NCBI RefSeq assembly: GCF_000382205.1
Contig: NZ_KB907786.1
Coordinates: forward strand, 1,054,001 to 1,118,000
Source of the DNA: Dyadobacter beijingensis DSM 21582
GTDB taxonomy: Bacteria; Bacteroidota; Bacteroidia; Cytophagales; Spirosomataceae
DNA: 64,000 nt
Direction of reading: 5' to 3'
Positions within the stretch are counted from its first letter, which is position 1. Every line of letters starts with the position of its first letter. The position numbers and the translations under genes were made by a program. Below, in pieces: positions 1 to 64,000 of the stretch. The notes under the pieces were generated by a model that made no database searches, was not told where the DNA came from, and saw nothing but the letters and a program-made list of their open reading frames with translations.

Positions 1-286
1 AATGGTTTGGCTCGGTACCAAAAAACACGTGTCCATGAATGTCGATCAATCCGGGTGTGACATACATCCCTTTGGCATCCACCACCTGGCGGGCCTCCTT
101 CGGATCGATATCCTTCGCCACTTTTTTGATCTTTCCTTCGAAAATACCGACATCCATCACCTGGTTGATATTGTTCTTCGGGTCGATCACCGTGCCGCCT
201 TTGATCAGGATACTGTACGTCTGGGCATGGGAAGCCACGCCGAGCAGACATGCCAGAAAAATGATAAGGATGGACCTGTGTTGCAT
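1..286 (-). CDS. Exported amidohydrolase (dihydroorotase-like), 3' part missing
   Basis: Only the first 95 codons lie in the window; the gene runs off the left edge. The N-terminus is a signal peptide (hydrophobic LIIFLACLLG core, likely cut after AHA), followed by the short beta strands typical of the amidohydrolase composite domain. The metal-binding motif D-I-H-G-H comes at the end of the visible part. The family hydrolyses cyclic amides or N-acyl groups and normally needs one or two zinc ions; the substrate cannot be read from this fragment. It lies 53 bp downstream of the SelA-like PLP gene on the same strand, so the two are probably cotranscribed. The pairing resembles the EF0837/EF0838-type pair (dihydroorotase-like plus SelA-like) known from other bacteria. 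Confidence 0.75.
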   Translation of the reverse strand, partial: MQHRSILIIFLACLLGVASHAQTYSILIKGGTVIDPKNNINQVMDVGIFEGKIKKVAKDIDPKEARQVVDAKGMYVTPGLIDIHGHVFFGTEPNH

Positions 287-339
287 TTTACTTTTTGAAA
301 AGGTTTGGGTTTAGGAATGTTAAATGGTACTGTACATAT

Positions 340-1560
340 TTAAACAACTGCTTTCGACAGTTCTTCTTTCAGTCTGGACGCTACGATTTTCTCCTCGCCC
401 GTTTTGAGCATCCAGGTGGTAATGGTCAGCGAATTGTTCTCCGCCGGCATTACTTCGATCGACGGGTTGCCCTTGCGAAGGTTCTCCTGCAAGGTTTTGA
501 CAGGCAAGCTGATCTTCGCCGCATCCCACGATACTTTTAATGTAGGGGTATGGTTACCGAGCTCCGGCACGGTCACTTCCGTGCTGACGCCCTTCACGCT
601 TTTCACGGCATTCTCGATCGTCGCGACGCGGTCTTCCCATATTTTCCACTCTTTTTTATGATCCATCTTCACGAAATTGTCGAGGGCAACATACATGCCG
701 AGGATCTCTTCCTTATTGACCTTCATACCACGGCCGATGGTCGAGCCGCGCGGAGGCATGCTCAGGCGAGCGGCGTCGATGTATTGTTTTTTACCCATGA
801 GGATACCTGCGCTCTGCGGTCCGCGCATGGCCTTTCCGCCCGATACGCACACGAGGTCGAAGCCCAGGTCGTTGAAGCGCCAGAGGTTTTCAACCGGCGG
901 CACGTCGGCAGCCATGTCGATCATGGTAGGGATGCCATTCTTTTTGGCGATCTCGATCCATTGCTCGTGTTTGATCAGTCCTTTGTCCGACTGGATATGC
1001 AGGAACCACATCAATGCGGTCTTTTCATTGATCGCCTTCTGTAATTCTTCCACGGTCTCCACCTGTATGATTTTACACCCGGTGTTGGTCAATGCGTGCG
1101 AATAGCCGATGTTATGGCCTTTCTGGATAATCACCTCCGATTTCATTCCGGTACCTTCCAGGTGCGGCAATGCTTCCACTTTTTTCTGGTCCATGCCTGT
1201 GAGCACGCCCGCCAGGCCGAGGGTAAGTGCCGAGAAGCAGCCCGCCGTCACGACGGCCGATTCGGCGTGGGTAATGGCGGCGATTTTCTCGCCTACTTTG
1301 GTCTGGACTTCATCAAGCATCATAAACTCCTTTGCTGCGCCCTGGATGGTCGCCACCACGTCGTCCTGCATGAGGGAACCGGTCATCATGGTGTAGGTCC
1401 CGGCTGCATTGATGAACGTGCGGATGCCCAGTTCCTTGGCCAGGTTGCGTACAGGGGCCTTGGCCAGCAGGCCGGCAGCCTCGGCGGTGCCATTGCCCAG
1501 AAAGCCGCCCAGCAAAGGGACGGTGGACAGATGCTTGATTAAATCTCTACGGTTTATCAT
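340..1560 (-). CDS. Tat-exported SelA-like PLP-dependent enzyme
   Basis: A 406-residue fold-type I PLP enzyme of the SelA / D-glucosaminate-6-phosphate ammonia-lyase-like group. K243 in the SGGKAMRGPQSAG motif is the likely Schiff-base lysine, and D215/D219 in MIDMAAD are candidates for the acidic residue that contacts the pyridine nitrogen. The N-terminus NRRDLIKH followed by a weakly hydrophobic stretch ending near AEAAG looks like a twin-arginine signal, so the enzyme should be exported already folded with its cofactor. No selenocysteine role is implied; family members of this type act on amino sugars or amino acids. It is followed by the amidohydrolase and preceded by the terminator of the SusCD operon, so it probably has its own promoter in 1561-1745. 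Confidence 0.75.
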   Translation of the reverse strand: MINRRDLIKHLSTVPLLGGFLGNGTAEAAGLLAKAPVRNLAKELGIRTFINAAGTYTMMTGSLMQDDVVATIQGAAKEFMMLDEVQTKVGEKIAAITHAESAVVTAGCFSALTLGLAGVLTGMDQKKVEALPHLEGTGMKSEVIIQKGHNIGYSHALTNTGCKIIQVETVEELQKAINEKTALMWFLHIQSDKGLIKHEQWIEIAKKNGIPTMIDMAADVPPVENLWRFNDLGFDLVCVSGGKAMRGPQSAGILMGKKQYIDAARLSMPPRGSTIGRGMKVNKEEILGMYVALDNFVKMDHKKEWKIWEDRVATIENAVKSVKGVSTEVTVPELGNHTPTLKVSWDAAKISLPVKTLQENLRKGNPSIEVMPAENNSLTITTWMLKTGEEKIVASRLKEELSKAVV

Positions 1561-1744
1561 AATGGTTAAGGACTGGATAGGTTAGATAAAGGCTTTCAAA
1601 ACGGTTTCAACAGTATGCAGAGAAAAGATGCATTTTATGGTCGTCAATACTCTGTTTTGTAGGTTTATTTTTTATTTAATCAAAAATTTAAAAAATAAAG
1701 TTTGGTCAATGCTAGTTTTGAAGCCTTTTTATTCCGAATCAACT

Positions 1745-1786
1745 GATTTTTAAAAGTGCCCTCCGGTGAATTATTCCGAAGGGCAC
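1745..1786 (-). terminator. Intrinsic terminator of SusCD locus 1
   Basis: The arms GTGCCCT (1756-1762) and AGGGCAC (1780-1786) pair perfectly. After one mismatch, CGG and CCG extend the stem to about 11 bp. On the minus strand a TTTTAAAAAT tract follows. It sits just past the susD stop codon. Confidence 0.7.
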
Positions 1787-1807
1787 GGTTTCATCCATCC
1801 AGAATTG

Positions 1808-3382
1808 CTAGTTTTTATCCCACCAAAGCGGCGTAGCGGCATTATCCGCACCGCCCAGCAGTTTTACGGCCGCTTCCACGGCTGCCCCGTTGTTTTGTTT
1901 TTCCTGTAAAAGGAACGGGATGCGTCGCACTACCGCGGTAGTTGGCACGTCGGTGTTTACAGAGTTTACGACCGGGTACAACTTAGGCAACCGGGTGCGG
2001 CGGAATTCCGCCCAGGCCTCGATGCCGTCCGGGTACAAGGCCAGCCATTTCTGCGTCGCGATCTGCTCTCTTTGCACGGCTTCGGTAGCGCCCCATTTTA
2101 CAGGAATGCCGGAAAGCGCAGGCGATTTCTGCTGGTCGCCGGGCGCCACGGGTGTTTTGGTACTGTTAATATAGGTCGTAACCGCCGCGCCGGTAATGCC
2201 CCAGCCTTCCATCGAAGCCTGGATTCCTTTTTCGTAGAATGATTGCGCGGTGCCGCCGGCATTCCAGCCATTCACCGCCGCTTCCGCGAGCAGGAAATAG
2301 GCTTCGGCCGTATGCATCACATCCTGCTGAACGGCCAGCTGGCGGTCCCATGCCGAGCCGCCCCCTGTGTTGCGGATCCAGCGTTCGCCGATGTTCGAGT
2401 TGTTGTCGTTACTGTTGGCAGCCACGGCAAGTTCCGTCGGGCCAAGGCCGTTACGGATACCTTCGTACGATTTGGTATTGAATGCAGGTTGGAAGAAAAT
2501 GCCGATGCGCGGGTCGTCGTAGCCTTTCAGCACCGATTCCATTGCCGCGCTCATGCGGAACTCGCCCCAGCCGGAAATCGTCGCCAGACCGTTGTTGTCG
2601 CCGCCGAGGAGGCTTTTTACCATATAGGCATTATCTGCCACGTCGGTGAGCACGCCTCCGGCGATGGCCGCTTCGGCTTCCGTTTTCGCTTTGGCAGGGT
2701 TTACTTTGGAAATGCGAAGGGCCAGGCGCAAGCGCAAGGTGTTCGCAAACTTGATCCATTTCTTCACATCACCGGCATAAATGATGTCGTAGTTGCCGTA
2801 AGGCTTTTCCGCGGTTTTGGATTTCAGCGCTTCCGTCGCTTCGGCGAGGCGTTTGAAGAAGTCGTTGTAAATCTCTTCCTGGGAATCGTATTTCACCGTC
2901 GAGCCCGGATTACCGGCTTCCGAATAGGGGATCGGGCCGTAGTAATCGGTCACGCGGTGGAATGCATAAACCCACCAGATGCTCGCCAATGCATATTGCG
3001 AAGTGCCCGGCGCAACGCGTTCGAAGAGTGTTTTGAGCTGTGGTACCACCTGCACATACACGGGATTCCAGTGGCTGTCGATCCAGGTCGGGTGCATGAA
3101 ATAGCGGTCCGACTGGAAGTTGGGCGTGGTAGTCGCGAAATACTGCGCATACAAATCCGCGAACAGGTTTTGGGCCGTCTGGTAAGTTCCGGCCGCATAC
3201 GATGCCTGCTGCTGTGCGCGCGAGAACACGTACGGGAGCTCGGCGTCGGAGATGGACGTGAGCGCCGTGCGGCTGGTATTGAGTTCGTCGAAATCACCGG
3301 TACAGCTTGCCAATGCCAGTGCCGAGCCTGTAAGGACCCCAAATGTGGTTGCTCTGATATATTTATTGAGTGATAATTTCAT
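1808..3382 (-). CDS. susD: SusD/RagB-family outer-membrane lipoprotein (locus 1)
   Basis: A 524-residue surface lipoprotein of the SusD-like group 2 type. The signal peptide ends in the lipobox ALASC with C27 as the lipidated cysteine; the mature start TGDFDELNTS is typical of this branch. SusD proteins cap the SusC pore and bind the incoming nutrient with TPR-like helices. The length is normal for the family. It follows susC by 28 bp on the same strand and is closed by an intrinsic terminator. No glycoside hydrolase lies nearby, so the ligand cannot be deduced and need not be a polysaccharide. Confidence 0.9.
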   Translation of the reverse strand: MKLSLNKYIRATTFGVLTGSALALASCTGDFDELNTSRTALTSISDAELPYVFSRAQQQASYAAGTYQTAQNLFADLYAQYFATTTPNFQSDRYFMHPTWIDSHWNPVYVQVVPQLKTLFERVAPGTSQYALASIWWVYAFHRVTDYYGPIPYSEAGNPGSTVKYDSQEEIYNDFFKRLAEATEALKSKTAEKPYGNYDIIYAGDVKKWIKFANTLRLRLALRISKVNPAKAKTEAEAAIAGGVLTDVADNAYMVKSLLGGDNNGLATISGWGEFRMSAAMESVLKGYDDPRIGIFFQPAFNTKSYEGIRNGLGPTELAVAANSNDNNSNIGERWIRNTGGGSAWDRQLAVQQDVMHTAEAYFLLAEAAVNGWNAGGTAQSFYEKGIQASMEGWGITGAAVTTYINSTKTPVAPGDQQKSPALSGIPVKWGATEAVQREQIATQKWLALYPDGIEAWAEFRRTRLPKLYPVVNSVNTDVPTTAVVRRIPFLLQEKQNNGAAVEAAVKLLGGADNAATPLWWDKN

Positions 3383-3410
3383 GTTACAGTATTTTAGAAT
3401 GTCTGTTTAA

Positions 3411-6400
3411 TTAGAATCCAACTTTCAAATTCAAACCAACAGTACGTGTGGAAGGGAGGGCACCATATTCCGATCCCTGGTAGTTGCCTGCACCGAGGTT
3501 TACGTCCGGATCGAATGGAAGTTTACGTTTTTCAAGACCTGGAATATCCATTTTGGCATAGCCGCGGTACAGCCAGAACAGGTTGCGGGCCGTGAGCGAC
3601 AGGCGCATCGACTTGATGAACATGCCCGGAGGGGTCGGGATATTGTAACCCAATGTGGCCTCTCTCAGACGGAAGTTCGTGGTAGAGTAGGTGAAGAACT
3701 CGCCCCAGGTATAACGGCCTTGCGAAACGGTTTGCCAGAAAGTCTGCGCGTCGATCGCGACGGTATTCTGCTCGCCTGTTTCGGTGACGGCAGGCAATAC
3801 CCATCCGCCCTGGCGGTGCGCTTCGGTATAATCCGCCGTTCCGTCGTAAGCCAGGTTACCATCGGTACCGGAGGTCATCACACCACCTACGCGGCCATCC
3901 ACGAGGAAGCTGAACACGAAATTCTTGTACGAGAACGAGTTATTGAAGCCTAATGTGAATTTCGGGTTGAAGTTACCCACGATGTTGTCGAATGCGGTGG
4001 CCACCGGAAGACCTTTCGCATTTACGACGTAGTTGCCGTTCGCGTCTTTTTTCCAGCCGAATGCCTGCAAATCACCATAGGAACCGCCTTCACGAACGAT
4101 GGCCGTCGTAGTACGGGTGTTACCGCCAAGGTTCGCGGTTTTTACACTCGGGTGCAGTTCGATGATCTTGTTCACGTTGCGGGCAAAGTTCAGTGTCGCG
4201 TCCCAGGTAAGTGCTTTGCCTTTCAAGGGGGAGGCCGTCAGTGAAATCTCGAAACCTTTGTTGTTGATCTTACCCGCATTGATAAACTGGTTCTGGAAGC
4301 CGGTAGGGGTTGCCTGCGGCAATGTCAGCAACTGGTTCACCGTGTTGGTGTTGTAGTAGGTAAAATCTACGCCCAGCTTGCCGGCGAACAAACGCAGGTC
4401 GAGGCCAAACTCCGTCGAAGACGAAATCTCGGGTTTCAGGTTCTCGGCAGGGCGCGTCGTATTGCGGGAAATATAACCGCCGCCGCGGCCGCCTTGAGTA
4501 AATGTGTAGGTTTGGAGCAACCGGTAAGGATCGGTATCGTTACCCACCTGCGCCCACGAACCGCGCAATTTGGCGAAGCTAATCACTTCCGGCAGTTTGA
4601 ATGCTTCCGACAGGATCACATTACCGCCGAACGAAAAGTAGGCGTACGAGTAAGGCTTAGGCAATGTGGAAGACCAGTCGTTACGCACCGAACCGTCGAC
4701 CGTAATGAAGTCGCGGTACGACAATGACGCTGTTCCGAACGCATATTGCAGTTCTTTCTGGCTGAATGCCGTCATTTGCGTCAACGCTGCGGCGAATGAA
4801 AGGTCGAAGAAGTTAGGGACCGTCAAGCCGGTTGTCGTTCCACCCACCTGTGAGTATTTCTGGTAAGTCTGGCCGGCACCGAAGTTGTAGGTCAGATGCA
4901 GGTCTTTGCCAAAATTGTTGTTACCCGAAACGATCACATCCATGTTGCGCTCGGTCGTCTCCGCCGTCCAGTCGGCATAGGAACCGCCCGATCCTGCAAA
5001 AAGCAATGTGTTGTTGTAGAAACCACGGTTAACGCGATCGGCGTACCAGTCGTAGCTGATGCGGCCCTGGATGTTCAGCCAGTCCGTGATGTCATATTTT
5101 ACCGATCCCAGCGAGATCACACGGTTCCGTTTTTCCGATTCGAACGTGCGGTTGATCGTCCAGTACGGGTTCATGTAAATACCCGAGCTGGCCCAGTAAG
5201 TAGGTTTTCCAGCCGCGTCTTCGAAAGTTTTGTATTGGTTCAAATCCACGCTGCGGGGGATTTTGTACAAGTTCATGGTCACAGAGCTCTCTTCACCGGA
5301 ACGGGGTTTGTTCTCGATGTCGGAGTTGATATAGGTGATTTTGGCATCGGCAGAGAGGCGTTTCGTTATCTGCGTGTTCAGGCGCAGGTTGAACGTGTGG
5401 CGCATCAGCTTGTTGTTGGGCAGGATACCCTGGTTGTAGTTATTGGTATAGGACAAATATGTCTGGATTTTCTCGGAACCCGCCGAAACGCCGATCGAAT
5501 TGTTGGTCGAGATCGCGTCGCGGTAGAAATCCTTGATATTGTTCGGGAAGGTTTGGGTGGCAGGTCCCCAGCTCATGCTGGAATTGGTGCTTTCCACACC
5601 GCCACTTCCTTGTCCGTAGGTATTTTGCAGTTTAGGAAGCAAAAACGGCGTTTCTACCACCACACCGGAGTTGATGTCGGCGGTAACCTTGCCTGCTTTT
5701 CCTTTTTTGGTTGTAATCATAATCACCCCGTTCGCGGCGCGGCTACCATACAATGCCGATGCGGCTGCGCCTTTCAGGATGTTCATCGATTCGATGTCGT
5801 CCGGGTTAATGTTCGCTGCACCGTCGGAACCGTTGATGCCACCGAAATCGCTCGTTACCTGGCCGCGTGCCGTGTTGTCGATGGGCACACCATCCACGAC
5901 GAACAATGCATTGTTATTACCCGCGATCGAGCGGTTACCGCGCAGCACCACGCGCGTAGCCGAGCCCGGTCCCGACGAGCCTTGCGTGATCACCGCGCCC
6001 GCCACTTTACCGGAAAGTGTGTTCACAAAGTTCGCATCGCGCACGTCCGTGAGCTTCTTGCCGTCGATCTGCTGGGTGGCGTAGGTTAGCGTTTTCGCAT
6101 TGCGCTCGATACCCAATGCCGTTACCACCACTTCGCCAAGCTGCTTTACGTCTTCGAGGAGCGTCACGTCGATGGTGGTTTTACTGCCTACCGCGATTTC
6201 TTGCGACACATAGCCGATCGACGAAAACACCAGCACGGCGTTTTCGTCGGGAACGTTGATCTTGTAAGTTCCATCCGCGCCGGTAGTAGTACCCTGATTG
6301 GTGCCTTTCACGAGGATGTTCGTGCCGGGAATTCCAGAGCCGGCATTGTCTTTCACAGTGCCGTTAATCTCCTTTGCTACATTCACAGCTGCCGCAGGCT

Positions 6401-6788
6401 GGATTACCTGACCGGTTGCCTTATCCTGCTTGTTGCTGATCACAATGTTGTTCTCCACCTGCGTGTAGCCCAGGCCGGTACCATTGAGGATCGATTCGAG
6501 TACTTCCTTTACCGGTTTTTTCTCGGCATGGATCGACACTTTTCTTTTCTTGTCGATGCGCTCGATACTGGTGATAAACTTGAAATCGCTCCTTTTTTCA
6601 ATGGCAATGAAGGCATTCTGCAGCGTCACGTCTTTCAGGTCCAGGGAGATCTTTACCTCTTCAATGCCCTGTACGGACCGGGCGGCGAACAGGGGCTGTA
6701 CGAACATCAAACATGCCAGGAACATCGCCAGGGTTCGCCTGAGCGCCGTGCCGGTTTTCAGGCGGGTGTCGGGTAACTTTTTTTGCAT
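3411..6788 (-). CDS. susC: SusC/RagA TonB-dependent transporter with STN domain (locus 1)
   Basis: A 1125-residue outer-membrane importer. In order: signal peptide (about 1-36), STN signalling domain (about 45-105, ISLDLKDVTLQNAF...), carboxypeptidase-D regulatory-like domain (about 140-225), TonB plug (about 230-350, with VVTALGIERNAKTL and the SusC motif NPDDIESMNILKGAAASALYG), then the 22-strand barrel ending in an aromatic residue (LNLKVGF). The STN domain marks it as a transducer able to signal ligand occupancy to a periplasmic FecR, and a fecR and sigma gene lie directly upstream. It pairs with the susD downstream. Confidence 0.93.
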   Translation of the reverse strand: MQKKLPDTRLKTGTALRRTLAMFLACLMFVQPLFAARSVQGIEEVKISLDLKDVTLQNAFIAIEKRSDFKFITSIERIDKKRKVSIHAEKKPVKEVLESILNGTGLGYTQVENNIVISNKQDKATGQVIQPAAAVNVAKEINGTVKDNAGSGIPGTNILVKGTNQGTTTGADGTYKINVPDENAVLVFSSIGYVSQEIAVGSKTTIDVTLLEDVKQLGEVVVTALGIERNAKTLTYATQQIDGKKLTDVRDANFVNTLSGKVAGAVITQGSSGPGSATRVVLRGNRSIAGNNNALFVVDGVPIDNTARGQVTSDFGGINGSDGAANINPDDIESMNILKGAAASALYGSRAANGVIMITTKKGKAGKVTADINSGVVVETPFLLPKLQNTYGQGSGGVESTNSSMSWGPATQTFPNNIKDFYRDAISTNNSIGVSAGSEKIQTYLSYTNNYNQGILPNNKLMRHTFNLRLNTQITKRLSADAKITYINSDIENKPRSGEESSVTMNLYKIPRSVDLNQYKTFEDAAGKPTYWASSGIYMNPYWTINRTFESEKRNRVISLGSVKYDITDWLNIQGRISYDWYADRVNRGFYNNTLLFAGSGGSYADWTAETTERNMDVIVSGNNNFGKDLHLTYNFGAGQTYQKYSQVGGTTTGLTVPNFFDLSFAAALTQMTAFSQKELQYAFGTASLSYRDFITVDGSVRNDWSSTLPKPYSYAYFSFGGNVILSEAFKLPEVISFAKLRGSWAQVGNDTDPYRLLQTYTFTQGGRGGGYISRNTTRPAENLKPEISSSTEFGLDLRLFAGKLGVDFTYYNTNTVNQLLTLPQATPTGFQNQFINAGKINNKGFEISLTASPLKGKALTWDATLNFARNVNKIIELHPSVKTANLGGNTRTTTAIVREGGSYGDLQAFGWKKDANGNYVVNAKGLPVATAFDNIVGNFNPKFTLGFNNSFSYKNFVFSFLVDGRVGGVMTSGTDGNLAYDGTADYTEAHRQGGWVLPAVTETGEQNTVAIDAQTFWQTVSQGRYTWGEFFTYSTTNFRLREATLGYNIPTPPGMFIKSMRLSLTARNLFWLYRGYAKMDIPGLEKRKLPFDPDVNLGAGNYQGSEYGALPSTRTVGLNLKVGF

Positions 6789-6830
6789 ACTGTTTTGAGT
6801 AGATTGAGGTTAAATGGATTTGAGGGATTC

Positions 6831-6857
6831 AATTATTATAGCAAACTGATAATAATT
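6831..6857. promoter_or_regulatory. AT-rich inverted repeat upstream of susC (locus 1)
   Basis: Perfect 9-bp arms AATTATTAT (6831-6839) and ATAATAATT (6849-6857) are separated by 9 bp, 42 bp upstream of the susC start and inside the fecR-susC gap. It could be a protein-binding site or a weak leader hairpin. There is no T-tract, so it is not a terminator. Confidence 0.4.
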
Positions 6858-6941
6858 CATAGTCAAAACACCGCTGATGCTGCGTGGGCGGCGTCAGGGA
6901 TTTGGTTAGGGATGCACAAAAAAGCAGGATGGGAGGGGCGC

Positions 6942-7979
6942 TTAATGGCACGTGCCCCCGGTGATGGTTACTACGTCCTTACCGATCACATACTCGAAAG
7001 AATTAGACATACTCAACAATTTTAACACATCATTCAATGATGCAGTGGAATTGAAACTGGCCATGACACGGCATTGGCCGATGCTGCTTTTGAAGACAAT
7101 CCGTTTGCCGAAGCGTTCATGCAAAACCTGCATTACTTCGTCGTAGGTATTGTCCCTGAAAACAAGCTGGCCGTAATGCCAGGGTGCGATGTTGGCGACG
7201 CTAACGATATTAATATACGTTTCGTCTTTTTCCGTATTGATTACGAGTTCCTGCTCAGGGGTCAGTTGCGTTATCCGGACCGGCTCGCCTTCCCCGATCT
7301 CCTTGCTCACCTCCACTTTTCCGGTCGCAACCGACACCGATGCCGTCTCGTCCCCATGATAGGCTTTTACATCGAACGACGTCCCCAAAACCCGTGTCGA
7401 AATCCGGTCGCTTTTCACGATAAATGGCTTTTCCGGGTTCGGTACCACTTCGAAAAACGCTTCTCCTTGCAGATAAACCTGCCTTTCGCCCCCGGTGAAC
7501 ACTTTGGGGAATTCGATTTTACTGTTTTTGTTGAGCCAAACCTGCGTCCCGTCGGGGAGCTCGATGCTGACGACGTCCTTCGGGCCGCTGGTCTTCGTTT
7601 CCATGGCCATACCGCCGGTGGCACGGCCTTCGTGCTGCCTGTTCACGAGCAGGTAACCCAGGCCGGTGGCCAGCAAAATGCTCGCTGCGGCCAGCCAGGA
7701 CCCTATTTTCAGGTAACGTGGCCGCTCAAACGGTTCTTCTTCCGGGGCCTCTTCCTGCTCCGCTATTTTCGCGTGCAGCAGGGAAAGCCCGCTCTCTACC
7801 TGGAATGCCGGATCGTTTTCCGGTTCCTTTTCCTGCTTCCACGCTGCTTCTATCTGCCGGAACAACAGCAGGTTATCATATTCTTCAAGCCACCATTCCA
7901 TCGCCAGTTTTTCTTCCGGGCTGCATTCGCCAGCGAGATACTTGGCGATAAGGGGCCATGGTGTGTGATCGGACATCAA
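6942..7979 (-). CDS. FecR-family anti-sigma factor (locus 1)
   Basis: A 345-residue inner-membrane protein. The N-terminal cytoplasmic part (about 1-90, AKYLAGECSPEEKLAMEWWL) should hold the sigma factor. One membrane segment lies at about 93-112 (IGSWLAAASILLATGLGYLL). The periplasmic FecR domain follows (LPDGTQVWLNKNSKIEFPKVF ... GEAFFEV) and then the C-terminal DUF4974-like domain that meets the STN domain of SusC. Two cysteines, in GQCRV and near the C-terminus (GGTCH), recur in the other two FecR proteins of the window. It lies 66 bp after the sigma gene. Confidence 0.9.
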   Translation of the reverse strand: MMSDHTPWPLIAKYLAGECSPEEKLAMEWWLEEYDNLLLFRQIEAAWKQEKEPENDPAFQVESGLSLLHAKIAEQEEAPEEEPFERPRYLKIGSWLAAASILLATGLGYLLVNRQHEGRATGGMAMETKTSGPKDVVSIELPDGTQVWLNKNSKIEFPKVFTGGERQVYLQGEAFFEVVPNPEKPFIVKSDRISTRVLGTSFDVKAYHGDETASVSVATGKVEVSKEIGEGEPVRITQLTPEQELVINTEKDETYINIVSVANIAPWHYGQLVFRDNTYDEVMQVLHERFGKRIVFKSSIGQCRVMASFNSTASLNDVLKLLSMSNSFEYVIGKDVVTITGGTCH

Positions 7980-8045
7980 ATTCAGAGCTTTCTAATGTTA
8001 GGACAAATAAAAAATGGGCATACCCCCATCCTGTCAGAATATTTT

Positions 8046-8588
8046 TTAAATCTGATAAGTTTTTTGCAGAAGTTTCAATTGCTTAATGGCTTTACCCATT
8101 TGATTTTCTACTGTTTTGGCGGAAAGGGAGAGGATTTCAGCGATTTCGTTGTAGGTGAAACCTTCGAAGCGGTTCAGTTGGAAGATCGCCTTTCTTTTTT
8201 GCGGGAGATAATTGATGAGGTCTGCAATGCGGTTTTCGAGCTCGTGGTACATCAGTTCGTCGTCCGGGCCGGGCGTTTCTCCAATGATATCGTCGTTGAG
8301 CTCTTCCATGATGTGTTTTTCCTGCTTCATGTAGTTAATGCAGGTGTGGCGCGTGGCCGTGAAAAGGTAGGAGCGCACATTCTTTTCGACGGTCAGGCTC
8401 TCGCGTTTTTCCCAGATCCTGAAAAACACGTCGGCCACGATTTCCTCGGCCAGGTCCTTGCGGTTATTGAGGTAGGTGGCAAAGCGGCATAATGCGTGAT
8501 AGTATTTCCGGAAGAGGCAGTCCAGCGCCCGGTTATCTCCTTGTTTGATCAGGGAAATAAGAAGCAAATCATCCTGGCCGTTCATCAT
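8046..8588 (-). CDS. ECF RNA polymerase sigma factor (locus 1)
   Basis: A 180-residue sigma-70 family member of the Bacteroidetes ECF type. Region 2 covers about 25-90 (YYHALCRFATYLNNRKDLAEEIVADVFFRIWEKR) and region 4 about 120-175 (LPQKRKAIFQLNRFEGFTYNEIAEILSLSAKTVENQM, a clear helix-turn-helix). It heads the sigma-fecR-susC-susD locus and should activate it when FecR is triggered by the occupied SusC. Unlike the other two sigma factors in this window it has no hydrophobic C-terminal tail. Confidence 0.92.
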   Translation of the reverse strand: MMNGQDDLLLISLIKQGDNRALDCLFRKYYHALCRFATYLNNRKDLAEEIVADVFFRIWEKRESLTVEKNVRSYLFTATRHTCINYMKQEKHIMEELNDDIIGETPGPDDELMYHELENRIADLINYLPQKRKAIFQLNRFEGFTYNEIAEILSLSAKTVENQMGKAIKQLKLLQKTYQI

Positions 8589-8783
8589 AAACTGTGGCTA
8601 AATTGGGTATCAGGTAATTCTAAAACTTTATTCAATGATCTTGTCGGGCGCCCGGAGTGATCGGCATTTACTACCTTATTTAGAACCGGTACAAGTCAAT
8701 TTTTGTGCCAGACATTAAAATAGTAATATTTTCTTTGGTGTATTTTAAATAGTAACGAAGAATAGCATTCAGATTTCTAAAAT
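8589..8783. other. Intergenic region without a gene
   Basis: An AT-rich stretch upstream of the sigma gene of locus 1. It must hold that gene's promoter, but I find no TTG-N19-TAnnTTTG match on the minus strand and no convincing ORF. Confidence 0.4.
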
Positions 8784-8865
8784 TAAAAAAGTTCATGGAA
8801 ATAAGCGCCAATCACTGAAAATATTCTTGCAGATGGTCATTTCAGCTGCTGGCGCCCATTTCCAT
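8784..8865 (-). terminator. Long three-block hairpin with T-tract downstream of lactonase
   Basis: Three nested arm pairs: ATGGAAAT/ATTTCCAT (8795-8802 with 8858-8865), GCGCCA/TGGCGC (8805-8810 with 8850-8855) and CTGAAA/TTTCAG (8815-8820 with 8840-8845). Symmetric 2x2 and 4x4 internal loops separate them, around a 19-nt terminal loop. On the minus strand TTTTTT follows four bases later, so it can terminate lactonase transcription. It is longer and more regular than an ordinary terminator. Confidence 0.55.
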
Positions 8866-8888
8866 CAGGGGCAATGCGGGAAGGAAAA

Positions 8889-9992
8889 TCAGTTGAGGAA
8901 GAGCTGCTTCACGCACACGGGCGTGGGTGCGCTGATCTCTTTCCCGGTATAAGTCAATTGGCCGGTGGCAGCGTCGCGTTTGAAGAACACGGCATTGTCA
9001 TTGTCGCGGTTGGTCACGATCGCGAACTCGCCTTTGGCGTCGATCAGGAAGTTGCGCGGGTGCTTGCCGTGCGTATCGGCGTGGCCTGCCACCGTCAGTT
9101 TGCCGGTTTTAGCATCTACGGCGTAAATCGCGAGGCTTTCGTGGCCACGGTTGGATGCGTACAGGAACTTGCCGTCCGGCGAAAAATGGATGTCGGCGGC
9201 GTAGCTTTTGCCCGTGAAATCCGACGGCAGCATCGTCACGCGCTCCAAGGGCACCAATGCACCCGTACCCTTCACGATTTTGAAAGAATTTACAACGGAG
9301 GCGAGCTCGCAGGCCGAATAACCGAAGTTCCCGTTCGGGTGAATGGCGAAATGCCGCGGGCCGTCGCCAGCCTTCACCTCCGCGTAAGGTACGGCACCGG
9401 GCGTCAGCTTACCGGTCTGCGGGTCCACGGCGTATACCATGATCTTGTCGATACCCAGGTCGGACGCGTAGATGTATTTGCCGTCCGCGGAAGGGATAAT
9501 GGAGTGCATATGCGGCTTCTGGTCGGGGCGACCTTTGTCCTGAATGGTGTCGGCCAGGGCGCCGATGCTGCCGTCCTGGTTGAGTTTATACACCGCAAGG
9601 TCGCCGCTTCCGTAGTTCGATAAATAAATGAAACGTCCCTTTGGATCAATACTGACATGGCACGGGCCGCGGCCTTGCGAGGGCTGTGAATTCAGTGCGG
9701 TGAGCTTGCCGGAAGTCTGGTCGATCGCGTAGGCCGACACCGTGCTGTTGCCTTCGTTGGCCGCGTAGAGGTACTTTTTATTGGGGTGAAATTCGAGAAA
9801 TGACGGGCTGGTTTTGCTCGTCAGCACTTGTAACTCCTTGAAAGAGTAGTTGCTGCGGTCGAATTCATACACGTAAATGCCCTCGCCTTTCTGCGTGTAG
9901 GTGCCGAGGTACAGTATCTCCTTTTTGGGTTTTTGTGCAAAAGCCGTCATAGCCGACAATAAAAGGATGAATGAAAGAATGGTTCGTTTCAT
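8889..9992 (-). CDS. Exported lactonase-family beta-propeller (6-phosphogluconolactonase-like)
   Basis: A 367-residue secreted protein of the YbhE/Pgl-like lactonase family. It has a signal peptide ending AFAQ at about residue 19, then a seven-bladed propeller with recurring blade ends such as HPNKKYLYAANEG, DPKGRFIYLSNYGSGDL, SADGKYIYASDLG, HPNGNFGYSACEL and SPDGKFLYASNRGHESL. Cytosolic members hydrolyse 6-phosphogluconolactone. The signal peptide here argues for a periplasmic lactonase or sugar-acid role rather than the pentose phosphate step. It stands 168 bp downstream of the CBM9-like gene on the same strand and is followed by a long terminator hairpin. Confidence 0.85.
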   Translation of the reverse strand: MKRTILSFILLLSAMTAFAQKPKKEILYLGTYTQKGEGIYVYEFDRSNYSFKELQVLTSKTSPSFLEFHPNKKYLYAANEGNSTVSAYAIDQTSGKLTALNSQPSQGRGPCHVSIDPKGRFIYLSNYGSGDLAVYKLNQDGSIGALADTIQDKGRPDQKPHMHSIIPSADGKYIYASDLGIDKIMVYAVDPQTGKLTPGAVPYAEVKAGDGPRHFAIHPNGNFGYSACELASVVNSFKIVKGTGALVPLERVTMLPSDFTGKSYAADIHFSPDGKFLYASNRGHESLAIYAVDAKTGKLTVAGHADTHGKHPRNFLIDAKGEFAIVTNRDNDNAVFFKRDAATGQLTYTGKEISAPTPVCVKQLFLN

Positions 9993-10160
9993 GAATTTTG
10001 TTGTTTTATCAGTTTACATTTTCAGCAACTCCTGCCGGAGTTTGGCACATTATGGACATCCCAATTTCGGCGATTTTGCCCCGGAATGGCGCCCTGGTTA
10101 TAGGTAATATGCCCAAATTGACTTTCGGAGCCGTAGGTGCCGCCATAATACGCAACCCCG

Positions 10161-10898
10161 TTATTCAAATACCAGCGTGCCGAATTTATTGAATTCGTGG
10201 AAGCTGCCGCCGGTTTTTTGCCAGGAGTAATAGGCCGGTTCTCCGTCATAATCAATGCGGTAGAAATTGCCGCGCCACTTCTCGCCGGGTTTCGGTGCGG
10301 CATTGGCGATAGGGTTCATCAAGGCGAATGGAATGAAAAATTCGGCCTTCCAGCCCTCCACCGACGCCATGCTTTTCTTCTGTCCTCCCTGCGCGCTGGT
10401 TTCGTGCTGCACGCGGTTGCGGTCGGTGTAATGCCATGGTTTCCAGCCTTGTGCGCGCCCTTTGATGTTCGGGACGAGGATGGCGAGCTCGTAATTGAGC
10501 GGCGAAACTTCGTATTCGAGGTAGATCGGCAGGGACGTGTCCGGCCATAGAAAGACCTCCACGACATCTTCCTTGAACAGCGCGCCAAAGTCCTCCATAA
10601 TGGTCGACGTCAGCTTCTGGTCCACGCAATCGAAGAGGAAGTACATGCCCTTTTCGGAGTACAGAATTTTGGCGCGCGTAGGAAATTGCTTCCCGGGGGC
10701 CGTTTGGTTGGGACCTTTTTGTACAGTAATATTGAACCACTGGGCGGCGGCCCATTGCGGGGCGGTTCCCTCGCCGGTGACTTTGAAGTCGGTAGTCTTT
10801 TTAACCGCAAGGGAAGAGTCGGGAACGGGGCCGGCAGCGTGCCCCCGGTTCATGAGACCGCATGCAAGCAGCCCCGCGAGCATAAATTTTTTAAACAT
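10161..10898 (-). CDS. Secreted CBM9-like carbohydrate-binding protein
   Basis: A 245-residue protein with a signal peptide (about 1-21, ending GHA) and one domain of the carbohydrate-binding family 9-like type: APQWAAAQWFNIT near the start, KILYSEKGMYFLFDCVDQKL, EDVVEVFLWPD, YLEYEVSPLNYELAILVPN and a conserved C-terminus (RGNFYRIDYD ... FHEFNKFGTLVFE). CBM9 modules bind sugar ends; stand-alone secreted versions are common in Bacteroidota and their ligands are mostly unknown. No catalytic domain is attached. A 6-bp hairpin (10027-10042) lies after the gene but lacks a T-tract. Confidence 0.8.
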   Translation of the reverse strand: MFKKFMLAGLLACGLMNRGHAAGPVPDSSLAVKKTTDFKVTGEGTAPQWAAAQWFNITVQKGPNQTAPGKQFPTRAKILYSEKGMYFLFDCVDQKLTSTIMEDFGALFKEDVVEVFLWPDTSLPIYLEYEVSPLNYELAILVPNIKGRAQGWKPWHYTDRNRVQHETSAQGGQKKSMASVEGWKAEFFIPFALMNPIANAAPKPGEKWRGNFYRIDYDGEPAYYSWQKTGGSFHEFNKFGTLVFE

Positions 10899-11068
10899 TC
10901 GTTAAAAGGGTTAGGATTTGGAAAAACAGGTTCAGGTATTGCCAAGTGTGTTCATTTGCAATCAGATGTGCTGACAGTCGCCCGGCAATTTGGGCTTTCC
11001 GGGGCAATGGACAACGATTTTTTTTATCTCTGGCAATTTCAAGAGGTTTTTACATTTTACCAAATCAT

Positions 11069-11076
11069 TATTTTTG
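11069..11076 (+). promoter_or_regulatory. Candidate -7 element for the 27-aa ORF and acidic protein
   Basis: TATTTTTG matches the Bacteroidota -7 consensus TAnnTTTG and lies 15 bp before a small ORF at 11092. No clear -33 TTG is found 19-20 bp upstream, which lowers confidence. Confidence 0.35.
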
Positions 11077-11091
11077 TAGTGTCAATTATTG

Positions 11092-11175
11092 ATGAAATCT
11101 TTCGACAGGAAAGAAGATACCGTAGCGGAATATTTTAATAATTTAGGTCGTACGTTTAAAATTGAAACCATTTAA
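11092..11175 (+). CDS. Possible 27-residue small ORF upstream of the acidic protein
   Basis: An ATG-to-TAA frame of 27 codons encoding a charged peptide that begins MKSFDRKEDTVAEYFNNLG and ends TFKIETI. It ends 12 bp before the ATG of the acidic protein, and a TAnnTTTG element lies just upstream. The spacing suggests a leader peptide or a small protein translated from the same mRNA. I do not recognise the sequence. It could also be chance, since frames of this length occur often. Confidence 0.35.
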   Translation: MKSFDRKEDTVAEYFNNLGRTFKIETI

Positions 11176-11187
11176 CAAAACACTGTC

Positions 11188-11478
11188 ATGATACGCGAAA
11201 GTGGAGAACTGGCCTTTGCTGATATCGACGAGGCACTTTTAGAACCAGCTGTTTTCCCTGACTACCAAGGGAGCACAAAAAAAACCCGTATGGTAGCGCA
11301 ACAAGATCCGTATGGAGATGATGACGAAGAAGATGAGGACCTCGACGAGGATCTCGACGATGAAAAAGTAATCGACGAGTACGACGATGATATAGAGGAT
11401 CGCGAAGTGGTGATCGAAGACGGCGACGAGCTCCTGCGGAGGCTCGACGATTTCGATGATGACGACGACGATTTCTGA
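11188..11478 (+). CDS. Small hyperacidic protein of unknown function
   Basis: A 96-residue protein. The first 30 residues look like an ordinary small fold (MIRESGELAFADIDEALLEP). The rest is almost wholly Asp and Glu with a few Leu, Val and Arg, ending in a run of aspartates (FDDDDDDF). No signal peptide and no known domain. Strong evidence that it is expressed is the near-perfect intrinsic terminator 23 bp after the stop codon. Acidic tails of this sort can mimic nucleic acid or bind cations or basic proteins, but no function can be assigned from the sequence. Confidence 0.7.
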   Translation: MIRESGELAFADIDEALLEPAVFPDYQGSTKKTRMVAQQDPYGDDDEEDEDLDEDLDDEKVIDEYDDDIEDREVVIEDGDELLRRLDDFDDDDDDF

Positions 11479-11501
11479 CAATCCGTTTAAAAACGCAGAC
11501 C

Positions 11502-11531
11502 AGCCTCTGGAACATTTCCAGGGGCTTTTTT
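11502..11531 (+). terminator. Strong intrinsic terminator after the acidic protein
   Basis: An 11-bp stem, AGCCTCTGGAA (11502-11512) with TTCCAGGGGCT (11516-11526), has one G-T pair and a 3-nt loop and runs into TTTTTT. Confidence 0.85.
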
Positions 11532-11610
11532 ATGATGGGCTTATGAGTAATGAAAAGCGGGTTGTGACTTATTCACCTAAATTGTTCAATTCCTCACCTT
11601 TCCTAAACCC

Positions 11611-13146
11611 ATGCGTTCCACCGAATCCAATGTTACACAAAGCATTACGCAGGTAATCGCTGCTTCTTCATTAGGTACATTAATTGAATGGTATGATTTC
11701 TACATTTTCGGGAGCCTGGCGGTCATTATCGGCCAGCAGCTCTTCCCGAGCGACGCCGGTGCCTCGGCGCTGATCAACACGCTTGCCATCTTTGCCGCAG
11801 GATTTATCGTACGCCCCTTTGGCGCATTGGTATTCGGCCGCCTCGGCGACCTGATCGGGCGGAAATACACTTTCCTGCTCACGCTCGTGCTCATGGGCGG
11901 TTCTACGTTCCTGATCGGTCTCATTCCTTCGTATTCCAGCATCGGTTATGCCGCACCGATCCTGGTACTCATCCTTCGCCTCGTGCAGGGGCTTGCGCTC
12001 GGGGGCGAGTACGGGGGCGCGGCCACATACGTAGCCGAGCACGCGCCCGTAGGCAAGCGGGGCTTTTTTACGAGCTGGATTCAGACCACGGCTACGCTGG
12101 GCCTGTTCCTGTCGCTGGGCGTAATCGTGTTGACCAAAAACCTGCTCGGCGCAAAAGCTTTCGCCGACTGGGGCTGGCGCATCCCGTTCCTGATGTCCAT
12201 CCTGCTTGTGGGTGTGTCGATTTACATCCGGATGAAAATGCACGAGTCGCCCGTTTTCTCGAAGCTGAAAGCCGAAGGAAAAGTCTCCGCTAACCCTTTG
12301 AAAGAAAGTTTTCAGAAAAAAGCCAACTTTAAAATGGTGCTCGTGGCGCTTTTCGGTGCTACAATGGGGCAGGGGGTCGTGTGGTATACCGGTCAGTTTT
12401 ATGCACAGTCGTTCCTCGAAAATACCTGCAAGCTTGATTTCAACGAGTCGCGGTACATTCTCCTTTGGGCGATCGTGTTTGCGACGCCGTTCTTTGTAAT
12501 ATTCGGCTCGTGGAGCGATAAAGTGGGCAGAAAATGGATCATGCTCACCGGTATGCTGCTCGGCGTGCTTTGCTACCGCCCCATTTACCAATATTTCCTC
12601 GACGCCACCAATGTGAAGGAAATGCAGAAAACGATGCTTCAAAGCGCCTCGGAGCCGGTCGTGGAGCGTGGCCTCGTTGCGGGCAAACCGGATTCGCTCA
12701 TTACCACCACCGTTTCCAAAACACTCACCAACGGTATGACTTTCAAGGAATCAACGGTTGAAATTATTCCCGAAGACGTGCTGGCCGAAGTGCCGGCCGT
12801 GGAGACGGTGATCAGGGACGTGACGCTTTCCAGCAGTTCGTACCTGATGATCATCGCGCTCGTATTCTTCCAGATTGTGCTCGTGACGATGGTGTACGGC
12901 CCCATTGCCGCATTCCTCGTTGAGCTCTTCCCGACGCAGATCCGATACACGTCGATGTCGCTGCCTTACCACATCGGTAACGGCGTTTTCGGTGGCCTGG
13001 TACCATTCATCGCGACGCTCATTGCTTCTTTCCAGGGTTCCACGCCGCTTTCCGGGCTTTCATACCCGATCGGCGTCGCCGCATTGTCGTTCGTTATCGG
13101 CGCGATTTACATTGATAACCGCCGGGATGAGAATGTGATGGATTGA
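11611..13146 (+). CDS. MFS transporter, metabolite:H+ symporter (MHS) family
   Basis: A 511-residue inner-membrane transporter with 12 predicted helices. The family signature is clear: SSLGTLIEWYDFYIFGSLA in helix 1, the loop 2-3 motif GRLGDLIGRKYTF, RLVQGLALGGEYGGAATYVAEHAP in helix 4, and GSWSDKVGRKWIM after helix 8. MHS proteins move small carboxylates, proline, betaine or similar compounds with protons (ProP, KgtP, ShiA). An insert of about 85 residues after helix 8/9 (about 330-410, NVKEMQKTMLQSASEPVV...) is longer than in ProP. The small membrane protein 54 bp downstream is probably in the same transcript. Confidence 0.9.
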   Translation: MRSTESNVTQSITQVIAASSLGTLIEWYDFYIFGSLAVIIGQQLFPSDAGASALINTLAIFAAGFIVRPFGALVFGRLGDLIGRKYTFLLTLVLMGGSTFLIGLIPSYSSIGYAAPILVLILRLVQGLALGGEYGGAATYVAEHAPVGKRGFFTSWIQTTATLGLFLSLGVIVLTKNLLGAKAFADWGWRIPFLMSILLVGVSIYIRMKMHESPVFSKLKAEGKVSANPLKESFQKKANFKMVLVALFGATMGQGVVWYTGQFYAQSFLENTCKLDFNESRYILLWAIVFATPFFVIFGSWSDKVGRKWIMLTGMLLGVLCYRPIYQYFLDATNVKEMQKTMLQSASEPVVERGLVAGKPDSLITTTVSKTLTNGMTFKESTVEIIPEDVLAEVPAVETVIRDVTLSSSSYLMIIALVFFQIVLVTMVYGPIAAFLVELFPTQIRYTSMSLPYHIGNGVFGGLVPFIATLIASFQGSTPLSGLSYPIGVAALSFVIGAIYIDNRRDENVMD

Positions 13147-13200
13147 GTGTGCAGACAGTTCTGTTTCAATTTGTTTTTCAAAATTTTGATAAAAATATCA

Positions 13201-13452
13201 ATGAGTGGTTTAAAGAAAATACTGGGCCTCCTCTGGATGGCATTGGGGCCCGTGATCATCATCTTCCTTTTCATGCAGGCGTCCGACAAGATCGGCGCGG
13301 CAGCCGAAGGTATCGCCCGCACGAACACGACCCTGCAATGGGCAATCATCATCCTCATATTTATTCCGATCTGCACCGGGCTCGTTATTTTCGGCTACTA
13401 CGCCTGGAAGGGGGAGTACGATCATTTGCCGGAGAGTTCGGAGGAACTGTGA
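13201..13452 (+). CDS. Small two-helix membrane protein next to MFS transporter
   Basis: An 83-residue protein with two hydrophobic helices (about 5-25, ILGLLWMALGPVIIIFLFM, and about 46-68, WAIIILIFIPICTGLVIFGYY) and an acidic C-terminus (YDHLPESSEEL). It resembles small membrane proteins found beside MFS transporters in Bacteroidota (possibly the DUF6814 family; the family number is from memory). I chose the ATG at 13201 rather than the upstream GTG at 13147 because the membrane segment begins directly after it. A role as accessory subunit of the transporter is only an inference from position. Confidence 0.75.
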   Translation: MSGLKKILGLLWMALGPVIIIFLFMQASDKIGAAAEGIARTNTTLQWAIIILIFIPICTGLVIFGYYAWKGEYDHLPESSEEL

Positions 13453-13460
13453 CGGATTGG

Positions 13461-13573
13461 AATGGTCAGGTTTTGTCAGGAATAGTCAGGAATTGTTGGT
13501 ATATGTTTTAATAATTATTTTCATACCGCATAACTAATGACTATACTTGACCACACCTGATCATTCACCCGTT
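13461..13573. repeat. Copy A of a helically phased GTCAGG repeat element
   Basis: The left arm has GTCAGG at 13465, 13475 and 13485, exactly 10 bp apart, ending in AGTCAGGAATTGTTGG (13484-13499). The right arm holds GACTATACTTGACCA (13539-13553) and TTCACCCGTT. The two arms are inverted relatives of one another. A second copy lies at 48241-48360. Confidence 0.65.
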
Positions 13574-13583
13574 AATTTTCATC

Positions 13584-14765
13584 ATGCAAACTGACGTTTT
13601 CATTCTTTCCGCTTCCCGCACCCCTATTGGCAGCTTTGGCGGCAGTCTTTCCACAATTTCGGCTCCCAGGCTCGGCGCTGCGGCTATTCGGGGGGCGCTG
13701 GCGAAGTCGGGCGTTGATCCGGCGTCGGTGGATGAGGTTTTGATGGGGAATGTCGTTTCGGCCAATCTCGGGCAGGCGCCGGCGCGGCAGGCTGCCATTT
13801 ATGCGGGGTTGCCGGTTTCGGTTATTTGCACAACGGTCAACAAGGTATGCGCTTCGGGTATGAAGGCGACGGCGCTGGGTGCGCAGGCTATTCAGCTGAG
13901 CGACGCGGACATCGTGGTAGCGGGCGGGATGGAGAATATGTCGCAGATACCCTACTATTTACCCAAAGCACGGAACGGATATGGGTACGGTCATGGCGAG
14001 ATGATCGACGGTTTGCTGAAAGACGGCCTTACCGACGTGTACGACCAGATCGGTATGGGTGTTTGCGGGGATCAAACGGCTTTGAAATACAACATTTCCC
14101 GCGAAGCGCAGGACGAATACGCGATCCGTTCCTACCAGCGCTCGGCAGCGGCAACGGCTGATGGTTCGTTTGCGGACGAGCTTGTTAATGTGGAAGTTAC
14201 GTCGTTGAAGGGAGATGTAACGTCTGTCGGCGAGGACGAAGAGTTCAGGCGCGTCAAATTTGATAAAATCCCCACATTAAAACCCGTTTTCTCCAAAGAC
14301 GGTACCGTGACGGCCGCCAATGCGTCGACGATCAATGACGGCGGCGCGGCGCTCGTGCTCGCGGGGAGCAATGCGGTGAAAGCCCAAAACCTGAAACCTG
14401 TCGCCCGCATTGTCGCCTACGCGGATGCGGAGCAGGAGCCGGCCTGGTTTACGACCACGCCCGTGCTGGCTACCGAAAAGGTCTTGAAAAAAGCCGGTAT
14501 GAAAATCAGCGACATCGATTATTTCGAAGTGAACGAAGCATTTGCCGTCGTGGCACTGGCTTATATACAGGCATTTAGCCTCGATGTCGGGAAGGTGAAT
14601 GTCTTCGGCGGTGCGGTGTCGCTCGGGCATCCTTTGGGCGCATCCGGGGCGCGCATTATCACGACATTACTCTCTGTTTTGGAAAAAAATAATGCGAAAT
14701 ACGGCCTGGCTGCCATTTGCAACGGCGGCGGCGGCGCTTCGGCAATGATTGTGGAAAGGCTGTAA
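13584..14765 (+). CDS. Acetyl-CoA C-acyltransferase (thiolase)
   Basis: A 393-residue thiolase of normal length. It joins two acetyl-CoA into acetoacetyl-CoA, or cleaves 3-ketoacyl-CoA. The catalytic set is complete: acyl-accepting C89 in VNKVCASGMKA, the NEAF motif near 314, H349 in GHPLGASGARI and C379 in CNGGGGAS. The size and motifs fit the biosynthetic/degradative type II thiolases; the sequence alone does not separate acetoacetyl-CoA thiolase from broad-range ketothiolase. It stands alone, without other beta-oxidation genes, and ends 3 bp before the convergent gtrA-like gene. Confidence 0.92.
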   Translation: MQTDVFILSASRTPIGSFGGSLSTISAPRLGAAAIRGALAKSGVDPASVDEVLMGNVVSANLGQAPARQAAIYAGLPVSVICTTVNKVCASGMKATALGAQAIQLSDADIVVAGGMENMSQIPYYLPKARNGYGYGHGEMIDGLLKDGLTDVYDQIGMGVCGDQTALKYNISREAQDEYAIRSYQRSAAATADGSFADELVNVEVTSLKGDVTSVGEDEEFRRVKFDKIPTLKPVFSKDGTVTAANASTINDGGAALVLAGSNAVKAQNLKPVARIVAYADAEQEPAWFTTTPVLATEKVLKKAGMKISDIDYFEVNEAFAVVALAYIQAFSLDVGKVNVFGGAVSLGHPLGASGARIITTLLSVLEKNNAKYGLAAICNGGGGASAMIVERL

Positions 14766-14768
14766 CGA

Positions 14769-15272
14769 CTACCGGATCAGGACTTTCAGGCGATTGTAAA
14801 AGCCGGTGCTCTTAAAAGTGAAGGTTTTGTGCAGAATGTAGTTGCTCACGAAGCTGAACCCCATCCCGATCACGTAACATACCATTTCTGTTACATTTAC
14901 TTCCTTTTTGGCGAAGGAAAACTTCACTTTGTACACCTCCATACCGAAGTAATCGATCAGCAATTTCGACGAACCAATGGTGAATGCCCAGGTAATGAAG
15001 AGGGAAACCATCGAAACCATGAGGAATTTTACCATTTCGCGGCGTGTCTGGTTGCTGCGGCGTGCGTCGAATGCGAAGAGTTTGGTGAGGGTAAAGCCCC
15101 AGAAAAAACCGATGATGTAGGAAGGAACTATGGAATCGCTCCAGGAGATATTGAACCAGTCCTGAATGAGACTGCTGGAAACTAACTGGATCAAAGCACC
15201 GGTACCCGCAACAAGAAAATAGGCAATGATATCTTTGGGATTGAAGATCTTGTTCTGCTTGATTTGGGTCAC
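14769..15272 (-). CDS. GtrA-family membrane protein
   Basis: A 167-residue protein with four predicted helices: DIIAYFLVAGTGALIQLVSSSLI, VPSYIIGFFWGFTLTKLFAF, MVSMVSLFITWAFTIGS and MVCYVIGMGFSFVSNYILHKTFTF. The last is the family's typical end, SNYxxxKxFTF. GtrA proteins are thought to help move polyprenyl-linked sugars across the inner membrane for glycosylation of surface polymers. No glycosyltransferase sits beside it here. The gene is convergent with the thiolase. Confidence 0.85.
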   Translation of the reverse strand: MTQIKQNKIFNPKDIIAYFLVAGTGALIQLVSSSLIQDWFNISWSDSIVPSYIIGFFWGFTLTKLFAFDARRSNQTRREMVKFLMVSMVSLFITWAFTIGSSKLLIDYFGMEVYKVKFSFAKKEVNVTEMVCYVIGMGFSFVSNYILHKTFTFKSTGFYNRLKVLIR

Positions 15273-15486
15273 TGGTGTGTTGGTTTGATTGGAACGGCGA
15301 ACCTGAATGAGGCCCCAATATTAGAAAGAAAATGGTCTGGAAACAAAACAGGGCCCTCTAATTTGAGTAAATGGACGTTTTGAGGACACCCCGCCCGAAT
15401 GGTACCGTTTTTGCAACCGATAGGTAAAAAACGTCTTTTCGCACATCGCGCGAGAGGCGCTTCGTTTAACCCCAATCGGTATCATT

Positions 15487-16005
15487 ATGAAGAAGTTGTG
15501 TCTCCTGCTCCCCTTTTTGCTGTCGGCGTTCGCCTCGTTCGGGCAAGTGCAAACGTGGGCCCTCGGGTTCGAGGTGGGTGAGCCGATCGGGGTCAGTTTG
15601 AGGAAATATGGTGACAGAAATGCCCTCGACGTCAGCGTCGGGACTTACCTCGGCATGTTCAAGCAAAAAGATAATTACAAGGTGAGCAATGACGACCTCG
15701 GCGGGCTCGGGGTGATGGTAAATGTGACCTATTTGTGGTACGCGCCGATGTTCAACGAGCGGATGATCGCCTATATCGGCCCCGGCGTGCAGGTGAACTC
15801 GCGCCGCTACTACCCCGACCGTAATGTGCGGTCTGTTTATACGACCAATATTTCTACCGGCCCTTCGGCCACGGCGGGCCTGGAATTCTTCTTCGGCCAG
15901 CGTCCGGCTTCATTTTTCATCGAAGGCGGCGGTTATCTTGAATTTATTCCCAAATTCTTTTACTTTAATCCCAATCTCAGCATTGGCCTGAGACACAACT
16001 TCTAA
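15487..16005 (+). CDS. Small outer-membrane beta-barrel protein
   Basis: A 172-residue protein with a signal peptide (1-19, ending SFGQ) and alternating amphipathic strands: WALGFEVGEPIGVSLRKY, ALDVSVGTYLGMF, MVNVTYLWYAPM, RMIAYIGPGVQVNS, GPSATAGLEFFFG, ASFFIEGGGYLEFIP and LSIGLRHNF. The terminal phenylalanine is the usual barrel-assembly signal. It is likely an 8-stranded OmpA-like or OmpW-like barrel with no enzyme motif. The lipoprotein gene starts 11 bp after its stop codon, so the two should be cotranscribed and may work together in the envelope. Confidence 0.8.
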   Translation: MKKLCLLLPFLLSAFASFGQVQTWALGFEVGEPIGVSLRKYGDRNALDVSVGTYLGMFKQKDNYKVSNDDLGGLGVMVNVTYLWYAPMFNERMIAYIGPGVQVNSRRYYPDRNVRSVYTTNISTGPSATAGLEFFFGQRPASFFIEGGGYLEFIPKFFYFNPNLSIGLRHNF

Positions 16006-16016
16006 CGGGATCAACT

Positions 16017-16559
16017 GTGAAAAAACAATACATATGGGTGGTGCTGGCGACTATGACGGCATTCGCATCCTCCTGTTCGGCGACTTTGCAGCGGCGTTAC
16101 GACCGAATGCACGGCACATCCTCTACCACCCCGACAACCGACCGCTCCTCGCGTGCGCCGGATGACAGAAATGTGCAAACGACCGATCCGTCCTACCGAA
16201 AGGATTACGACAGAGTGGTGGACGGCGGCAATACAGCGGGAAATGTGACTCCTACCAGCGGCAATGCCGATTACAACCAGCAACTGCTCAGCCAGTACAT
16301 GGAAATGGATAAGCTGGCGGAAGTGGTCCTGTATGAGTTGGATAACCTGGAAAATCGCTACAATACTATGCTGAACGACTACAAAAATGCCAGGTCGTCG
16401 TCGCGGCAGGTGATGGCGATGGAGCTCGACAAGATCAGCGACGACCGGCTGGTACTTTACAAGGCATACACCAACATTTACCGCAACGGCAAGTCCGATT
16501 GGGCAAATGTGAAGCGCGACGTCGATAATACATTGCGCGAGATCCGCAAGAAGAACTGA
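16017..16559 (+). CDS. Lipoprotein of unknown function, GTG start
   Basis: A 180-residue lipoprotein. The start is GTG at 16017, immediately before a typical KKQYIWVVLATMTAFASSC signal with lipobox SSC (C20). Residues about 25-80 are Thr/Ser/Asp-rich and probably disordered. From about 85 on it is helical and charged (QQLLSQYMEMDKLAEVVLYELDNLENRYNTMLNDYKNA), likely coiled coil. I do not recognise a family. It follows the barrel gene by 11 bp and ends one base before the convergent SMP-30 gene. Confidence 0.75.
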   Translation: MKKQYIWVVLATMTAFASSCSATLQRRYDRMHGTSSTTPTTDRSSRAPDDRNVQTTDPSYRKDYDRVVDGGNTAGNVTPTSGNADYNQQLLSQYMEMDKLAEVVLYELDNLENRYNTMLNDYKNARSSSRQVMAMELDKISDDRLVLYKAYTNIYRNGKSDWANVKRDVDNTLREIRKKN

Positions 16560-17570
16560 TTACCAGCCAGCGCCCTTTGTGGCGGTTTTAATGCGGCACA
16601 CGTAGCCGTCCACCGTCATATATAATGTAGTACCATCGTTGCCCCAGGCACAGTTGGACGTCAGTTCGCCCATTTCAATGCGTCCCAGCAGCTTGCCGGC
16701 GGGGCTGATGATGAGCATTCCGCCAGGTCCCGACGACCAGAGATTGCCGTCCTTGTCGATTTTAAGGCCGTCGGGCAGGCCCGGGAGGCCGCCTTTACCC
16801 ATTGCAGTAGCATCGTAAATCAGCTTGCCCTTGCCGGCATTACCGTTCGCGTCGAGCGGATAGGCCATCCAGATTGCCTTTTCGGGGTCGGATTGCGCCA
16901 CATACATGGTCTTGCCGTCGGGAGAGAATGCAATGCCGTTCGGGCGGCTGAGGTCGCTCACCTGCATCGTTACCTTGCCGTCACCGTGAATGCGGTATAC
17001 GCCGAATTCCTTGATTTCGCGGGTCGGGTCTTCGTGTTTTTTGGCGAGGCCATAAGTTGGATCGGTGAAATAGTAGTCGCCGTTGCTGTGCTGCACCACG
17101 TCGTTCGGGCTGTTGAAGCGCTTGCCTTCGAAACGGTCGGCCAATGTAATTTTCCCGCCCACATTCAGCGGCATAGCCGAAATGCGCCGGTCGCCATGCT
17201 CGCAGGAAACGAGGCGGCCTTGATTATCGATGATCAATCCATTACTGCCCGGTTCGTCGCTGTATACGCCCCGGCCCGTGTAGCCCGAAGGTTCCAGGAA
17301 AACCGATAAACCCTCTTTCTCGTCCCATTTGTACACCTTGTTTTTCGGTACGTCCGAAAATAGCAGGTACCCGCCGTCCTTCACCCATACCGGCCCCTCC
17401 GACCAGTCGAAACCCGATGCCAACACTTCCACCCTGGCCGTTTTGGGCAGCATTTTTTCAAATGAAGGGTCTTCATAAATGATCTTGCCCATCGTTGGGT
17501 AGGACTTTTGTGCCATAGCAGTGCAGGTCAGCAGGAAAATCAGACAAACGGGGATAATTCCGGATTTCAT
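16560..17570 (-). CDS. Exported SMP-30/gluconolactonase-family protein
   Basis: A 336-residue secreted six-bladed propeller. It has a signal peptide (about 1-20), then GFDWSEGPVWVKDGGYLLFSD (metal-binding Glu), NGLIIDNQGRLVSCEHGDRRI, RFNSPNDVVQHSNGDYYFTDPTYG (metal-binding Asn), SRPNGIAFSPDGKTMYVAQS and LPDGLKIDKDGNLWSSGPGGMLIISP (Asp). These are the calcium/zinc ligands of SMP-30 and gluconolactonase. It likely hydrolyses a sugar lactone in the periplasm. Its neighbours (GH13 upstream on the same strand) suit sugar metabolism, but a weak hairpin separates them. Confidence 0.88.
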   Translation of the reverse strand: MKSGIIPVCLIFLLTCTAMAQKSYPTMGKIIYEDPSFEKMLPKTARVEVLASGFDWSEGPVWVKDGGYLLFSDVPKNKVYKWDEKEGLSVFLEPSGYTGRGVYSDEPGSNGLIIDNQGRLVSCEHGDRRISAMPLNVGGKITLADRFEGKRFNSPNDVVQHSNGDYYFTDPTYGLAKKHEDPTREIKEFGVYRIHGDGKVTMQVSDLSRPNGIAFSPDGKTMYVAQSDPEKAIWMAYPLDANGNAGKGKLIYDATAMGKGGLPGLPDGLKIDKDGNLWSSGPGGMLIISPAGKLLGRIEMGELTSNCAWGNDGTTLYMTVDGYVCRIKTATKGAGW

Positions 17571-17600
17571 AGGGAAAGCATTTGCGGTACCGACAGGGAT

Positions 17601-17628
17601 TTAGCATTAAAGCACCATTATTGTGCTT
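17601..17628 (-). terminator. Weak terminator after GH13 gene
   Basis: AAGCAC (17610-17615) and GTGCTT (17623-17628) form a 6-bp stem with a 7-nt loop directly after the GH13 stop codon. On the minus strand only TTTAAT follows, so termination may be partial. Confidence 0.35.
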
Positions 17629-17630
17629 CC

Positions 17631-19160
17631 CTACTGTTTGGCATGATCGGCCTTCGCGGTCGCGGGCGCGAGGACAATGCTGGAATGCGGTGCCAGGCGG
17701 TTCGAAGTCAATGCAATGCTGTGCTGTTGGTCGGTAGAAAAGATGACTTGGGAAAAAATGGATTTATCCTCCGGTATGTTGAATCCCGCCTCGGTATCGC
17801 CGAGGTTATGGATGATCACGAGCGAGCGGTCCACGTGCGGGCGGAAATAGGCGAGCAGGCGCTCGTCGCCCAGGCGTATGGGTTGCAGGTTGGGCGCGAG
17901 TACCTGGCCGAGCGCGGGCTCTCGTTTGCGCAGGTGTATGAGGGTTTTATAATGTTGGTAAACAGAAGAATCCTCCTGCATTTGTACCGAAAGGGGCGGC
18001 ACTGTTTTCAACGTAGTGAATTGCGGGCTGATCCATGAAGTAAGCTGCGGGTCGTCGGCTGCGGAAGTCCACAGGAATGGTTCCCGAATGTAGGGATCGG
18101 GTTTCAAACCCAGCATTCCGATTTCTTCACCATAATATAAATAGGGCTGGCCGGGCAGAGTAAGGAGAATGCTCGCCGCGAGTTTGATCTTTTCAACATC
18201 ACCGCCTACCACGCTCCCGATCCGCTCCTGGTCGTGGTTGGTGAGCATTATGGCATTGATAAACAGGGGATTGTATTTCTGAAAAAGATTAAAGCTGGCC
18301 AGCAGCCTATCGATCACCTGCTCGTCGCGGCCGGCGATGAGCATCCGCTGCAGCGCAAAGCTGAGGTCGAAATGGAAAGTGGCGTTCAGGTTGCGGAAAT
18401 AGGGTGCTACTTCCTCGGTTTCAGCCCATACTTCGCCCACGGTAAATACATCCGATCGGGCTTCGGCGACGATTTTAGCAAAAAACTCCCAGAAATTCAC
18501 GCTTTGCTCAGGCGCCCAGTCGGGGTAAATGTGCCTTGCCGCATCCAGCCGGAAGCCGTCCACACCCATGTCCGCCAACCAAAACCGGACGATTTTGGCC
18601 ATTTCTTCCTGCAATGTTTCCGAATGATAGTTGAGATCGGGCATTCCCTTGTAAAAAAGGCCATAGTATTTTTCATCGTCGCCAGGGTTTTCGTGCCACG
18701 GGTACACGACTTGCGAATCGTCTGAGGTTTCTCGTTCGGAAATGCCCAGGTGGTCGATCTGGTCCTGGGTCATCCACCAATAGAACTGTCGGTAGGGGCT
18801 ATGCTTGCTCTTTCGCGCCGATTTGAACCACGGGTGCAGCGTGCTCGTATGGTTGACGATCAGGTCGAGATACACGGCAATGCCCCGGGCATGCGCACCC
18901 GAGAGCAGCCGCCTGAAATCGTCGAGCGTGCCGTATTCCGGGTCGATGCCGTAATAATCGGTGACGTCGTATTTGTGGTAGCTGGGGGAGGGGTGAATGG
19001 GTGTGAGCCAGATGGCCTCGATGCCAAGGTCGGCCAGGTAGTCCAGTTTGGAGATGATGCCGTTCAGGTCGCCGATGCCATCGCCGTTGGAGTCGCAGAA
19101 AGAGCGGACAAATATCTCGTAACAGACCCGGGGGATATTAGCTGGTTTTTCGGCAGGCAT
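17631..19160 (-). CDS. GH13 alpha-amylase-family glycosidase
   Basis: A 509-residue cytosolic (no signal peptide) alpha-glucosidase/amylase-type enzyme. All GH13 signatures are present: DVTDYYGIDPEYGT, DLIVNHTS, nucleophile D206 in GFRLDAARH, acid/base E243 in VGEVW and D310 in LTNHDQERIGS. GDGIGDLNGIISKLDYLADLG resembles the oligo-1,6-glucosidase/trehalose synthase branch, and a C-terminal beta domain follows (about 420-500). It likely acts on maltodextrin or isomaltose-type oligosaccharides; the exact linkage is not readable. It starts 9 bp after the maf stop codon, implying one transcript with maf. Confidence 0.9.
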   Translation of the reverse strand: MPAEKPANIPRVCYEIFVRSFCDSNGDGIGDLNGIISKLDYLADLGIEAIWLTPIHPSPSYHKYDVTDYYGIDPEYGTLDDFRRLLSGAHARGIAVYLDLIVNHTSTLHPWFKSARKSKHSPYRQFYWWMTQDQIDHLGISERETSDDSQVVYPWHENPGDDEKYYGLFYKGMPDLNYHSETLQEEMAKIVRFWLADMGVDGFRLDAARHIYPDWAPEQSVNFWEFFAKIVAEARSDVFTVGEVWAETEEVAPYFRNLNATFHFDLSFALQRMLIAGRDEQVIDRLLASFNLFQKYNPLFINAIMLTNHDQERIGSVVGGDVEKIKLAASILLTLPGQPYLYYGEEIGMLGLKPDPYIREPFLWTSAADDPQLTSWISPQFTTLKTVPPLSVQMQEDSSVYQHYKTLIHLRKREPALGQVLAPNLQPIRLGDERLLAYFRPHVDRSLVIIHNLGDTEAGFNIPEDKSIFSQVIFSTDQQHSIALTSNRLAPHSSIVLAPATAKADHAKQ

Positions 19161-19169
19161 AGCAGGCAG

Positions 19170-19745
19170 TTATCGGAAATGCGGTTTCAGCAATTGGTAT
19201 ACCACCTGCACCGGCAATCCCATGATCGTATAAAACGACCCTTCGATTCTGTCGATCCCTACCATCCCGATCCACTCCTGGATACCGTAGGAACCGGCTT
19301 TATCGAACGGTTTGTATTGCTCAATATAATGGTTGATCTCCCAATCTTCCAAGTCGCGGAAGTAAACTTCGGCCACGTCCGCCACTGTTTCGATCCCTTC
19401 GTCCGAGAGCAAACTCACTGCTGTCACTACCTTATGGCTTCTCCCTGAAAGCATTCCGATCATCCGGCGCGCGTCGGCCACGTCGGCCGGTTTGCCGAGA
19501 ATATGGTGGTCGGCGATGACGACGGTATCGGCCGTGAGCACGAGGGAACCGGGCCGGATGCCGCGGAATTGCTCCGCTTTTTCACGGGAAATATATCCTG
19601 CTACGGCTTCGGCAGCGAGGTCGGCTGGGTAACTTTCATCGGTGGGGATGACTTCAATGGTGAATTCGAAGCCGGCGTCGTGGAGTAATTGCTTTCTGCG
19701 GGGGGAGTTGGAAGCGAGGATCAGGGGACTTTTAAGATGAATCAT
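19170..19745 (-). CDS. maf: Maf-family nucleotide pyrophosphatase
   Basis: A 191-residue Maf/Ham1-fold enzyme that hydrolyses non-canonical or methylated nucleoside triphosphates (dTTP/UTP or m7GTP type). Motifs: LASNSPRRKQLL at the N-terminus, the substrate loop TDESYPADLAAEAVAGYISREKA, the catalytic TADTVV and the C-terminal YGIQEWIG with the ligand residues. The length is normal. It is first in a two-gene unit with the GH13 gene, a pairing with no evident metabolic link. Confidence 0.92.
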   Translation of the reverse strand: MIHLKSPLILASNSPRRKQLLHDAGFEFTIEVIPTDESYPADLAAEAVAGYISREKAEQFRGIRPGSLVLTADTVVIADHHILGKPADVADARRMIGMLSGRSHKVVTAVSLLSDEGIETVADVAEVYFRDLEDWEINHYIEQYKPFDKAGSYGIQEWIGMVGIDRIEGSFYTIMGLPVQVVYQLLKPHFR

Positions 19746-19890
19746 GTTAAGGATTTTTCATTGATTGTCAGGTAGTTGTGAGGTTTTTTGAGATTGCGTG
19801 CCTTGATATTCCAAGCCTTTCACAAACTTTTTTGCAAATATTTTCCTCCCGGCAGAACTATTCCCGCACTAATAGATGTTACTACATTAA

Positions 19891-19908
19891 ATGTACATAC
19901 ATCATTAT
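19891..19908. promoter_or_regulatory. Candidate MarR operator
   Basis: ATGTACAT is a perfect 8-bp palindrome at 19891-19898 and sits within AATG...CATT inverted ends. It lies about 30 bp upstream of the MarR-family start codon, where an autoregulatory site would be expected. Confidence 0.3.
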
Positions 19909-19928
19909 TGTATTTAACATTCCTGGCT

Positions 19929-20387
19929 ATGTCTATTGAAACTGATATAAAGCAGAAAAAATTTCGGAGCCCGTACCAAAAGTTGGCGCTAAACCTGGTG
20001 TATACCACCAAGTGGCTCGAATATAAGCAGCTTGAATCTTTCAGGGAGCACGACATTACCCAGCAGCAATACAACGTGCTGAGGATATTGAGGGGCCAGC
20101 AAGGCAACCCGATCAAGGTGAACGACATTACCGAGCGCATGCTCGACAAGAGTTCCAATACATCCCGGCTGGTGGACAAGCTGCTGGCGAAGAACCTGGC
20201 CAAGCGGAGCTCCTGCGAGAGCGACCGCCGCGCCGTCGACGTCGTAATTACCGAGGAAGGATTGGCATTGTTGAAGGTGCTCGACCCGTTTATCGAGGAT
20301 TGGGAAAACCGGTTCAATATTATTTCGGAGGAGGAAGCCGAGCAGATCAGCGCATTGCTCGACAAGCTCCGCGCCACCGACCAGTAA
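19929..20387 (+). CDS. MarR-family transcriptional regulator
   Basis: A 152-residue winged-helix regulator. I start at the ATG at 19929 (MSIETDIKQKKFRSPYQKLALNLVY), because the in-frame sequence upstream looks like leader DNA and contains the palindrome. The winged helix covers ITQQQYNVLRIL ... VNDITERMLDKSSNTSRLVDKLLAKNLAKRSSCESDRRAVDVVITEEGLALL. It is followed after 45 bp by a YceI-family gene. MarR-YceI pairs are common in Bacteroidota, so it most likely controls that gene, perhaps in response to oxidative or lipid signals; the signal itself is inference. Confidence 0.9.
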   Translation: MSIETDIKQKKFRSPYQKLALNLVYTTKWLEYKQLESFREHDITQQQYNVLRILRGQQGNPIKVNDITERMLDKSSNTSRLVDKLLAKNLAKRSSCESDRRAVDVVITEEGLALLKVLDPFIEDWENRFNIISEEEAEQISALLDKLRATDQ

Positions 20388-20432
20388 ATGCAAACACAAT
20401 TAACACAAATCAATAAATCAATTTAATTTTTA

Positions 20433-21053
20433 ATGAAAACTACAATGAAATCAATTCAATTTTTTGTCGCATCGCTTGCAGTAGCATTGTTTGTATCTTC
20501 TTCTGTTTCAGCAGACAATGGTAAAAAAGCCAGCAACCTGAAAGTAAATACCGCGAAAAGCGAACTGACCTGGTTGGGTAAAAAAGTTACCGGCGAGCAC
20601 ACAGGCAAAATCTCCCTGAAAGAAGGAACAATCGTATTGGACGGCGCTAAACTGACCGGCGGAAAATTTGTTGCCGACCTGAATAGCATTACTTGTACGG
20701 ACCTTACTGATAAAGAATACAACGGTAAACTGATCGGGCACTTGAAATCAGATGATTTCTTCGGCGTTGAAAAACACCCGACTGCTACTTTCGTGGTAAC
20801 CAAAGCAACGCCAAAAGCAACCGGTGTTTACGATGTGACTGGCGACCTGACTATTAAAGGCATCACCAAGCCTGTTACTTTCCCGGTAACTGTTAAAACT
20901 ACCGCTGCCGGCGCAGAAGCTACTGGTAAACTGGTTGTTGACCGTTCGAAATACGACATCAAATACAACTCGAAGTCATTCTTCGACAACCTCGGCGACA
21001 AAATGATCAACGACGATTTCACGATCGATGTGAAATTGGTTGCCGCCAAATAA
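20433..21053 (+). CDS. YceI-family periplasmic lipocalin-like protein
   Basis: A 206-residue secreted protein. The signal peptide ends at about residue 27 (SSSVSA-D). Family motifs: NTAKSELTWLGKKVTGEHTGKI, the strand GGKFVADLNSITCTDL, HLKSDDFFGVEKHPTATFV and DLTIKGITKPVTFPV. YceI proteins form a beta barrel that binds an isoprenoid quinone or other long lipid in the periplasm and are often stress-induced. It lies in a MarR-YceI unit. A second ATG four codons in (20445) is a possible start. Two hairpins follow the gene. Confidence 0.92.
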   Translation: MKTTMKSIQFFVASLAVALFVSSSVSADNGKKASNLKVNTAKSELTWLGKKVTGEHTGKISLKEGTIVLDGAKLTGGKFVADLNSITCTDLTDKEYNGKLIGHLKSDDFFGVEKHPTATFVVTKATPKATGVYDVTGDLTIKGITKPVTFPVTVKTTAAGAEATGKLVVDRSKYDIKYNSKSFFDNLGDKMINDDFTIDVKLVAAK

Positions 21054-21059
21054 TTATCC

Positions 21060-21144
21060 GCAGGCGGTTGTCTGGTATCAGCCGTCTGCATTTTGTATGA
21101 CCTGAATGTTAAAAGGACCTGTCTTTTCTAGGCAGGTTTTTTTT
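21060..21144 (+). terminator. Tandem hairpins ending the marR-yceI unit
   Basis: The first hairpin is GCAGGCGG (21060-21067) with CCGTCTGC (21082-21089). The second is ACCTGTC (21117-21123) with GGCAGGT (21131-21137), followed by seven Ts. The second is a standard intrinsic terminator; the first may back it up. Confidence 0.75.
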
Positions 21145-21147
21145 GTG

Positions 21148-21597
21148 TTACCGGTTGAAATCGCGGTATTGGGGAAAGTCGTCCATGAAGTGGATCTGGC
21201 CGTTTACGGCCTGGAAGCAGTAGTGCGCCATACCATTGGTAACAGCCAGGTACTGAGGTTGTAATGTGAAATTGTAGCGGCTGATCTGCGCAAAAGTTGC
21301 ATCGGTAACGGCCACGAACGGCGCCTTGCATTCGACGAGCAGAAAAGGTAATGCATGGTTGGAAAGTACCATTATGTCCGTACGCTTGGCGAGCGTATGG
21401 TATTGTAAACCAGTTTCTACGGCGAAGAGCGATTTAGGGTAACCGTAATGCGTGATGAGTAAATGGATGAAGTGCTGGCGGACCCATTCCTCGGGCGTCA
21501 GCGTGACGAATTTCCTGCGGATAATGTCGAAAATATGCGGTTTCCCGTTTACCTGCTTAACTTTGTACGCAAACCCGGGAAGGTTCAGTGATTCCAT
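21148..21597 (-). CDS. Stand-alone HsdR N-terminal-like nuclease-fold protein
   Basis: A 149-residue protein matching the N-terminal domain of type I restriction R subunits. It carries the PD-(D/E)XK core: E in FAVETGL, D in KRTDIMVLSNHALP and the E-x-K of FLLVECKAP. There is no helicase part and no HsdM/HsdS gene nearby. Single-domain proteins like this are widespread in Bacteroidota and their role is unknown; a restriction function should not be assumed. It is convergent with yceI and divergent from the AMP nucleosidase gene. Confidence 0.8.
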   Translation of the reverse strand: MESLNLPGFAYKVKQVNGKPHIFDIIRRKFVTLTPEEWVRQHFIHLLITHYGYPKSLFAVETGLQYHTLAKRTDIMVLSNHALPFLLVECKAPFVAVTDATFAQISRYNFTLQPQYLAVTNGMAHYCFQAVNGQIHFMDDFPQYRDFNR

Positions 21598-21648
21598 GAA
21601 CGAAGATAATCAACCCCGGGATGCCTCGCCAACAAACCTGCTGAATTC

Positions 21649-22422
21649 ATGACTACCAAGGAACAAATCGTCGAGAACTGGCTCCCGCGCTACACGGGTA
21701 CGCCTGTGGAAGAATTTGGAAGCTACATCCTGCTCACGAACTTCGGAAATTATGTGACCATGTTCGCCGAGAAGTTTGGGGTAGAAGTAAGGGGGGCCGG
21801 GCGGGCCATGCAAACGGCCACGGCCAAGGACATTACCATCATCAATTTTGGAATGGGCAGTCCGATGGCGGCTACGGTCATGGACTTATTATCCGCCATT
21901 AATCCCAAAGCGGTATTATTTTTAGGTAAATGCGGTGGTTTGAAAAAAACGCAGGTCGGCGACCTGATCCTGCCTATCGCGGCCATCCGCGGGGAAGGTA
22001 CCAGCGATGATTACATGCCGCCCGAAATTCCCGCATTGCCATCGTTCCGCCTGCAAAGTACCGTGTCGGCCGCCATCAAAAAACAGAAGCTCGACTACTG
22101 GACCGGCACTGTCTATACGACCAACCGCCGGATCTGGGAGCACGATGCGAGTTTCAAGGAATACCTGCAAGCCGTCCGCGCGATGGCGATCGACATGGAA
22201 ACCGCGACGATCTTCATTGTCGGTTTTGCAAACTCTATCCCGCATGGGGCATTGCTGCTTGTATCGGACAATCCATTGGTGCCTGAGGGCGTCAAAACGG
22301 AGGAAAGCGATAAAAAAGTAACGTCGAGCTACGTAAAGCAGCACCTGGACATCGGTATCGAAGCATTGACCGAACTGGCCCGCTCGGGCGAGTCGGTGAA
22401 GCACCTGCGTTTCGAGAACTGA
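21649..22422 (+). CDS. amn: AMP nucleosidase (short form)
   Basis: A 257-residue member of the nucleoside phosphorylase fold. It hydrolyses AMP to adenine and ribose 5-phosphate. Visible motifs: ITIINFGMGSPMAATVMDLL, AVLFLGKCGGLKKTQVGDLILP (phosphate/ribose loop), AIRGEGTSDDYMP and MAIDMETATIF, which holds the ribose-contacting Glu and the Asp region. It lacks the N-terminal regulatory domain of the E. coli enzyme, as is usual for the Bacteroidota form. A large hairpin separates it from the haemoglobin gene. Confidence 0.88.
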   Translation: MTTKEQIVENWLPRYTGTPVEEFGSYILLTNFGNYVTMFAEKFGVEVRGAGRAMQTATAKDITIINFGMGSPMAATVMDLLSAINPKAVLFLGKCGGLKKTQVGDLILPIAAIRGEGTSDDYMPPEIPALPSFRLQSTVSAAIKKQKLDYWTGTVYTTNRRIWEHDASFKEYLQAVRAMAIDMETATIFIVGFANSIPHGALLLVSDNPLVPEGVKTEESDKKVTSSYVKQHLDIGIEALTELARSGESVKHLRFEN

Positions 22423-22436
22423 CAACTGTCATAAAG

Positions 22437-22506
22437 CGGCGGGAACCTGTTGCGACCCCTTGGGAGTTAACTTTCGGCGGGCAACAGTTTTCCGCCGGTT
22501 ATTTTT
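22437..22506 (+). terminator. Long hairpin between amn and truncated haemoglobin
   Basis: A 17-nt arm (22437-22453, beginning CGGCGGGAACC) pairs with 22481-22497 (ending TCCGCCG) with one G-T pair and one mismatch. GGTTATTTTT follows and leads straight into the ATG at 22507. It can act as terminator for amn, or as an attenuator or leader structure for the globin gene. Confidence 0.65.
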
Positions 22507-22878
22507 ATGGAACATCAGACCTTATACGAGCGCATCGGCGGCGATGCGGCGCTCCGGCAGCTCACCGACAAATTTTACGACCTGGTTTTCGAACACGAGC
22601 TTATTTCGAGGCTGTTCAAAAGCGATAAAGACCTCATCAAGGAGAAGCAGCGTCTTTTCCTCACCCAATTTCTCGGCGGCCCGCAGGCCTATTCCGACGT
22701 GTACGGCCATCCGATGATGCGCGCCCGCCACATGCCCCACACCATTACCGAAGAAGACGCCGTCGCCTGGCTCCAATGCATGGCCAGTGCCGTAGAATCG
22801 CTTTCACTTCCCGAGGATTTGAAAAATGAACTGTTCGACCGTTTTCCGCGGACGGCATTTTTTATGGTGAATAGTTAG
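22507..22878 (+). CDS. Truncated haemoglobin, group II type
   Basis: A 123-residue 2-over-2 globin. The proximal histidine is H75 in GHPMMRARHMPH, the same context as in mycobacterial GlbO, and the N-terminal LYERIGGDAALRQLTDKFYDLV is the standard A-B helix. Group II globins bind O2 tightly and are linked to redox or NO chemistry. It sits directly after a hairpin and T-tract, so its expression may depend on read-through or on a promoter hidden in the loop region. Confidence 0.9.
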   Translation: MEHQTLYERIGGDAALRQLTDKFYDLVFEHELISRLFKSDKDLIKEKQRLFLTQFLGGPQAYSDVYGHPMMRARHMPHTITEEDAVAWLQCMASAVESLSLPEDLKNELFDRFPRTAFFMVNS

Positions 22879-22933
22879 GAAAAAAGACTGTCCGGCAAAG
22901 CGTTACATTTTTGATATCCTGTCGTATAAATAG

Positions 22934-22952
22934 TGTTCCATATTTGGGAACA
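22934..22952. promoter_or_regulatory. Palindrome, possible relic of a toxin-antitoxin operator
   Basis: TGTTCC (22934-22939) and GGAACA (22947-22952) are perfect inverted arms around ATATTTG. The palindrome lies directly at the 5' edge of a HigA-like coding remnant, where such modules keep their autoregulatory site. Confidence 0.35.
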
Positions 22953-22956
22953 TTGT

Positions 22957-23061
22957 ATAGAATGTGACGTGCTTGCGTTGCTGGTCGGGGCTTTTGAAAA
23001 TGAGCATTATCCGATAGAGCCGCCGGACCCTATTGAGGCGATCAAAATAAGAATGGAACAA
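22957..23061 (+). pseudogene. higA: Remnant of a HigA-type antitoxin gene
   Basis: In one frame this stretch encodes CDVLALLVGAFENEHYPI followed by EPPDPIEAIKIRMEQ. This matches the conserved middle of COG5499/HigA antitoxins, whose usual form is LLALLVEAYEEKHYPIPPPDPIEAIKFRMEQ-like. The expected N-terminal part and the C-terminal helix-turn-helix are missing: after RMEQ the reading frame degenerates (TYRSTPSF) and it ends at 23157. No HigB toxin is visible. The fragment appears to be what is left of a deleted toxin-antitoxin locus upstream of the CCA-adding enzyme gene. Confidence 0.7.
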
Positions 23062-23153
23062 ACTTATCGGTCAACACCCTCATTCGCGACTATCAGTTGG
23101 CACAGTAATCTCATCCCGCTTCATGTCGAACAAGAATTCCCTACCTTTGCGGC

Positions 23154-24569
23154 ATGAATTTTAAAGAGCAATTGACACCCTATCCGGTTCTGGAAATAGT
23201 TGCCGCGGCTGCAAAAGAGCTGGGTGTGGAGGCATATATAATCGGCGGGTTCGTCAGGGACCTGATTCTCAAAAGAAATAGCAAGGATATCGATATCGTC
23301 TCGATCGGCAGCGGTATCGAGCTGGCCGAAATGGTGGCAAGCCGCCTCGGACCGGACGTTTTTGTGAGTGTATTCAAAAATTTCGGGACGGCGCAGATCC
23401 GTCAGGGCGACCTTGAAATCGAATTTGTAGGCGCCCGGAAAGAATCCTACCGCTCCGATTCCCGCAAACCGGCCGTGGAAGACGGTACGTTGGCCGACGA
23501 TCAGAACCGCCGCGATTTTACGATCAATGCAATGGGCATCAGCCTCAATGCAGGTACTTTCGGTGCGCTGATCGACCCGTTCGAAGGCATCGGCGACCTC
23601 CGCAGGAAGATCATCCGTACTCCCCTGGACCCGGAAATCACGTTTTCCGACGATCCCCTGCGCATGATGCGCGCGATCCGGTTTGCGAGCCAGCTCAATT
23701 TCGACATCGAGCCCGATACGTTCGACGCGATCATCAAAATGAAAGACCGTATCGGCATTGTCTCGATGGAGCGGATTTCCGACGAGTTGAACAAAATCAT
23801 TTTGTCCAAAACCCCTTCCTACGGTTTCAAACTGCTGTACCATGCTGGTTTGCTCGGCATTATTTTTCCTGAAATGGTCGAGTTGCAGGGCGTCGAGCAT
23901 ATTGAAGGCAAGGGGCATAAGGATAATTTTTACCATACTTTGCAGGTGCTGGACAATGTGTGCCAGGTGTCGGACGACCTCTGGCTGCGCTGGGCGGCCA
24001 TCCTGCACGACATTGCGAAACCGGCCACCAAGAAGTTCGATAAACGCAATGGCTGGTCGTTTCATAACCACGAGGAAGTGGGCGCGCGCATGGTGCCGGT
24101 CATTTTCCGCCGCATGAAACTGCCGCTGAACGAGAAAATGCGTTTTGTGAAAAAGCTGGTAAGGCTGCATTTGCGCCCGATCGTGCTTTCCAAGGACGAA
24201 ATTACCGACTCGGCCATGCGCAGGCTGCTCGTAGAAGCGGGCGAGGACATCGAAGCGCTGATGAACCTCTGCCGGGCCGACATTACCTCCAAAAACCCGG
24301 ACAAGGTAAGGCGCTTCATCAGCAACTTCGACCTCGTCGAACAAAAGCTGAAAGACCTCGAAGAACGCGACAAACTCCGGAATTTTCAGCCTGTCATTAC
24401 CGGTGAAATGATCATGGAGGCCTTCGGGTTAAAGCCGGCCAAGGAAGTGGGTATTATCAAGGAAGCCGTGCGCGAGGCCATCCTGGAAGGTATCGTCCCG
24501 AACGAATATGAGGCGGCTTTCGCATTCATGATCTCGGAAGGGGAAAAAATGGGCCTCCAAAGGGTTTAA
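23154..24569 (+). CDS. cca: CCA-adding tRNA nucleotidyltransferase with HD domain
   Basis: A 471-residue class II nucleotidyltransferase. The head domain carries YIIGGFVRDLIL and the catalytic DIDIVS, followed by DDQNRRDFTINAMGIS. The neck follows (DDPLRMMRAIRFASQLNFDIEPDTF). An HD phosphohydrolase domain begins near 250 (LRWAAILHDIAKPATKK ... HNHEEVGARM). It adds or repairs the CCA end of tRNA. The HD domain makes it the longer form common in Bacteroidota. The ATG at 23154 overlaps the end of the antitoxin remnant frame. Confidence 0.93.
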   Translation: MNFKEQLTPYPVLEIVAAAAKELGVEAYIIGGFVRDLILKRNSKDIDIVSIGSGIELAEMVASRLGPDVFVSVFKNFGTAQIRQGDLEIEFVGARKESYRSDSRKPAVEDGTLADDQNRRDFTINAMGISLNAGTFGALIDPFEGIGDLRRKIIRTPLDPEITFSDDPLRMMRAIRFASQLNFDIEPDTFDAIIKMKDRIGIVSMERISDELNKIILSKTPSYGFKLLYHAGLLGIIFPEMVELQGVEHIEGKGHKDNFYHTLQVLDNVCQVSDDLWLRWAAILHDIAKPATKKFDKRNGWSFHNHEEVGARMVPVIFRRMKLPLNEKMRFVKKLVRLHLRPIVLSKDEITDSAMRRLLVEAGEDIEALMNLCRADITSKNPDKVRRFISNFDLVEQKLKDLEERDKLRNFQPVITGEMIMEAFGLKPAKEVGIIKEAVREAILEGIVPNEYEAAFAFMISEGEKMGLQRV

Positions 24570-24616
24570 GGCACATTTTTTTTAGGTAACACCCGCCGAT
24601 GCCGCTGCATATTTGA

Positions 24617-24624
24617 TATTTTTG
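24617..24624 (+). promoter_or_regulatory. Candidate -7 element for the small membrane protein
   Basis: TATTTTTG fits TAnnTTTG and lies 32 bp upstream of the ATG at 24656. No good -33 element is seen. Confidence 0.3.
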
Positions 24625-24655
24625 CGAACTTTTAATCTCCTCATAGACACATTTC

Positions 24656-24853
24656 ATGGAAAACGCCCAGTTCAAACGTTTTTTCGGCTCATTGCTCACA
24701 ATCCTCGGTATTGCAGTGCTGCTTTTCGCTTGCGTTGCATTTTTGTCGGACAAGCCCGTGCTGGGGCTCACGGTTTCCAAATGGGAGTCGATCGTGCCGT
24801 TTCTCGTGGGTACAGTTTTCCTGCTGACGGGCGTAAACCTCGTCAAAGGCTAA
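24656..24853 (+). CDS. Small two-helix membrane protein
   Basis: A 65-residue protein with two hydrophobic helices (about 10-30, SLLTILGIAVLLFACVAFL, and about 45-63, IVPFLVGTVFLLTGVNLV) joined by a short polar loop. Conserved-looking but unassigned. A TAnnTTTG element lies just upstream. Its stop codon overlaps that of the convergent DUF2851 gene by a few bases. Confidence 0.7.
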   Translation: MENAQFKRFFGSLLTILGIAVLLFACVAFLSDKPVLGLTVSKWESIVPFLVGTVFLLTGVNLVKG

Positions 24854-26130
24854 GTTTCCCGCACCAGTGCGGCCCCGACGGTGCATTCGAGGCAACGTTT
24901 GGGCGTACAATAATTATTAAACCATTCGATCAGGGCCTGCGAGTCGGCCGCGCTTTTTACACGCATTCCCAGCGAGGCCCATTCGCGGGTGATGCGGTTG
25001 TTTTCGGCAGGGATTTCGGAAAGCCAGTAAATCGCCTTGTCGAGCAGCGCGGGGTGCTCCCGCTGCTTCGAATAGGCGACCAGTAATGGTACAGCGGCGT
25101 TGATAATCAACAAATTGCTGGCATCCGCTCCGAGGTAGGGCACTAAGCCCCTCGCTTTTTTACCAAATAAATAGTGCTCCCGCCAGTATGCCGATTGCTC
25201 AATCCGGAACAGTTCCCGTATCTCATCGAAATGGCCGGCCGTCAGAAAGCGGTTCAGAAATCCGCCGGTATTGCACAGCAACCGGGCGAATTGCGCAAGC
25301 CTTACCGTAGGAAAACCGGCAGGCCGCAGGCGGGCGTATTTCCACTCGTGCGGCTGCATGATGGCGTCAGCCAACTGATATTTGGCGCTCAGAAAGCGGA
25401 ATTCCTGTTGCAATTGTCTTACATAAATATCTTCCGATTCCTCGCCGATCAGTCCGGCGCAGCCGAATAGCAATGCCTCCACCTGCATCAGGCGATCGGT
25501 GTGTTTGCGGATGATTTTCCAGGGTACTATGGCCGTGAGCCGCTGGAATGGCGGATCGTTGAGCTTAAAACCAAAATGCCGACCGAGCCATTGGTACGCC
25601 GTTTGCTCCCAGTCCTGCTGGTTGGTTTCCAATAACTGATGAATGTCGGCCGCTTTGCGTGCAAGGCGTTCGAGCAGTACCCGGTCGAGCATGGCATATT
25701 TGCGGATCTGATCGACCGTCGCGAATTGGCTGCTGCACGGTACCATTTCCTTTTCATCCTGCAACAGCCGGTACCGTTCGATAATCGATGCCTGCACGAG
25801 GCCATTGAGCGATAGAGTTGGAACCGCGGTACCATCGCGGCGATGTGCCGGGCCGTCGTTGTCCCACACCACATGCAGCACCACGCCGTCATAGGCGCCA
25901 TTCCGCTCGTGTTCGTGCAGGTACCAATCGGAGGATCTGACATGGATTTCAATGCTGCCCACCCACACCACGCCGTCGATGACAATCCGCGCTTCGGCGA
26001 AATCAGGGCCTGCATTGGTGTTTCGGAAACCGGGCCGGATGACCGACAGCGGCATGTTTTCGTCCGTACGGAGCGCTTTCTGTTCGAAATACTGGAAGCG
26101 CCAGATAAAAGCGAGTAAATCTTCATTCAT
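24850..26130 (-). CDS. DUF2851 family protein
   Basis: A 426-residue protein recognised by family hallmarks: MNEDLLAFIWRFQYF at the N-terminus, RPGFRNTNAGPDFAEARI, WVGSIEIHVRSSDWYLH, the strand YDGVVLHVVWDND, and the cysteine pair at the end (YCTPKRCLECTVG). The N-terminal part resembles a restriction-endonuclease-like fold. The family is widespread in Bacteroidota and no function has been proven. No signal peptide. It is divergent from the mtgA gene and convergent with the small membrane protein. Confidence 0.85.
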   Translation of the reverse strand: MNEDLLAFIWRFQYFEQKALRTDENMPLSVIRPGFRNTNAGPDFAEARIVIDGVVWVGSIEIHVRSSDWYLHEHERNGAYDGVVLHVVWDNDGPAHRRDGTAVPTLSLNGLVQASIIERYRLLQDEKEMVPCSSQFATVDQIRKYAMLDRVLLERLARKAADIHQLLETNQQDWEQTAYQWLGRHFGFKLNDPPFQRLTAIVPWKIIRKHTDRLMQVEALLFGCAGLIGEESEDIYVRQLQQEFRFLSAKYQLADAIMQPHEWKYARLRPAGFPTVRLAQFARLLCNTGGFLNRFLTAGHFDEIRELFRIEQSAYWREHYLFGKKARGLVPYLGADASNLLIINAAVPLLVAYSKQREHPALLDKAIYWLSEIPAENNRITREWASLGMRVKSAADSQALIEWFNNYCTPKRCLECTVGAALVRET

Positions 26131-26253
26131 ACACAGCGTCGTTGAAAAAATTGGCGATTAAGGCAGGTATTTCTTTGCCTAAACCTGATTAGTTTCTGTT
26201 CTTTGTACGCTGTTTTTGTTACTTGGTTTCTATTTGTAGAAGTAAATATTTTT

Positions 26254-26940
26254 ATGCTCCGCCGTCTGCAATTCATTGCGCTCCGAGTCATCATTGCTTT
26301 TTTCGGGATTTCGATCGTTTGGGTAATCATTCTGAGGTTCCTGCCCGTCTGGGTCACGCCTTACATGCTTTCACGCAAAATCGACGCTTTCCAGGCAGAC
26401 GAGGACACCGAGATTCACCACGACTGGGAGCCTTACGAGAACATTTCGAAGGAAGTAGCGCTGGCCGTTGTAGCTTCCGAGGACCAGAATTTTCCCAACC
26501 ACTGGGGCTTCGATTTCGACCAGATTTACAATGCGATGACCGAAGAGCGCAAGCGCGCGCGCGGTGCGAGCACCATTTCGCAGCAGGTTGCCAAGAACGT
26601 GTTCCTGTGGCATGGCCGCAGTTACATCCGCAAAGGCCTGGAAGCCTATTTCACGATCCTCATCGAGGTGCTATGGAGCAAGGAGCGCATCCTGGAAGTG
26701 TATCTGAATGTAGCTGAAATGGGGAAAATGACGTTCGGCGTAGAAGCGGCGTCATTGCGCTACTATAACAAATCCGCGAAAAAACTCACGCGCTACGAAG
26801 CGGCCCGCATCGCGGCCGTCCTACCCAACCCGATCCGGTTTTCGATCAGAAATCCGTCTGCGTATGTGAACAGGCGTACCAACCAGATCGTACGCCAAAT
26901 GCGGTATCTGGGCGGGCAGAAGTATCTGGCGGACCTGTAA
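26254..26940 (+). CDS. mtgA: Monofunctional peptidoglycan glycosyltransferase
   Basis: A 228-residue GT51 enzyme. I use the ATG at 26254 (MLRRLQFIALRVIIAFFG), which starts the membrane anchor, instead of the upstream frame extension. The catalytic Glu is in VASEDQNFPNHWGFD, and GASTISQQVAKNVFLW and EVYLNVAEMG are the other GT51 signatures. It polymerises lipid II into glycan strands on the outer face of the inner membrane and has no transpeptidase domain. Confidence 0.93.
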   Translation: MLRRLQFIALRVIIAFFGISIVWVIILRFLPVWVTPYMLSRKIDAFQADEDTEIHHDWEPYENISKEVALAVVASEDQNFPNHWGFDFDQIYNAMTEERKRARGASTISQQVAKNVFLWHGRSYIRKGLEAYFTILIEVLWSKERILEVYLNVAEMGKMTFGVEAASLRYYNKSAKKLTRYEAARIAAVLPNPIRFSIRNPSAYVNRRTNQIVRQMRYLGGQKYLADL

Positions 26941-26942
26941 TT

Positions 26943-28415
26943 TTAAGGCCTTGAACGCTCCGTTTCGCGGGACGACCGCGGCGTGGCGGGCTGGCTTTGC
27001 TGGCGGCCCGAGGGCTGCGTGGATTGCCGCGGCGACGGTGCCGGGCGTTCCACAGGTGCCGGACGGGAAGTTTCCGGCCGTGGCGTCGGCGCAGGGCGTT
27101 CTACTGGTGCCGGACGGGGCGTTTCCTGCCGGCTGGGCCGCTCGACGGATGGCCGCGTCACTTCCGGCCGCGATGGTGTTGTCGGGCGGGTTACTTCCGG
27201 CCGTGTAACCGCTGGTCGTGTCGTTTCCGGGCGCTCAGCACCCGGCCGTACCGGGCGTTCGATATCCGGGCGGGTTACGCCGGGATTGGTCGGACGCGTC
27301 GTGCCGGGACGGGTTACTTCCGGGCGGCCATTGTCGGGCCGTTCGGCATCGCCCCGTCCGGGACGCTCGATGGACGGACGTGTAACGCCGCCTGTTCCAG
27401 GCCGTGTAATTTCAGGGCGTGTAGTTCCGGGCCGCGTAGTTCCGGGCCGCGTAGTGCCGGGCCGCGCAGTGCCGGGGCGGCCGGTGGAAGGCCTTGTAAT
27501 GACTGGTCGGCCGGATTTGTCAAAATCAGGCAGCCTTTCCCGCGTCGTCGGGGCTTTGGGATATCTTTTCACAAACAATGCGGAGCCTTGCCGGGCTGAG
27601 GACGGACGTGAATAGGTAGTGCGGTAGTCGCCTCGGGTGTAGCGCGTGCGCACGATCACCGAGCGTGAACGGAAGTTGCCGCCGTAGTAGTAATGCGTAT
27701 GCCATACGGGATTGCGGTAGCTCGGCCAGCGGCGGAAATGCCCATTGTAATAATAATGCCAGTGGTAGTGATACCCGTAGTAGTAGTGCCAGAAGCGCGG
27801 CCTCCACGGGCGCCAGTAGCTCGGATAGTGATGCCACCGCCAGGGCGACCGCCATACCACGTAGCGGGGCACAAAAATGAACTGGATCACGGGCCAGCTC
27901 TGGGCGTACGTAACATGGTGCTGAACCACCTCCTGTTGCGCCTCACGGTTGCCTGTATAACCCGGATTAGGTGTTTCAGTTACCGTGCCGGATTGCGAAT
28001 TAGGCTCTATAATGTAATCTTTTCCGTACAGGTCTTCATCGCCGACGAGCTGTATCCACACCTCGCCATTGTCTTTCTTTTCAACGTAAAATGCGGCCAC
28101 ATCCTGGTCCTCGTTGTCGCTCACCGCCACTTTCAGGGTAATGGTGTGCAGATTGCCTTCGACGCTGTCGTCCACGCGGATGTAGTCGGTCTCGTTGTCG
28201 CCGTCCAGGTCCAGGTTATTGATCTCCGAGTCTTCCTCATTCAGTTTTCTTTCAAAACCTTCCAGCGTTTCCGATTCCTGGAAAAGTTTCAACACGGCGT
28301 ATAAATTGAGGTTGTCGCCCGGAAGATCGAGCTTCTCCTCTTCGGCCTGTGCGAACGCCCGGGTGCCGCTACCAATCCATAATATAGCCAGGACAATCAG
28401 AATGCGGTTTTTCAT
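26943..28415 (-). CDS. Secreted low-complexity protein: acidic head, His/Tyr/Trp middle, Arg-Pro-Thr tail
   Basis: A 490-residue protein with signal peptide (MKNRILIVLAILWIGSGTRAFAQ; the ATG at 28415 is chosen because the signal begins there). Three zones: an acidic folded domain (about 24-160, with a calcium-loop-like DLDGDNETDYIRVDD); an aromatic/His-rich zone (about 185-265, with HYYYGYHYHWHYYYNGHF); and a long tail (about 300-490) of imperfect RPGTT, RPEVT and PVERPAP repeats, strongly basic. I do not recognise a family. The tail looks extended and disordered and could bind polyanions or cell-wall material; the middle could bind metal. It lies 34 bp after the amidohydrolase gene and is probably cotranscribed with it. 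Confidence 0.8.
   Translation of the reverse strand: MKNRILIVLAILWIGSGTRAFAQAEEEKLDLPGDNLNLYAVLKLFQESETLEGFERKLNEEDSEINNLDLDGDNETDYIRVDDSVEGNLHTITLKVAVSDNEDQDVAAFYVEKKDNGEVWIQLVGDEDLYGKDYIIEPNSQSGTVTETPNPGYTGNREAQQEVVQHHVTYAQSWPVIQFIFVPRYVVWRSPWRWHHYPSYWRPWRPRFWHYYYGYHYHWHYYYNGHFRRWPSYRNPVWHTHYYYGGNFRSRSVIVRTRYTRGDYRTTYSRPSSARQGSALFVKRYPKAPTTRERLPDFDKSGRPVITRPSTGRPGTARPGTTRPGTTRPGTTRPEITRPGTGGVTRPSIERPGRGDAERPDNGRPEVTRPGTTRPTNPGVTRPDIERPVRPGAERPETTRPAVTRPEVTRPTTPSRPEVTRPSVERPSRQETPRPAPVERPAPTPRPETSRPAPVERPAPSPRQSTQPSGRQQSQPATPRSSRETERSRP
27421..27480. repeat. 15-bp tandem repeat, four copies, inside the Arg-Pro-Thr tail
   Basis: Units starting at 27421, 27436, 27451 and 27466 (GTAGTTCCGGGCCGC and close variants) encode RPGTT/RPGTA on the minus strand. 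Being in multiples of three, gain or loss of units keeps the frame. Confidence 0.8.
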
Positions 28416-28449
28416 GATCTCAAAGTTTAAAGCAATGTAGATACTTTGC

Positions 28450-29769
28450 CTATTTAACCCAAACGCCATTCAGCATAACCCTGCTAACGTTGCGGGTAAC
28501 CGATATGTTCTTTAACGGGTCGCCTTTTATCAGCACGAGGTCGGCCTGCTTGCCCTTCTGAATGCTTCCCAGCCGGTCGTCTACGCGGAAGAAGCGGGCA
28601 TTCTGCATGGTGGCGGCCACGATCACGTCCGCCGGTGTGAGCCCGGCATCCACCAAAAGCTCCATTTCACGCTGGAACGCCCAGCCCGTTTCGGCATAGG
28701 GGATGATCGAATGCGAGCCCACTACGATTTTAGCACCGGCCTTGTGAAGCCTGCCGGTGATCTTCTTCATTTTATCAAAACCATCGAGCCGCGCCGCATT
28801 AGCAGCGACCGTATCGCCTGCAACGGCCTGGTGTTCAAATGCGCCGAGCGTAGGGCTGACGAATGTTCCGTGCTTTTTCAAAAATTTCCCCAGTGAATCG
28901 ACCGCCTTGCCTGCCGGGTCAATGTTTTTCCAAACATCGTACCGGCCTTGTTTCCGCGCATTGTTGTCTGCCAGAACCATTTGCCGGTACTTTTCGCCCG
29001 CGATCTGCGGCACGAGCGACAGCCCGAACGAAGTAATGTGCTCGATGCCATCGAGGCCGGCTTCAATCGCTTCCCGGGCTTCGGTCGTTTCCAGATGCGC
29101 GGTAACGGGCAGGCCGCGCGCGTGAGCGGCTTTACAAACTTCGCGGATGATGGCAGGCGGCAGGCGGAAGTACACCTTGATCACCGATGCACCGTGATCG
29201 GCCAGGTGATTAACCTCCCGCACGGCCTCGTCCGCGTCGCGCACCACGTACGCGTCGCGCGGGTAGGCGGGCGGGAACATGTCCAGGTGCGGGCCCGCGA
29301 GGAAGAGCCGCGGAATACTTTTGCCGCTCTTTCGCTCGCCGTCATATGCTTCGATCCATGCGCCCGGGTCGCGGAGTGACGTCACGCCATTTTGCAGGAA
29401 CTTCGTCGGGAGGCCGGCCACGCCGTCGAGGTGAAAATGGGAGTCGATAAAACCGGGTAGCAAGGTGAGGCCGGCCGCATCGAAATTTTGAGCGCCCCCG
29501 GGAATGTGAACGTCTTTCTCCGGTCCGACGGCGGTAATAATGCCGTTGGTAATTACTACGCAGCCGTTAGTGATAGGTTTTCCGCCAATCCCATCGATGA
29601 TTGTGGCGCCGGTGATCGCAATGACGGTTTTGGAAGAATCGATCTCTTTCCGGTTGATTTCCCAGATCCGGGCCGATGCTCCGCCGGCCTTGTCGCCTGT
29701 GCCGCAGGCGCATAATGCAGCCGCAAGGGTTAGCGGCCAGATTATCAGCCGGAAGAGGTTCGCATTCAT
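28450..29769 (-). CDS. Amidohydrolase-family lipoprotein
   Basis: A 439-residue imidazolonepropionase/prolidase-like amidohydrolase with lipobox LCAC (C22), so it is membrane-anchored outside the cytoplasm. Metal motifs: DSHFHLDG (HxH), a lysine region in GASVIKVYFRLP, TAHLETT and GIEHITSF. The fifth ligand, normally Asp in a (G/A)TD-type motif, appears as His in VVGSHSIIPYAETG, which may change metal binding. The C-terminal RFFRVDDRLGSIQKGKQADLVLIKGDPL is typical. Its ATG overlaps the stop of the preceding gene (29766-29769), so the two are translationally coupled. Confidence 0.88.
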   Translation of the reverse strand: MNANLFRLIIWPLTLAAALCACGTGDKAGGASARIWEINRKEIDSSKTVIAITGATIIDGIGGKPITNGCVVITNGIITAVGPEKDVHIPGGAQNFDAAGLTLLPGFIDSHFHLDGVAGLPTKFLQNGVTSLRDPGAWIEAYDGERKSGKSIPRLFLAGPHLDMFPPAYPRDAYVVRDADEAVREVNHLADHGASVIKVYFRLPPAIIREVCKAAHARGLPVTAHLETTEAREAIEAGLDGIEHITSFGLSLVPQIAGEKYRQMVLADNNARKQGRYDVWKNIDPAGKAVDSLGKFLKKHGTFVSPTLGAFEHQAVAGDTVAANAARLDGFDKMKKITGRLHKAGAKIVVGSHSIIPYAETGWAFQREMELLVDAGLTPADVIVAATMQNARFFRVDDRLGSIQKGKQADLVLIKGDPLKNISVTRNVSRVMLNGVWVK

Positions 29770-30437
29770 CGTTTTGGGGATTTCTCTTTCTTTTCGGTTA
29801 AAAAGCGATAATTCTTATGATGTGCCATGGAGCGGTCCAGTTTTTCAAACAAGCCCCTGTCTTTCAAAGCAAACCAGTTGACTTTCAGCAGATATAAACT
29901 CACGTATGATTGAGGATGATTCTCGATAAAGCCGGCTGTCGCATCCCACAAATGCTCACGTTCCAACGCCTGCTGACCAACCCAATACCGCGCGCTATCG
30001 GCCAGAGTGCGCTTTTTTGCGCTGGCCTCGGCCATTGTGTAAGCGTTCAGGCGCTGATCGGAAGGATTTTGGATTTGCGTGATGTAGTCCTGCCATTCCT
30101 CATTGCTCCTGGAATGGCTCACTGTTGAGCGCGCTACATTCGCCGTATCGATCCGGATTTCGGTGCCCGGATCAAAGAAAAATGTCAATGCGCCTTTCTT
30201 TTGCGAAACCTGAAACTGGTACAGGTCGGGCAATAAATCGGCGTCCATGTTGAGATGTGTCGTATCAAACCCAAGCCTGATTGAATGCACCACGGCCGCA
30301 AATCCCTTCTCGCGGGTGAGCAAAATAGCCTTGCGATCGTTCCACGCCCGCGGTGCCACGATTTTGATGTTCACACGCTGCGTCGACACCATCGAGAGGC
30401 CGAATAACGCACAAATGATCAAGCGGGTTATTTGCAT
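29766..30437 (-). CDS. Exported protein resembling the N-terminal half of DUF4369/TlpA proteins
   Basis: A 223-residue protein with a signal peptide (about 1-20). Its layout of beta-rich start, LTFFFDPGTEIRIDTAN and helical FIENHPQSYVSLYLLKVNW ... RSMAHHKNYRFLTEK is that of the DUF4369 and linker part of Bacteroidota TlpA-like thiol-disulphide proteins. The chain ends where the thioredoxin domain would begin; no CxxC is present. It is either a natural thioredoxin-less form or a truncated gene. It overlaps the amidohydrolase start by 4 bp, so it is still part of a working operon. Confidence 0.65.
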   Translation of the reverse strand: MQITRLIICALFGLSMVSTQRVNIKIVAPRAWNDRKAILLTREKGFAAVVHSIRLGFDTTHLNMDADLLPDLYQFQVSQKKGALTFFFDPGTEIRIDTANVARSTVSHSRSNEEWQDYITQIQNPSDQRLNAYTMAEASAKKRTLADSARYWVGQQALEREHLWDATAGFIENHPQSYVSLYLLKVNWFALKDRGLFEKLDRSMAHHKNYRFLTEKKEKSPKR

Positions 30438-30603
30438 TATTTACTGAAAGCCGGGTTGAAATGAGCCATACAAGATAGTATTTATCTTTGCATAACATGC
30501 ACTATCACCGATATGAAATAAGGCCGGGCGATACAGCCTTGGTTTACGAGTTAGTAAGCCAGGGGCCGAAGGGTGATTGCAGGCCTTCCAAAGTTTCACG
30601 ATG

Positions 30604-30653
30604 AATAAAAACAGCCGGCCAACGATGATCGGATATCATCGCTAGCCGGCTGT
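30604..30653 (-). terminator. Terminator of the exported phosphatase gene
   Basis: The outer stem ACAGCCGGC/GCCGGCTGT (30611-30619 with 30645-30653) and inner stem CGATGAT/ATCATCG (30623-30629 with 30635-30641) enclose a 5-nt loop. On the minus strand TTTTTATTC follows. Confidence 0.8.
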
Positions 30654-30675
30654 CAAAAGGCCAATAGGGGAAACC

Positions 30676-31518
30676 TTACTTAATCTCCACCTTCACCAGT
30701 ACCGGCTGGTGGTCCGACGGGTAGCGCTGCTCCTTCGAGTCGGTGAGTACACCGTATTTCAACACATCGACATTCTTGCTTACGAAAATGTAGTCGATCC
30801 GGGTTTTCATTTCGGCGTCGAATTTGAAGCTGTTGAATGTGCCTTCTGGGCCGTAGGGCGCTTGTTTGGTTACATTATGCGTGTCGTTCAGCAGGCCGGC
30901 GATGGTTTTCATCTGCTCGGTGCCCGGCGTCGAGTTGAAGTCGCCGGTGAGGATGGCGGTGCTGTTGCCTGCAATTTCTTTGATCTTTTTCACCATCAAA
31001 TGCCCCGACTGGCGGCGTGCTTCCACGCCCTGGTGGTCGAAGTGGACGTTGAAAAAGTAGAATTTCTTTTTGGTATTTAAATCTTCGAACTGGCCCCACG
31101 AGCAAATGCGGTTACAGCATTTCGCGTCCCAGCCCAGGCCGGGCTTGTCGGGTGTTTCGCTCAGCCAGAAATCACCGGATTTGAGCAATTTGAAACGGTC
31201 TTTCTTGTAAAAAATGGCTGAATGCTCGCCGCCTTCCTTGCCATCGTCGCGGCCTTTGCCGTAGTAGGCGAATTCGGGCAGCTCGGCCACGTCTTTCAGC
31301 TGGCCTACCAGCGCTTCCTGCACGCCGAAAATGTCGAATTCATGGAAACGGACAAGTCCTTTCACATTTTCCTTGCGGTTAGGCCAGGCATTTACGCCGT
31401 CGTTGGGCGTGTTGTAACGGAGGTTGTAGGAACCTACATTAAAAGTTGCGGTTTTCTGGCCAAAGGACGCCGTTGCGGTCGACACCAGTGCCAGCAGGTA
31501 AAGGGCAATTTTTTTCAT
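30676..31518 (-). CDS. Exported endonuclease/exonuclease/phosphatase-family enzyme
   Basis: A 280-residue secreted EEP-fold enzyme. The signal peptide ends ASFGQ (about 21). The active-site set is complete: SYNLRYNTPND (Asn), DIFGVQEAL (Glu, Mg), FFNVHFDHQG (His), ILTGDFNSTPG (Asp/Asn), RIDYIFVS and YPSDHQPVLVKV (Asp-His). Exported members cleave phosphodiesters or phosphomonoesters (sphingomyelinase-like, nuclease-like, inositol-phosphatase-like); the substrate is not evident. It follows SusCD locus 2 but is separated from it by a terminator, and it has its own terminator. Confidence 0.88.
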   Translation of the reverse strand: MKKIALYLLALVSTATASFGQKTATFNVGSYNLRYNTPNDGVNAWPNRKENVKGLVRFHEFDIFGVQEALVGQLKDVAELPEFAYYGKGRDDGKEGGEHSAIFYKKDRFKLLKSGDFWLSETPDKPGLGWDAKCCNRICSWGQFEDLNTKKKFYFFNVHFDHQGVEARRQSGHLMVKKIKEIAGNSTAILTGDFNSTPGTEQMKTIAGLLNDTHNVTKQAPYGPEGTFNSFKFDAEMKTRIDYIFVSKNVDVLKYGVLTDSKEQRYPSDHQPVLVKVEIK

Positions 31519-31542
31519 TGTATAAAAAATGATTGATTAACT

Positions 31543-31568
31543 ATAAAACAAAAGACCCCGAAGGGTCT
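31543..31568 (-). terminator. Terminator of SusCD locus 2
   Basis: AGACCC (31553-31558) and GGGTCT (31563-31568) form a 6-bp stem with a tetraloop; on the minus strand TTTTGTTTTAT follows. It lies between susD and the phosphatase gene. Confidence 0.7.
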
Positions 31569-31636
31569 CCTGTTGTCGCGCCAAAAATATGCGTTTAATA
31601 TTAACTCATGATGAAAATTCACCATGCCGTGGAAGT

Positions 31637-33235
31637 TTACCAGCCGGGCGTTTGCCGGTAAGCCCCGTTGCTGCGTGAAATTTCATCGGGGTTCATCGGC
31701 CACGCCATATGCCTGGCCGGGTCGAATTTCCGTGCCGGCCATATTTCCAGGATTTTGTAAGCCGAAGCGGGGTCGGTTTTGTTGTCGTGGATTCGGCCGT
31801 GGAGCGGCATGTTGATCTTGTCGTAATCGCCCCAGCGTTTCAGGTCCGCGAGGCGGTCGGTCCATTCGCAGGCGAGTTCCACGCGGCGTTCATGTTTGAG
31901 GTCAGCCAATGTCGGCGAGGCGATCGGCGCCAGCCCTACGCGTGCGCGGATTTCGTTCAATGGCGCCGCGGCTTCCGCATTTTTGCCTTGTTTGATCAAT
32001 GCCTCCGCTTTGAAGAGCAATATTTCCGCATAGCGCATCAAAGGCAGGTTGAGGCGTGTCGATGGGCCGTCGCCATTCTGGTTGATCATCAGGTTGCTGC
32101 CTGCATTCTCGTTGCTGCCGTAGCTGTACGGCTCCATATACTTGCGGATCTGAAAGCCCGAAAGGCTGTTGGTCGAGAAGTAGGAGCGTTCTTTACCGAA
32201 ATAAGTAAACTTGTCCCCGAATTTCAGGATCGTCACCTCGCGGCGCGGGTCTTTGGCTTCGTATTCGTCATACAACTCCTCCGTAGGCTGGAAATAGCCC
32301 CAGCCATTGAAAATACCCCATCCTTTGTTCTCCAATGCCACGCCCGGGAAGATCGAACCGCCCTGGATGCCGGAGTTGACCGACCAGATGTACTCGCTTG
32401 TCCAGTTGTTTTCAATGGTAAATACCGCCTGATAATTCGCCGCAGGTGTTGCTTTGCCCGTCACGAGCGCGCGGCCGCCTTCATTTTTGATCTTGTCGGC
32501 CAGGTCGGGGATCAATGCCCATTTCGAAGCGTCATACTGCGCCCAATAAGCATAGGCTTTCACCATATAACCCCAGGCAGCGGCTTTGTGCGCGCGTCCC
32601 TGGTCGGCGGTGCCGTAAGTCTGGAACAACGGCAGCAGGTCGGCGGCTTTCTGTAAATCGCTGATAATCTGCGCGTAGTTGTCCGTTACGGATGGCAGCT
32701 GCGGCGGAATGCGCTTGCCGAATTCCGCATTTTCCGGACCGTCGAACGGAACGCCGAGGTCTTTGTGCCCCCACGAGTACGCGAGCCAGAAGTGGGCAAA
32801 CCCGCGGATGAAATACGCCTCGCCCAATGCGCGGTTCTTCACGGCATCCGACACGCCGGTCGCGGTAGGAACGCCCTGGATTACCTGGTTGGCCTTGTTC
32901 AGCATCCAATACACGTCGTTCCAGCAGTTGGCAATGGAACCTTCGCGGCCGGTAATGTTGAAATTCTTGATATTATCGCTTTCCGCACGTACGCGGCCGG
33001 TCACGATATCGTCGCTCGCATTCTGCATCCAGAACAGGTTACGGCCCCAGGTATTTTCGTAGCCCATAGGTGCGTACATGGCGGCCACGGCCTTGTTTAC
33101 GTCTTCATCGCTTTTCCAGAAGAAGGCGGTGGTAGGGGAGCCGTTCGGCTTGGTATCCACCCAGGATTCGTTGCAAGCGGATGCGCCGATAGCCATCACA
33201 ATGGCCAGACCCGCATTTTTAATGATATGTTTCAT
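31637..33235 (-). CDS. susD: SusD/RagB-family outer-membrane lipoprotein (locus 2)
   Basis: A 532-residue lipoprotein. I use the ATG at 33235 (MKHIIKNAGLAIVMAIGASAC, lipidated C21) rather than the frame extension to 33259. Typical RagB features: early TTAFFWKSDEDVNKAVAAMYAP, NWYxNx-like helices with YFIRGFAHFWLAYSWG and the C-terminal LMRYAEILLFKAEALIKQGK ... IRARVGLAPI and HERRVELACEWTDRLADLKRWG. It binds the substrate above the SusC pore and is 34 bp downstream of susC. Confidence 0.92.
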   Translation of the reverse strand: MKHIIKNAGLAIVMAIGASACNESWVDTKPNGSPTTAFFWKSDEDVNKAVAAMYAPMGYENTWGRNLFWMQNASDDIVTGRVRAESDNIKNFNITGREGSIANCWNDVYWMLNKANQVIQGVPTATGVSDAVKNRALGEAYFIRGFAHFWLAYSWGHKDLGVPFDGPENAEFGKRIPPQLPSVTDNYAQIISDLQKAADLLPLFQTYGTADQGRAHKAAAWGYMVKAYAYWAQYDASKWALIPDLADKIKNEGGRALVTGKATPAANYQAVFTIENNWTSEYIWSVNSGIQGGSIFPGVALENKGWGIFNGWGYFQPTEELYDEYEAKDPRREVTILKFGDKFTYFGKERSYFSTNSLSGFQIRKYMEPYSYGSNENAGSNLMINQNGDGPSTRLNLPLMRYAEILLFKAEALIKQGKNAEAAAPLNEIRARVGLAPIASPTLADLKHERRVELACEWTDRLADLKRWGDYDKINMPLHGRIHDNKTDPASAYKILEIWPARKFDPARHMAWPMNPDEISRSNGAYRQTPGW

Positions 33236-33269
33236 AAATCGAAGTCTTTGTTTGGTCAAAATCTGGCTG

Positions 33270-36200
33270 TTAGAATTTGAGTTTTACACCGGCTGAATAC
33301 ACTCTCGCCACCGGGTACTGGCCGCCATCGAGGCCTGGGGCCGTATAGCGTCCGTCGATAAGCTGACTGCCGATCTCGGGGTCCATACCGGAATATTTGG
33401 TGAATGTGAGCAGGTTATCGCCGCTCAGATACACGCGCAGGCTCGGCTTGCCGGGTTTGGTCGGGAAGGTGTACCCGATGATCAGGTTTTTCAATCGCAG
33501 GTAATTGCCGTTTTCCAGGTACCAATCGGAGTTCGTCGCGAAGTTTTTGTTGGGGTCGTTCGCACGTATTTTGGGGATGTCCGAACCGCGGTTCGTTTCC
33601 GACCAGGCGTCGAGGATCTTATCCCAGCGGTTATAGCCCTGCTCGGCACCGTTCAGCGTCGATTGTTTGAATGCATTAAACAATTTCACACCACCTACAC
33701 CCTGGAAGAATACGCTGAAATCAAAGTTTTTCCAGTTCGCATTCGCGGTGATGCCGTAGGTGATTTTCGGGAATGCATTGCCCATGTACACGCGGTCGCT
33801 GTCGTCGATCTTGCCGTCGTTGTTCTCGTCCACGAATTTCAGGTCGCCTGCTTTGGCATTCGGCTGAATGCGGCCGCCGGCAGGGCCTACGTATGCTGCG
33901 GCTTCTTCGTCGGTTTGGAAAATACCCGCATTTTTGATCAGCCAGTAAGAGAAATAGGGCTGGCCGACCGTCGAGCGGAATGGTACCAGGATGCTTCTCC
34001 ACGCATCGTTATGCACCCATACCGAATTCGGATTCTCGTCGATATAGTCCACCCGGTTTTTGAGGGTAGCGAAATTGCCCCCGATCTCGTAGCCGAAATC
34101 GCCGACGTGGTCGCGCCAGCTGGCTGCGAATTCGAAGCCGGTGTTGCGGATTTTGCCCTGGTTAATGAAGGGTGCGCCGTAGCCATTGGTGTTCGTCCAT
34201 TCGGTATCCTGCTGTTTGATCAGGTCGTAAGTCAGTTTATTGAAATAATCCGCCGTAATGGTAAGCTTCTCTTTCAGGAGGCTGATATCCACGCCAAAAT
34301 CGGTTTGCTGCGAGGTTTCCCACGAAAGTTCAGGGTTGAACCGTGAGCTGACGTACAAACCATTGCTGATCGGCGCGCCGTTACCGATCTGGTAGGTATT
34401 GTTCGGCGTCAGGTTAGGATAGCCATAGTACCGCCCGATGGAACCAATGTTCCCGATGCGGCCCCAGCTCGCGCGGAGTTTGAACAAATCCAGCCCTTTT
34501 ACATTGAAGAATGGCTCCGAGCTCACTTTCCATGCGCCGGTAAAGCCGGGATAGCCTTTGGCGCGGTAACCTTCGGCGAGGCGGCCGGCGATATCGTAAC
34601 GGTAGCTGGCCGTCACGAAATAACGATCGGCCCAGCTGTACGACAAACGGCCTACGTACGACGCATTGCGGTCTTTCCACTCGTCGTCGCCGGGACGGTT
34701 CTGGTCAAAAATGGAGGCATTCACGAAGAATTGCGCCCAATCCGCTTCGTTTTCGAAACCGCGTGCGGCAATGCTGAAATTACGGTTGCCGTTCTCCTGG
34801 GCGGTCATCGAAGCCATCGCACCTACGTTATGACGGCCGAATACGCGGGAATAGTTCGCGGTATTTTCCCAAATCCAGTGGTATCCGCGGTTGGTCGAGT
34901 AGGAGAGGGTATTCTGGTTGTTCGGCTTGCCGGGCTCTGTTCTTTTGGGATCAAAGCTCTTCCAGAGCGAGCTGTTCTGCCGGTAGCTAAAACGCGTGAG
35001 GAAGCTCAGGCCGGGGATAATGTCGGAATAGCTGAGCTCCGTGACCGACTGCATATCGTTGCTTTTGTTGTAGGGACGGTTGCGCAGCAGTGTGCCGACG
35101 GGGCTGATCGCGTCGCCGTGGATACCCAGGTATTGCGAGTCGCGCGGGCCTACGCCGCCAAAGCTGCCGTCTTCATAATAGGCCGCGGCCGAGCGCGGCA
35201 TGTAAATGGCCGAAAGCACGGTACCGCTGTAACCGCTGGTTGTTTCGGTGCCGCGGTTGTCATTGTTATTGTAAAAAAGCTCCTGGCGGAGTTTGATCTT
35301 GTCGGTGAACTTGTACATCGCGTTGAAACGGACGGACAAATTCTGCGCGTAGGTGTTGATGAGCGTACCCTCGTCGCGCTCGTAGCGGCCTTGCAAAAGC
35401 GTCGAAAACTTGTCGGTACCCGCATTGAAGCTCAGGTTATGGCGCTGAATGAGGCCCGTGCGGAAGATTTCGTCGATCCAGTCGGTGCGGGTTACCTGGG
35501 CGTAGGGGTTTTTGGAGGCATCCCAGCCGTCGAGCGGGGCGAGGCCTGCATTGGTGTAAGCCAGGTTCGAAACCCTTGCTTCGTCCTGTGCATTCAGCGA
35601 TTGCGGCAATTTCCACGCCTGTTTCATTCCCATAAAGCCATTGTACTCGATGCTCGGCTTGCCTTGGGATGCCTGGCGCGTGGTAATGAGGATAACACCC
35701 GCCGAGCCGGAGAATGCACCGTAAATCGCCGCCGAAGCCGCATCTTTCAATACGGTAATGGATTCAATATCGGCCGGGTTATAAGGCGCATTCGGCACGC
35801 CGTCTACCACGTAAAGCACGCTTTCACCCCCGCGCGAGCCGGTCCCGCGGATGGTGATGTTCGGTGTCTGGTTCGGGTGACCGCCATTGCTGATCGCCGT
35901 CACGCCCGCCACTTTGCCCTGGATCATGCTGCCCACGTTCAGTACCGGCCGGTTTTTGATCTGCTCCATATCGGGAACGGTCGCTACCGATGCCGACAAA
36001 TCAGCCTTCTTCACCGTTCCATAACCGATAACCACCACTTCCTGTAACGATTTCGTGTCCGAAAGCAGTGTTACGTTCAGCTCCGACTGGTTTCCCACAT
36101 TCACCTCCTGGGCAATGTAGCCTACAAAGCTGAAAATCAGCTGGGCGTCGCCATTCGGCACTTCGATTTCGAATGAACCGTCCGCCTCCGTGGACGTACC

Positions 36201-36710
36201 ACGCTGAGAACCTTTTACGACGACGCTCACGCCCGGCAATGCCTCTTTGGTGTCCGAGGCGGCCACTTTTCCGCGCAGGATGCGATCGGCCGGAGCTTCC
36301 TCGAAGGTATCGAGCAGGCCCGTGTCGTCATCGCCGGAAGCTTTGGCCTGCTGTTTGCGGTTAAGGATAATGTATTCTTTGGAAACCGAATACCGGATAT
36401 TCAGCGGTGCCAGCAGCTGGTCGAGCACCGTGGAGAGGCGCTGGTTTTCGGCTGTCACGCTTACCTTCTGGTTGCGCACGAGCGAAGGCACGTAAGAAAA
36501 CCGCACGCCGGTCGATTTTTCGAGGTTTGTGAGCACCTGGCGCAGTTCCTGCCGCTCGGCTTTCAGGGTTACGGAGCGCTGCAGCAGCTCCTGGGCGAGG
36601 CCATTGCTGGCGATCGACAGGGTGCTGAACACCAATGTCAGTAAAAATGGTATGCATGTAATTTTCATCACAGTCACCAGGTACGTTAGTGGTCGACTAC
36701 ATTTTTTCAT
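33270..36710 (-). CDS. susC: SusC/RagA TonB-dependent transporter with STN domain (locus 2)
   Basis: A 1146-residue importer: signal peptide (about 1-40), STN domain (about 46-115, RSVTLKAERQELRQVLTNLEKS), carboxypeptidase-D-like domain (about 145-225), plug (VVVIGYGTVKKADLSASVA ... IESITVLKDAASAAIYGAFSGSAGVILITT) and barrel ending AGVKLKF. The STN domain links it to the FecR/sigma pair directly upstream. The 200-bp gap before it holds a plus-facing terminator-like hairpin. Confidence 0.93.
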   Translation of the reverse strand: MKKCSRPLTYLVTVMKITCIPFLLTLVFSTLSIASNGLAQELLQRSVTLKAERQELRQVLTNLEKSTGVRFSYVPSLVRNQKVSVTAENQRLSTVLDQLLAPLNIRYSVSKEYIILNRKQQAKASGDDDTGLLDTFEEAPADRILRGKVAASDTKEALPGVSVVVKGSQRGTSTEADGSFEIEVPNGDAQLIFSFVGYIAQEVNVGNQSELNVTLLSDTKSLQEVVVIGYGTVKKADLSASVATVPDMEQIKNRPVLNVGSMIQGKVAGVTAISNGGHPNQTPNITIRGTGSRGGESVLYVVDGVPNAPYNPADIESITVLKDAASAAIYGAFSGSAGVILITTRQASQGKPSIEYNGFMGMKQAWKLPQSLNAQDEARVSNLAYTNAGLAPLDGWDASKNPYAQVTRTDWIDEIFRTGLIQRHNLSFNAGTDKFSTLLQGRYERDEGTLINTYAQNLSVRFNAMYKFTDKIKLRQELFYNNNDNRGTETTSGYSGTVLSAIYMPRSAAAYYEDGSFGGVGPRDSQYLGIHGDAISPVGTLLRNRPYNKSNDMQSVTELSYSDIIPGLSFLTRFSYRQNSSLWKSFDPKRTEPGKPNNQNTLSYSTNRGYHWIWENTANYSRVFGRHNVGAMASMTAQENGNRNFSIAARGFENEADWAQFFVNASIFDQNRPGDDEWKDRNASYVGRLSYSWADRYFVTASYRYDIAGRLAEGYRAKGYPGFTGAWKVSSEPFFNVKGLDLFKLRASWGRIGNIGSIGRYYGYPNLTPNNTYQIGNGAPISNGLYVSSRFNPELSWETSQQTDFGVDISLLKEKLTITADYFNKLTYDLIKQQDTEWTNTNGYGAPFINQGKIRNTGFEFAASWRDHVGDFGYEIGGNFATLKNRVDYIDENPNSVWVHNDAWRSILVPFRSTVGQPYFSYWLIKNAGIFQTDEEAAAYVGPAGGRIQPNAKAGDLKFVDENNDGKIDDSDRVYMGNAFPKITYGITANANWKNFDFSVFFQGVGGVKLFNAFKQSTLNGAEQGYNRWDKILDAWSETNRGSDIPKIRANDPNKNFATNSDWYLENGNYLRLKNLIIGYTFPTKPGKPSLRVYLSGDNLLTFTKYSGMDPEIGSQLIDGRYTAPGLDGGQYPVARVYSAGVKLKF

Positions 36711-36806
36711 AAATTGGAATGGTTTTGATGAATTCTGGACAAAGCCCTCCCGTGCTCCGATTTTGGCGGAACTGTCCTTTTGTCTGAAATGAACCGGGAG
36801 AATCAG

Positions 36807-36838
36807 GCCGGTAATGCTGCAATCATTGCCGGCTTTTT
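36807..36838 (+). terminator. Plus-facing hairpin with T-tract between fecR and susC (locus 2)
   Basis: GCCGG (36807-36811) and CCGGC (36829-36833), with additional ATG/CAT pairing inside, are followed by TTTTT on the plus strand only. No plus-strand gene ends here, so if it works it would end an antisense transcript. A near-consensus element, TAAATTGG at 36710, is the best promoter I can find upstream. Confidence 0.4.
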
Positions 36839-36910
36839 AATGAATCTGGGGGTCAACGTTTTGCCATACGGTCGGTCGGGTTGGGTTTTAGGTGAGAGGA
36901 ACAACGTGGT

Positions 36911-38005
36911 TTATTCGCAGCCTTGCCCCGTGATAACGACCTGTCCGTCAGTTACCTGGTAGCTCGCTTCGATGGTAGAGCAGATAATTCCCAGCTTGTC
37001 AAAAAATGGCTCGTCGCGCAGCGCCACGCGCAGGTAGCAGTTTTCGAGCCGTGCCGAATCGTACAAAATGGGTATCCCGTAAGTTTCCTGCAACAATCTG
37101 AAAACTTCCCCAACCGGCTGATTGTCAAATGTAAAATCCGGTTTCACGGCCGGGTGTGCAATCGCAACCGGGTTTTCGGTAATGCTCCGGGCCATCATGG
37201 GCCGGTCGGCGGTGAAGACGACCTGCTGGTTCGGGGTGAGCAGCATCGCATTGCCTGGTATCTTGTTGGCAGGCTCATCGCCGGTGAGGTCTTTGGCGTG
37301 CATGACCGCCACCTTGCCCGTGCGCACGATCACTTCCACACGTCCGGCATCGGATTTAATGGTGAAACTGGTCCCTACCACCCGCGTCACGAGGTCATTG
37401 GCGTACACGAAAAACGGGTTGGCCTTGTCTTTTTTTACCTCAAAAAACGCCTCACCCGAGAGGTACACTTCCCTCTTATGGTTTCTGGTAAAATCCGGGG
37501 CGTAACTGACGGCTGCATGGGGCATCAGCCTGATTTCGCTGCCGTCGGGCAGGCTGATTTCCATCGCTTTCCGGCCCTGGTTCACCACTTCTTTCAGCGG
37601 GACCGGCGACGCGGAAACGTAGCGTTTATACGTGAAACCGCCGTTGGATGAAAAGCCGTCGCCGGAGATGAGCCAGCCGATGCCCACCAGCACCAGCACG
37701 GCTGCGGCCGCGTACCACCAGCGGAGCTGGATCGTGCCGGTTTTCCGGGCAGTTACCGTGCGGATGGATTCGTTGAGAATACGGTTTACTTCATGGTCGA
37801 GCTCTTCGTGGGTGAGGTCGCTGGGCTGCTTTTCCCAGGTCAGGATCAGCTCGGCGGCCTGATCCATGAGTAATGCTTTCTCCGGGTATTCGGAGCGGAG
37901 TTTGGCCCAGAAGAAATCATTCCGGGGCTGGCCGTTTTTTACCCACAACCTGAAATCGTCGTCAGTCAGGAAATCTTCCAGATTGTAGTGGTAAAATGGA
38001 TGCAT
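36911..38005 (-). CDS. FecR-family anti-sigma factor (locus 2)
   Basis: A 364-residue inner-membrane protein: cytoplasmic helical part (about 1-90), membrane helix (about 96-115, WWYAAAAVLVLVGIGWLISG), FecR domain (LPDGSEIRLMPHAAVSYAPDF ... GEAFFEVKKDKANPFFV) and DUF4974-like tail (FDNQPVGEVFRLLQETYGIPI). Cysteines in ENCYLRV and in the terminal GQGCE match positions in the other FecR proteins. It follows the sigma gene by 90 bp. Confidence 0.9.
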   Translation of the reverse strand: MHPFYHYNLEDFLTDDDFRLWVKNGQPRNDFFWAKLRSEYPEKALLMDQAAELILTWEKQPSDLTHEELDHEVNRILNESIRTVTARKTGTIQLRWWYAAAAVLVLVGIGWLISGDGFSSNGGFTYKRYVSASPVPLKEVVNQGRKAMEISLPDGSEIRLMPHAAVSYAPDFTRNHKREVYLSGEAFFEVKKDKANPFFVYANDLVTRVVGTSFTIKSDAGRVEVIVRTGKVAVMHAKDLTGDEPANKIPGNAMLLTPNQQVVFTADRPMMARSITENPVAIAHPAVKPDFTFDNQPVGEVFRLLQETYGIPILYDSARLENCYLRVALRDEPFFDKLGIICSTIEASYQVTDGQVVITGQGCE

Positions 38006-38095
38006 TGGCGGTGGTTGAATGGTGTTCTATAAGTATAATCCACCGGTGCCGCCAGGATCATGGAAGAATGCGGAAAAAATTTTGAAAAAACGGAT

Positions 38096-38689
38096 TCAAC
38101 TCCCTTTTACGAGGAGAAGCAAGAGCATTCCGGCGAGCAGCAGCCATTTTTCGCGGAAAACTTTGAGGCTTTCGTAAAGCAGGTTAGCCGTGGCAGGGCG
38201 GGAAATGTTGAGGATTTCGGCAATGCGCTCGTTGGACAGGTCCTGATAGAATTTCAAGTGGATGATCTCCTGCTGGCGCGGCGTGAGCGACTGGATAATA
38301 TGCTGGATGCGCGATAGTTTTTCGGCTGCGAATTCGGTCAGTATCAGCTCGCTTTCGATGGAATGGGCGGTCTCGTGAAAATCTTCGGGCGTGTGCTCGA
38401 TAGCGAGGAACAACTCCGGCCGTGATTCCTGCCGGCTTGTGTTCTTAAAAATACGGTTGCGGAGGCTGGTCAGCAGGTAAGGTTTGATCTGGTCGGTTTT
38501 GCCGAGGTACTCGCGGCGTTCCCACAAATGCAGGAAGAGATCGTGCACGATGTCTTTCAGCTGGTCGCGGTCGCTGATGAACCGGCGTCCGTAATCGAAG
38601 AGGGGCCGGTAGTAGCTGCGCAGAAGCTGCTCAAAGGCAAGCGGGTCGCCTTCCCTGAACTTTTGCCAAAGTACCGGATCCTGTTCCAC
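38096..38689 (-). CDS. ECF RNA polymerase sigma factor with hydrophobic tail (locus 2)
   Basis: A 197-residue ECF sigma factor. Region 2 is YYRPLFDYGRRFISDRDQLKDIVHDLFLHLWERR; region 4 is LTPRQQEIIHLKFYQDLSNERIAEILNISRPATANLLYESL. The last 18 residues (LLLAGMLLLLLVKGS) form a hydrophobic stretch that could touch the membrane. It heads the locus 2 operon and should respond to the FecR downstream. Confidence 0.92.
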   Translation of the reverse strand: MEQDPVLWQKFREGDPLAFEQLLRSYYRPLFDYGRRFISDRDQLKDIVHDLFLHLWERREYLGKTDQIKPYLLTSLRNRIFKNTSRQESRPELFLAIEHTPEDFHETAHSIESELILTEFAAEKLSRIQHIIQSLTPRQQEIIHLKFYQDLSNERIAEILNISRPATANLLYESLKVFREKWLLLAGMLLLLLVKGS

Positions 38690-38794
38690 GAAAAATGGGT
38701 TACGTGCAAAAGCAAATGTACCATTTTTCTTTGTTGCCCAAAATCCGGCGCCGCAGCAGCCGGCTGATTTAATGTTGGGATAATATTTTGAGTT

Positions 38795-38832
38795 ACAAAA
38801 AAAGCGGCGGGAAGTGTGGGTACCTCCCGCCG
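38795..38832 (-). terminator. Terminator of SusCD locus 3 / metallophosphoesterase
   Basis: CGGCGGGA (38805-38812) and TCCCGCCG (38825-38832) form an 8-bp stem, followed on the minus strand by CTTTTTTT. Confidence 0.85.
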
Positions 38833-38843
38833 TCTGGCTGCAA

Positions 38844-40070
38844 TTACTTGTTTTTCTTAGCGATCAGGAACTTGCCTACGAGCTCGCCGTCGTCGCGGAT
38901 CATTTTCAGATCGAGCTGCTTGCGCGTGGCGTGGAGCTTGATGAGCGTCCGTTTGCCTTCCAGCGGACCGCCGCCGATAACGATCGGCCAGTTATGGTCG
39001 GCGTCGGGCTCGTGCGTCATGTACCGGTGCGTGTGCCCGGAAATTTGCAGGTCGATTTTAGCCTTGTTCAGAATCGGCCCGAACAATGCCCGGCAATGCA
39101 ATGTCCCATGCCAGTCGCCCGAATGGTAGGGCGAAATGTGGATCAGCAGCACCCGGAAATCCGCCTTCTTGAACTCCGGCGATTCGATTTCCTTTTCCAG
39201 CCATTTCTTCTGCACTTCCCGGTAACGGTCGAATGCCGACAACCCGCCGTATTCGACGCTGTCGTCGGTTTTGTCTTCGCCCGAATCCAGCACGATGAAG
39301 TGCACCGGCCCGCGGGTGAACGAGAAGTAATACTTGTTGTCGGGATAGGCGTAATACCCGGGAATGTGCCGCGAGAAGCTGCCCCGGCACTCATGGTTTC
39401 CCTGGGTGAGCAGGAAGGGAAATTCCGTCGCGAAAATATCGACCGATGGCTTGATCAGATGATCCACCATTTGCTGCTCCTCGGTAACCCAGTCGAAACA
39501 GTCTCCGTTGAATACAACGAAATCGTAATCTTTGGTATTACCCGTATAGCCATGACGGTACAAAAGCTGGGGGATGATCTGCGGACGGTCGTGGATATCA
39601 TTGAACACCACCATTTTGAACTCGTCTTCGTTCTGCCCCCAGGTTTTGAAACCGTATAGGGGGCTGGCGATCGTCTCGCCGAACTCGACCTTCGAACCTT
39701 TGTAACCCAGCACTTCGGTGGACACGATCTTGTATTTGTGCTCGGTACCGGGCGTAAGGTTCGTCAGGGTGATCTTGTTAATGCGGTTGTTCGCCTCGAT
39801 GAGCCCATTGTTATAGCCGAATTCGCGCTTGCTCGTGTAAGTGCCCGCACCGTATTCCACCCAGCTGAAACAGTTTTTATGGGTGATCCACATGATCGTG
39901 ACCTCGTTGGAGCCCATATTCTGCAAATAGGGGCCCGCTACGAAATGGTTTTTCTCTTCGGTCACTGGCGCGCCGGCCGTATTCGCAGCCTGCGAGCTGG
40001 CCATTGGTAACAAACTCAGCGCCCCGATCCGGGACATTTTCTCCAAAAACGACCTTCTGTCTGAAAGCAT
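38844..40070 (-). CDS. Tat-exported purple-acid-phosphatase-like metallophosphoesterase
   Basis: A 408-residue exported enzyme. The N-terminus SDRRSFLEKMSRIGALSLLP is a twin-arginine signal. A fibronectin-like domain (about 40-130, NEVTIMWITHKNCFSWVEYG) precedes a calcineurin-type catalytic domain with FNDIHDR, VFNGDCFDWV, LTQGNHECRG, LLIHISPYH and ISGHTHRYM, giving a full two-metal site. Family members remove phosphate from monoesters or cleave diesters. It lies 33 bp downstream of susD of locus 3 and ahead of the only terminator, so it belongs to that operon and hints at a phosphorylated substrate. Confidence 0.88.
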   Translation of the reverse strand: MLSDRRSFLEKMSRIGALSLLPMASSQAANTAGAPVTEEKNHFVAGPYLQNMGSNEVTIMWITHKNCFSWVEYGAGTYTSKREFGYNNGLIEANNRINKITLTNLTPGTEHKYKIVSTEVLGYKGSKVEFGETIASPLYGFKTWGQNEDEFKMVVFNDIHDRPQIIPQLLYRHGYTGNTKDYDFVVFNGDCFDWVTEEQQMVDHLIKPSVDIFATEFPFLLTQGNHECRGSFSRHIPGYYAYPDNKYYFSFTRGPVHFIVLDSGEDKTDDSVEYGGLSAFDRYREVQKKWLEKEIESPEFKKADFRVLLIHISPYHSGDWHGTLHCRALFGPILNKAKIDLQISGHTHRYMTHEPDADHNWPIVIGGGPLEGKRTLIKLHATRKQLDLKMIRDDGELVGKFLIAKKNK

Positions 40071-40103
40071 AAAATTAAGGGTTAGGAACAGTCGGATAAT
40101 GCA

Positions 40104-41834
40104 TTATTCCCAGTTAGGGTTTTGCGTCAGGTTGGTGTTCAATAGGCGCTCCTGCTTGGGGATCGGGTAAAGGTAGTCCCGGTTCTCGACGAATTTCTTG
40201 GTAATATGACCATTGATGATAATGTTTCCACCCTTGGCGCCATTTTCCAGCGACACATCGCTGCCCAGTTTCAGCAACTGCGCACCTTTGATATCGGGCT
40301 TGGTGCCGTCGTAAATCACCACGTCGATCGTGCCGTTCTTGTCGAGGTCATACGAGCCGGGGCCCGGGAAGTACATGCCTTTGTATTGTTTGGTCAAAGC
40401 CTGCCCTTCTTTCCAGCGAATAATATCGTCCCAGCGGAAGAAGTTTTCCATTACCAGCTCAATGCGGCGTTCGCGCCGGATTTCGAGGATCACGCCCAGG
40501 TTTTTGCCGCTGATCTGCGTGTATTGCGCGGCCTGGTAAGGGTCAGGGTTTGCATTGGCCTGTTCCATATTGATGTTCGGCATGCCTACGCGGTCGCGGA
40601 TCGGTTTAATGGCGAGGTCGAGGTCAGCCTGGGTCAATGTGCCTTTTTCGGCTTTGGCTTCGGCGTAGTTCAGCAGCACTTCGGCATAGCGGAAGATCGG
40701 CATGTCGGTGATGTCTTTCGAGAAGGTATCCCATTTGGGCGCCGACACGAATTTGATCAGCTGGTAGCCCGTCACCGTCGCTCCGAATTCCGGCACGAGC
40801 TGGGCATTTTCGCCAATCCGCGTATATCCCGGTGTGCGGATCGTCTGCGCCAGGCGCGGGTCGCGGTTTTGAACTTCGTCATAAAACTGCATGGTTTCGT
40901 AACCTTTCTTGTCTGTGAAACGTGTGCCGTCGGCCATGAGGTAGCTGTTCACGAGCTTTTTCTCCAAGCCCGGACGGCCGTAGGAAGCCGTCATCGTGTA
41001 GTAGTTCAGGTTGTGGTACACCTGCAATTCGTCGCTGAAATCGCGGGCCAGGATCACCTCGTCGGGGATGGCATTGTCGGACGAAAACAGCTTCATGTAA
41101 GCGGTTGTCGGCGTGGCTTTGTAAATGGAGTAGCCACTGTTTTTCATCAGGTCTTCGGAAGCCGTAACGCAGGCATCGAGGAATTTGTCGGCATTAGGGA
41201 GGTTGAATTCCGGGTGGTATTTGCGGAACGTACCTTCATACAAGCCGATGCGCGATTTCAAGGCGAGTGCCGTGTACTTTGTAATGGTCGTTACCTGCCG
41301 GCTCGCGTCGAGGTTGGCGATCGCGTAGTCGATATCGGCCATTACCGAGTCCATGACGAGTGTGCGCGGGTCGCGGGCTTTGGTGAGCAGGGCCTGGTCC
41401 TCCAGCTCGATGGTGGTCGAGTACCAGGGCACATCGCCGAATCTTTTTACCATTCCAAAATAGAAATAGGCCCGGAAGAAGCGCGCGAGGCCATTGTATT
41501 TGGCTACGGCTTTTTTGTCGGGACATTTGCCGGAATTGGCCAGGAAATAATTGATATTCCGCAAATTACCCCATGCCCAGCCGCCGCCGCTCGTAGGCAC
41601 CACGCGTGTGCCCTGCAACTCGTCGCGCAGGCTGGTTTTAACGATATTGTCCACATCCTCGTTGTACACATCCTCGGCTGAAGGCATCGCATTGTAAAAC
41701 GAGTTGGTATACAGCAAAAGGTCGTTTTCGGTATTGAAGAAAGTCTCCGGCGAAATGGCGTCCTGCGGGAGTTGGTCCAGATCGCAAGCCATAAGGCCCA
41801 GGGAAATGGCGATAATGCTAAGTATTTTTTTCAT
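40104..41834 (-). CDS. susD: SusD/RagB-family outer-membrane lipoprotein (locus 3)
   Basis: A 576-residue lipoprotein with lipobox LMAC (C17) and mature start DLDQLPQDAISPETFFNTENDLLLYTNSFYN. The RagB end motifs are present: IFRYAEVLLNYAEAKAEKGTL, IRDRVGMPNI and EIRRERRIELVMENFFRWDDIIRWKEG. It covers the SusC pore of the same locus, 7 bp after the susC stop codon. Confidence 0.93.
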   Translation of the reverse strand: MKKILSIIAISLGLMACDLDQLPQDAISPETFFNTENDLLLYTNSFYNAMPSAEDVYNEDVDNIVKTSLRDELQGTRVVPTSGGGWAWGNLRNINYFLANSGKCPDKKAVAKYNGLARFFRAYFYFGMVKRFGDVPWYSTTIELEDQALLTKARDPRTLVMDSVMADIDYAIANLDASRQVTTITKYTALALKSRIGLYEGTFRKYHPEFNLPNADKFLDACVTASEDLMKNSGYSIYKATPTTAYMKLFSSDNAIPDEVILARDFSDELQVYHNLNYYTMTASYGRPGLEKKLVNSYLMADGTRFTDKKGYETMQFYDEVQNRDPRLAQTIRTPGYTRIGENAQLVPEFGATVTGYQLIKFVSAPKWDTFSKDITDMPIFRYAEVLLNYAEAKAEKGTLTQADLDLAIKPIRDRVGMPNINMEQANANPDPYQAAQYTQISGKNLGVILEIRRERRIELVMENFFRWDDIIRWKEGQALTKQYKGMYFPGPGSYDLDKNGTIDVVIYDGTKPDIKGAQLLKLGSDVSLENGAKGGNIIINGHITKKFVENRDYLYPIPKQERLLNTNLTQNPNWE

Positions 41835-41841
41835 CGGAATT

Positions 41842-44800
41842 TTAGAATGTCAGGTTAAGACCGGCTGAAATGGTTTTCGACAATGGGTAAGTACGGCCGT
41901 TGGTACCGTCTCCGTCGAACTGTTCCGGGTCGATGTACTTCGAGCGGAGCGGGGTGTAGGTAAGCAGGTTTTCGCCGCTCACATAAATCCTCGCTCTCGG
42001 AACGCGGATCATCTTGCTGATGCGCTCGGGCACTGTGTAGCCGATCACGACATTTTTCAGGCGCAGGTAACCCACGTTCTGCATGTAGCGGTCGTTTACC
42101 GCATTCAGGTCCCCGCCGCCATTCAATGCAGTATAACCTCTCAGCACAGGGAAATAGGCATTCGGGTTTTCAGGCGTCCAGATATCGTTGCCGAAATCTT
42201 TTGGAATAAATGAATAGTAAGGACGTGAATAGGGGCCCCAGAACTTGTCCGCGTTGGCACCGGGGTACCAGTTTCTGCGCAGAATGCCTTGTGCGAGTGC
42301 CGAAATGTCGAAACCGTTCCATGAGGCGCCCAGGTTGATCCCGTAGCGGAAACGGACGCGGTTGTTACCCACGATTTTCAAATCGCCGTGGTCGGCCAGC
42401 GTGTTGGCGCCCTGGTCGATTTTGCCGTCGCCGTTCAGGTCGATGAATTTCAGGTCGCCCGCGCGAAGTTTGCTCCAATCGCCTGGCGCGCTCAGGCGCT
42501 GCTTGTTCACGATCGCCTGGTCTACTTTGTAAGCCTGCGCCTCTTCGTCGGATTTAAACATGCCTTCAATGGAGTAACCCCACATTTCACCGATGGTCTG
42601 GCCTACGTAAGGGCTCGAAAGCACCTTGTTCGGGTTGTCGTATTTGGTGATTTTGGATTTCGAATCCGAAACAATGAAGGACACGTTGTAACTGAGCGGC
42701 TTGCCGGCCACTTTAAACATATCGGCCCAGGCGATCGACAATTCAAAACCTTTCGTTTGCAAGTCACCCGCATTCTGGGTAGGCACGGTAGCACCGTAAA
42801 CGAGCGGCAATACCTGCCCCGGAATGAGCATGTCGGTAGTCTTGCGGATGTATCCGTCGAACGAAAGGTTCAAACGGTTTTTCAGCAGGGTCGCATCCAG
42901 ACCGATGTTGGACGTCGTGGCCGATTCCCAGGTCAGTCCTGCCGAAATAGGGGACGGGCTGCTCACATATTGCAGCTTCTGGCCATTGGTAATCCAGCTC
43001 GACTGCGCCGTCGGCATCATCGGGACATAGGGATAGAAGCTGGCCGAGCTCGGGTTGTCGTTGAAACGTGGCGGCAGCTGGTTGCCCAATGTACCGTAGG
43101 AGGCACGGATTTTCAGGTTGTTCACGACATTGCGTGCCGTTTCGAAGAAATTCTCCTCGCTCAAACGCCATCCGGCGGACACCGACGGGAAGAAGCCGAA
43201 ACGCTTGCTCGTGCCGAAACGGGAAGTGCCGTCATAGCGTCCATTCACTTCGAGCAGGTATTTGCCCTGGTAGTCGTAATTGGCGCGAAAGAATGCACCG
43301 AAAAGCTCATACTGGTAGGCGCCGCCGCCAGAAAGCTGCTCGCCCGTGCCGAGGTTCAGGTCGTTGAGACTCTCCGAAAGCAGGTTTTTACGTGAGCCGG
43401 CCAACACCTGGTGCTTGCGCGTTTCGTAGTTGATACCCGCGGTGGCACTCACATAATGCTTGCCGAATGTGTGGTTGTAGGACGAGAACACGTTCACGAC
43501 ATTCTGCGGATCGAACCAGAAGGTCTTCTTCAGCTGATCGGTATTGTAGTTGGGCACCGTCGTCATGATACCGGGCTGGATCGAGTAGGTGGCCACGGCC
43601 GAGCGGTACCAGTCGTCGGTGATGTAGAATGAGTAAGAATGATTGGCCGTCAAATTCCAGTTTTTGGCCAGGTTCATTTCTATCGTGTTGATCGTCGTGA
43701 GCTCGTGTACTTTCTGCTCGCCGCCCGCTACGCCTTTCAGCAGGTTTGCGAACAACCCGTCGCCGATCGAGTAGTTGTTTTTTAATGTATTGTAAGTCGG
43801 CGTGCCGTCCGGGTTACGCGGGGCGTAAATAGGCAATGCATGCACGGTAATGGCTACGAAGTTGGAGTTGGCGCCGCCTTCCAGGCCCGGATATTTGTAT
43901 TTCGAGTCGAAATACATGGTATTATTGCTCACTTTCAGCCACGGAGTAAGCTGCGCGTTGATCTTGCTGCGCAATGTGTAGGACGTGAATTTATCCGTGT
44001 TGATGCGCATGATACCATCCTTTTCGAACACCGAGCCCGACAGGAAATAGTTGATCTTGTCGGTACCACCCGAAAGGTTCAGGTTATGCTGGCGCGACGG
44101 CTGGCTCATGTTGAAGATCGTATTCCACCAGTCGTAGTTACCGTAGTAGTTGTAAATGTCCTTGCCATTCACATTCTTCACCACCACCCACGGACGGGCG
44201 GGGTTTTCGGTTTTGTCGTAACGGCGCGCTTCGATTTCCTTGTAATCTTCCTCCGAATAGCGGGTATAGCTGTTACCCGTGGCGCGGACAAATGCCTCGT
44301 CGTTGATTTTGACATAATCATAACCGTTGGTCATGAAATCGGTGTTGATCGTCGGTTTCGACCAGCCGAAGTTGTTGCTGTACGAAACGGTGGTCTTTCC
44401 GTTCTTGGCGGTTTTGGTCGTGACCAAAATCACCCCGAATGCACCGCGTGCACCGTAAATGGCCGAGGCTGCGGCATCTTTCAGCACCGATACCGATTCC
44501 ACGTCGCCGGGGTTGATGCGGTTGATATCGCCGGGGATACCGTCGATGAGCACAAGCGGCGACCCGCCATTCACGGAAGTTTCCCCCCGTACGTTGAGTG
44601 AACCGCCCTTGCCTGGCTGACCCGTGCTGAATGTAATGTTCAGGTTGGGGACCATGCCTTGCAGGATTTGCGACATATTGTTCAAAGGCCTGTTTTCCAG
44701 ATCTTTGGATTGTACCTGCGAAACCGCGCCGGTGAGGTTCACGCGTTTTTGCGTACCATAACCTACCACCACCAGCTCCGACAATGCCTTGTTATCTGCC

Positions 44801-45453
44801 TGCAAAGTCACATTGATTTCGGTGCGGTTACCTACAACGATTTCCTGCGACACATAACCTACAAAGCTGAATACCAACGCCGATTCCACATTCGGCACCG
44901 TAATTTCGAACTTTCCGTTGCCGTCGGTAGTGGTTCCCTGCGAGGTGCCCTTCACGACGATGCTTACGCCCGGTAGCGTACCCTGCCCGTCGGACGACGA
45001 GACGGTCCCGCGCAACTGGATTTCCGTCGGCAAAACATATTGTTGCAGTTTCTCTTCCAGTTCGGGGATCACCGATTCCTCCCGGCTTACGCGTGTTTTG
45101 GCGAGCACGATCTGGTTGTTGATCACCTTGTAATTGATCCCCCGGGGCGCCAGCAATGCATCAAGTACCCTGGACAGCTTCTGGTTTTTTACATCGATCG
45201 TCACGTTTTCCTTTACGGAAACCCGGCTGCTGTAAACGAAGCGGGTATTGGCACGGGCCTGGATCTCATTCAGGGCCTGTTTGAGCGAAACATTGCGGAG
45301 CGTGAGCGTCATGTCTTTGCTCAGCACAGACTGGGCCGCAGTTTCCTTCGCATAACTGCCGGCTGCGAGCGAGACGGCAAGAATCCATTGAAGCAGTCCA
45401 ATGCGCATAATTTTTCGCCAGTCTACCGGCTTGTTACGTACTGTTTTTTGCAT
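41842..45453 (-). CDS. susC: SusC/RagA TonB-dependent transporter with STN domain (locus 3)
   Basis: A 1203-residue importer. I begin at the ATG at 45453 (MQKTVRNKPVDWRKIMRIGLLQ), which leads into a normal signal peptide; the longer frame to 45522 lacks one at its start. Then come the STN domain (about 48-115, DMTLTLRNVSLKQALNEIQARANTRF), carboxypeptidase-D-like domain, plug (LVVVGYGTQKRVNLTGAVS ... VESVSVLKDAAASAIYGARGAFGVILVTT) and barrel ending SAGLNLTF. The start codon region overlaps a plus-strand promoter for a candidate antisense RNA. Confidence 0.93.
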   Translation of the reverse strand: MQKTVRNKPVDWRKIMRIGLLQWILAVSLAAGSYAKETAAQSVLSKDMTLTLRNVSLKQALNEIQARANTRFVYSSRVSVKENVTIDVKNQKLSRVLDALLAPRGINYKVINNQIVLAKTRVSREESVIPELEEKLQQYVLPTEIQLRGTVSSSDGQGTLPGVSIVVKGTSQGTTTDGNGKFEITVPNVESALVFSFVGYVSQEIVVGNRTEINVTLQADNKALSELVVVGYGTQKRVNLTGAVSQVQSKDLENRPLNNMSQILQGMVPNLNITFSTGQPGKGGSLNVRGETSVNGGSPLVLIDGIPGDINRINPGDVESVSVLKDAAASAIYGARGAFGVILVTTKTAKNGKTTVSYSNNFGWSKPTINTDFMTNGYDYVKINDEAFVRATGNSYTRYSEEDYKEIEARRYDKTENPARPWVVVKNVNGKDIYNYYGNYDWWNTIFNMSQPSRQHNLNLSGGTDKINYFLSGSVFEKDGIMRINTDKFTSYTLRSKINAQLTPWLKVSNNTMYFDSKYKYPGLEGGANSNFVAITVHALPIYAPRNPDGTPTYNTLKNNYSIGDGLFANLLKGVAGGEQKVHELTTINTIEMNLAKNWNLTANHSYSFYITDDWYRSAVATYSIQPGIMTTVPNYNTDQLKKTFWFDPQNVVNVFSSYNHTFGKHYVSATAGINYETRKHQVLAGSRKNLLSESLNDLNLGTGEQLSGGGAYQYELFGAFFRANYDYQGKYLLEVNGRYDGTSRFGTSKRFGFFPSVSAGWRLSEENFFETARNVVNNLKIRASYGTLGNQLPPRFNDNPSSASFYPYVPMMPTAQSSWITNGQKLQYVSSPSPISAGLTWESATTSNIGLDATLLKNRLNLSFDGYIRKTTDMLIPGQVLPLVYGATVPTQNAGDLQTKGFELSIAWADMFKVAGKPLSYNVSFIVSDSKSKITKYDNPNKVLSSPYVGQTIGEMWGYSIEGMFKSDEEAQAYKVDQAIVNKQRLSAPGDWSKLRAGDLKFIDLNGDGKIDQGANTLADHGDLKIVGNNRVRFRYGINLGASWNGFDISALAQGILRRNWYPGANADKFWGPYSRPYYSFIPKDFGNDIWTPENPNAYFPVLRGYTALNGGGDLNAVNDRYMQNVGYLRLKNVVIGYTVPERISKMIRVPRARIYVSGENLLTYTPLRSKYIDPEQFDGDGTNGRTYPLSKTISAGLNLTF

Positions 45454-45460
45454 AATTTTG
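45431..45460 (+). promoter_or_regulatory. Antisense promoter at the 5' end of susC (locus 3)
   Basis: TTG at 45431-45433, a 19-bp spacer and TAATTTTG at 45453-45460 fit the Bacteroidota housekeeping consensus (-33 TTG, -7 TAnnTTTG) exactly. It points away from susC and towards fecR, with no plus-strand protein gene downstream. Confidence 0.6.
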
Positions 45461-45465
45461 ATTGT

Positions 45466-45571
45466 CTGATGGTTAGGCACTATTGGATAAAACATCCTTT
45501 TGAAACGGTGGTACGAAGACAAAGGATGGCATTTCGGGCCGGGTAGTGGTGGTACACTTCCGGCCTTTTTT
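45466..45571 (+). ncRNA. Candidate cis-antisense small RNA opposite the susC leader (locus 3)
   Basis: A consensus promoter at 45431-45460 and an intrinsic terminator at 45537-45571 bound a transcript of about 105 nt on the strand opposite susC, lying wholly in the susC leader. No ORF of note is inside. Cis-encoded antisense RNAs in the anti-sigma/susC gap that repress polysaccharide loci are known in Bacteroides (DonS-type). The assignment here rests on position and signals only; expression is not shown. Confidence 0.5.
45537..45571 (+). terminator. Plus-facing terminator between fecR and susC (locus 3)
   Basis: GGCCGG (45537-45542) and CCGGCC (45560-45565) pair perfectly, a G-T pair extends the stem, and TTTTTT follows on the plus strand. 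On the minus (susC) strand there is no T-tract. Confidence 0.65.
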
Positions 45572-45617
45572 ACGGTGGTACGGACGGGTTCATAAGTTCA
45601 TGGGTGGGTATACGGAT

Positions 45618-46634
45618 TTATTCACATGGTTCGCCGCTGATGGTGATGTTATTGCCTGATATGGTGTAAGTTACTTCCAGGGAAGTGCAGAGGATTTCGA
45701 GAATGCTCGGGAATGCCTGCGACTCGAAATTGGCCGTGAGCCCGCATTTGGCCAGGCCTGGGTTTGTCAAATGGATCGATACGTTAAAGCGCTTTTCCAG
45801 CTGTTCGATTACTTTATCCAGTGGTGTTTCTTCAAACACGATGGTGACCGGTTCGAAAAGCTCTTTTTTGGGTTGGCTGGTCAATGTTTTGGAAATTAAC
45901 CGCTTCGAATCCAGTTCGAACAATGCCTGCTGCTGCGGTTTCAGGATCACCTGCTGCGATTGTTTTGTTTCCGCGTAAGTCCGCACTTCGACGGTACCCG
46001 TCACGACATCCACCTGAAAAACCTTCCGGTTCTGCGGCGCCTTCACATTGAAGCTGGTACCGAGCACTTTGATCACCATTTCGCCGCTCTGGATGTAGAA
46101 TGGTCGTTTTTTGTCTTTTTGTATATCAAAAAAACCTTCCCCGGAGAATGTTACCAGCCGCTGGTTTGCGTCGAATGCAGCAGGGTAGGTGACTACGGCG
46201 TGCGGGTGCATGGCGACGGAGCTGTTATCGGGCAGGCGGTGTTTGACGATCCGCTCTTCGGTATTTTCAAATCGGACGAGCTCCGAGGGTTGCCGTTTTT
46301 CGAGCTGCTGCGAAACGGTGGCCACCGGTGTTTTTTTCAGCTGCGTGGCCAGGTACACGCCCAGCACAAGCGCGATCGACGCGGCAATGCCCGTCAGCCA
46401 GCGCCACGGAAAGTGCCGTACCGTTTTTTCCTCGGCCATGTTCAGCTCCTGCCGGATATTCCCGAATGTCTTGTGCCGAATTTCTTCCTGTTCCGCATCG
46501 GGTAGGTGATCCAGGTAACGCGTTTCGCCTCGCAGCGACGCGTACCAGGTTTCTACAAGTTCTTTTTCTGCGTCGGTGCATTCACCGGACAGGTATTTTT
46601 CGAGCAATGCGGGCGGAATACCGTTTGGCTTCAT
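45618..46634 (-). CDS. FecR-family anti-sigma factor (locus 3)
   Basis: A 338-residue inner-membrane protein: N-terminal LLEKYLSGECTDAEKELVETWY (sigma-binding part), membrane helix (about 78-97, WLTGIAASIALVLGVYLATQL), FecR domain (LPDNSSVAMHPHAVVTYPAAF ... GEGFFDIQKDKKRPFYI) and C-terminal domain (FEETPLDKVIEQLEKRFNVSI). Cysteines in AKCGLTA and the terminal GEPCE repeat the pattern of the other two FecR proteins. Confidence 0.9.
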   Translation of the reverse strand: MKPNGIPPALLEKYLSGECTDAEKELVETWYASLRGETRYLDHLPDAEQEEIRHKTFGNIRQELNMAEEKTVRHFPWRWLTGIAASIALVLGVYLATQLKKTPVATVSQQLEKRQPSELVRFENTEERIVKHRLPDNSSVAMHPHAVVTYPAAFDANQRLVTFSGEGFFDIQKDKKRPFYIQSGEMVIKVLGTSFNVKAPQNRKVFQVDVVTGTVEVRTYAETKQSQQVILKPQQQALFELDSKRLISKTLTSQPKKELFEPVTIVFEETPLDKVIEQLEKRFNVSIHLTNPGLAKCGLTANFESQAFPSILEILCTSLEVTYTISGNNITISGEPCE

Positions 46635-46706
46635 GAGATCGGGGATGTTGTCAACCCAGAAGTCGCGCGCCGGAAAGGGTACCCTTAGTCGGTTCTGAAA
46701 ATTTTT

Positions 46707-47294
46707 TTAAAAAGTAGCAAAAAGGAGGAGCGCGCAGATCATATGCTCTTTCAAATGCGCTTTGAGGATGCGTAACGCCTTGGTAATGTGCTGTTCTACG
46801 GTTTTTTCAGAAATGCCGAGCTGCTCGCCGATCTGTTTGTTGGAAAAGCCCTGCCGGCTCATCACAAAAACTTCATGGCATTTGGGGGAAAGTAAATGCA
46901 GGCCCTCTTCGTAGCGGTTCTGAAGGTCGGAGGCAAGGGTAGGCTGGTCGGCGAGGTCGGACGTTTCACTGCGCTGGATTTCCCATTGCCCATAGTGATG
47001 CTGGCGGGTGTATTCTTTCCGGTAGAAAGATATGATCAGCCGTTTGGCAATTGTAAACAAGAATGAGCGGCCGCATTCGACCCGGTTTTGCCTGCGCTGC
47101 TGCCAGAGGCTGACAAAGAGTTCCTGAACGATTTCCTGCGCCGTGAACCGGTCGTTGACCTTCGAATAGGCGTAGTTGAACAGCGTCTTGAAATAGCGGT
47201 CGTACAGCTCCGCAAAGGCCAGCTCATCGTCCTGTTCGCTGATCAACGCAAGGATATTTTCATCGGAACAGGTAGCGTAAAAGTTGTTCATCAT
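46707..47294 (-). CDS. ECF RNA polymerase sigma factor with hydrophobic tail (locus 3)
   Basis: A 195-residue ECF sigma factor: region 2 YDRYFKTLFNYAYSKVNDRFTAQEIVQELFVSLWQQR, region 4 LLSPKCHEVFVMSRQGFSNKQIGEQLGISEKTVEQHITKAL. The C-terminus ends in a hydrophobic stretch (MICALLLFATF), like the locus 2 factor. It heads the locus 3 operon and is divergent from the AraR gene. Confidence 0.92.
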   Translation of the reverse strand: MMNNFYATCSDENILALISEQDDELAFAELYDRYFKTLFNYAYSKVNDRFTAQEIVQELFVSLWQQRRQNRVECGRSFLFTIAKRLIISFYRKEYTRQHHYGQWEIQRSETSDLADQPTLASDLQNRYEEGLHLLSPKCHEVFVMSRQGFSNKQIGEQLGISEKTVEQHITKALRILKAHLKEHMICALLLFATF

Positions 47295-47492
47295 GAAGAT
47301 AGCCTATTAATAATCTGATTATTTTCGCTGAGGAGCGGTACAAAATTCGTACTTAAATTTGTGACTTGACTCTTTAAACAGATTAAGTAATCTCATTCTT
47401 TTTTTTACTTTCTTAACATAAACATAACAATTTCCGGGGCCAACTGCGGGAAAATTTTGTAACCGACGAACACATCTACGACGCCATATTAA

Positions 47493-48197
47493 ATGAACAA
47501 CTATCCCCAGGCCACGCGGATTCTCGTGGCGATCGACTGCATAATTTTCGGCTTTGATGGCAAGGATATCAAGCTGTTACTGATTAAAAGAAATTTCGAG
47601 CCCGAAAAAGGCAAATGGTCGCTCATGGGCGGTTTCGTGAATGCGGATGAGGACCTTCACGACGGTGCCGTGCGGATTCTGTACAATCTAACGGGCCTGA
47701 AAGACATTTATGTGGAACAGCTCGAAACTTACGGCAAAGCCGATCGCGACCCCGGCGAGCGGACGGTATCGGTCGTGTTTTTTGCGCTGATCAACATCGA
47801 CGATCACGACTCGGAGGCCGTCAAAAGCCACAACGCCTCCTGGATCACCCTCGATGCCCGTCCCCAACTCATTTTCGACCACGAACAAATGGTGGCCCGG
47901 GCGATCGAGCACCTCAAATACAATGCCGCCCTGCATCCGATCGGCTTCGAACTCCTGCCCGAGCGCTTCACGATCCCACAGCTCCAGAAGCTCTACGAAG
48001 CGATCTACAACATCCCCATCGACCGCCGCAATTTCAGCCGCAAACTGCTATCCACCGGCCTGCTGATCGACACCGGCTACAAAAACAACAACAGCACCAC
48101 CAAAAAAGCCACGCTCTACAAACTCGACGCCGAGAAGTACAAGGCAAAGTTCCACTCGTTCTGGAATTTTATGCCGGATTCGATGAAGAGTAATTGA
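47493..48197 (+). CDS. araR: AraR, Nudix-fold transcriptional regulator of arabinose use
   Basis: A 234-residue protein with a Nudix domain (about 1-145) and a C-terminal winged helix (about 150-225, ERFTIPQLQKLYEAIYNIPIDRRNFSRKLLSTGLL). The Nudix box region GGFVNADEDLHDGAVRILYNLTGL has lost the catalytic REUxEE residues (RILYNL instead), so it should bind a ligand but not hydrolyse it. This is the type of AraR described in Bacteroides thetaiotaomicron, and araBAD follow directly. A TAAATTTG -7-like element lies at 47354-47361, and the divergent neighbour is the sigma gene of locus 3. Confidence 0.88.
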   Translation: MNNYPQATRILVAIDCIIFGFDGKDIKLLLIKRNFEPEKGKWSLMGGFVNADEDLHDGAVRILYNLTGLKDIYVEQLETYGKADRDPGERTVSVVFFALINIDDHDSEAVKSHNASWITLDARPQLIFDHEQMVARAIEHLKYNAALHPIGFELLPERFTIPQLQKLYEAIYNIPIDRRNFSRKLLSTGLLIDTGYKNNNSTTKKATLYKLDAEKYKAKFHSFWNFMPDSMKSN

Positions 48198-48204
48198 GGG
48201 GAGG

Positions 48205-48244
48205 ATTGAATGACTCAATGATTGAATGACTCAATGATTGAATG
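48205..48244. repeat. 16-bp tandem repeat, 2.5 copies
   Basis: ATTGAATGACTCAATG at 48205-48220 and 48221-48236, then a half unit ATTGAATG to 48244. Each unit has inverted ends ATTGA/TCAAT. It adjoins the left arm of repeat copy B. Confidence 0.8.
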
Positions 48245-48360
48245 GTCAAGTGTTGTCAGGGAATGTCAGGCTTAGTCAGGAATTGTTGGGAGGGGTTGAT
48301 GACTATTTCGAAGCCGTACAACAAAAGACTATACCTGACTATTCACTCGTTCACCCATTC
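48241..48360. repeat. Copy B of the helically phased GTCAGG repeat element
   Basis: GTCAAG/GTCAGG-type units sit at 48245, 48255, 48265 and 48275, a strict 10-bp period, ending AGTCAGGAATTGTTG (48274-48288). The right arm has CAACAAAAGACTATACCTGACT (48319-48340 region) and TTCACCCATTC, inverted relative to the left arm. Both arms share clear sequence with copy A at 13461-13573. Confidence 0.65.
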
Positions 48361-48398
48361 ACCCATTCAAAATTAAATTGTGTCATTCTAACACTAAA

Positions 48399-48420
48399 AA
48401 CAAATTTATTTATATTTGTT
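48399..48420 (+). promoter_or_regulatory. araBAD promoter -7 element inside a palindromic operator
   Basis: AACAAAT (48399-48405) and ATTTGTT (48414-48420) are perfect inverted arms 8 bp apart. TATATTTG (48411-48418), a TAnnTTTG match, overlaps the right arm, so a repressor bound here would block the promoter. This fits AraR as an arabinose-relieved repressor. No clear -33 TTG is seen. Confidence 0.5.
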
Positions 48421-48478
48421 AGGTGATAAGTTAAATAAATGCGTCAAATTGGTCTGAGAACATCCTAAACCGACATTT

Positions 48479-50143
48479 ATGAAAGAAGACTACGTCATTG
48501 GTATCGACTTCGGTACCGATTCTGTGAGGGCATTGGTGGTGAATGCGCTTACCGGCGAACAGGTGGGTACGGCCGTGCGGGAATATCCGCGCTGGAAACG
48601 GGGGGAATATTGTGATGCGGCTATTTCGCAATTTCGCCAGCACCCGCTCGATTACCTCGAAAGTCTGGAAAGCGCCGTGCGGAATGCATTGGACCAGGCG
48701 CCTGGGGGCGTGCGGGAGCGGGTAAGGGGGATTTCGGTGGATACGACCGGTTCTACGCCTGTGGCTGTGGACCGGAATGGCACGCCGCTCGCATTACTTC
48801 CCGAATTTGCCGAGAATCCCAACGGCATGTTCATTCTCTGGAAAGACCATACCGCCAATGCCGAAGCCGGAGAAATCAATCGGCTCGCGCATGGTTACAA
48901 CATTGATTTTACAAAATATGTAGGCGGTATTTACTCGTCGGAATGGTTTTGGGCCAAAATCCTGCGCACGCTGCGTGTGGATGAGGTTGTGCGGGAAAAA
49001 GCATACTCCTGGGTGGAGCATTGCGACTGGATTTCCGCCGAGCTCACGGGCATTACCGATCCGCTGCAACTGAAACGCTCGCGCTGCGCCGCCGGTCATA
49101 AAGCGCTCTGGCACGAGGATTTCGACGGGTTGCCTCCCAATGCGTTCTTCAAAGAGCTCGATCCGCTGCTCGACGGCCTCCGCGACCGGCTTTTCGCCCA
49201 TACCGAGACTTCCGACCAAGCGATGGGGACCATTTCGAAACAATGGGCCGAAAAACTGGGCATTCCGGCCGATGTCGTGATCGGCGTGGGCGCGTTCGAC
49301 GCACACATGGGTGCGGTAGGCGCGCTGATAGAACCGTATTCATTATGCAAGGTAATCGGTACCTCTACCTGCGACATGCTCGTAGCGCCGAACGACGAGG
49401 TGGGCCATCTGCTGATCAAAGGCATTTGCGGACAGGTCGACGGCTCCATCGTGCCGGGTATGCTGGGTATGGAGGCCGGCCAATCGGCGTTCGGGGATAT
49501 TTATGCGTGGTTTTCTAAAATCATCACCGATCCCGTACGAACCTTGCTAGGGGAGGAGGAAGCGGCGAAACTAGCGCAGAAACTGATCCCGCACCTCGCC
49601 GAACAAGCCGCGAAATTGCCTGTCACCGAAAACGATATCATCGCCATCGACTGGCTGAATGGCCGTCGTACACCCGATGCGAACCATACCCTCAAAGGCG
49701 CGTTGCTGGGCCTGAACCTCGCCAGCGACAGCGCCCGTGTATTCAAGGCATTGGTAGAAGCGACGGCATACGGTTCGAAGGCGATCGTTGAACGGTTCCG
49801 TAGCGAAGGCGTGCCGATCCACCAGGTGATCGCGATCGGCGGGGTGGCCAAGAAATCGGCATTTGTCATGCAGACCCTGGCCGATGTGCTCAATATGCCG
49901 ATTAAGGTAGCTGCGTCGGAGCAGGCCTGCGCATTAGGCGCGGCCATGTTCGCGGCGGTGGCGGCGGGTGTGCACCCTACCTTGCAGGACGCGCAGGAAG
50001 CGATGAGTTCCGGGTTCGATGCCGTGTACCAGCCGCGTGAGGCACAATCGGCCATTTACCAGCAGCTTTATCAGAAGTACCTCGAAGCAGGTGAATTTAT
50101 CGAAAACGAATTTTTACAAAAAGCACATTTACAACTCACCTGA
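48479..50143 (+). CDS. araB: Ribulokinase
   Basis: A 554-residue FGGY-family kinase that phosphorylates L-ribulose to L-ribulose 5-phosphate. N-terminal ATP-fold motif [30 protein letters not shown], the catalytic Asp in [28 protein letters not shown] and the C-terminal [26 protein letters not shown]. The length and the GTSTCDM context identify AraB among FGGY kinases. Its stop codon shares one base with the araA start (TGATG). Confidence 0.95.
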
Positions 50144-51633
50144 TGCTTGATTTAAAACAGTTTGAAGTCTGGTTCGTCACCGGAAGTCAGCATTTGTACG
50201 GCGAGGAAACGCTCCGCCAGGTCGATGAACATTCAGAAATCATCAGCCGCTACCTCGGCCAGGCCCCGCAGGTGCCGGTGCGTGTGGTTTTCAAGCCGGT
50301 CGTGAAAACGCCTGACGAGATTTATCGCATTGTGCAAGAGGCCAACACGGCCGCCAACTGCATTGGGATCGTGGCCTGGATGCATACTTTTTCTCCCGCC
50401 AAAATGTGGATCAGGGGTTTGCAGATCCTTCAAAAGCCATTGCTGCATTTGCACACCCAATACAACCGTGACATTCCCTGGGCGGATATCGACATGGATT
50501 TCATGAACCTGAACCAATCGGCGCACGGCGACCGCGAGTTCGGTTTCATGATGACGCGCATGCGCCTGAACCGGAAGGTAATCGTAGGCCATTGGCAGCA
50601 GGAAGACGTAGCCGAACAAATCGGGCAATGGGCCCGGGTAGCAGCCGGCCGGCATGACCTGAAAGGTGCGAAATTCGTTCGTTTCGGGGATAATATGCGG
50701 GAAGTAGCCGTTACCGATGGCGATAAGGTGGCCGCCGAAATGACATTCGGATTTTCCGTCAATACCTATGCCGTCGGCGACCTGGTCGCGGTGATCAACG
50801 AGGTTTCCGACAACGAAATTTCCGCATTGACCGACGAATACCGCGATACTTACCAACTCGCTTCCGGCCTGGAAAGCGGTGGCGCCAGGCACCAGGGATT
50901 GCGCGATGCCGCGAAAATAGAGCTGGGTTTGAAATACTTTCTCCAAAATGGCAATTTTAAAGGGTACACCAATACTTTCGAAGACCTGCATGGCATGAAG
51001 CAGCTGCCGGGTATCGGCTCGCAGCGCATGATGGCGGCAGGCTACGGCTACGCAGGCGAGGGCGACTGGAAGACGTCCGCGATGGTGCGTGCATTGAAAG
51101 TAATGGCCAGCGGCCTGCCGGGCGGTAATTCGTTTATGGAGGACTATACCTATCATTTCAATCCGGCCAATAACCTTGTTCTCGGTTCGCATATGCTCGA
51201 AATATGCCCCAGCATTGCCAAAGGGAAGCCTTCGGTGGAGGTGCATGCATTGGGAATAGGAGGGAAGGACGATCCGGTACGCCTCGTTTTTAATGCTCCT
51301 GCCGGTCCGGCGCTGAATGTTTCGCTCGTGGATATGGGTAACCGCTTCCGCCTGCTCGTGAACGAGGTGGAGGCCGTGGAAGCGACCGAGCAACTGCCGA
51401 AATTACCCGTTGCCCGCGTGCTGTGGAAGCCGCAGCCGGATATGGCTACGGGCTGCGCGGCCTGGATCTATGCCGGCGGCGCGCACCATACGGCGTTCAG
51501 CCAGAACCTTACGACGGAGCATATCGAGGCTTTCGCCGAAATGGTGGGTGTGGAACTCGTGGTGATTGATAAAAATACATCGCTGCGCCAGCTGAAAAAC
51601 GAGTTGCGATGGAGTGAAGCTTATTACCGATAA
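50143..51633 (+). CDS. araA: L-arabinose isomerase
   Basis: A 496-residue enzyme converting L-arabinose to L-ribulose. Characteristic stretches: [70 protein letters not shown], and metal/catalytic residues in [57 protein letters not shown] and [14 protein letters not shown]. Length normal. It overlaps araB by one base and is followed 6 bp later by araD. Confidence 0.96.
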
Positions 51634-51639
51634 TCCCGC

Positions 51640-52344
51640 ATGTCGAAATATCAATATCTCAAAGAACAGGTCTACGAGGCCAATATGGAAATCCCGCGGG
51701 AGGAGCTCGCGATCGTGACATTCGGGAATGTGAGCGGCATCGACCGTTCGGCGGGTGTGGTGGCAATCAAGCCCAGCGGGGTGCCGTACCACCGGTTGAA
51801 AGTGGAAGATATCGTGATCGTTGACCTGGATAATATCCTTGTCGAGGGCAATATGCGGCCTTCTTCGGATACCAAAACGCATACGCTGCTGTACAGGCAT
51901 TTCCCGTCGATCGGGGGCGTATGCCATACGCATTCCACGTACGCGGTAGCATGGGCGCAGGCGATCCGCCCGATCCCGAACCTGGGCACGACCCACGCCG
52001 ACCACCTGACGGTGTCGGTCCCGGTGACAGAAATCATGTCCGACGAAGCCATCGAGCGCGACTACGAGCACGAGACGGGTAACCAGATCCTCGATCTGTT
52101 TGCGAAGGAAAAGCTCAGCTATGAAGAAGTGGAAATGGTGTTGGTGGCCTGCCATGGGCCATTTACCTGGGGGAAAGATCCTGCGAAGGCGATCTATAAT
52201 TCGATCGTGCTGGAAGAAATCGCGAAGATGGCTTACCTGACGTTGCAGATCAACCCGGCCGCCGCGGCGATCAAGCAGAGCCTGTGCGACAAGCACTATT
52301 TCCGGAAACACGGCAAAGATGCCTATTACGGGCAGGGCTGCTAG
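51640..52344 (+). CDS. araD: L-ribulose-5-phosphate 4-epimerase
   Basis: A 234-residue class II aldolase-fold epimerase giving D-xylulose 5-phosphate, which enters the pentose phosphate pathway. Signatures: LAIVTFGNVSGIDRSAGVVAIKPSGVPY, the zinc pair HTHSTYAVAWAQ, THADHLTVSVPV and the late tyrosine region near the C-terminus (KDAYYGQGC). Last gene of the arabinose operon; together AraB, AraA and AraD complete the classical pathway. No arabinose transporter or arabinosidase is in the window. Confidence 0.95.
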   Translation: MSKYQYLKEQVYEANMEIPREELAIVTFGNVSGIDRSAGVVAIKPSGVPYHRLKVEDIVIVDLDNILVEGNMRPSSDTKTHTLLYRHFPSIGGVCHTHSTYAVAWAQAIRPIPNLGTTHADHLTVSVPVTEIMSDEAIERDYEHETGNQILDLFAKEKLSYEEVEMVLVACHGPFTWGKDPAKAIYNSIVLEEIAKMAYLTLQINPAAAAIKQSLCDKHYFRKHGKDAYYGQGC

Positions 52345-52490
52345 TTCTTTTTTTCGGATCGCCGGCTGGCGATGTTACGCATTTGCTGCAATGCTTCCTG
52401 GCGGGTCATCGCTTTTTCGTTGGACTTGGCTTCCTGGATGGCTTCTTTGGAAAAGCGGCCTTTCAGCAGATTGAAAAGGGTTAATAGCAT
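52341..52490 (-). CDS. Small basic protein of unknown function
   Basis: A 49-residue frame (ATG at 52490) with a hydrophobic start (MLLTLFNLLKGRFSKEA) and a charged helical rest (EAKSNEKAMTRQEALQQMRNIASRR). It is convergent with araD, sharing its stop region. Plausible but unassigned; support is only the coding-like composition. Confidence 0.45.
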   Translation of the reverse strand: MLLTLFNLLKGRFSKEAIQEAKSNEKAMTRQEALQQMRNIASRRSEKKN

Positions 52491-52538
52491 CGTGTTTCTG
52501 TTAAGCAGGGCTTGCAGCCCATTCCTACCCAAACTTAA

Positions 52539-52576
52539 CAAAAAAAGCTGCCGGTGTTCCCATTCACCGGCAGCTT
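52539..52576 (-). terminator. Terminator after the 62-residue protein gene
   Basis: An 11-bp perfect stem, AGCTGCCGGTG (52546-52556) with CACCGGCAGCT (52565-52575), has an 8-nt loop and TTTTTTTGTT on the minus strand. Confidence 0.88.
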
Positions 52577-52617
52577 ACGTCAAAAACGTTGAGTATAATG
52601 AGTGCTTTGGTTGTTGA

Positions 52618-52806
52618 TTACGAAAGTGCTTCCTTGCGCAGTTTTTTTCCGGGGTGAAATTCGTCTTGGATCCAGCGTACAAAATTGTGGGAGTTTGTTT
52701 TGTAAATCTCCATGGACAAGGGTTTGATACCACTGAACTCAACCTCTTTAACGTACTGTGCGTGCAATTTCAAAATCTCGGCCAGGGTTTTGCTATCCGT
52801 TTTCAT
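52618..52806 (-). CDS. Small protein of unknown function
   Basis: A 62-residue protein (MKTDSKTLAEILKLHAQYVKE...), predicted helical at the N-terminus with a mixed C-terminal part (NFVRWIQDEFHPGKKLRKEALS). No signal peptide or known motif. A strong intrinsic terminator 42 bp downstream and an AT-rich leader upstream support that it is a real gene with its own transcript. Confidence 0.6.
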   Translation of the reverse strand: MKTDSKTLAEILKLHAQYVKEVEFSGIKPLSMEIYKTNSHNFVRWIQDEFHPGKKLRKEALS

Positions 52807-53200
52807 TAAAACATTGTGTTAAGGTTTACACTGGTTGTCAGTCAGTGTGCAATAAACACGTACCCGGGCCTTCATAAAATCTTTTAATATTAAAAAAATT
52901 ATATTATTGATTTGAAACCTTATAGGAAATGTATGTACAATAAGGTACTTCCGGTTCATTGCCAATAACAATGACCGTTCAAATTGTTACATTATAGGAC
53001 AATTTGTGGAGGTATGCTTCGCTTCACAATTCAGCTTATTCGCTTGACTATCAACAGTTAGAGGGGATGTCCAATATATAGTACGTCAAAATAGTACAAA
53101 AAAGGCCTTTTTGGTCAACCAGCCGCCGTAGCCTTTGGTTACAAGTTTGCCCGGCGGCCGACTTAATTGATTATACTACAAAAATTATACTACACGGTTG
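52807..53200. other. 394-bp gene-free AT-rich region
   Basis: No ORF. It holds an inverted repeat ACACTG/CAGTGT (52828-52848) in the leader of the 62-residue protein, direct repeats TATAGTAC / AATAGTAC near 53077-53097, the terminator-like hairpin at 53122-53158 and the direct repeat ATTATACTAC at 53170 and 53184. It must contain the minus-strand promoter of the 62-residue protein and the end of the signalling operon. Confidence 0.5.
53122..53158 (-). terminator. Hairpin downstream of the signalling operon
   Basis: GCCGCCG (53122-53128) pairs with CGGCGGC (53152-53158). A T-run (GGCCTTTTTTG on the minus strand) comes only about 20 nt later, so it is not a textbook terminator. Confidence 0.35.
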
Positions 53201-53590
53201 TCATAATCCCAACTTCTTTTTCAGGAAAGGAATTTCAAGCGGCTTGGGGAGCAGGTCGATGATGTGCGGGCTGGCTTTGGCCTTCTCGATGTCTCGGGTG
53301 TCGATGGTGGAGGAAAGCATGAAGATCCGGACCTTCTGCCGCAGGGGCTCGGGAAGGTGGTCGAATTCGTCGATAAATTCGAAACCATTCATATCCGGCA
53401 TTTGCAGGTCGAGCAGGATAATGGTTTCCGGCAGGCCGTCGCCCTGTGTGGTGAGGTGTTTGAGCGCGTCGCGTGCCGAGTTGAAGGTTTTCACTGAATG
53501 GGTGATGCCGCTTTTGATCAATAGCTTTTCGTAGATAAACAGATCGAACGAACTGTCATCTATCAAAAAGAAGTTAAGCAGTGGCTCCAT
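53201..53590 (-). CDS. Single-domain response regulator (receiver)
   Basis: A 129-residue receiver. The ATG at 53590 (MEPLLNFFLIDDSSFDLFIYEKLL) is used because it starts at the first beta strand and follows the kinase stop by 7 bp. The acidic pair is DD11-12, the phospho-acceptor D61 in ILLDLQMPDMNGFEF, then the Ser/Thr switch in FMLSSTID and the lysine in LLPKPLE. No output domain, so it acts by protein contact or as a phosphate relay. Last gene of the minus-strand signalling operon. Confidence 0.92.
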   Translation of the reverse strand: MEPLLNFFLIDDSSFDLFIYEKLLIKSGITHSVKTFNSARDALKHLTTQGDGLPETIILLDLQMPDMNGFEFIDEFDHLPEPLRQKVRIFMLSSTIDTRDIEKAKASPHIIDLLPKPLEIPFLKKKLGL

Positions 53591-53597
53591 GGCGGGT

Positions 53598-54689
53598 TTA
53601 TTTGTTAATAGAAGGAATGTTGATTTCAAAAATACTACCTTCGCCGATTTTTGAAGTTACGCTGATTTCTCCTCCCAATTTCGAGATCGCCTCGTGTACG
53701 ATGTAAAGTCCTATCCCTGAGCCGCTGTTGGTGGCACCTGCCCGGTAAAACATTTTGAAAATTTTGTCCTGATCCGACTCCTTAATGCCCGTTCCGTTGT
53801 CGGCAACGATGATTTTGGCCTCCGAGGGCGTCGATTTGACCGTCAGGTGAACGAATGGATCGGCCTTCGACTTGTCCTGGAACTTGATCGCGTTATTGAT
53901 CAGGTTATTGAAAATGATCCGCAGCTTCATCACGTCGGAATTGAATATGCCGTCCTGCTGGATGTCGGTCGTCATTTTCAGGTTGCCGTATTCGGGCAGG
54001 TATTGAATGGTGGCCTGCACTTCGGTGACCAGCTCTTCGAAACTGATATCGGTCACGACGGGCACGCCGCGCGCATTTTTGTAGTAATCGATGATATTGA
54101 TAATGAACGTGTCCAGCTTTTTCACCGACTGGCGGATCAGTTCCAGGTACTCGTTCTGCGACTTCACGTCGTCTTCCAGCAATGCGAGGTTCACGATGCC
54201 GAGCACCGACATGAGCGGGGCGCGGAGATCGTGGGAGGCGCTGTACACGAACTTGTCGAGCTCCTCGTTCGCTTTCTGCAGTTCGATATTACGCTGTTTG
54301 AGGTCTTCACGGGTCTTGTAAATGTCGTATGCATTGGAAATCGCATTTTCGACATATTTGTAATCCCACGGCTTATCGATAAACCGGAACACTTCCCCCT
54401 TGTTGATCGCATCGATCGCCGCGCCGATGTCGGTGTGGCCGGTGATCAGGATACGGATCGGTTTCGGATAGTCGATCCTGATTTTTTCAAAGAACTGCAC
54501 GCCCGTCATGACGGGCATCCGCTGGTCGGCCAGGATAATGCAGAAATCCTTTTCTTCCAGCATTTGCTCCGCTTCTACAACCGAGGACGTGATCGTGATA
54601 TCGTACTGCTTGCGGAACGAAGCCTTGAACGAATGCAGATTGTGTTCCTCGTCGTCAATGTACAGAATGGTTATAGCTTTTTCGCTCAT
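53598..54689 (-). CDS. Receiver-histidine kinase hybrid
   Basis: A 363-residue cytosolic protein. A receiver domain comes first (1-125; DDE at 12-14, D55 in ILADQRMPVMTG, K106 in FIDKPWD), then a coiled coil (about 126-145), HisKA with H153 in VYSASHDLRAPLMSVLG, and a HATPase_c domain (N-box NNLINNAIKF, G1 DNGTGI, G2 GSGIGLYIV). With the receiver at the N-terminus, phosphorylation from another kinase would control its own kinase activity. It overlaps the 7TM kinase gene upstream by 4 bp. Confidence 0.93.
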   Translation of the reverse strand: MSEKAITILYIDDEEHNLHSFKASFRKQYDITITSSVVEAEQMLEEKDFCIILADQRMPVMTGVQFFEKIRIDYPKPIRILITGHTDIGAAIDAINKGEVFRFIDKPWDYKYVENAISNAYDIYKTREDLKQRNIELQKANEELDKFVYSASHDLRAPLMSVLGIVNLALLEDDVKSQNEYLELIRQSVKKLDTFIINIIDYYKNARGVPVVTDISFEELVTEVQATIQYLPEYGNLKMTTDIQQDGIFNSDVMKLRIIFNNLINNAIKFQDKSKADPFVHLTVKSTPSEAKIIVADNGTGIKESDQDKIFKMFYRAGATNSGSGIGLYIVHEAISKLGGEISVTSKIGEGSIFEINIPSINK

Positions 54690-56866
54690 TGAAAATCAGG
54701 GATTGGGCGTGCTTTTCTTTTAACAGGAAGCGTGATCAAAAATTCTGTTCCTTCTCCAACTTCCGTGTTTACTTGAATATTACCGCTGTGAACTTCGATA
54801 ATTTTAAAGACAATTGAAAGCCCGAGGCCGGTACCGTCTCCCACCTGCTTGGTGGTGAAGAACGGCTCGAAAATCTTGGCGCGAACCTCCGGTGTCATAC
54901 CCGGACCATTGTCGCGCATGGAAATCGCCACCGTTTCCGGGTCTTTCAGCCATGATTTTACCCAGATGGTCGGGGTTTTGTTCTCGTGCTTTTCCTTCTG
55001 CAATGCGTAAATCGAGTTGGTCAGGATGTTCATAAACACCTGGTTAAGCTTGCCGGCATAGCATTCGATGCTCGGGATATTGCCCAGTTCCTTGACCAGC
55101 GTAATGGAATTGCCCATCTGGTAATTGAGAATAATGAGTGTGGACTCGATTCCCTCATTGACATTGACCAGATTAAGGTCGGTTTCGTCCACCCGCGAGA
55201 ATATTTTCAAACCTTTTACGATCTCGACCGTCCGGTGAGCACCATCTTCCATGCCTTTGAGCAGGGTACCGAGCTCGGTTTTGAGGTAATCCAGGTCGAG
55301 GTCGTCTTTCAGCTGTTCGATCTCCTTCACTTTGTTCTGCAACCCTTCCATCGACTCCACATGGCGGACCTCGTCGTACGAATCGAGGATTTCGAGCACG
55401 TCGTCGATGTCGCGTCTCAACGGGCGGATGTTTGAGCTTACAAAGTTGATCGGGTTGTTGATTTCGTGGGCGATACCGGCAGTCAACTGACCGAGCGAGG
55501 CCATTTTCTCGGAATCGATGAGCTGGGTCTGGGCGTCTTTCAGCTTGGTAAGCGTCAGGTTCAGCTCGGTATTGGCAAATTGCAACTCGGCCGTGCGTTC
55601 GTTGACGCTCTTTTCGAGGAAGGCATTCTGTTCGAGGATGATCTTCTCGTTTTCCATTGAAATCCGCAGCGCCTGCGCCTGCGATATTTCCTTTTCCTTC
55701 TTGAAAATGTTGATCTTATCTGCCAGCGCAAACGAAAGCAATATCACTTCGATCGCCGTACCGGCCTGCATGGTGTAGTTGGTAAATGTATTGTAGGGCA
55801 AAATGTTCAGGTTCCGCAACGAGTACAGCACAATGCCGATCAGGAACATGGACCACGCCACGAGGAAGAACTTGGCCGGGCGGTAGCCTTCCAGCGAGAG
55901 GATGAATGCCACCACCAATGCAAACAGGGCTGCCGATGGCGCCAGCACGTCGATGATCCGGTAGCTGACCATGCTCAACCCGGCCAGGTTGAAGAGCACT
56001 GCCACGCCGTAAGTCACGATAATGACCATAATAATCCGGTAGTTCGTGAGGGAACGCTCGCGGATATGCAGGAAGTTTTGGAAAAACATCAATGCAAAGC
56101 TGCCCGCCAATGCCGGGAAGAGGATGATCGAATATTCGTTGAAGGCGGGTACGTCGGGCCAGAGGAATTTGAACGTATAACCTGTAATCGTCGTCTGCGT
56201 GAGACCGATGAAGAGAATGTATAAAACGTAATACAAATAGCTCTTTTCACGGATCGAGAAGTACACGAAGAAGTTGTACAACATCATCACAAACAGTACG
56301 CCGATGTGGATTCCGGAAATGATTTCGTTGGTTAATGCAAACTGGAAGAGCCCCATCTCGCTGCGGACGATCAGCGGGACGACGAGCTGCTCGCTGCCGT
56401 GGATTTTCAGGTAGTAGGTTTGTGCGGATTGTCGCGGGATATTGAGTTTAAATACAATGTTCTGGTGCTTCACCCGCCGCTTGTCGAATGGGTCGTTCCA
56501 GGAAATGGTTTCTTCGCTGGTTTTGCCGGCTTCCATCGAGTACAAGGTAACCGTCTCGATGCGCGGATAAGCCAGTTCCAGGAACACGTTATCCTCGGCG
56601 CTCGTGTTCCTGATATTGAGCCGCAGCCAGAATGTGGATGCACTGACCCCGAAATTGGGCGTTTCCTCCTGGCTCGGCGTGAACTTGCCCCGTGCTTTCA
56701 CGTCGTCGATCGTCATGGCTGCCGTGGTGTCCTCCATGATTTCCACCTGCCTGCCGATGGTAACGTCGTTTCCGTTGAACACGACCTCTCCGGCACGGGC
56801 GTGAACGAGGACGCCCAGGAGCAAAAGAAGACTTCCAATAACCGCGCGGTAAACCTTTACATCCAT
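54686..56866 (-). CDS. 7TMR-DISM sensor histidine kinase
   Basis: A 726-residue membrane kinase: signal peptide (about 1-26), periplasmic 7TMR-DISMED2 beta-sandwich (about 35-165, typical of carbohydrate-like ligand binding), seven membrane helices (about 175-385), coiled coil (about 390-450), HisKA ([19 protein letters not shown]) and HATPase_c ([30 protein letters not shown]). It is a complete sensor for an extracytoplasmic small molecule. Its start overlaps the end of the GNAT-like gene by 10 bp and its end overlaps the receiver-kinase by 4 bp. Confidence 0.93.
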
Positions 56867-57549
56867 TTATTGATATCGTAAATTATCGTTAAGTCCCCGC
56901 GCCGGCCGGTTTCCACGACGGTTTGGGTAGGGTTTGCTCTCAGGCTGAATATTTTTTCGCGTTCCTCGTCGGTCGCGAAAGGGAGGTTGTTCAGGTCGCG
57001 GGCGATCAGCGAGGTCGCGATCAACCCTTCTTTCGGGTAATAGAATGTGCCGTTGTTGCCTAGGTCGGTCAATACCTCGAAACCGATGCGCTGACTGATG
57101 ACCAGGGTAATCGGCGAACAAAGGCCCATCAGGTAATTGATCCCTACTTGCGAAGCAATCGCCATGGCAGTTCTACCCAGGTATACGCTGCCGATGCCGT
57201 AACCGGCTACCTCCTTGGAGTTGAAAAGTCCGCAGAACTCGGCCACGTTGTAGTCCCCGATCTTATCCACATAGCCGTAAATGCTCTTGTCGATTTTCGC
57301 GATCGCGTCTTCCATGGGCATTTTCAGGTTCGGGGAGCGCACCTGCACCCGCGTGCCGCCGTAAATGGATTTCCCGTCCTCGGATTCCACAATGATCACA
57401 TACGTGTTCGGATCGTCGAGCCAGGTGTGGGTGGCCGAGGTAACCTGCTTTACGCCATATGCTTCCAGTACTTTCCGGTGTCCTTCGACATACCGCATGC
57501 TGGTTTCCACGTCGTCCGGCGCACGGTACGCTTTAATATGTGCTACCAT
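56857..57549 (-). CDS. GNAT-like N-acyltransferase
   Basis: A 230-residue cytosolic protein with the layout of a GNAT acyltransferase: charged N-terminal helices, strands THTWLDDPNTYVIIVES and IYGGTRVQV, then the acyl-CoA loop region VAGYGIGSVYLGRTAMAIASQVGINYLMGLCS and strand/helix TLVISQRIGFEVL. The closest recognisable analogues are GNAT enzymes in general, including acyl-homoserine-lactone synthase-like proteins; I cannot assign the acceptor. It lies between the E1/nitroreductase gene (6-bp gap) and the 7TM kinase (10-bp overlap), so production of all three is coupled. Confidence 0.7.
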   Translation of the reverse strand: MVAHIKAYRAPDDVETSMRYVEGHRKVLEAYGVKQVTSATHTWLDDPNTYVIIVESEDGKSIYGGTRVQVRSPNLKMPMEDAIAKIDKSIYGYVDKIGDYNVAEFCGLFNSKEVAGYGIGSVYLGRTAMAIASQVGINYLMGLCSPITLVISQRIGFEVLTDLGNNGTFYYPKEGLIATSLIARDLNNLPFATDEEREKIFSLRANPTQTVVETGRRGDLTIIYDINKWM

Positions 57550-57555
57550 GTACAG

Positions 57556-59838
57556 TTACGGGTTTACGATGAAAAGTGTCTCATTTAACGGCAACCGATA
57601 ACTTTTGACCGCCGGCTTTTCAGCCTTCGCTATTTTAAATAAAAACACTTCCGCCACGTCCTCTCCATAAGGGACCATCTCCATGAATTTCTTTCTTAAT
57701 GTGCGCAATCGGGTTGCTTCGGCGTCGTCGAGGCCTGCATTGTTGCCCTTTGTAATGCGGGGGAACAAATAAAACGGGGAAATTAATGGATGGATCGCAA
57801 ATTGCAACTGTTCGGCGCGAAGCCAGAGGCGCTGCATGGCAATTCCCCCCTTGAAAAAATCCTCGTAACTATATTTCGGCATGGTGATCATGCCCAGCGC
57901 CGAAGCTGTGCTGACCGACCTGAGCGCCGCATCCACGAGCGCCCCGCCGCCTTGTATTCCTTTTAATGTCTGTGAAATCTCACGGTCGCGGATGATCGAC
58001 AGCGCGGCGATCTGCGCATTGTTCAGGCCGAGGGTGCGTACATCGATACCATCGCGCGATTGTTCCGCGTCGGACGGCGTCCATTTCATCTCCCGGTGTA
58101 CGAAGTCGTAATGGCCCTCGGGGTTGAGCAGGCGCACGCGGTCGCATTCGCCGATGACCCCGCCGAGGGCCATAATCTGCTCTTTCTCTGCAAAATAATG
58201 GAATGCGGCTCCCGGCACACTTTCGGCTGCTTCTTTCAATTGATCAAAAACCTCTTCACTGATCGGCACCGCTGTCGACGGGTTGCGGTTGGTGGTGCGG
58301 TCGTAAATGACGTTCACCGCGCCCGGATCGTATACGCTTTCGCCCGCTTGCGCGTCCGGGAGGAAATCGATCGCGGCAATGAGCGGCGAATCCTCGCCGA
58401 GCGGGAACAGCTCGGCCGTGACGCCCAGGCCGGCTTCGTGGCTTTTTAATAATATGTTCTCATAAGATGCCCCGAAAGAAATGTTCGAAGCGATCTGGTC
58501 GAAGTCGCCGAAGGAAAACGAGCGGAAACGATCGTGAAAAAGGAACAGCCTGCCATGATGGTAAAGCCATTTCCAGGGCTGATCGTTGCCAGTCGACGGT
58601 GCCTGGCAGGCCGCTTTCACGATCTCCGCAAGCACATTTTCAGCGATGCCATGTGCCGGCGCGGCCGGTAACGACTCAACTATACGAACGGCCTCCGACA
58701 AGTCGAAAGGCGCGAATGGATTGTCTCTTTTGGGGGCTTGCGCCGGGGATGATTTGTCGCCTACGAGATCTTCCAGGTCGATATAATACCTGCCTGACTC
58801 ATGGAACTGGTCGAGCAGGATCCGACGGCAAACGTCGGTTACGACCCCGCCGCCGAGCGTGACGGCGCTGGCCAGCTGCGGCCAGGTGCCGATGCTTTGC
58901 CCGATTTCCACGAGCGATACCTTGCCCCGTTTCGAGCCGTTGATCGCATTCACGATCCGCAGCACGAGCGGCAGGCGGTCTTCTTCGGAAATCTGGTCGA
59001 ATTTTTCCAATGGCAGCCCTTGCAGGTAGCCGTGGAAAATGGGCCTATCAGGCTCACTGTCAAATCGTTCTACATCTAGCATGCCCCGGTCGCTGGTTTC
59101 CATAACCACAGGGATGCCGAGTTGTGCGGCACGGATACGGCAGCTGATTTTCAGCCCAATGTCGTCGCATTCGTCGACGAGGATATCCAGCTTGCCGCCA
59201 TCCAGCAGGAAAGTGTCGAGGTTTTCCTTGCTGATGCCTTCCGGAAAGCATTCAATATCGAGAAACGGATCTATTTCAGCGATTTCGCGGGCGGTAACAA
59301 TGCATTTGTTGACGCCGATGTTGTGCAGGCCGGTACGGATCCTGTTCAGGTTGCTGAGCTCAATGGTATCGAAATCAGCGAGTTTCAATTTGCCGCAGGT
59401 ACGTTCGGTGGCAATGCTCAAAGCGACCGAATGCCCAACCGACAGCCCGATGATGCCGATCGTCCGGGCAGCCAGGTGACGTTGCTCGCCGGGCGTGATT
59501 TTGTATTGGTTACGACTGGTGCGGAGCTCGGTGAATTCTTCCTCGTTCACCAGGTGCAGCAGCCGGTCCGACCACGGGTAATAGACCCAAACCCCCTCTG
59601 TGTCGACATTTTTGCCCTCGGCCCATTGCAGGTACTTTTGTTCCGTTTCTGCGGCGCTGAGCCGCTTTTTCGGGTGCCGGATTCGGATAAGTTCTTGTTT
59701 CTGGGAAGCAAATAGGTCCAGGATGGTTTTGCCACGATAATCTTCAATGAAGGAAAGGAATTTTTCTTTATCTGCGTAGCGCTCTTGTGAGATGAAAACC
59801 GGTTTGTAGATATAGTTGAGCTCTGTGTTACTGTACAT
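57556..59838 (-). CDS. E1-like (ThiF) / nitroreductase fusion, Rv1355c (MoeY) family
   Basis: A 760-residue two-enzyme fusion (ATG at 59838 preferred after an AT-rich leader; 59868 is also possible). After a unique N-terminal region (about 1-120) comes an E1/ThiF adenylation domain (about 120-370: IGIIGLSVGHSVALSI nucleotide loop, LADFDTIELSNLNRIRTG, VDECDDI). A nitroreductase-type flavin domain follows (about 410-740: ACQAPSTGNDQPWKW, SFGASYENILLKSHEAGLGV). The order is that of mycobacterial Rv1355c, named MoeY, though a molybdopterin role is unproven. E1 plus FMN oxidase is also the enzyme pairing used to make azole rings in peptides. First gene of the signalling operon. Confidence 0.85.
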   Translation of the reverse strand: MYSNTELNYIYKPVFISQERYADKEKFLSFIEDYRGKTILDLFASQKQELIRIRHPKKRLSAAETEQKYLQWAEGKNVDTEGVWVYYPWSDRLLHLVNEEEFTELRTSRNQYKITPGEQRHLAARTIGIIGLSVGHSVALSIATERTCGKLKLADFDTIELSNLNRIRTGLHNIGVNKCIVTAREIAEIDPFLDIECFPEGISKENLDTFLLDGGKLDILVDECDDIGLKISCRIRAAQLGIPVVMETSDRGMLDVERFDSEPDRPIFHGYLQGLPLEKFDQISEEDRLPLVLRIVNAINGSKRGKVSLVEIGQSIGTWPQLASAVTLGGGVVTDVCRRILLDQFHESGRYYIDLEDLVGDKSSPAQAPKRDNPFAPFDLSEAVRIVESLPAAPAHGIAENVLAEIVKAACQAPSTGNDQPWKWLYHHGRLFLFHDRFRSFSFGDFDQIASNISFGASYENILLKSHEAGLGVTAELFPLGEDSPLIAAIDFLPDAQAGESVYDPGAVNVIYDRTTNRNPSTAVPISEEVFDQLKEAAESVPGAAFHYFAEKEQIMALGGVIGECDRVRLLNPEGHYDFVHREMKWTPSDAEQSRDGIDVRTLGLNNAQIAALSIIRDREISQTLKGIQGGGALVDAALRSVSTASALGMITMPKYSYEDFFKGGIAMQRLWLRAEQLQFAIHPLISPFYLFPRITKGNNAGLDDAEATRLRTLRKKFMEMVPYGEDVAEVFLFKIAKAEKPAVKSYRLPLNETLFIVNP

Positions 59839-60046
59839 TTTAGAATAATTGTGAAGCCTGTCCTTCAATGGGCCGTGGCCAGATTAAACAAATCACAAAA
59901 TTGTGCCGATCTTCGCATAAAATTCACCGGACCGGCTAGCGCATCCCTTGAATCTCGTATATTCACGCATTTTTACTTGCTTCAATAAGTACACAAATTG
60001 CTGAATTTATTTTTGTAAAACTAACCCCTGGTTCTATGGGGGGCAA

Positions 60047-60073
60047 AATATTTGGACGTTTACGTCAAATATT
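60047..60073. promoter_or_regulatory. Near-perfect 27-bp palindrome
   Basis: AATATTTG (60047-60054) with CAAATATT (60066-60073) outside, and ACGT (60056-60059) with ACGT (60062-60065) inside, spoiled only by one extra G at 60055. A likely binding site for a dimeric regulator, or a cruciform/hairpin. Confidence 0.5.
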
Positions 60074-60154
60074 CCCTTATTAGCAGATGCTTGTGCCGAC
60101 ACGACCTGTAAAATTTTGTCAAAAGTGCTGTGGCCGTTGATGCGAATATAGAAT

Positions 60155-60170
60155 TAATATTATAATATTA
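60155..60170. promoter_or_regulatory. Perfect 16-bp AT palindrome upstream of receiver gene
   Basis: TAATATTATAATATTA is its own reverse complement and lies 55 bp before the receiver start codon. It may be an operator or simply promoter AT-richness. Confidence 0.35.
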
Positions 60171-60225
60171 TCAATTAGTTCGGGGCAGTATGAACCCACG
60201 CCCTGTCAAGCACCAGTAATTCAGG

Positions 60226-60690
60226 ATGGAAAAAGGAAAAATAAGCGTATTGTATGTGGATGATGAAATCAACAATCTCAATTCATTCAAAGCCGCTTTC
60301 AGAAGAGATTTCAATATTTTAATCGCAACCTCAGGCCGTGAAGGCCTCGAATTGCTGAAGCACAATGTCGTGCACGTCATTATCACCGACCAGCGGATGC
60401 CCGAAATGACCGGTGTCGACTTTCTTATAGAGGTCTTGAAAGACTATTCAGACCCTGTGCGTATCCTGCTTACCGGTTATACCGACATTACCGCTGTGAT
60501 CGACGCGGTGAACAAGGGGCATATCTATTATTACCTCAACAAGCCATGGGACGAGCAGCAGCTGCGCATCATCATCAAGAATGCTTACGAGATTTTCCAC
60601 CTCCGGGAAGAAAACAAGGAGCTGATCGAAAAGCTGATCGACGTAAACGGGCAATTGGAGTTTTTGCTCCGGCAAAACCTGCTTTCCTAG
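60226..60690 (+). CDS. Single-domain response regulator with coiled-coil tail
   Basis: A 154-residue receiver. Acidic residues at DDE 12-14, phospho-acceptor D55 in IITDQRMPEMTG, lysine in YLNKPWDEQQL, then a coiled-coil tail (about 120-150, LREENKELIEKLIDVNGQLEFLL). It closely resembles the receiver domain of the hybrid kinase at 53598-54689, sharing positions such as ADQRMP/TDQRMP, RILITGHTDI/RILLTGYTDI and DKPWD/NKPWD. It is divergent from the operon and likely belongs to the same circuit. Confidence 0.92.
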   Translation: MEKGKISVLYVDDEINNLNSFKAAFRRDFNILIATSGREGLELLKHNVVHVIITDQRMPEMTGVDFLIEVLKDYSDPVRILLTGYTDITAVIDAVNKGHIYYYLNKPWDEQQLRIIIKNAYEIFHLREENKELIEKLIDVNGQLEFLLRQNLLS

Positions 60691-60699
60691 CACGGCATA

Positions 60700-60873
60700 C
60701 TAGCGCATGGGGTACCGCTTGCGGATGAGGCCTTTGAGCCCCGCCACCGACAGCCGCGATCCGCGGAACATGTAGGTAAGCAGGGAGAATGCGGTGGTGA
60801 ATGCAACCGCCAGCAGCAGTATGGCCGCGAAGAGCAGGTTACCGATGGCTTTGAGAAAAATGATTATGTCCAT
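60700..60873 (-). CDS. Small membrane protein
   Basis: A 57-residue frame from the ATG at 60873 (MDIIIFLKAIGNLLFAAILLLAVAFTTAFSLL), with one long hydrophobic helix and a basic C-terminal tail (RGSRLSVAGLKGLIRKRYPMR). It is convergent with the receiver gene. The composition is that of a genuine single-pass protein, but I know no family. Confidence 0.5.
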   Translation of the reverse strand: MDIIIFLKAIGNLLFAAILLLAVAFTTAFSLLTYMFRGSRLSVAGLKGLIRKRYPMR

Positions 60874-61042
60874 GACCTTATATAGTGGGTGACTGCACAG
60901 CATTTTGTAAAAACCGTACCAGCACGCTCCCTAAACTGCAAATGCCGCAGGATCATTTACATTTAAATAATTACTTTTTTAAGGCAGGAAAGGGTTTCTA
61001 TTGCACCGAAAACCAGTTATTTTCGCATGAAAATAGCACCGC

Positions 61043-62152
61043 ATGTTGAAGCAATTTTACCGCATGTGCGGTTTGATAATCCTGGTCGGCCTGGCATTGT
61101 GCTGCCGCTACCCTTCACCGGAACCTGGGGGAGGTGGTGGCGATACGACGACCCCTACCAAGCCGGATACGGTGATTATAGACACCATTCCTCCTAAAAA
61201 TCCCGACTCGCTACTCGCCAGGACGGCCCGCTTTGATACTTTACAGATTTTCAACGACGCCCAGCTGAGCCTCAGCCAGGGTATTTACACGAGCGCCGCC
61301 AATTATCGCGGCCAGATGCTGGAGCTTGGTTATCAATACATTGCTCCATCGAACGATACGATGAAATACCGGCCTTTCGTGCTTATGGTGCACGAAGGTG
61401 CATTCCTCTTCGGGGATTCCGGCAACGAAATGGGGAAAGCCCGCTGGCTTGCGAAACGCGGCTACGCGGCCGCTTCCATCAACTACCGGCTGGGTTTCAA
61501 CGGCGGCAGTGAGACGTTCGCCTGCGGCGGAAGCAGCACCGACGCCCTGCGCGCCGTGTACCGCGCCGTGCAGGATACCTACGCGGCCATTCACTATTTT
61601 GTAGACCGGGCCGAGGAGTTCGGGATCGATACGCGGCAGATCATGCTCGCGGGCAGCAGCGCGGGTGCCATTACCGTCAGCGCGCTGGTATATATGAATG
61701 AAGCCGATTTCGAAGCGCTGCAACCGGGCATCACCAAAGCGCTGGGGCGCCTGGACCCCAAGGCGGAAGACAGTCCCTTCCGTGTGCGGGCATTGCTGAC
61801 ACAGCTTGGCTATGGTTTGTTCAATATAAATTATATCAATGCTTCCAATGCGATGCCTACCGTGTTTTTCCAACGTATCGGGGATAATGTGCTGCCTTAT
61901 TACGGGGGCACGCTGCTGTCCTGCCCCACCTATCCGGGCATGGTGGGCGCCAAACCGGCTTCCGATCAGTTGAGAAAATTCCAGGTGCCGTTCGAGCTGA
62001 ACTATGAAAATCAGGTCGGGCATCAGCTTAGCTATCCCGAAAATTATATTGCAGGGCGCTACGCGCAATTCATGAAGCGGTTCTGGTCACTGAACCGGCG
62101 GCAGATCACCAACGACGCTTACAAAACGGTAGAAAATACGCTCCTCCGCTAG
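61043..62152 (+). CDS. Alpha/beta-hydrolase lipoprotein (esterase-like)
   Basis: A 369-residue lipoprotein (lipobox around C20/C21 in LALCC) with a Gly/Thr/Pro linker (about 26-55) holding the enzyme away from the membrane. The hydrolase domain has an oxyanion-type HEGAFLFG motif, INYRLGF, the nucleophile elbow MLAGSSAGAITVSAL and a late His in NQVGHQLSYPE. It resembles carboxylesterases of the BD-FAE/PNB type. Substrate unknown. It ends in a 4-bp overlap with the convergent acyltransferase gene. Confidence 0.85.
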   Translation: MLKQFYRMCGLIILVGLALCCRYPSPEPGGGGGDTTTPTKPDTVIIDTIPPKNPDSLLARTARFDTLQIFNDAQLSLSQGIYTSAANYRGQMLELGYQYIAPSNDTMKYRPFVLMVHEGAFLFGDSGNEMGKARWLAKRGYAAASINYRLGFNGGSETFACGGSSTDALRAVYRAVQDTYAAIHYFVDRAEEFGIDTRQIMLAGSSAGAITVSALVYMNEADFEALQPGITKALGRLDPKAEDSPFRVRALLTQLGYGLFNINYINASNAMPTVFFQRIGDNVLPYYGGTLLSCPTYPGMVGAKPASDQLRKFQVPFELNYENQVGHQLSYPENYIAGRYAQFMKRFWSLNRRQITNDAYKTVENTLLR

Positions 62153-63291
62153 GGGCTAACCTGCTGTTTCAGCACCGCGCGCCTGCCCGTATGGAGCAGA
62201 CGGCCGAGGTAGGAGGTAAGTTTCACTTCAATGAATTCGTAGGTGAGCCGGGAGGCAATAAGCGTAACTGCAAGCGACAGCAGGAACATGGCCGTGCCCT
62301 CGGCGTACACCGGGAAGCCCAGTTTACGGAACAAAAAGCCGAGGCCCACGACAATCGGTACGTGCAGCAGGTAAATCGAAAAGGACATATCGCCCATTGC
62401 GACGAGCCAGGAAGGGTATTTCAAAATGCGCTCCTGGTAATGGAATATGAAGACTGAAAAGATTGCCGTCGACCCCAATCCCCATTCAAACGGCCCGAAA
62501 CCGCCGAAAAAGCCCGAAAGAAATTGCCAGATAGCGAGGCAAAGAATGGCAGGCGCCACCAGGCTTATGGATAAAAACCCGCTGATTCGCTCGTGCCAGG
62601 CGCGATGGTAGTAGGCAAGTCCGAGGAAAACCCCGCACACGAAATTCCAGATGATCGGGTTGGTGACCATATTCAGGTAGGGCATACCGAGGTCGGACAT
62701 CTTGTCGGCTTTTAATGTAAAAACCCCATAATAGGTAGGAATGCCGACGAGCGTGACGGAGATAATCAGGAAGAATGCATACCAGCGCAGCCTGGAAAAC
62801 AGCAGCGATATGGCAATGAGCAGGTAAAAATAGATTTCATAGTTTAGGCTCCAGCCGACATTCAGCAACGCGTAGCCGTAAAACGGGGCAGGCGTGGTAG
62901 CCAGCGGCAGGAACAGCAGACTCTTCCCCAGCTGCATTGGCCATTCCGGGCTGAGCGAGAGCCGGCTTTGCAGCAACGTGTAAGCCAGCGTGACTACCGC
63001 ATAGGCCGGCCAGATGCGGATCAGCCTTTTTGCGATGAAACGGAGAATATTTGCCCCGGTGGGAATGGTGTTGCGTGTGATGTACACCATGATGAACCCG
63101 CTGATTACAAAAAAGAGGCTCACCCCGGCAGGTCCCGACCCGAAAAGAAAGTCGATTTCCCTGCGGAAAGGGGCATCGGACGCCATGACGTCTTTTAAAT
63201 GATAAACCGTTACATATAGTGCGGCAATTCCCCGTAGAACCTGAATACTGTTCAACCTGGACTCACTGGCAACACGAAGCTCCTGTCCCAT
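62149..63291 (-). CDS. Acyltransferase family 3 membrane protein (OafA-like)
   Basis: A 380-residue integral membrane protein with about ten helices. The N-terminal LNSIQVLRGIAALYVTVYHLKDV contains the family's catalytic-type His, followed by GPAGVSLFFVISGFIMVY. The last helices include MGDMSFSIYLLHVPIVVGLGFL. Such enzymes transfer acetyl or other acyl groups to sugars or lipids of surface polymers. It is convergent with the esterase-like gene. Confidence 0.92.
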   Translation of the reverse strand: MGQELRVASESRLNSIQVLRGIAALYVTVYHLKDVMASDAPFRREIDFLFGSGPAGVSLFFVISGFIMVYITRNTIPTGANILRFIAKRLIRIWPAYAVVTLAYTLLQSRLSLSPEWPMQLGKSLLFLPLATTPAPFYGYALLNVGWSLNYEIYFYLLIAISLLFSRLRWYAFFLIISVTLVGIPTYYGVFTLKADKMSDLGMPYLNMVTNPIIWNFVCGVFLGLAYYHRAWHERISGFLSISLVAPAILCLAIWQFLSGFFGGFGPFEWGLGSTAIFSVFIFHYQERILKYPSWLVAMGDMSFSIYLLHVPIVVGLGFLFRKLGFPVYAEGTAMFLLSLAVTLIASRLTYEFIEVKLTSYLGRLLHTGRRAVLKQQVSP

Positions 63292-63578
63292 ACCAATCGG
63301 AAATGATAAGTTTTCTATCCGTTACTTCTTATTCGACACAAAAAATGCGCGGACCGTGTCAAGGGCCGCGTAATATCAGTGAGCTGACAGAGGAAGGGGT
63401 GCAGTGTTCTGGCTGACAGTGTGTTGAGTAGCTTATTCAAACTATTTGCACGGTGCGATAGTAGGAATTGTAAACGAAAGATAACAAAAAGAATCGGGTC
63501 TTCACAATTAGTAAATACTGGTTAACCTATACGCGGCACAGTTTTAATCCCAAATCATAACATAACAACGAAAACAAC

Positions 63579-64000
63579 ATGGCACAGGAGCTAACCGTAA
63601 GCAAAGATATTTTCATCGAGGCACCTGTGGGGAAGGTGTGGGAGGTTTTGATCGCCCCCAAATACATCCGCCAATGGGACGATCTCCCCCAGGATTTTGA
63701 AGATTATTACCTGGAATACGGTAAGGTAATCGACTGGTCGGGCATGACCCGGCTCACGGTAACGGCTTACGAACCGCAAGAGCTGCTCGTTTTTTCCCTC
63801 TATGTTTCCAAATGGGAGCAGCCTCCTTCGCATTACGATATCGCCTACCGTTACCGGCTGGAAGAGCAGGATGGTGGTACATTGTTGAAACTTGAAATAG
63901 GCGATTTCGCTGAGCTGCCGGATGGCCGCGATTATTATACGTCTTCGGAAGAATTTGCGGCGACGGCTTTGGGGAAAATCAAAAATTTGTCGGAAAACAG
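63579..64000 (+). CDS. SRPBCC (START/AHSA1-like) domain protein, 3' end missing
   Basis: The first 140 codons are present. It begins MAQELTVSKDIFIEAPVGKVWEVLIAPKYIRQWDD, the standard first strand and helix of the SRPBCC fold, continues with WSGMTRLTVTAYEPQELLVFSLYVSKW, and is heading into the long C-terminal helix (EEFAATALGKIKNL) when the window ends. These proteins bind hydrophobic ligands or act as co-chaperone-like factors. The AT-rich leader (CATAACAACGAAAACAAC) suits the start chosen. Confidence 0.85.
   Translation, partial: MAQELTVSKDIFIEAPVGKVWEVLIAPKYIRQWDDLPQDFEDYYLEYGKVIDWSGMTRLTVTAYEPQELLVFSLYVSKWEQPPSHYDIAYRYRLEEQDGGTLLKLEIGDFAELPDGRDYYTSSEEFAATALGKIKNLSEN

Follow-up and report, generated by a model that had tools for sequence, protein, structure and literature searches.

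A candidate oxazolone signalling unit with an adjacent 7TMR-DISM sensor kinase in Dyadobacter and other Bacteroidota

N-acyl oxazolones are formed by two known pathways, TrzA/TrzS and OxzA/OxzB (PMC12856293, PMC10404671), and the products of Rv1356c and Rv1355c, TrzA and TrzS, yield N-acyl tryptazolone in vitro (PMC12856293). What N-acyl oxazolones do physiologically was singled out in the 2025 TrzAS paper as a large question still to be settled (PMC12856293), and among open-licence PMC papers none was found that links an oxazolone synthase to a 7TMR-DISM kinase. A locus in Dyadobacter beijingensis DSM 21582, in which genes of this enzymatic type are packed together with such a kinase, raises the question whether the enzymes make the compound that the kinase detects. 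The locus lies at positions 53,201 to 60,690 of the window, the stretch of 64,000 nucleotides (contig NZ_KB907786.1, positions 1,054,001 to 1,118,000) that was analysed.

Layout and predicted functions of the unit

A first-pass annotation had described five minus-strand genes with spacings of -10 to +7 bp and assigned domains to them, a layout confirmed by open reading frame calls and domain searches. The features are as follows.

57556-59868, minus strand: predicted TrzS/OxzB-like oxazolone synthase, E1 part (ThiF-like cyclase, about residues 1-395) fused to a nitroreductase/flavin-dependent oxidase (about 396-770); NF005901, ThiF and nitroreductase Pfam models, D235, R577
56857-57549, minus strand: FeeM/LuxI-fold N-acyltransferase, predicted TrzA/OxzA-like role; AlphaFold2 model, Foldseek, VIA
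54686-56866, minus strand: 7TMR-DISM sensor kinase, RetS-like ectodomain plus 7TM at residues 1-395 (55682-56866), kinase part at 396-726; PF07696, PF07695, HATPase_c
53598-54689, minus strand: soluble receiver and histidine kinase; Response_reg, HisKA, HATPase_c
53201-53629, minus strand: single-domain receiver; Response_reg 7e-13
59869-60225, no strand: divergent interval containing a pair of short AT-rich blocks that are conserved and presumed to be promoters; genus alignment, promoter-like matches at 60137-60194
60226-60690, plus strand: single-domain receiver, divergently oriented, belonging to the unit though outside the five; Response_reg 3e-18
55750-58900 (approximate limits), minus strand: exchange tract of nitroreductase part, acyltransferase and sensor half; sliding identity, trees, AU tests

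The first four genes are spaced by +6, -10 and -4 bp. The last may start at TTG 53629, overlapping its neighbour, or at ATG 53590, leaving a gap of +7; since most genus relatives align with the TTG frame from residue 9-19 only, and few from residue 1-2, ATG 53590 is probably the true start. The +7 gap quoted in the first-pass annotation matches this ATG. In the genus alignment the divergent interval is conserved in patches only. A promoter pattern scan gave minus-strand matches within the fusion gene at 58706 and 57896 and none at the acyltransferase/kinase junction, and a promoter internal to the operon, within the fusion gene, is conceivable. Terminator-like sites occurred at chance level overall (11 found, 10.4 expected).

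The fusion protein matched the 'Rv1355c family' model NF005901 with 872 bits (cut-off 476), Pfam ThiF at 2e-16 and Pfam nitroreductase at 3.5e-05 (24.5 bits, cut-off 23.5). Its D235 corresponds to the ATP-site aspartate D217 of TrzS, the numbering being matched to M. smegmatis TrzS through relatives; this residue, common to TrzAS/OxzAB and the unit, was found in 10 of 10 aligned fusions and was invariant in 141/141 units. R577, proposed as the equivalent of TrzS R540, stands where the Arg540-type flavin-oxidase residue is expected, as located by an offset of +323 from the aspartate in two mycobacterial homologues, and the matched residue is arginine in 79 of 123 fusion proteins. At the presumed offset of a Gln651 equivalent, no conserved glutamine was seen. 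Some Bacteroidota units, unlike TrzAS/OxzAB, have a degenerate flavin part or none; judged by length, it is missing in 17 of the 140 complete units (those of 175 loci in which all four genes were full-length).

No Pfam or NCBIfam model matched the acyltransferase of the window, nor did its profile find a PDB entry by sequence; within its family, Acetyltransf_1 matched 5 of 18 members and the FeeM model one, at a weak E of 0.25. Its AlphaFold2 model (pLDDT 92) had FeeM (2g0b, E 1.7e-8) as best Foldseek match in the PDB, with acyl-homoserine lactone synthases among the next, and VIA at Z 16.7 (16.4 for both ElaA and 1xeb). A GNAT fold is thus supported by the predicted structure. The fold is shared with FeeM and LuxI-type synthases, at 12-18% identity among the best 14 matches listed. 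LuxI systems employ a LuxR receptor, whereas the unit has a membrane kinase and an E1 enzyme for cyclisation; no LuxR-type cytoplasmic receptor occurs among its six genes, leaving the membrane kinase as receptor candidate, and a domain search of the six revealed no exporter.

The enzymes are thus best read, by homology, as matching the TrzA/TrzS and OxzA/OxzB pathway, with N-acyl oxazolones as the predicted product class. Related ThiF/nitroreductase clusters are reported to give dehydro-N-acyl tyrosines, oxazolones not being observed (PMC12479983), so the ring may be an intermediate.

Two other kinds of chemistry have to be weighed against this assignment. E1 and flavin domains are known from cofactor pathways, and MoeY is an older label for the Rv1355c family; the enzymes might then handle a cofactor or redox state in a MoeB/MoeY-like manner, with the kinase reporting on it. 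This alternative, also offered in the first-pass annotation, found no support and is very improbable, as the best family model, Rv1355c, is that of TrzS with its measured oxazolone activity (PMC12856293), the acyltransferase fold is FeeM/LuxI-like and the flavin part is dispensed with in the 17 units mentioned. Ribosomal peptides were the other candidate, E1 and nitroreductase enzymes being active in some RiPP pathways. It is scarcely credible that the genes form a modification cassette with a precursor peptide: gaps between unit members are too small for a further gene, the upstream minus-strand reading frames (20-71 aa, none with ATG) lie in the patchily conserved interval and look non-genic, and a FeeM-type acyltransferase adjoins E1 in nearly all loci of the order (see below). 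The ring formation in peptide products that had been suggested at first is better replaced by conversion of an N-acyl amino acid to an oxazolone as in TrzAS/OxzAB, for which a precursor peptide is unneeded.

The kinase matched 7TMR-DISM_7TM (PF07695, 3e-53), 7TMR-DISMED2 (PF07696, 2e-33) and HATPase_c, and its ectodomain resembles the RetS periplasmic domain (3jyb, E 1.7e-7). H467 of this kinase, as well as D55 and H153 of the receiver-kinase, were kept in 141/141 units; the receiver-kinase yielded no DNA-binding domain. The DISMED2 ectodomain and 7TM region are common to RetS/LadS-type kinases, whose ligands are other cues, e.g. a glycan or an ion; unlike these, the kinase of the unit is co-inherited with a synthase.

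Conservation and gene order

The unit was present at one locus in all 48 same-genus genomes examined, and the divergent receiver at 60226-60690 adjoined it in 48/48 with 77-100% identity (genus and family searches counted matches at E 1e-60 or better). The 7.4 Mb genome of the window holds two matches to PF07695 and one to the acyltransferase family; together with the conservation at one locus, this makes the grouping more than chance.

At order level the DISM kinase adjoins E1 in 41 of 44 loci (two of the other three are cut by contig ends) and the acyltransferase lies beside E1 in 43 of 44, and at class level the kinase does so in 5/5 loci. Among 80 named loci, acyltransferase and DISM kinase were both present in 74, five of the other six being cut, and a small receiver lay on the opposite strand in 71. 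The threshold for an acyltransferase was 80 bits in the named-locus survey and 60 bits at order and class level. Gene order is permuted, the acyltransferase preceding E1 in 24 of 77 named loci and following it in 53. Nine further coded families of the phylum likewise have E1 next to a DISM kinase. The co-occurrence that the first-pass annotation had asked about is therefore found, and its reservation that the gene order might be unique to this genome fails.

E1 paralogues without the kinase were also encountered in the genus (11 loci); four actinobacterial plasmid stretches had no such kinase listed, and the viral contigs searched held no relative of the E1 domain. As a probe for orphan sensor copies in family members lacking the synthase, a sensor profile searched against 150 genomes of the family scored 454-507 bits in units of the genus and at most 340 bits in the best other matches. 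One gene adjacent to the unit was scanned in each of eight relatives. The products differed, SRP54, a sigma-54 activator, a receiver-PAS-kinase and two peptidases being among them and one having no match, so no common output target was found.

Shared history of enzymes and sensor half

In 46 units of the genus, residual correlation with the 7TM region was 0.81-0.88 for the acyltransferase and 0.79-0.83 for the ectodomain, whereas the kinase part gave -0.03 to 0.25 (L073, L082, L085 and L088, with missing or truncated genes, are omitted from genus correlations and trees). The drop at about kinase residue 395 recurred in three other sets, equally sharp in two and gentler in the named set of E1-first units, where values fell from 0.62 to 0.39 and then to about 0.2. 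Values vary with the background chosen: with the receiver-kinase as sole control in the genus, the kinase part correlated at 0.29 with E1 and at 0.13 with 7TM. The sensor half, ectodomain and 7TM, thus appears to have the history of the neighbouring enzymes, and the kinase half that of the flanking genes. Co-variation with the enzymes in the sensor half, and its absence from the kinase half, lends support to the proposal of the first-pass annotation that the kinase senses the enzymes' compound, with linkage as a possible contributor.

Close relatives differ, by sliding identity, in the nitroreductase part, acyltransferase and sensor half as a block. The group L048, L049, L051, L058 and L059 formed a clade in the sensor tree (support 100) and the acyltransferase tree (99), a grouping that AU tests rejected for kinase part plus receiver-kinase (p 3e-6) as well as for E1 (p 1e-4); in a second exchange case E1 was indecisive (p 0.395 against the species pair). 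These p values are optimistic, because the groups were chosen after identity tables and trees had been viewed. Exchange of a desaturase-acyltransferase-sensor block seems to have taken place between close relatives, similar to ComQXP pherotypes. In Bacillus, a biosynthesis gene of the ComQXP locus is reported to be more than 30% divergent between strains with clonal gyrA, with incongruent trees (PMC4408185); in the Bacteroidota unit enzymes and sensor half diverge likewise. The ComQXP signal is a modified peptide pheromone, and the comP sensor half shares in the divergence; the unit, in contrast, is predicted to make a lipid-like small molecule.

Part of the co-variation could come from physical linkage, and it has to be asked whether all of it does: recombination with both breakpoints in conserved DNA, of E1 and of the kinase, would carry the intervening DNA across as one piece, with no match of ligand and receptor involved. 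In either gene order the strongest co-variation is with the enzyme adjoining the kinase: where the acyltransferase comes first, the 7TM region tracks the kinase-adjacent E1/nitroreductase, the acyltransferase giving -0.14 (24 units) and 0.26-0.29 (17 units), as a recombination tract would predict. In a second genus (10 units) only the acyltransferase tracks the sensor (0.89-0.96), E1 and flavin part ranging from -0.11 to 0.29; in L138/L141 and L206/L224 only the sensor-nearest enzyme part differs along with the sensor. Linked genes co-vary elsewhere too, the neighbouring ara genes showing residual correlations of 0.56-0.83, and araA reaching 0.37-0.44 with 7TM and acyltransferase under RRHK/HK/RRd control. 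However, the signal drops in four sets at one and the same domain junction and does not fade with distance, and similarly conserved stretches behave differently on the two sides: E1 300-369 (distance 0.24) has r 0.62 and kinase stretches (distance 0.16-0.26) have r -0.03 to 0.25. Linkage also leaves unexplained why the genes are kept together across families despite permuted order, and as the full explanation it seems unlikely.

A proposed signalling system and its meaning

We regard the unit as probably a self-contained small-molecule signalling system of autoinducer type, in which the enzymes would supply the ligand for the DISM kinase beside them. The acyltransferase would acylate an amino acid, the E1 domain would activate the carboxylate with ATP and close the oxazolone ring, and the flavin domain, where intact, would desaturate it. 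The product would exit the cytoplasm or partition into the envelope and would be sensed by the ectodomain/7TM half of the kinase, from which phosphate would go on to the receiver-kinase and to the single-domain receivers. The analysis itself documents gene content, conservation, folds, key residues and the joint inheritance of enzymes and sensor half; the ligand-receptor relation, the order of the phosphorelay and a use between cells are inferred. Points against the proposal are that tryptazolones were concentrated in cell pellets and N-acyl tryptophans in supernatants (PMC12856293), that the domain search showed no exporter among the six genes, that the residue matched to R540 is arginine in 79 of 123 fusions, and that E1 paralogues lacking the kinase occur in the genus and the actinobacterial plasmid stretches list none.

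A precedent exists in the quorum-sensing operon phcBSRQ of Ralstonia, composed of synthase, sensor kinase, receiver-kinase and receiver (PMC8578825). Compared by layout, the unit likewise holds a synthase linked to a membrane sensor kinase, a soluble receiver-kinase without a DNA-binding domain and a single receiver; the phcBSRQ synthase is a methyltransferase, whereas the unit has an acyltransferase and an E1 cyclase. In contrast to TrzAS/OxzAB, the Bacteroidota enzyme pair is linked to a DISM kinase, a receiver-kinase and receivers.

The kinase might instead detect an outside cue, e.g. a glycan or ion, and turn on an oxazolone that serves as defence or envelope lipid and not as ligand. The RetS fold of the ectodomain would suit this, a single operon would tie sensing to output, and the TrzAS paper treats stress links and antibiotic-induced production in proteobacteria (PMC12856293). 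Such an arrangement fails to predict that the sensor half switches type with the enzymes while the kinase half stays, and the same layout occurs in known autoinducer operons (PMC8578825); we therefore consider it rather doubtful.

The autoinducer reading may extend further. Oxazolone (azlactone) autoinducers, each with a 7TM receptor kinase, might be phylum-wide in Bacteroidota and split into mutually exclusive types by swaps of desaturase, acyltransferase and sensor, and the mycobacterial and proteobacterial oxazolones would by extension be signals with receptors still to be found; our judgement on this broader proposal is evenly balanced. With the enzymes fixed beside one receptor kinase, the unit offers a direct test of the role of oxazolones together with a candidate receptor, and natural allele swaps would let specificity be mapped without guessing. 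If the proposal is true, this is a so far undescribed chemical signalling system, and part of the Bacteroidota would have a chemical language of their own.

Gene layout and predicted chemistry

The unit consists of five packed minus-strand genes and a divergent receiver:

57556-59868, minus strand, ORF: E1/nitroreductase fusion
56857-57549, minus strand, ORF: acyltransferase
54686-56866, minus strand, ORF: 7TMR-DISM kinase
53598-54689, minus strand, ORF: receiver-kinase
53201-53629, minus strand, ORF: receiver, ATG probably at 53590
60226-60690, plus strand: divergent receiver, across a 357-bp interval from the minus-strand genes

Gaps and overlaps among the minus-strand genes are +6, -10, -4 and +7 bp, and in 46 genus relatives, with the first possible codon taken as gene start, median spacing is -1 bp from E1 to acyltransferase and -4 bp from DISM kinase to receiver-kinase. 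Judged from sequence, the five genes are likely to form one transcript. A terminator-like hairpin of 12 pairs (52576-52545) lies about 0.6 kb downstream, to be read against the chance number of such sites across the region. Genes for a BD-FAE-type esterase and an acyltransferase-3 (61043-63291) adjoin the unit, converging; they were placed outside it because they were not found at that place, beyond 60690, in many of the 48 genus loci. On the opposite flank, the ara genes were found in most of these loci.

The gene labels of the first-pass annotation were backed by domain matches except for the acyltransferase, for which domain and family searches gave no sequence-family match; its relatives gave weak ones. 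With a second aligner its predicted structure matched FeeM best (Z 16.7), tied with two other GNAT proteins within 1. The fusion is a member of the NCBI family Rv1355c (872 bits, cut-off 476), Rv1355c itself being TrzS; M. tuberculosis TrzA and M. smegmatis TrzS convert tryptophan, acyl-CoA and ATP to N-acyl tryptazolone, the last step being O2-dependent (PMC12856293), and the related systems TyzACB and OxzAB lead to tyrazolones (PMC10404671). An Asp corresponding to TrzS D217 is kept in 10/10 aligned fusions, three of them actinobacterial, and in 141/141 units. Opposite R540 the window fusion has an Arg, as do 79 of 123 fusion proteins overall, and the flavin pocket is therefore variable. ThiF and nitroreductase genes are also described next to synthases of N-acyl amino acids; the products known from these are dehydro-N-acyl tyrosines, with no oxazolone seen (PMC12479983); by analogy, the final product of the unit could be of this dehydro-N-acyl amino acid kind.

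The E1 lacks the flavin part in 17 of 140 complete units, as judged by length. In two proteins of the same genus, longer than E1, no nitroreductase domain was detected, and from their sequences they may represent a natural step from the fusion to the E1-only type:

L085:4992-7229: E1 protein without detectable C-terminal nitroreductase domain, rest of unit intact
L088:4986-6884: the same

Distribution and gene order

Within the genus a match above the cut-off was obtained in 48/48 genomes searched, and E1, acyltransferase, DISM kinase and divergent receiver share one locus in all 48, window included (one contig, L082, ends ahead of the receiver-kinase). None of the other 174 genomes searched in the family gave a match at E 1e-60. 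Besides these, the genus has eleven additional loci with E1 or an E1 fusion and no kinase (L065, L086, L087, L089-L096), one with and ten without an acyltransferase. In the phylum sample, which is unbiased, 10 of 395 genomes matched at E 1e-60, own genome included, and acyltransferase and DISM kinase stand beside E1 in 9/9 of the others. In the 44 order loci outside the family, the acyltransferase is present in 43 and the DISM kinase in 41; in L154 and L111 the missing kinase coincides with a contig end, which leaves L157 as the one true exception. Among the best 80 of 569 named relatives (Pedobacter, Mucilaginibacter, Daejeonella, Parapedobacter, Arachidicoccus, Cryomorpha and others) both genes were present in 74 loci, five were cut and L219 is an exception; unlike the phylum sample this one is biased, because loci linked to the kinase supplied 12 of its 15 query rows. 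In these best 80 the acyltransferase lies ahead of E1 in 24/77 and behind it in 53/77. In an order-level genome (L128:8010-16283) four DISM kinases follow the enzymes in a row, the last cut by the stretch end, as would result from duplication of the receptor. In eight Pedobacter units (L177, L179, L180, L181, L183, L185, L187, L247) the divergent strand carries not one small receiver but two in succession.

Outside Bacteroidota, the E1 gene of a Streptomyces plasmid overlaps a GNAT gene whose product aligns poorly (17% identity), and in Nitratidesulfovibrio a 989-residue protein carries about 200 additional N-terminal residues ahead of E1 and flavin domain. Two genes upstream of the Rv1355c homologue of a Rhodococcus plasmid lies a GGDEF-domain gene (L257:2947-3882), resembling the trzAS neighbourhood, which c-di-GMP genes are described to adjoin (PMC12856293).

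Co-variation and apparent exchange of enzymes and sensor half

With the ara genes and the divergent receiver taken as local background, corrected pairwise distances in 44 genus genomes fell into two blocks: E1, flavin part, acyltransferase, ectodomain and 7TM (0.56-0.91), and kinase part, receiver-kinase and receiver (0.46-0.71), with between-block values of -0.24 to 0.04. The border thus defined falls within the DISM kinase gene. With the receiver-kinase as control, scanning in finer steps located it near residue 395, the end of 7TM, in four sets: the own genus (n=46 units), a second genus from the order (n=10), named E1-first units (n=41) and acyltransferase-first units that have the flavin part (n=17); the drop is less steep in the named E1-first set. 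In the own genus, enzyme-side stretches equal in conservation to the kinase part still co-vary, so the kinase part's missing signal is not merely its conservation.

Physical linkage in a recombination tract could also explain part of such co-variation. The adjoining ara genes co-vary as well (0.56-0.83), and within-block co-variation by itself therefore proves nothing. In acyltransferase-first units (n=17) the sensor follows the E1/flavin part (0.50-0.92, every stretch except the first) and not the acyltransferase (0.26-0.29; -0.14 in a 24-unit set); in the genus with 10 units the acyltransferase is the only enzyme part that the sensor follows; thus the best-matched enzyme part is the one nearest the kinase in both orders, as a tract would give. 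Linkage does not readily explain, however, the drop at a domain junction within one gene or the long-term cohesion of the unit despite changing gene order.

Sequence identities point to exchange between relatives. In araA, kinase part and receiver-kinase, L048, L049 and L051 are 91-98% identical to L040, L041, L045 and the window; in the ectodomain this identity is 47-51%, in 7TM 68-71% and in the acyltransferase 79-83%. Compared with one another, L048, L049 and L051 share 81-85%, 93-95% and 97-100% in these three. The tract runs from about 58900 to about 55750. In trees L048, L049 and L051 fall together with L058 and L059, with a support of 100 for the sensor, 99 for the acyltransferase and 94 for the flavin part, a grouping rejected by kinase part plus receiver-kinase (p 3e-6) and by E1 (p 1e-4), the groups having been picked post hoc on data already inspected. 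In a second case L061 joins L062, L063 and L067 in sensor, acyltransferase and flavin part, and L056 in the kinase part; E1 does not decide. L136 and L140 share 91% in the kinase part, 48% in 7TM, 58% in the acyltransferase and 32% in the flavin part; L138 and L141 share 96%, 37% and 46% in the first three, yet 76% in E1 and 79% in the flavin part. L206 and L224, acyltransferase-first with conserved kinase parts, share 89% in the acyltransferase, 33% in the flavin part and 43% in 7TM.

Proposed signalling and known systems

The enzymes would make an N-acyl oxazolone; in units lacking the flavin part they would instead yield a saturated ring, or that ring in opened form. The RetS-like ectodomain/7TM would sense this product, and phosphate would be handed on to the receiver-kinase and the single receivers. 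Among phosphorylation residues, those checked (DISM kinase H467, receiver-kinase D55 and H153) are each intact in 141/141 units. The whole sensor also gave a weaker structural match to human Wntless (E 3e-4), a lead only. No common neighbour as output gene candidate appeared among 8 neighbour genes scanned.

The enzymes as a pathway, the kinase as a family and synthase-kinase operons as a kind are already known. The layout described for phcBSRQ equals that of the unit, its receiver-kinase and receiver likewise being without DNA-binding domains (PMC8578825), and the pattern of types resembles that reported for ComQXP, where comQ differs by >30% between strains with clonal gyrA (PMC4408185). A search of open-licence PMC papers found no published account of the enzyme-kinase pairing, its spread or the block exchange. 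Through the unit, the unsettled function of oxazolones can be put to a direct experimental test.
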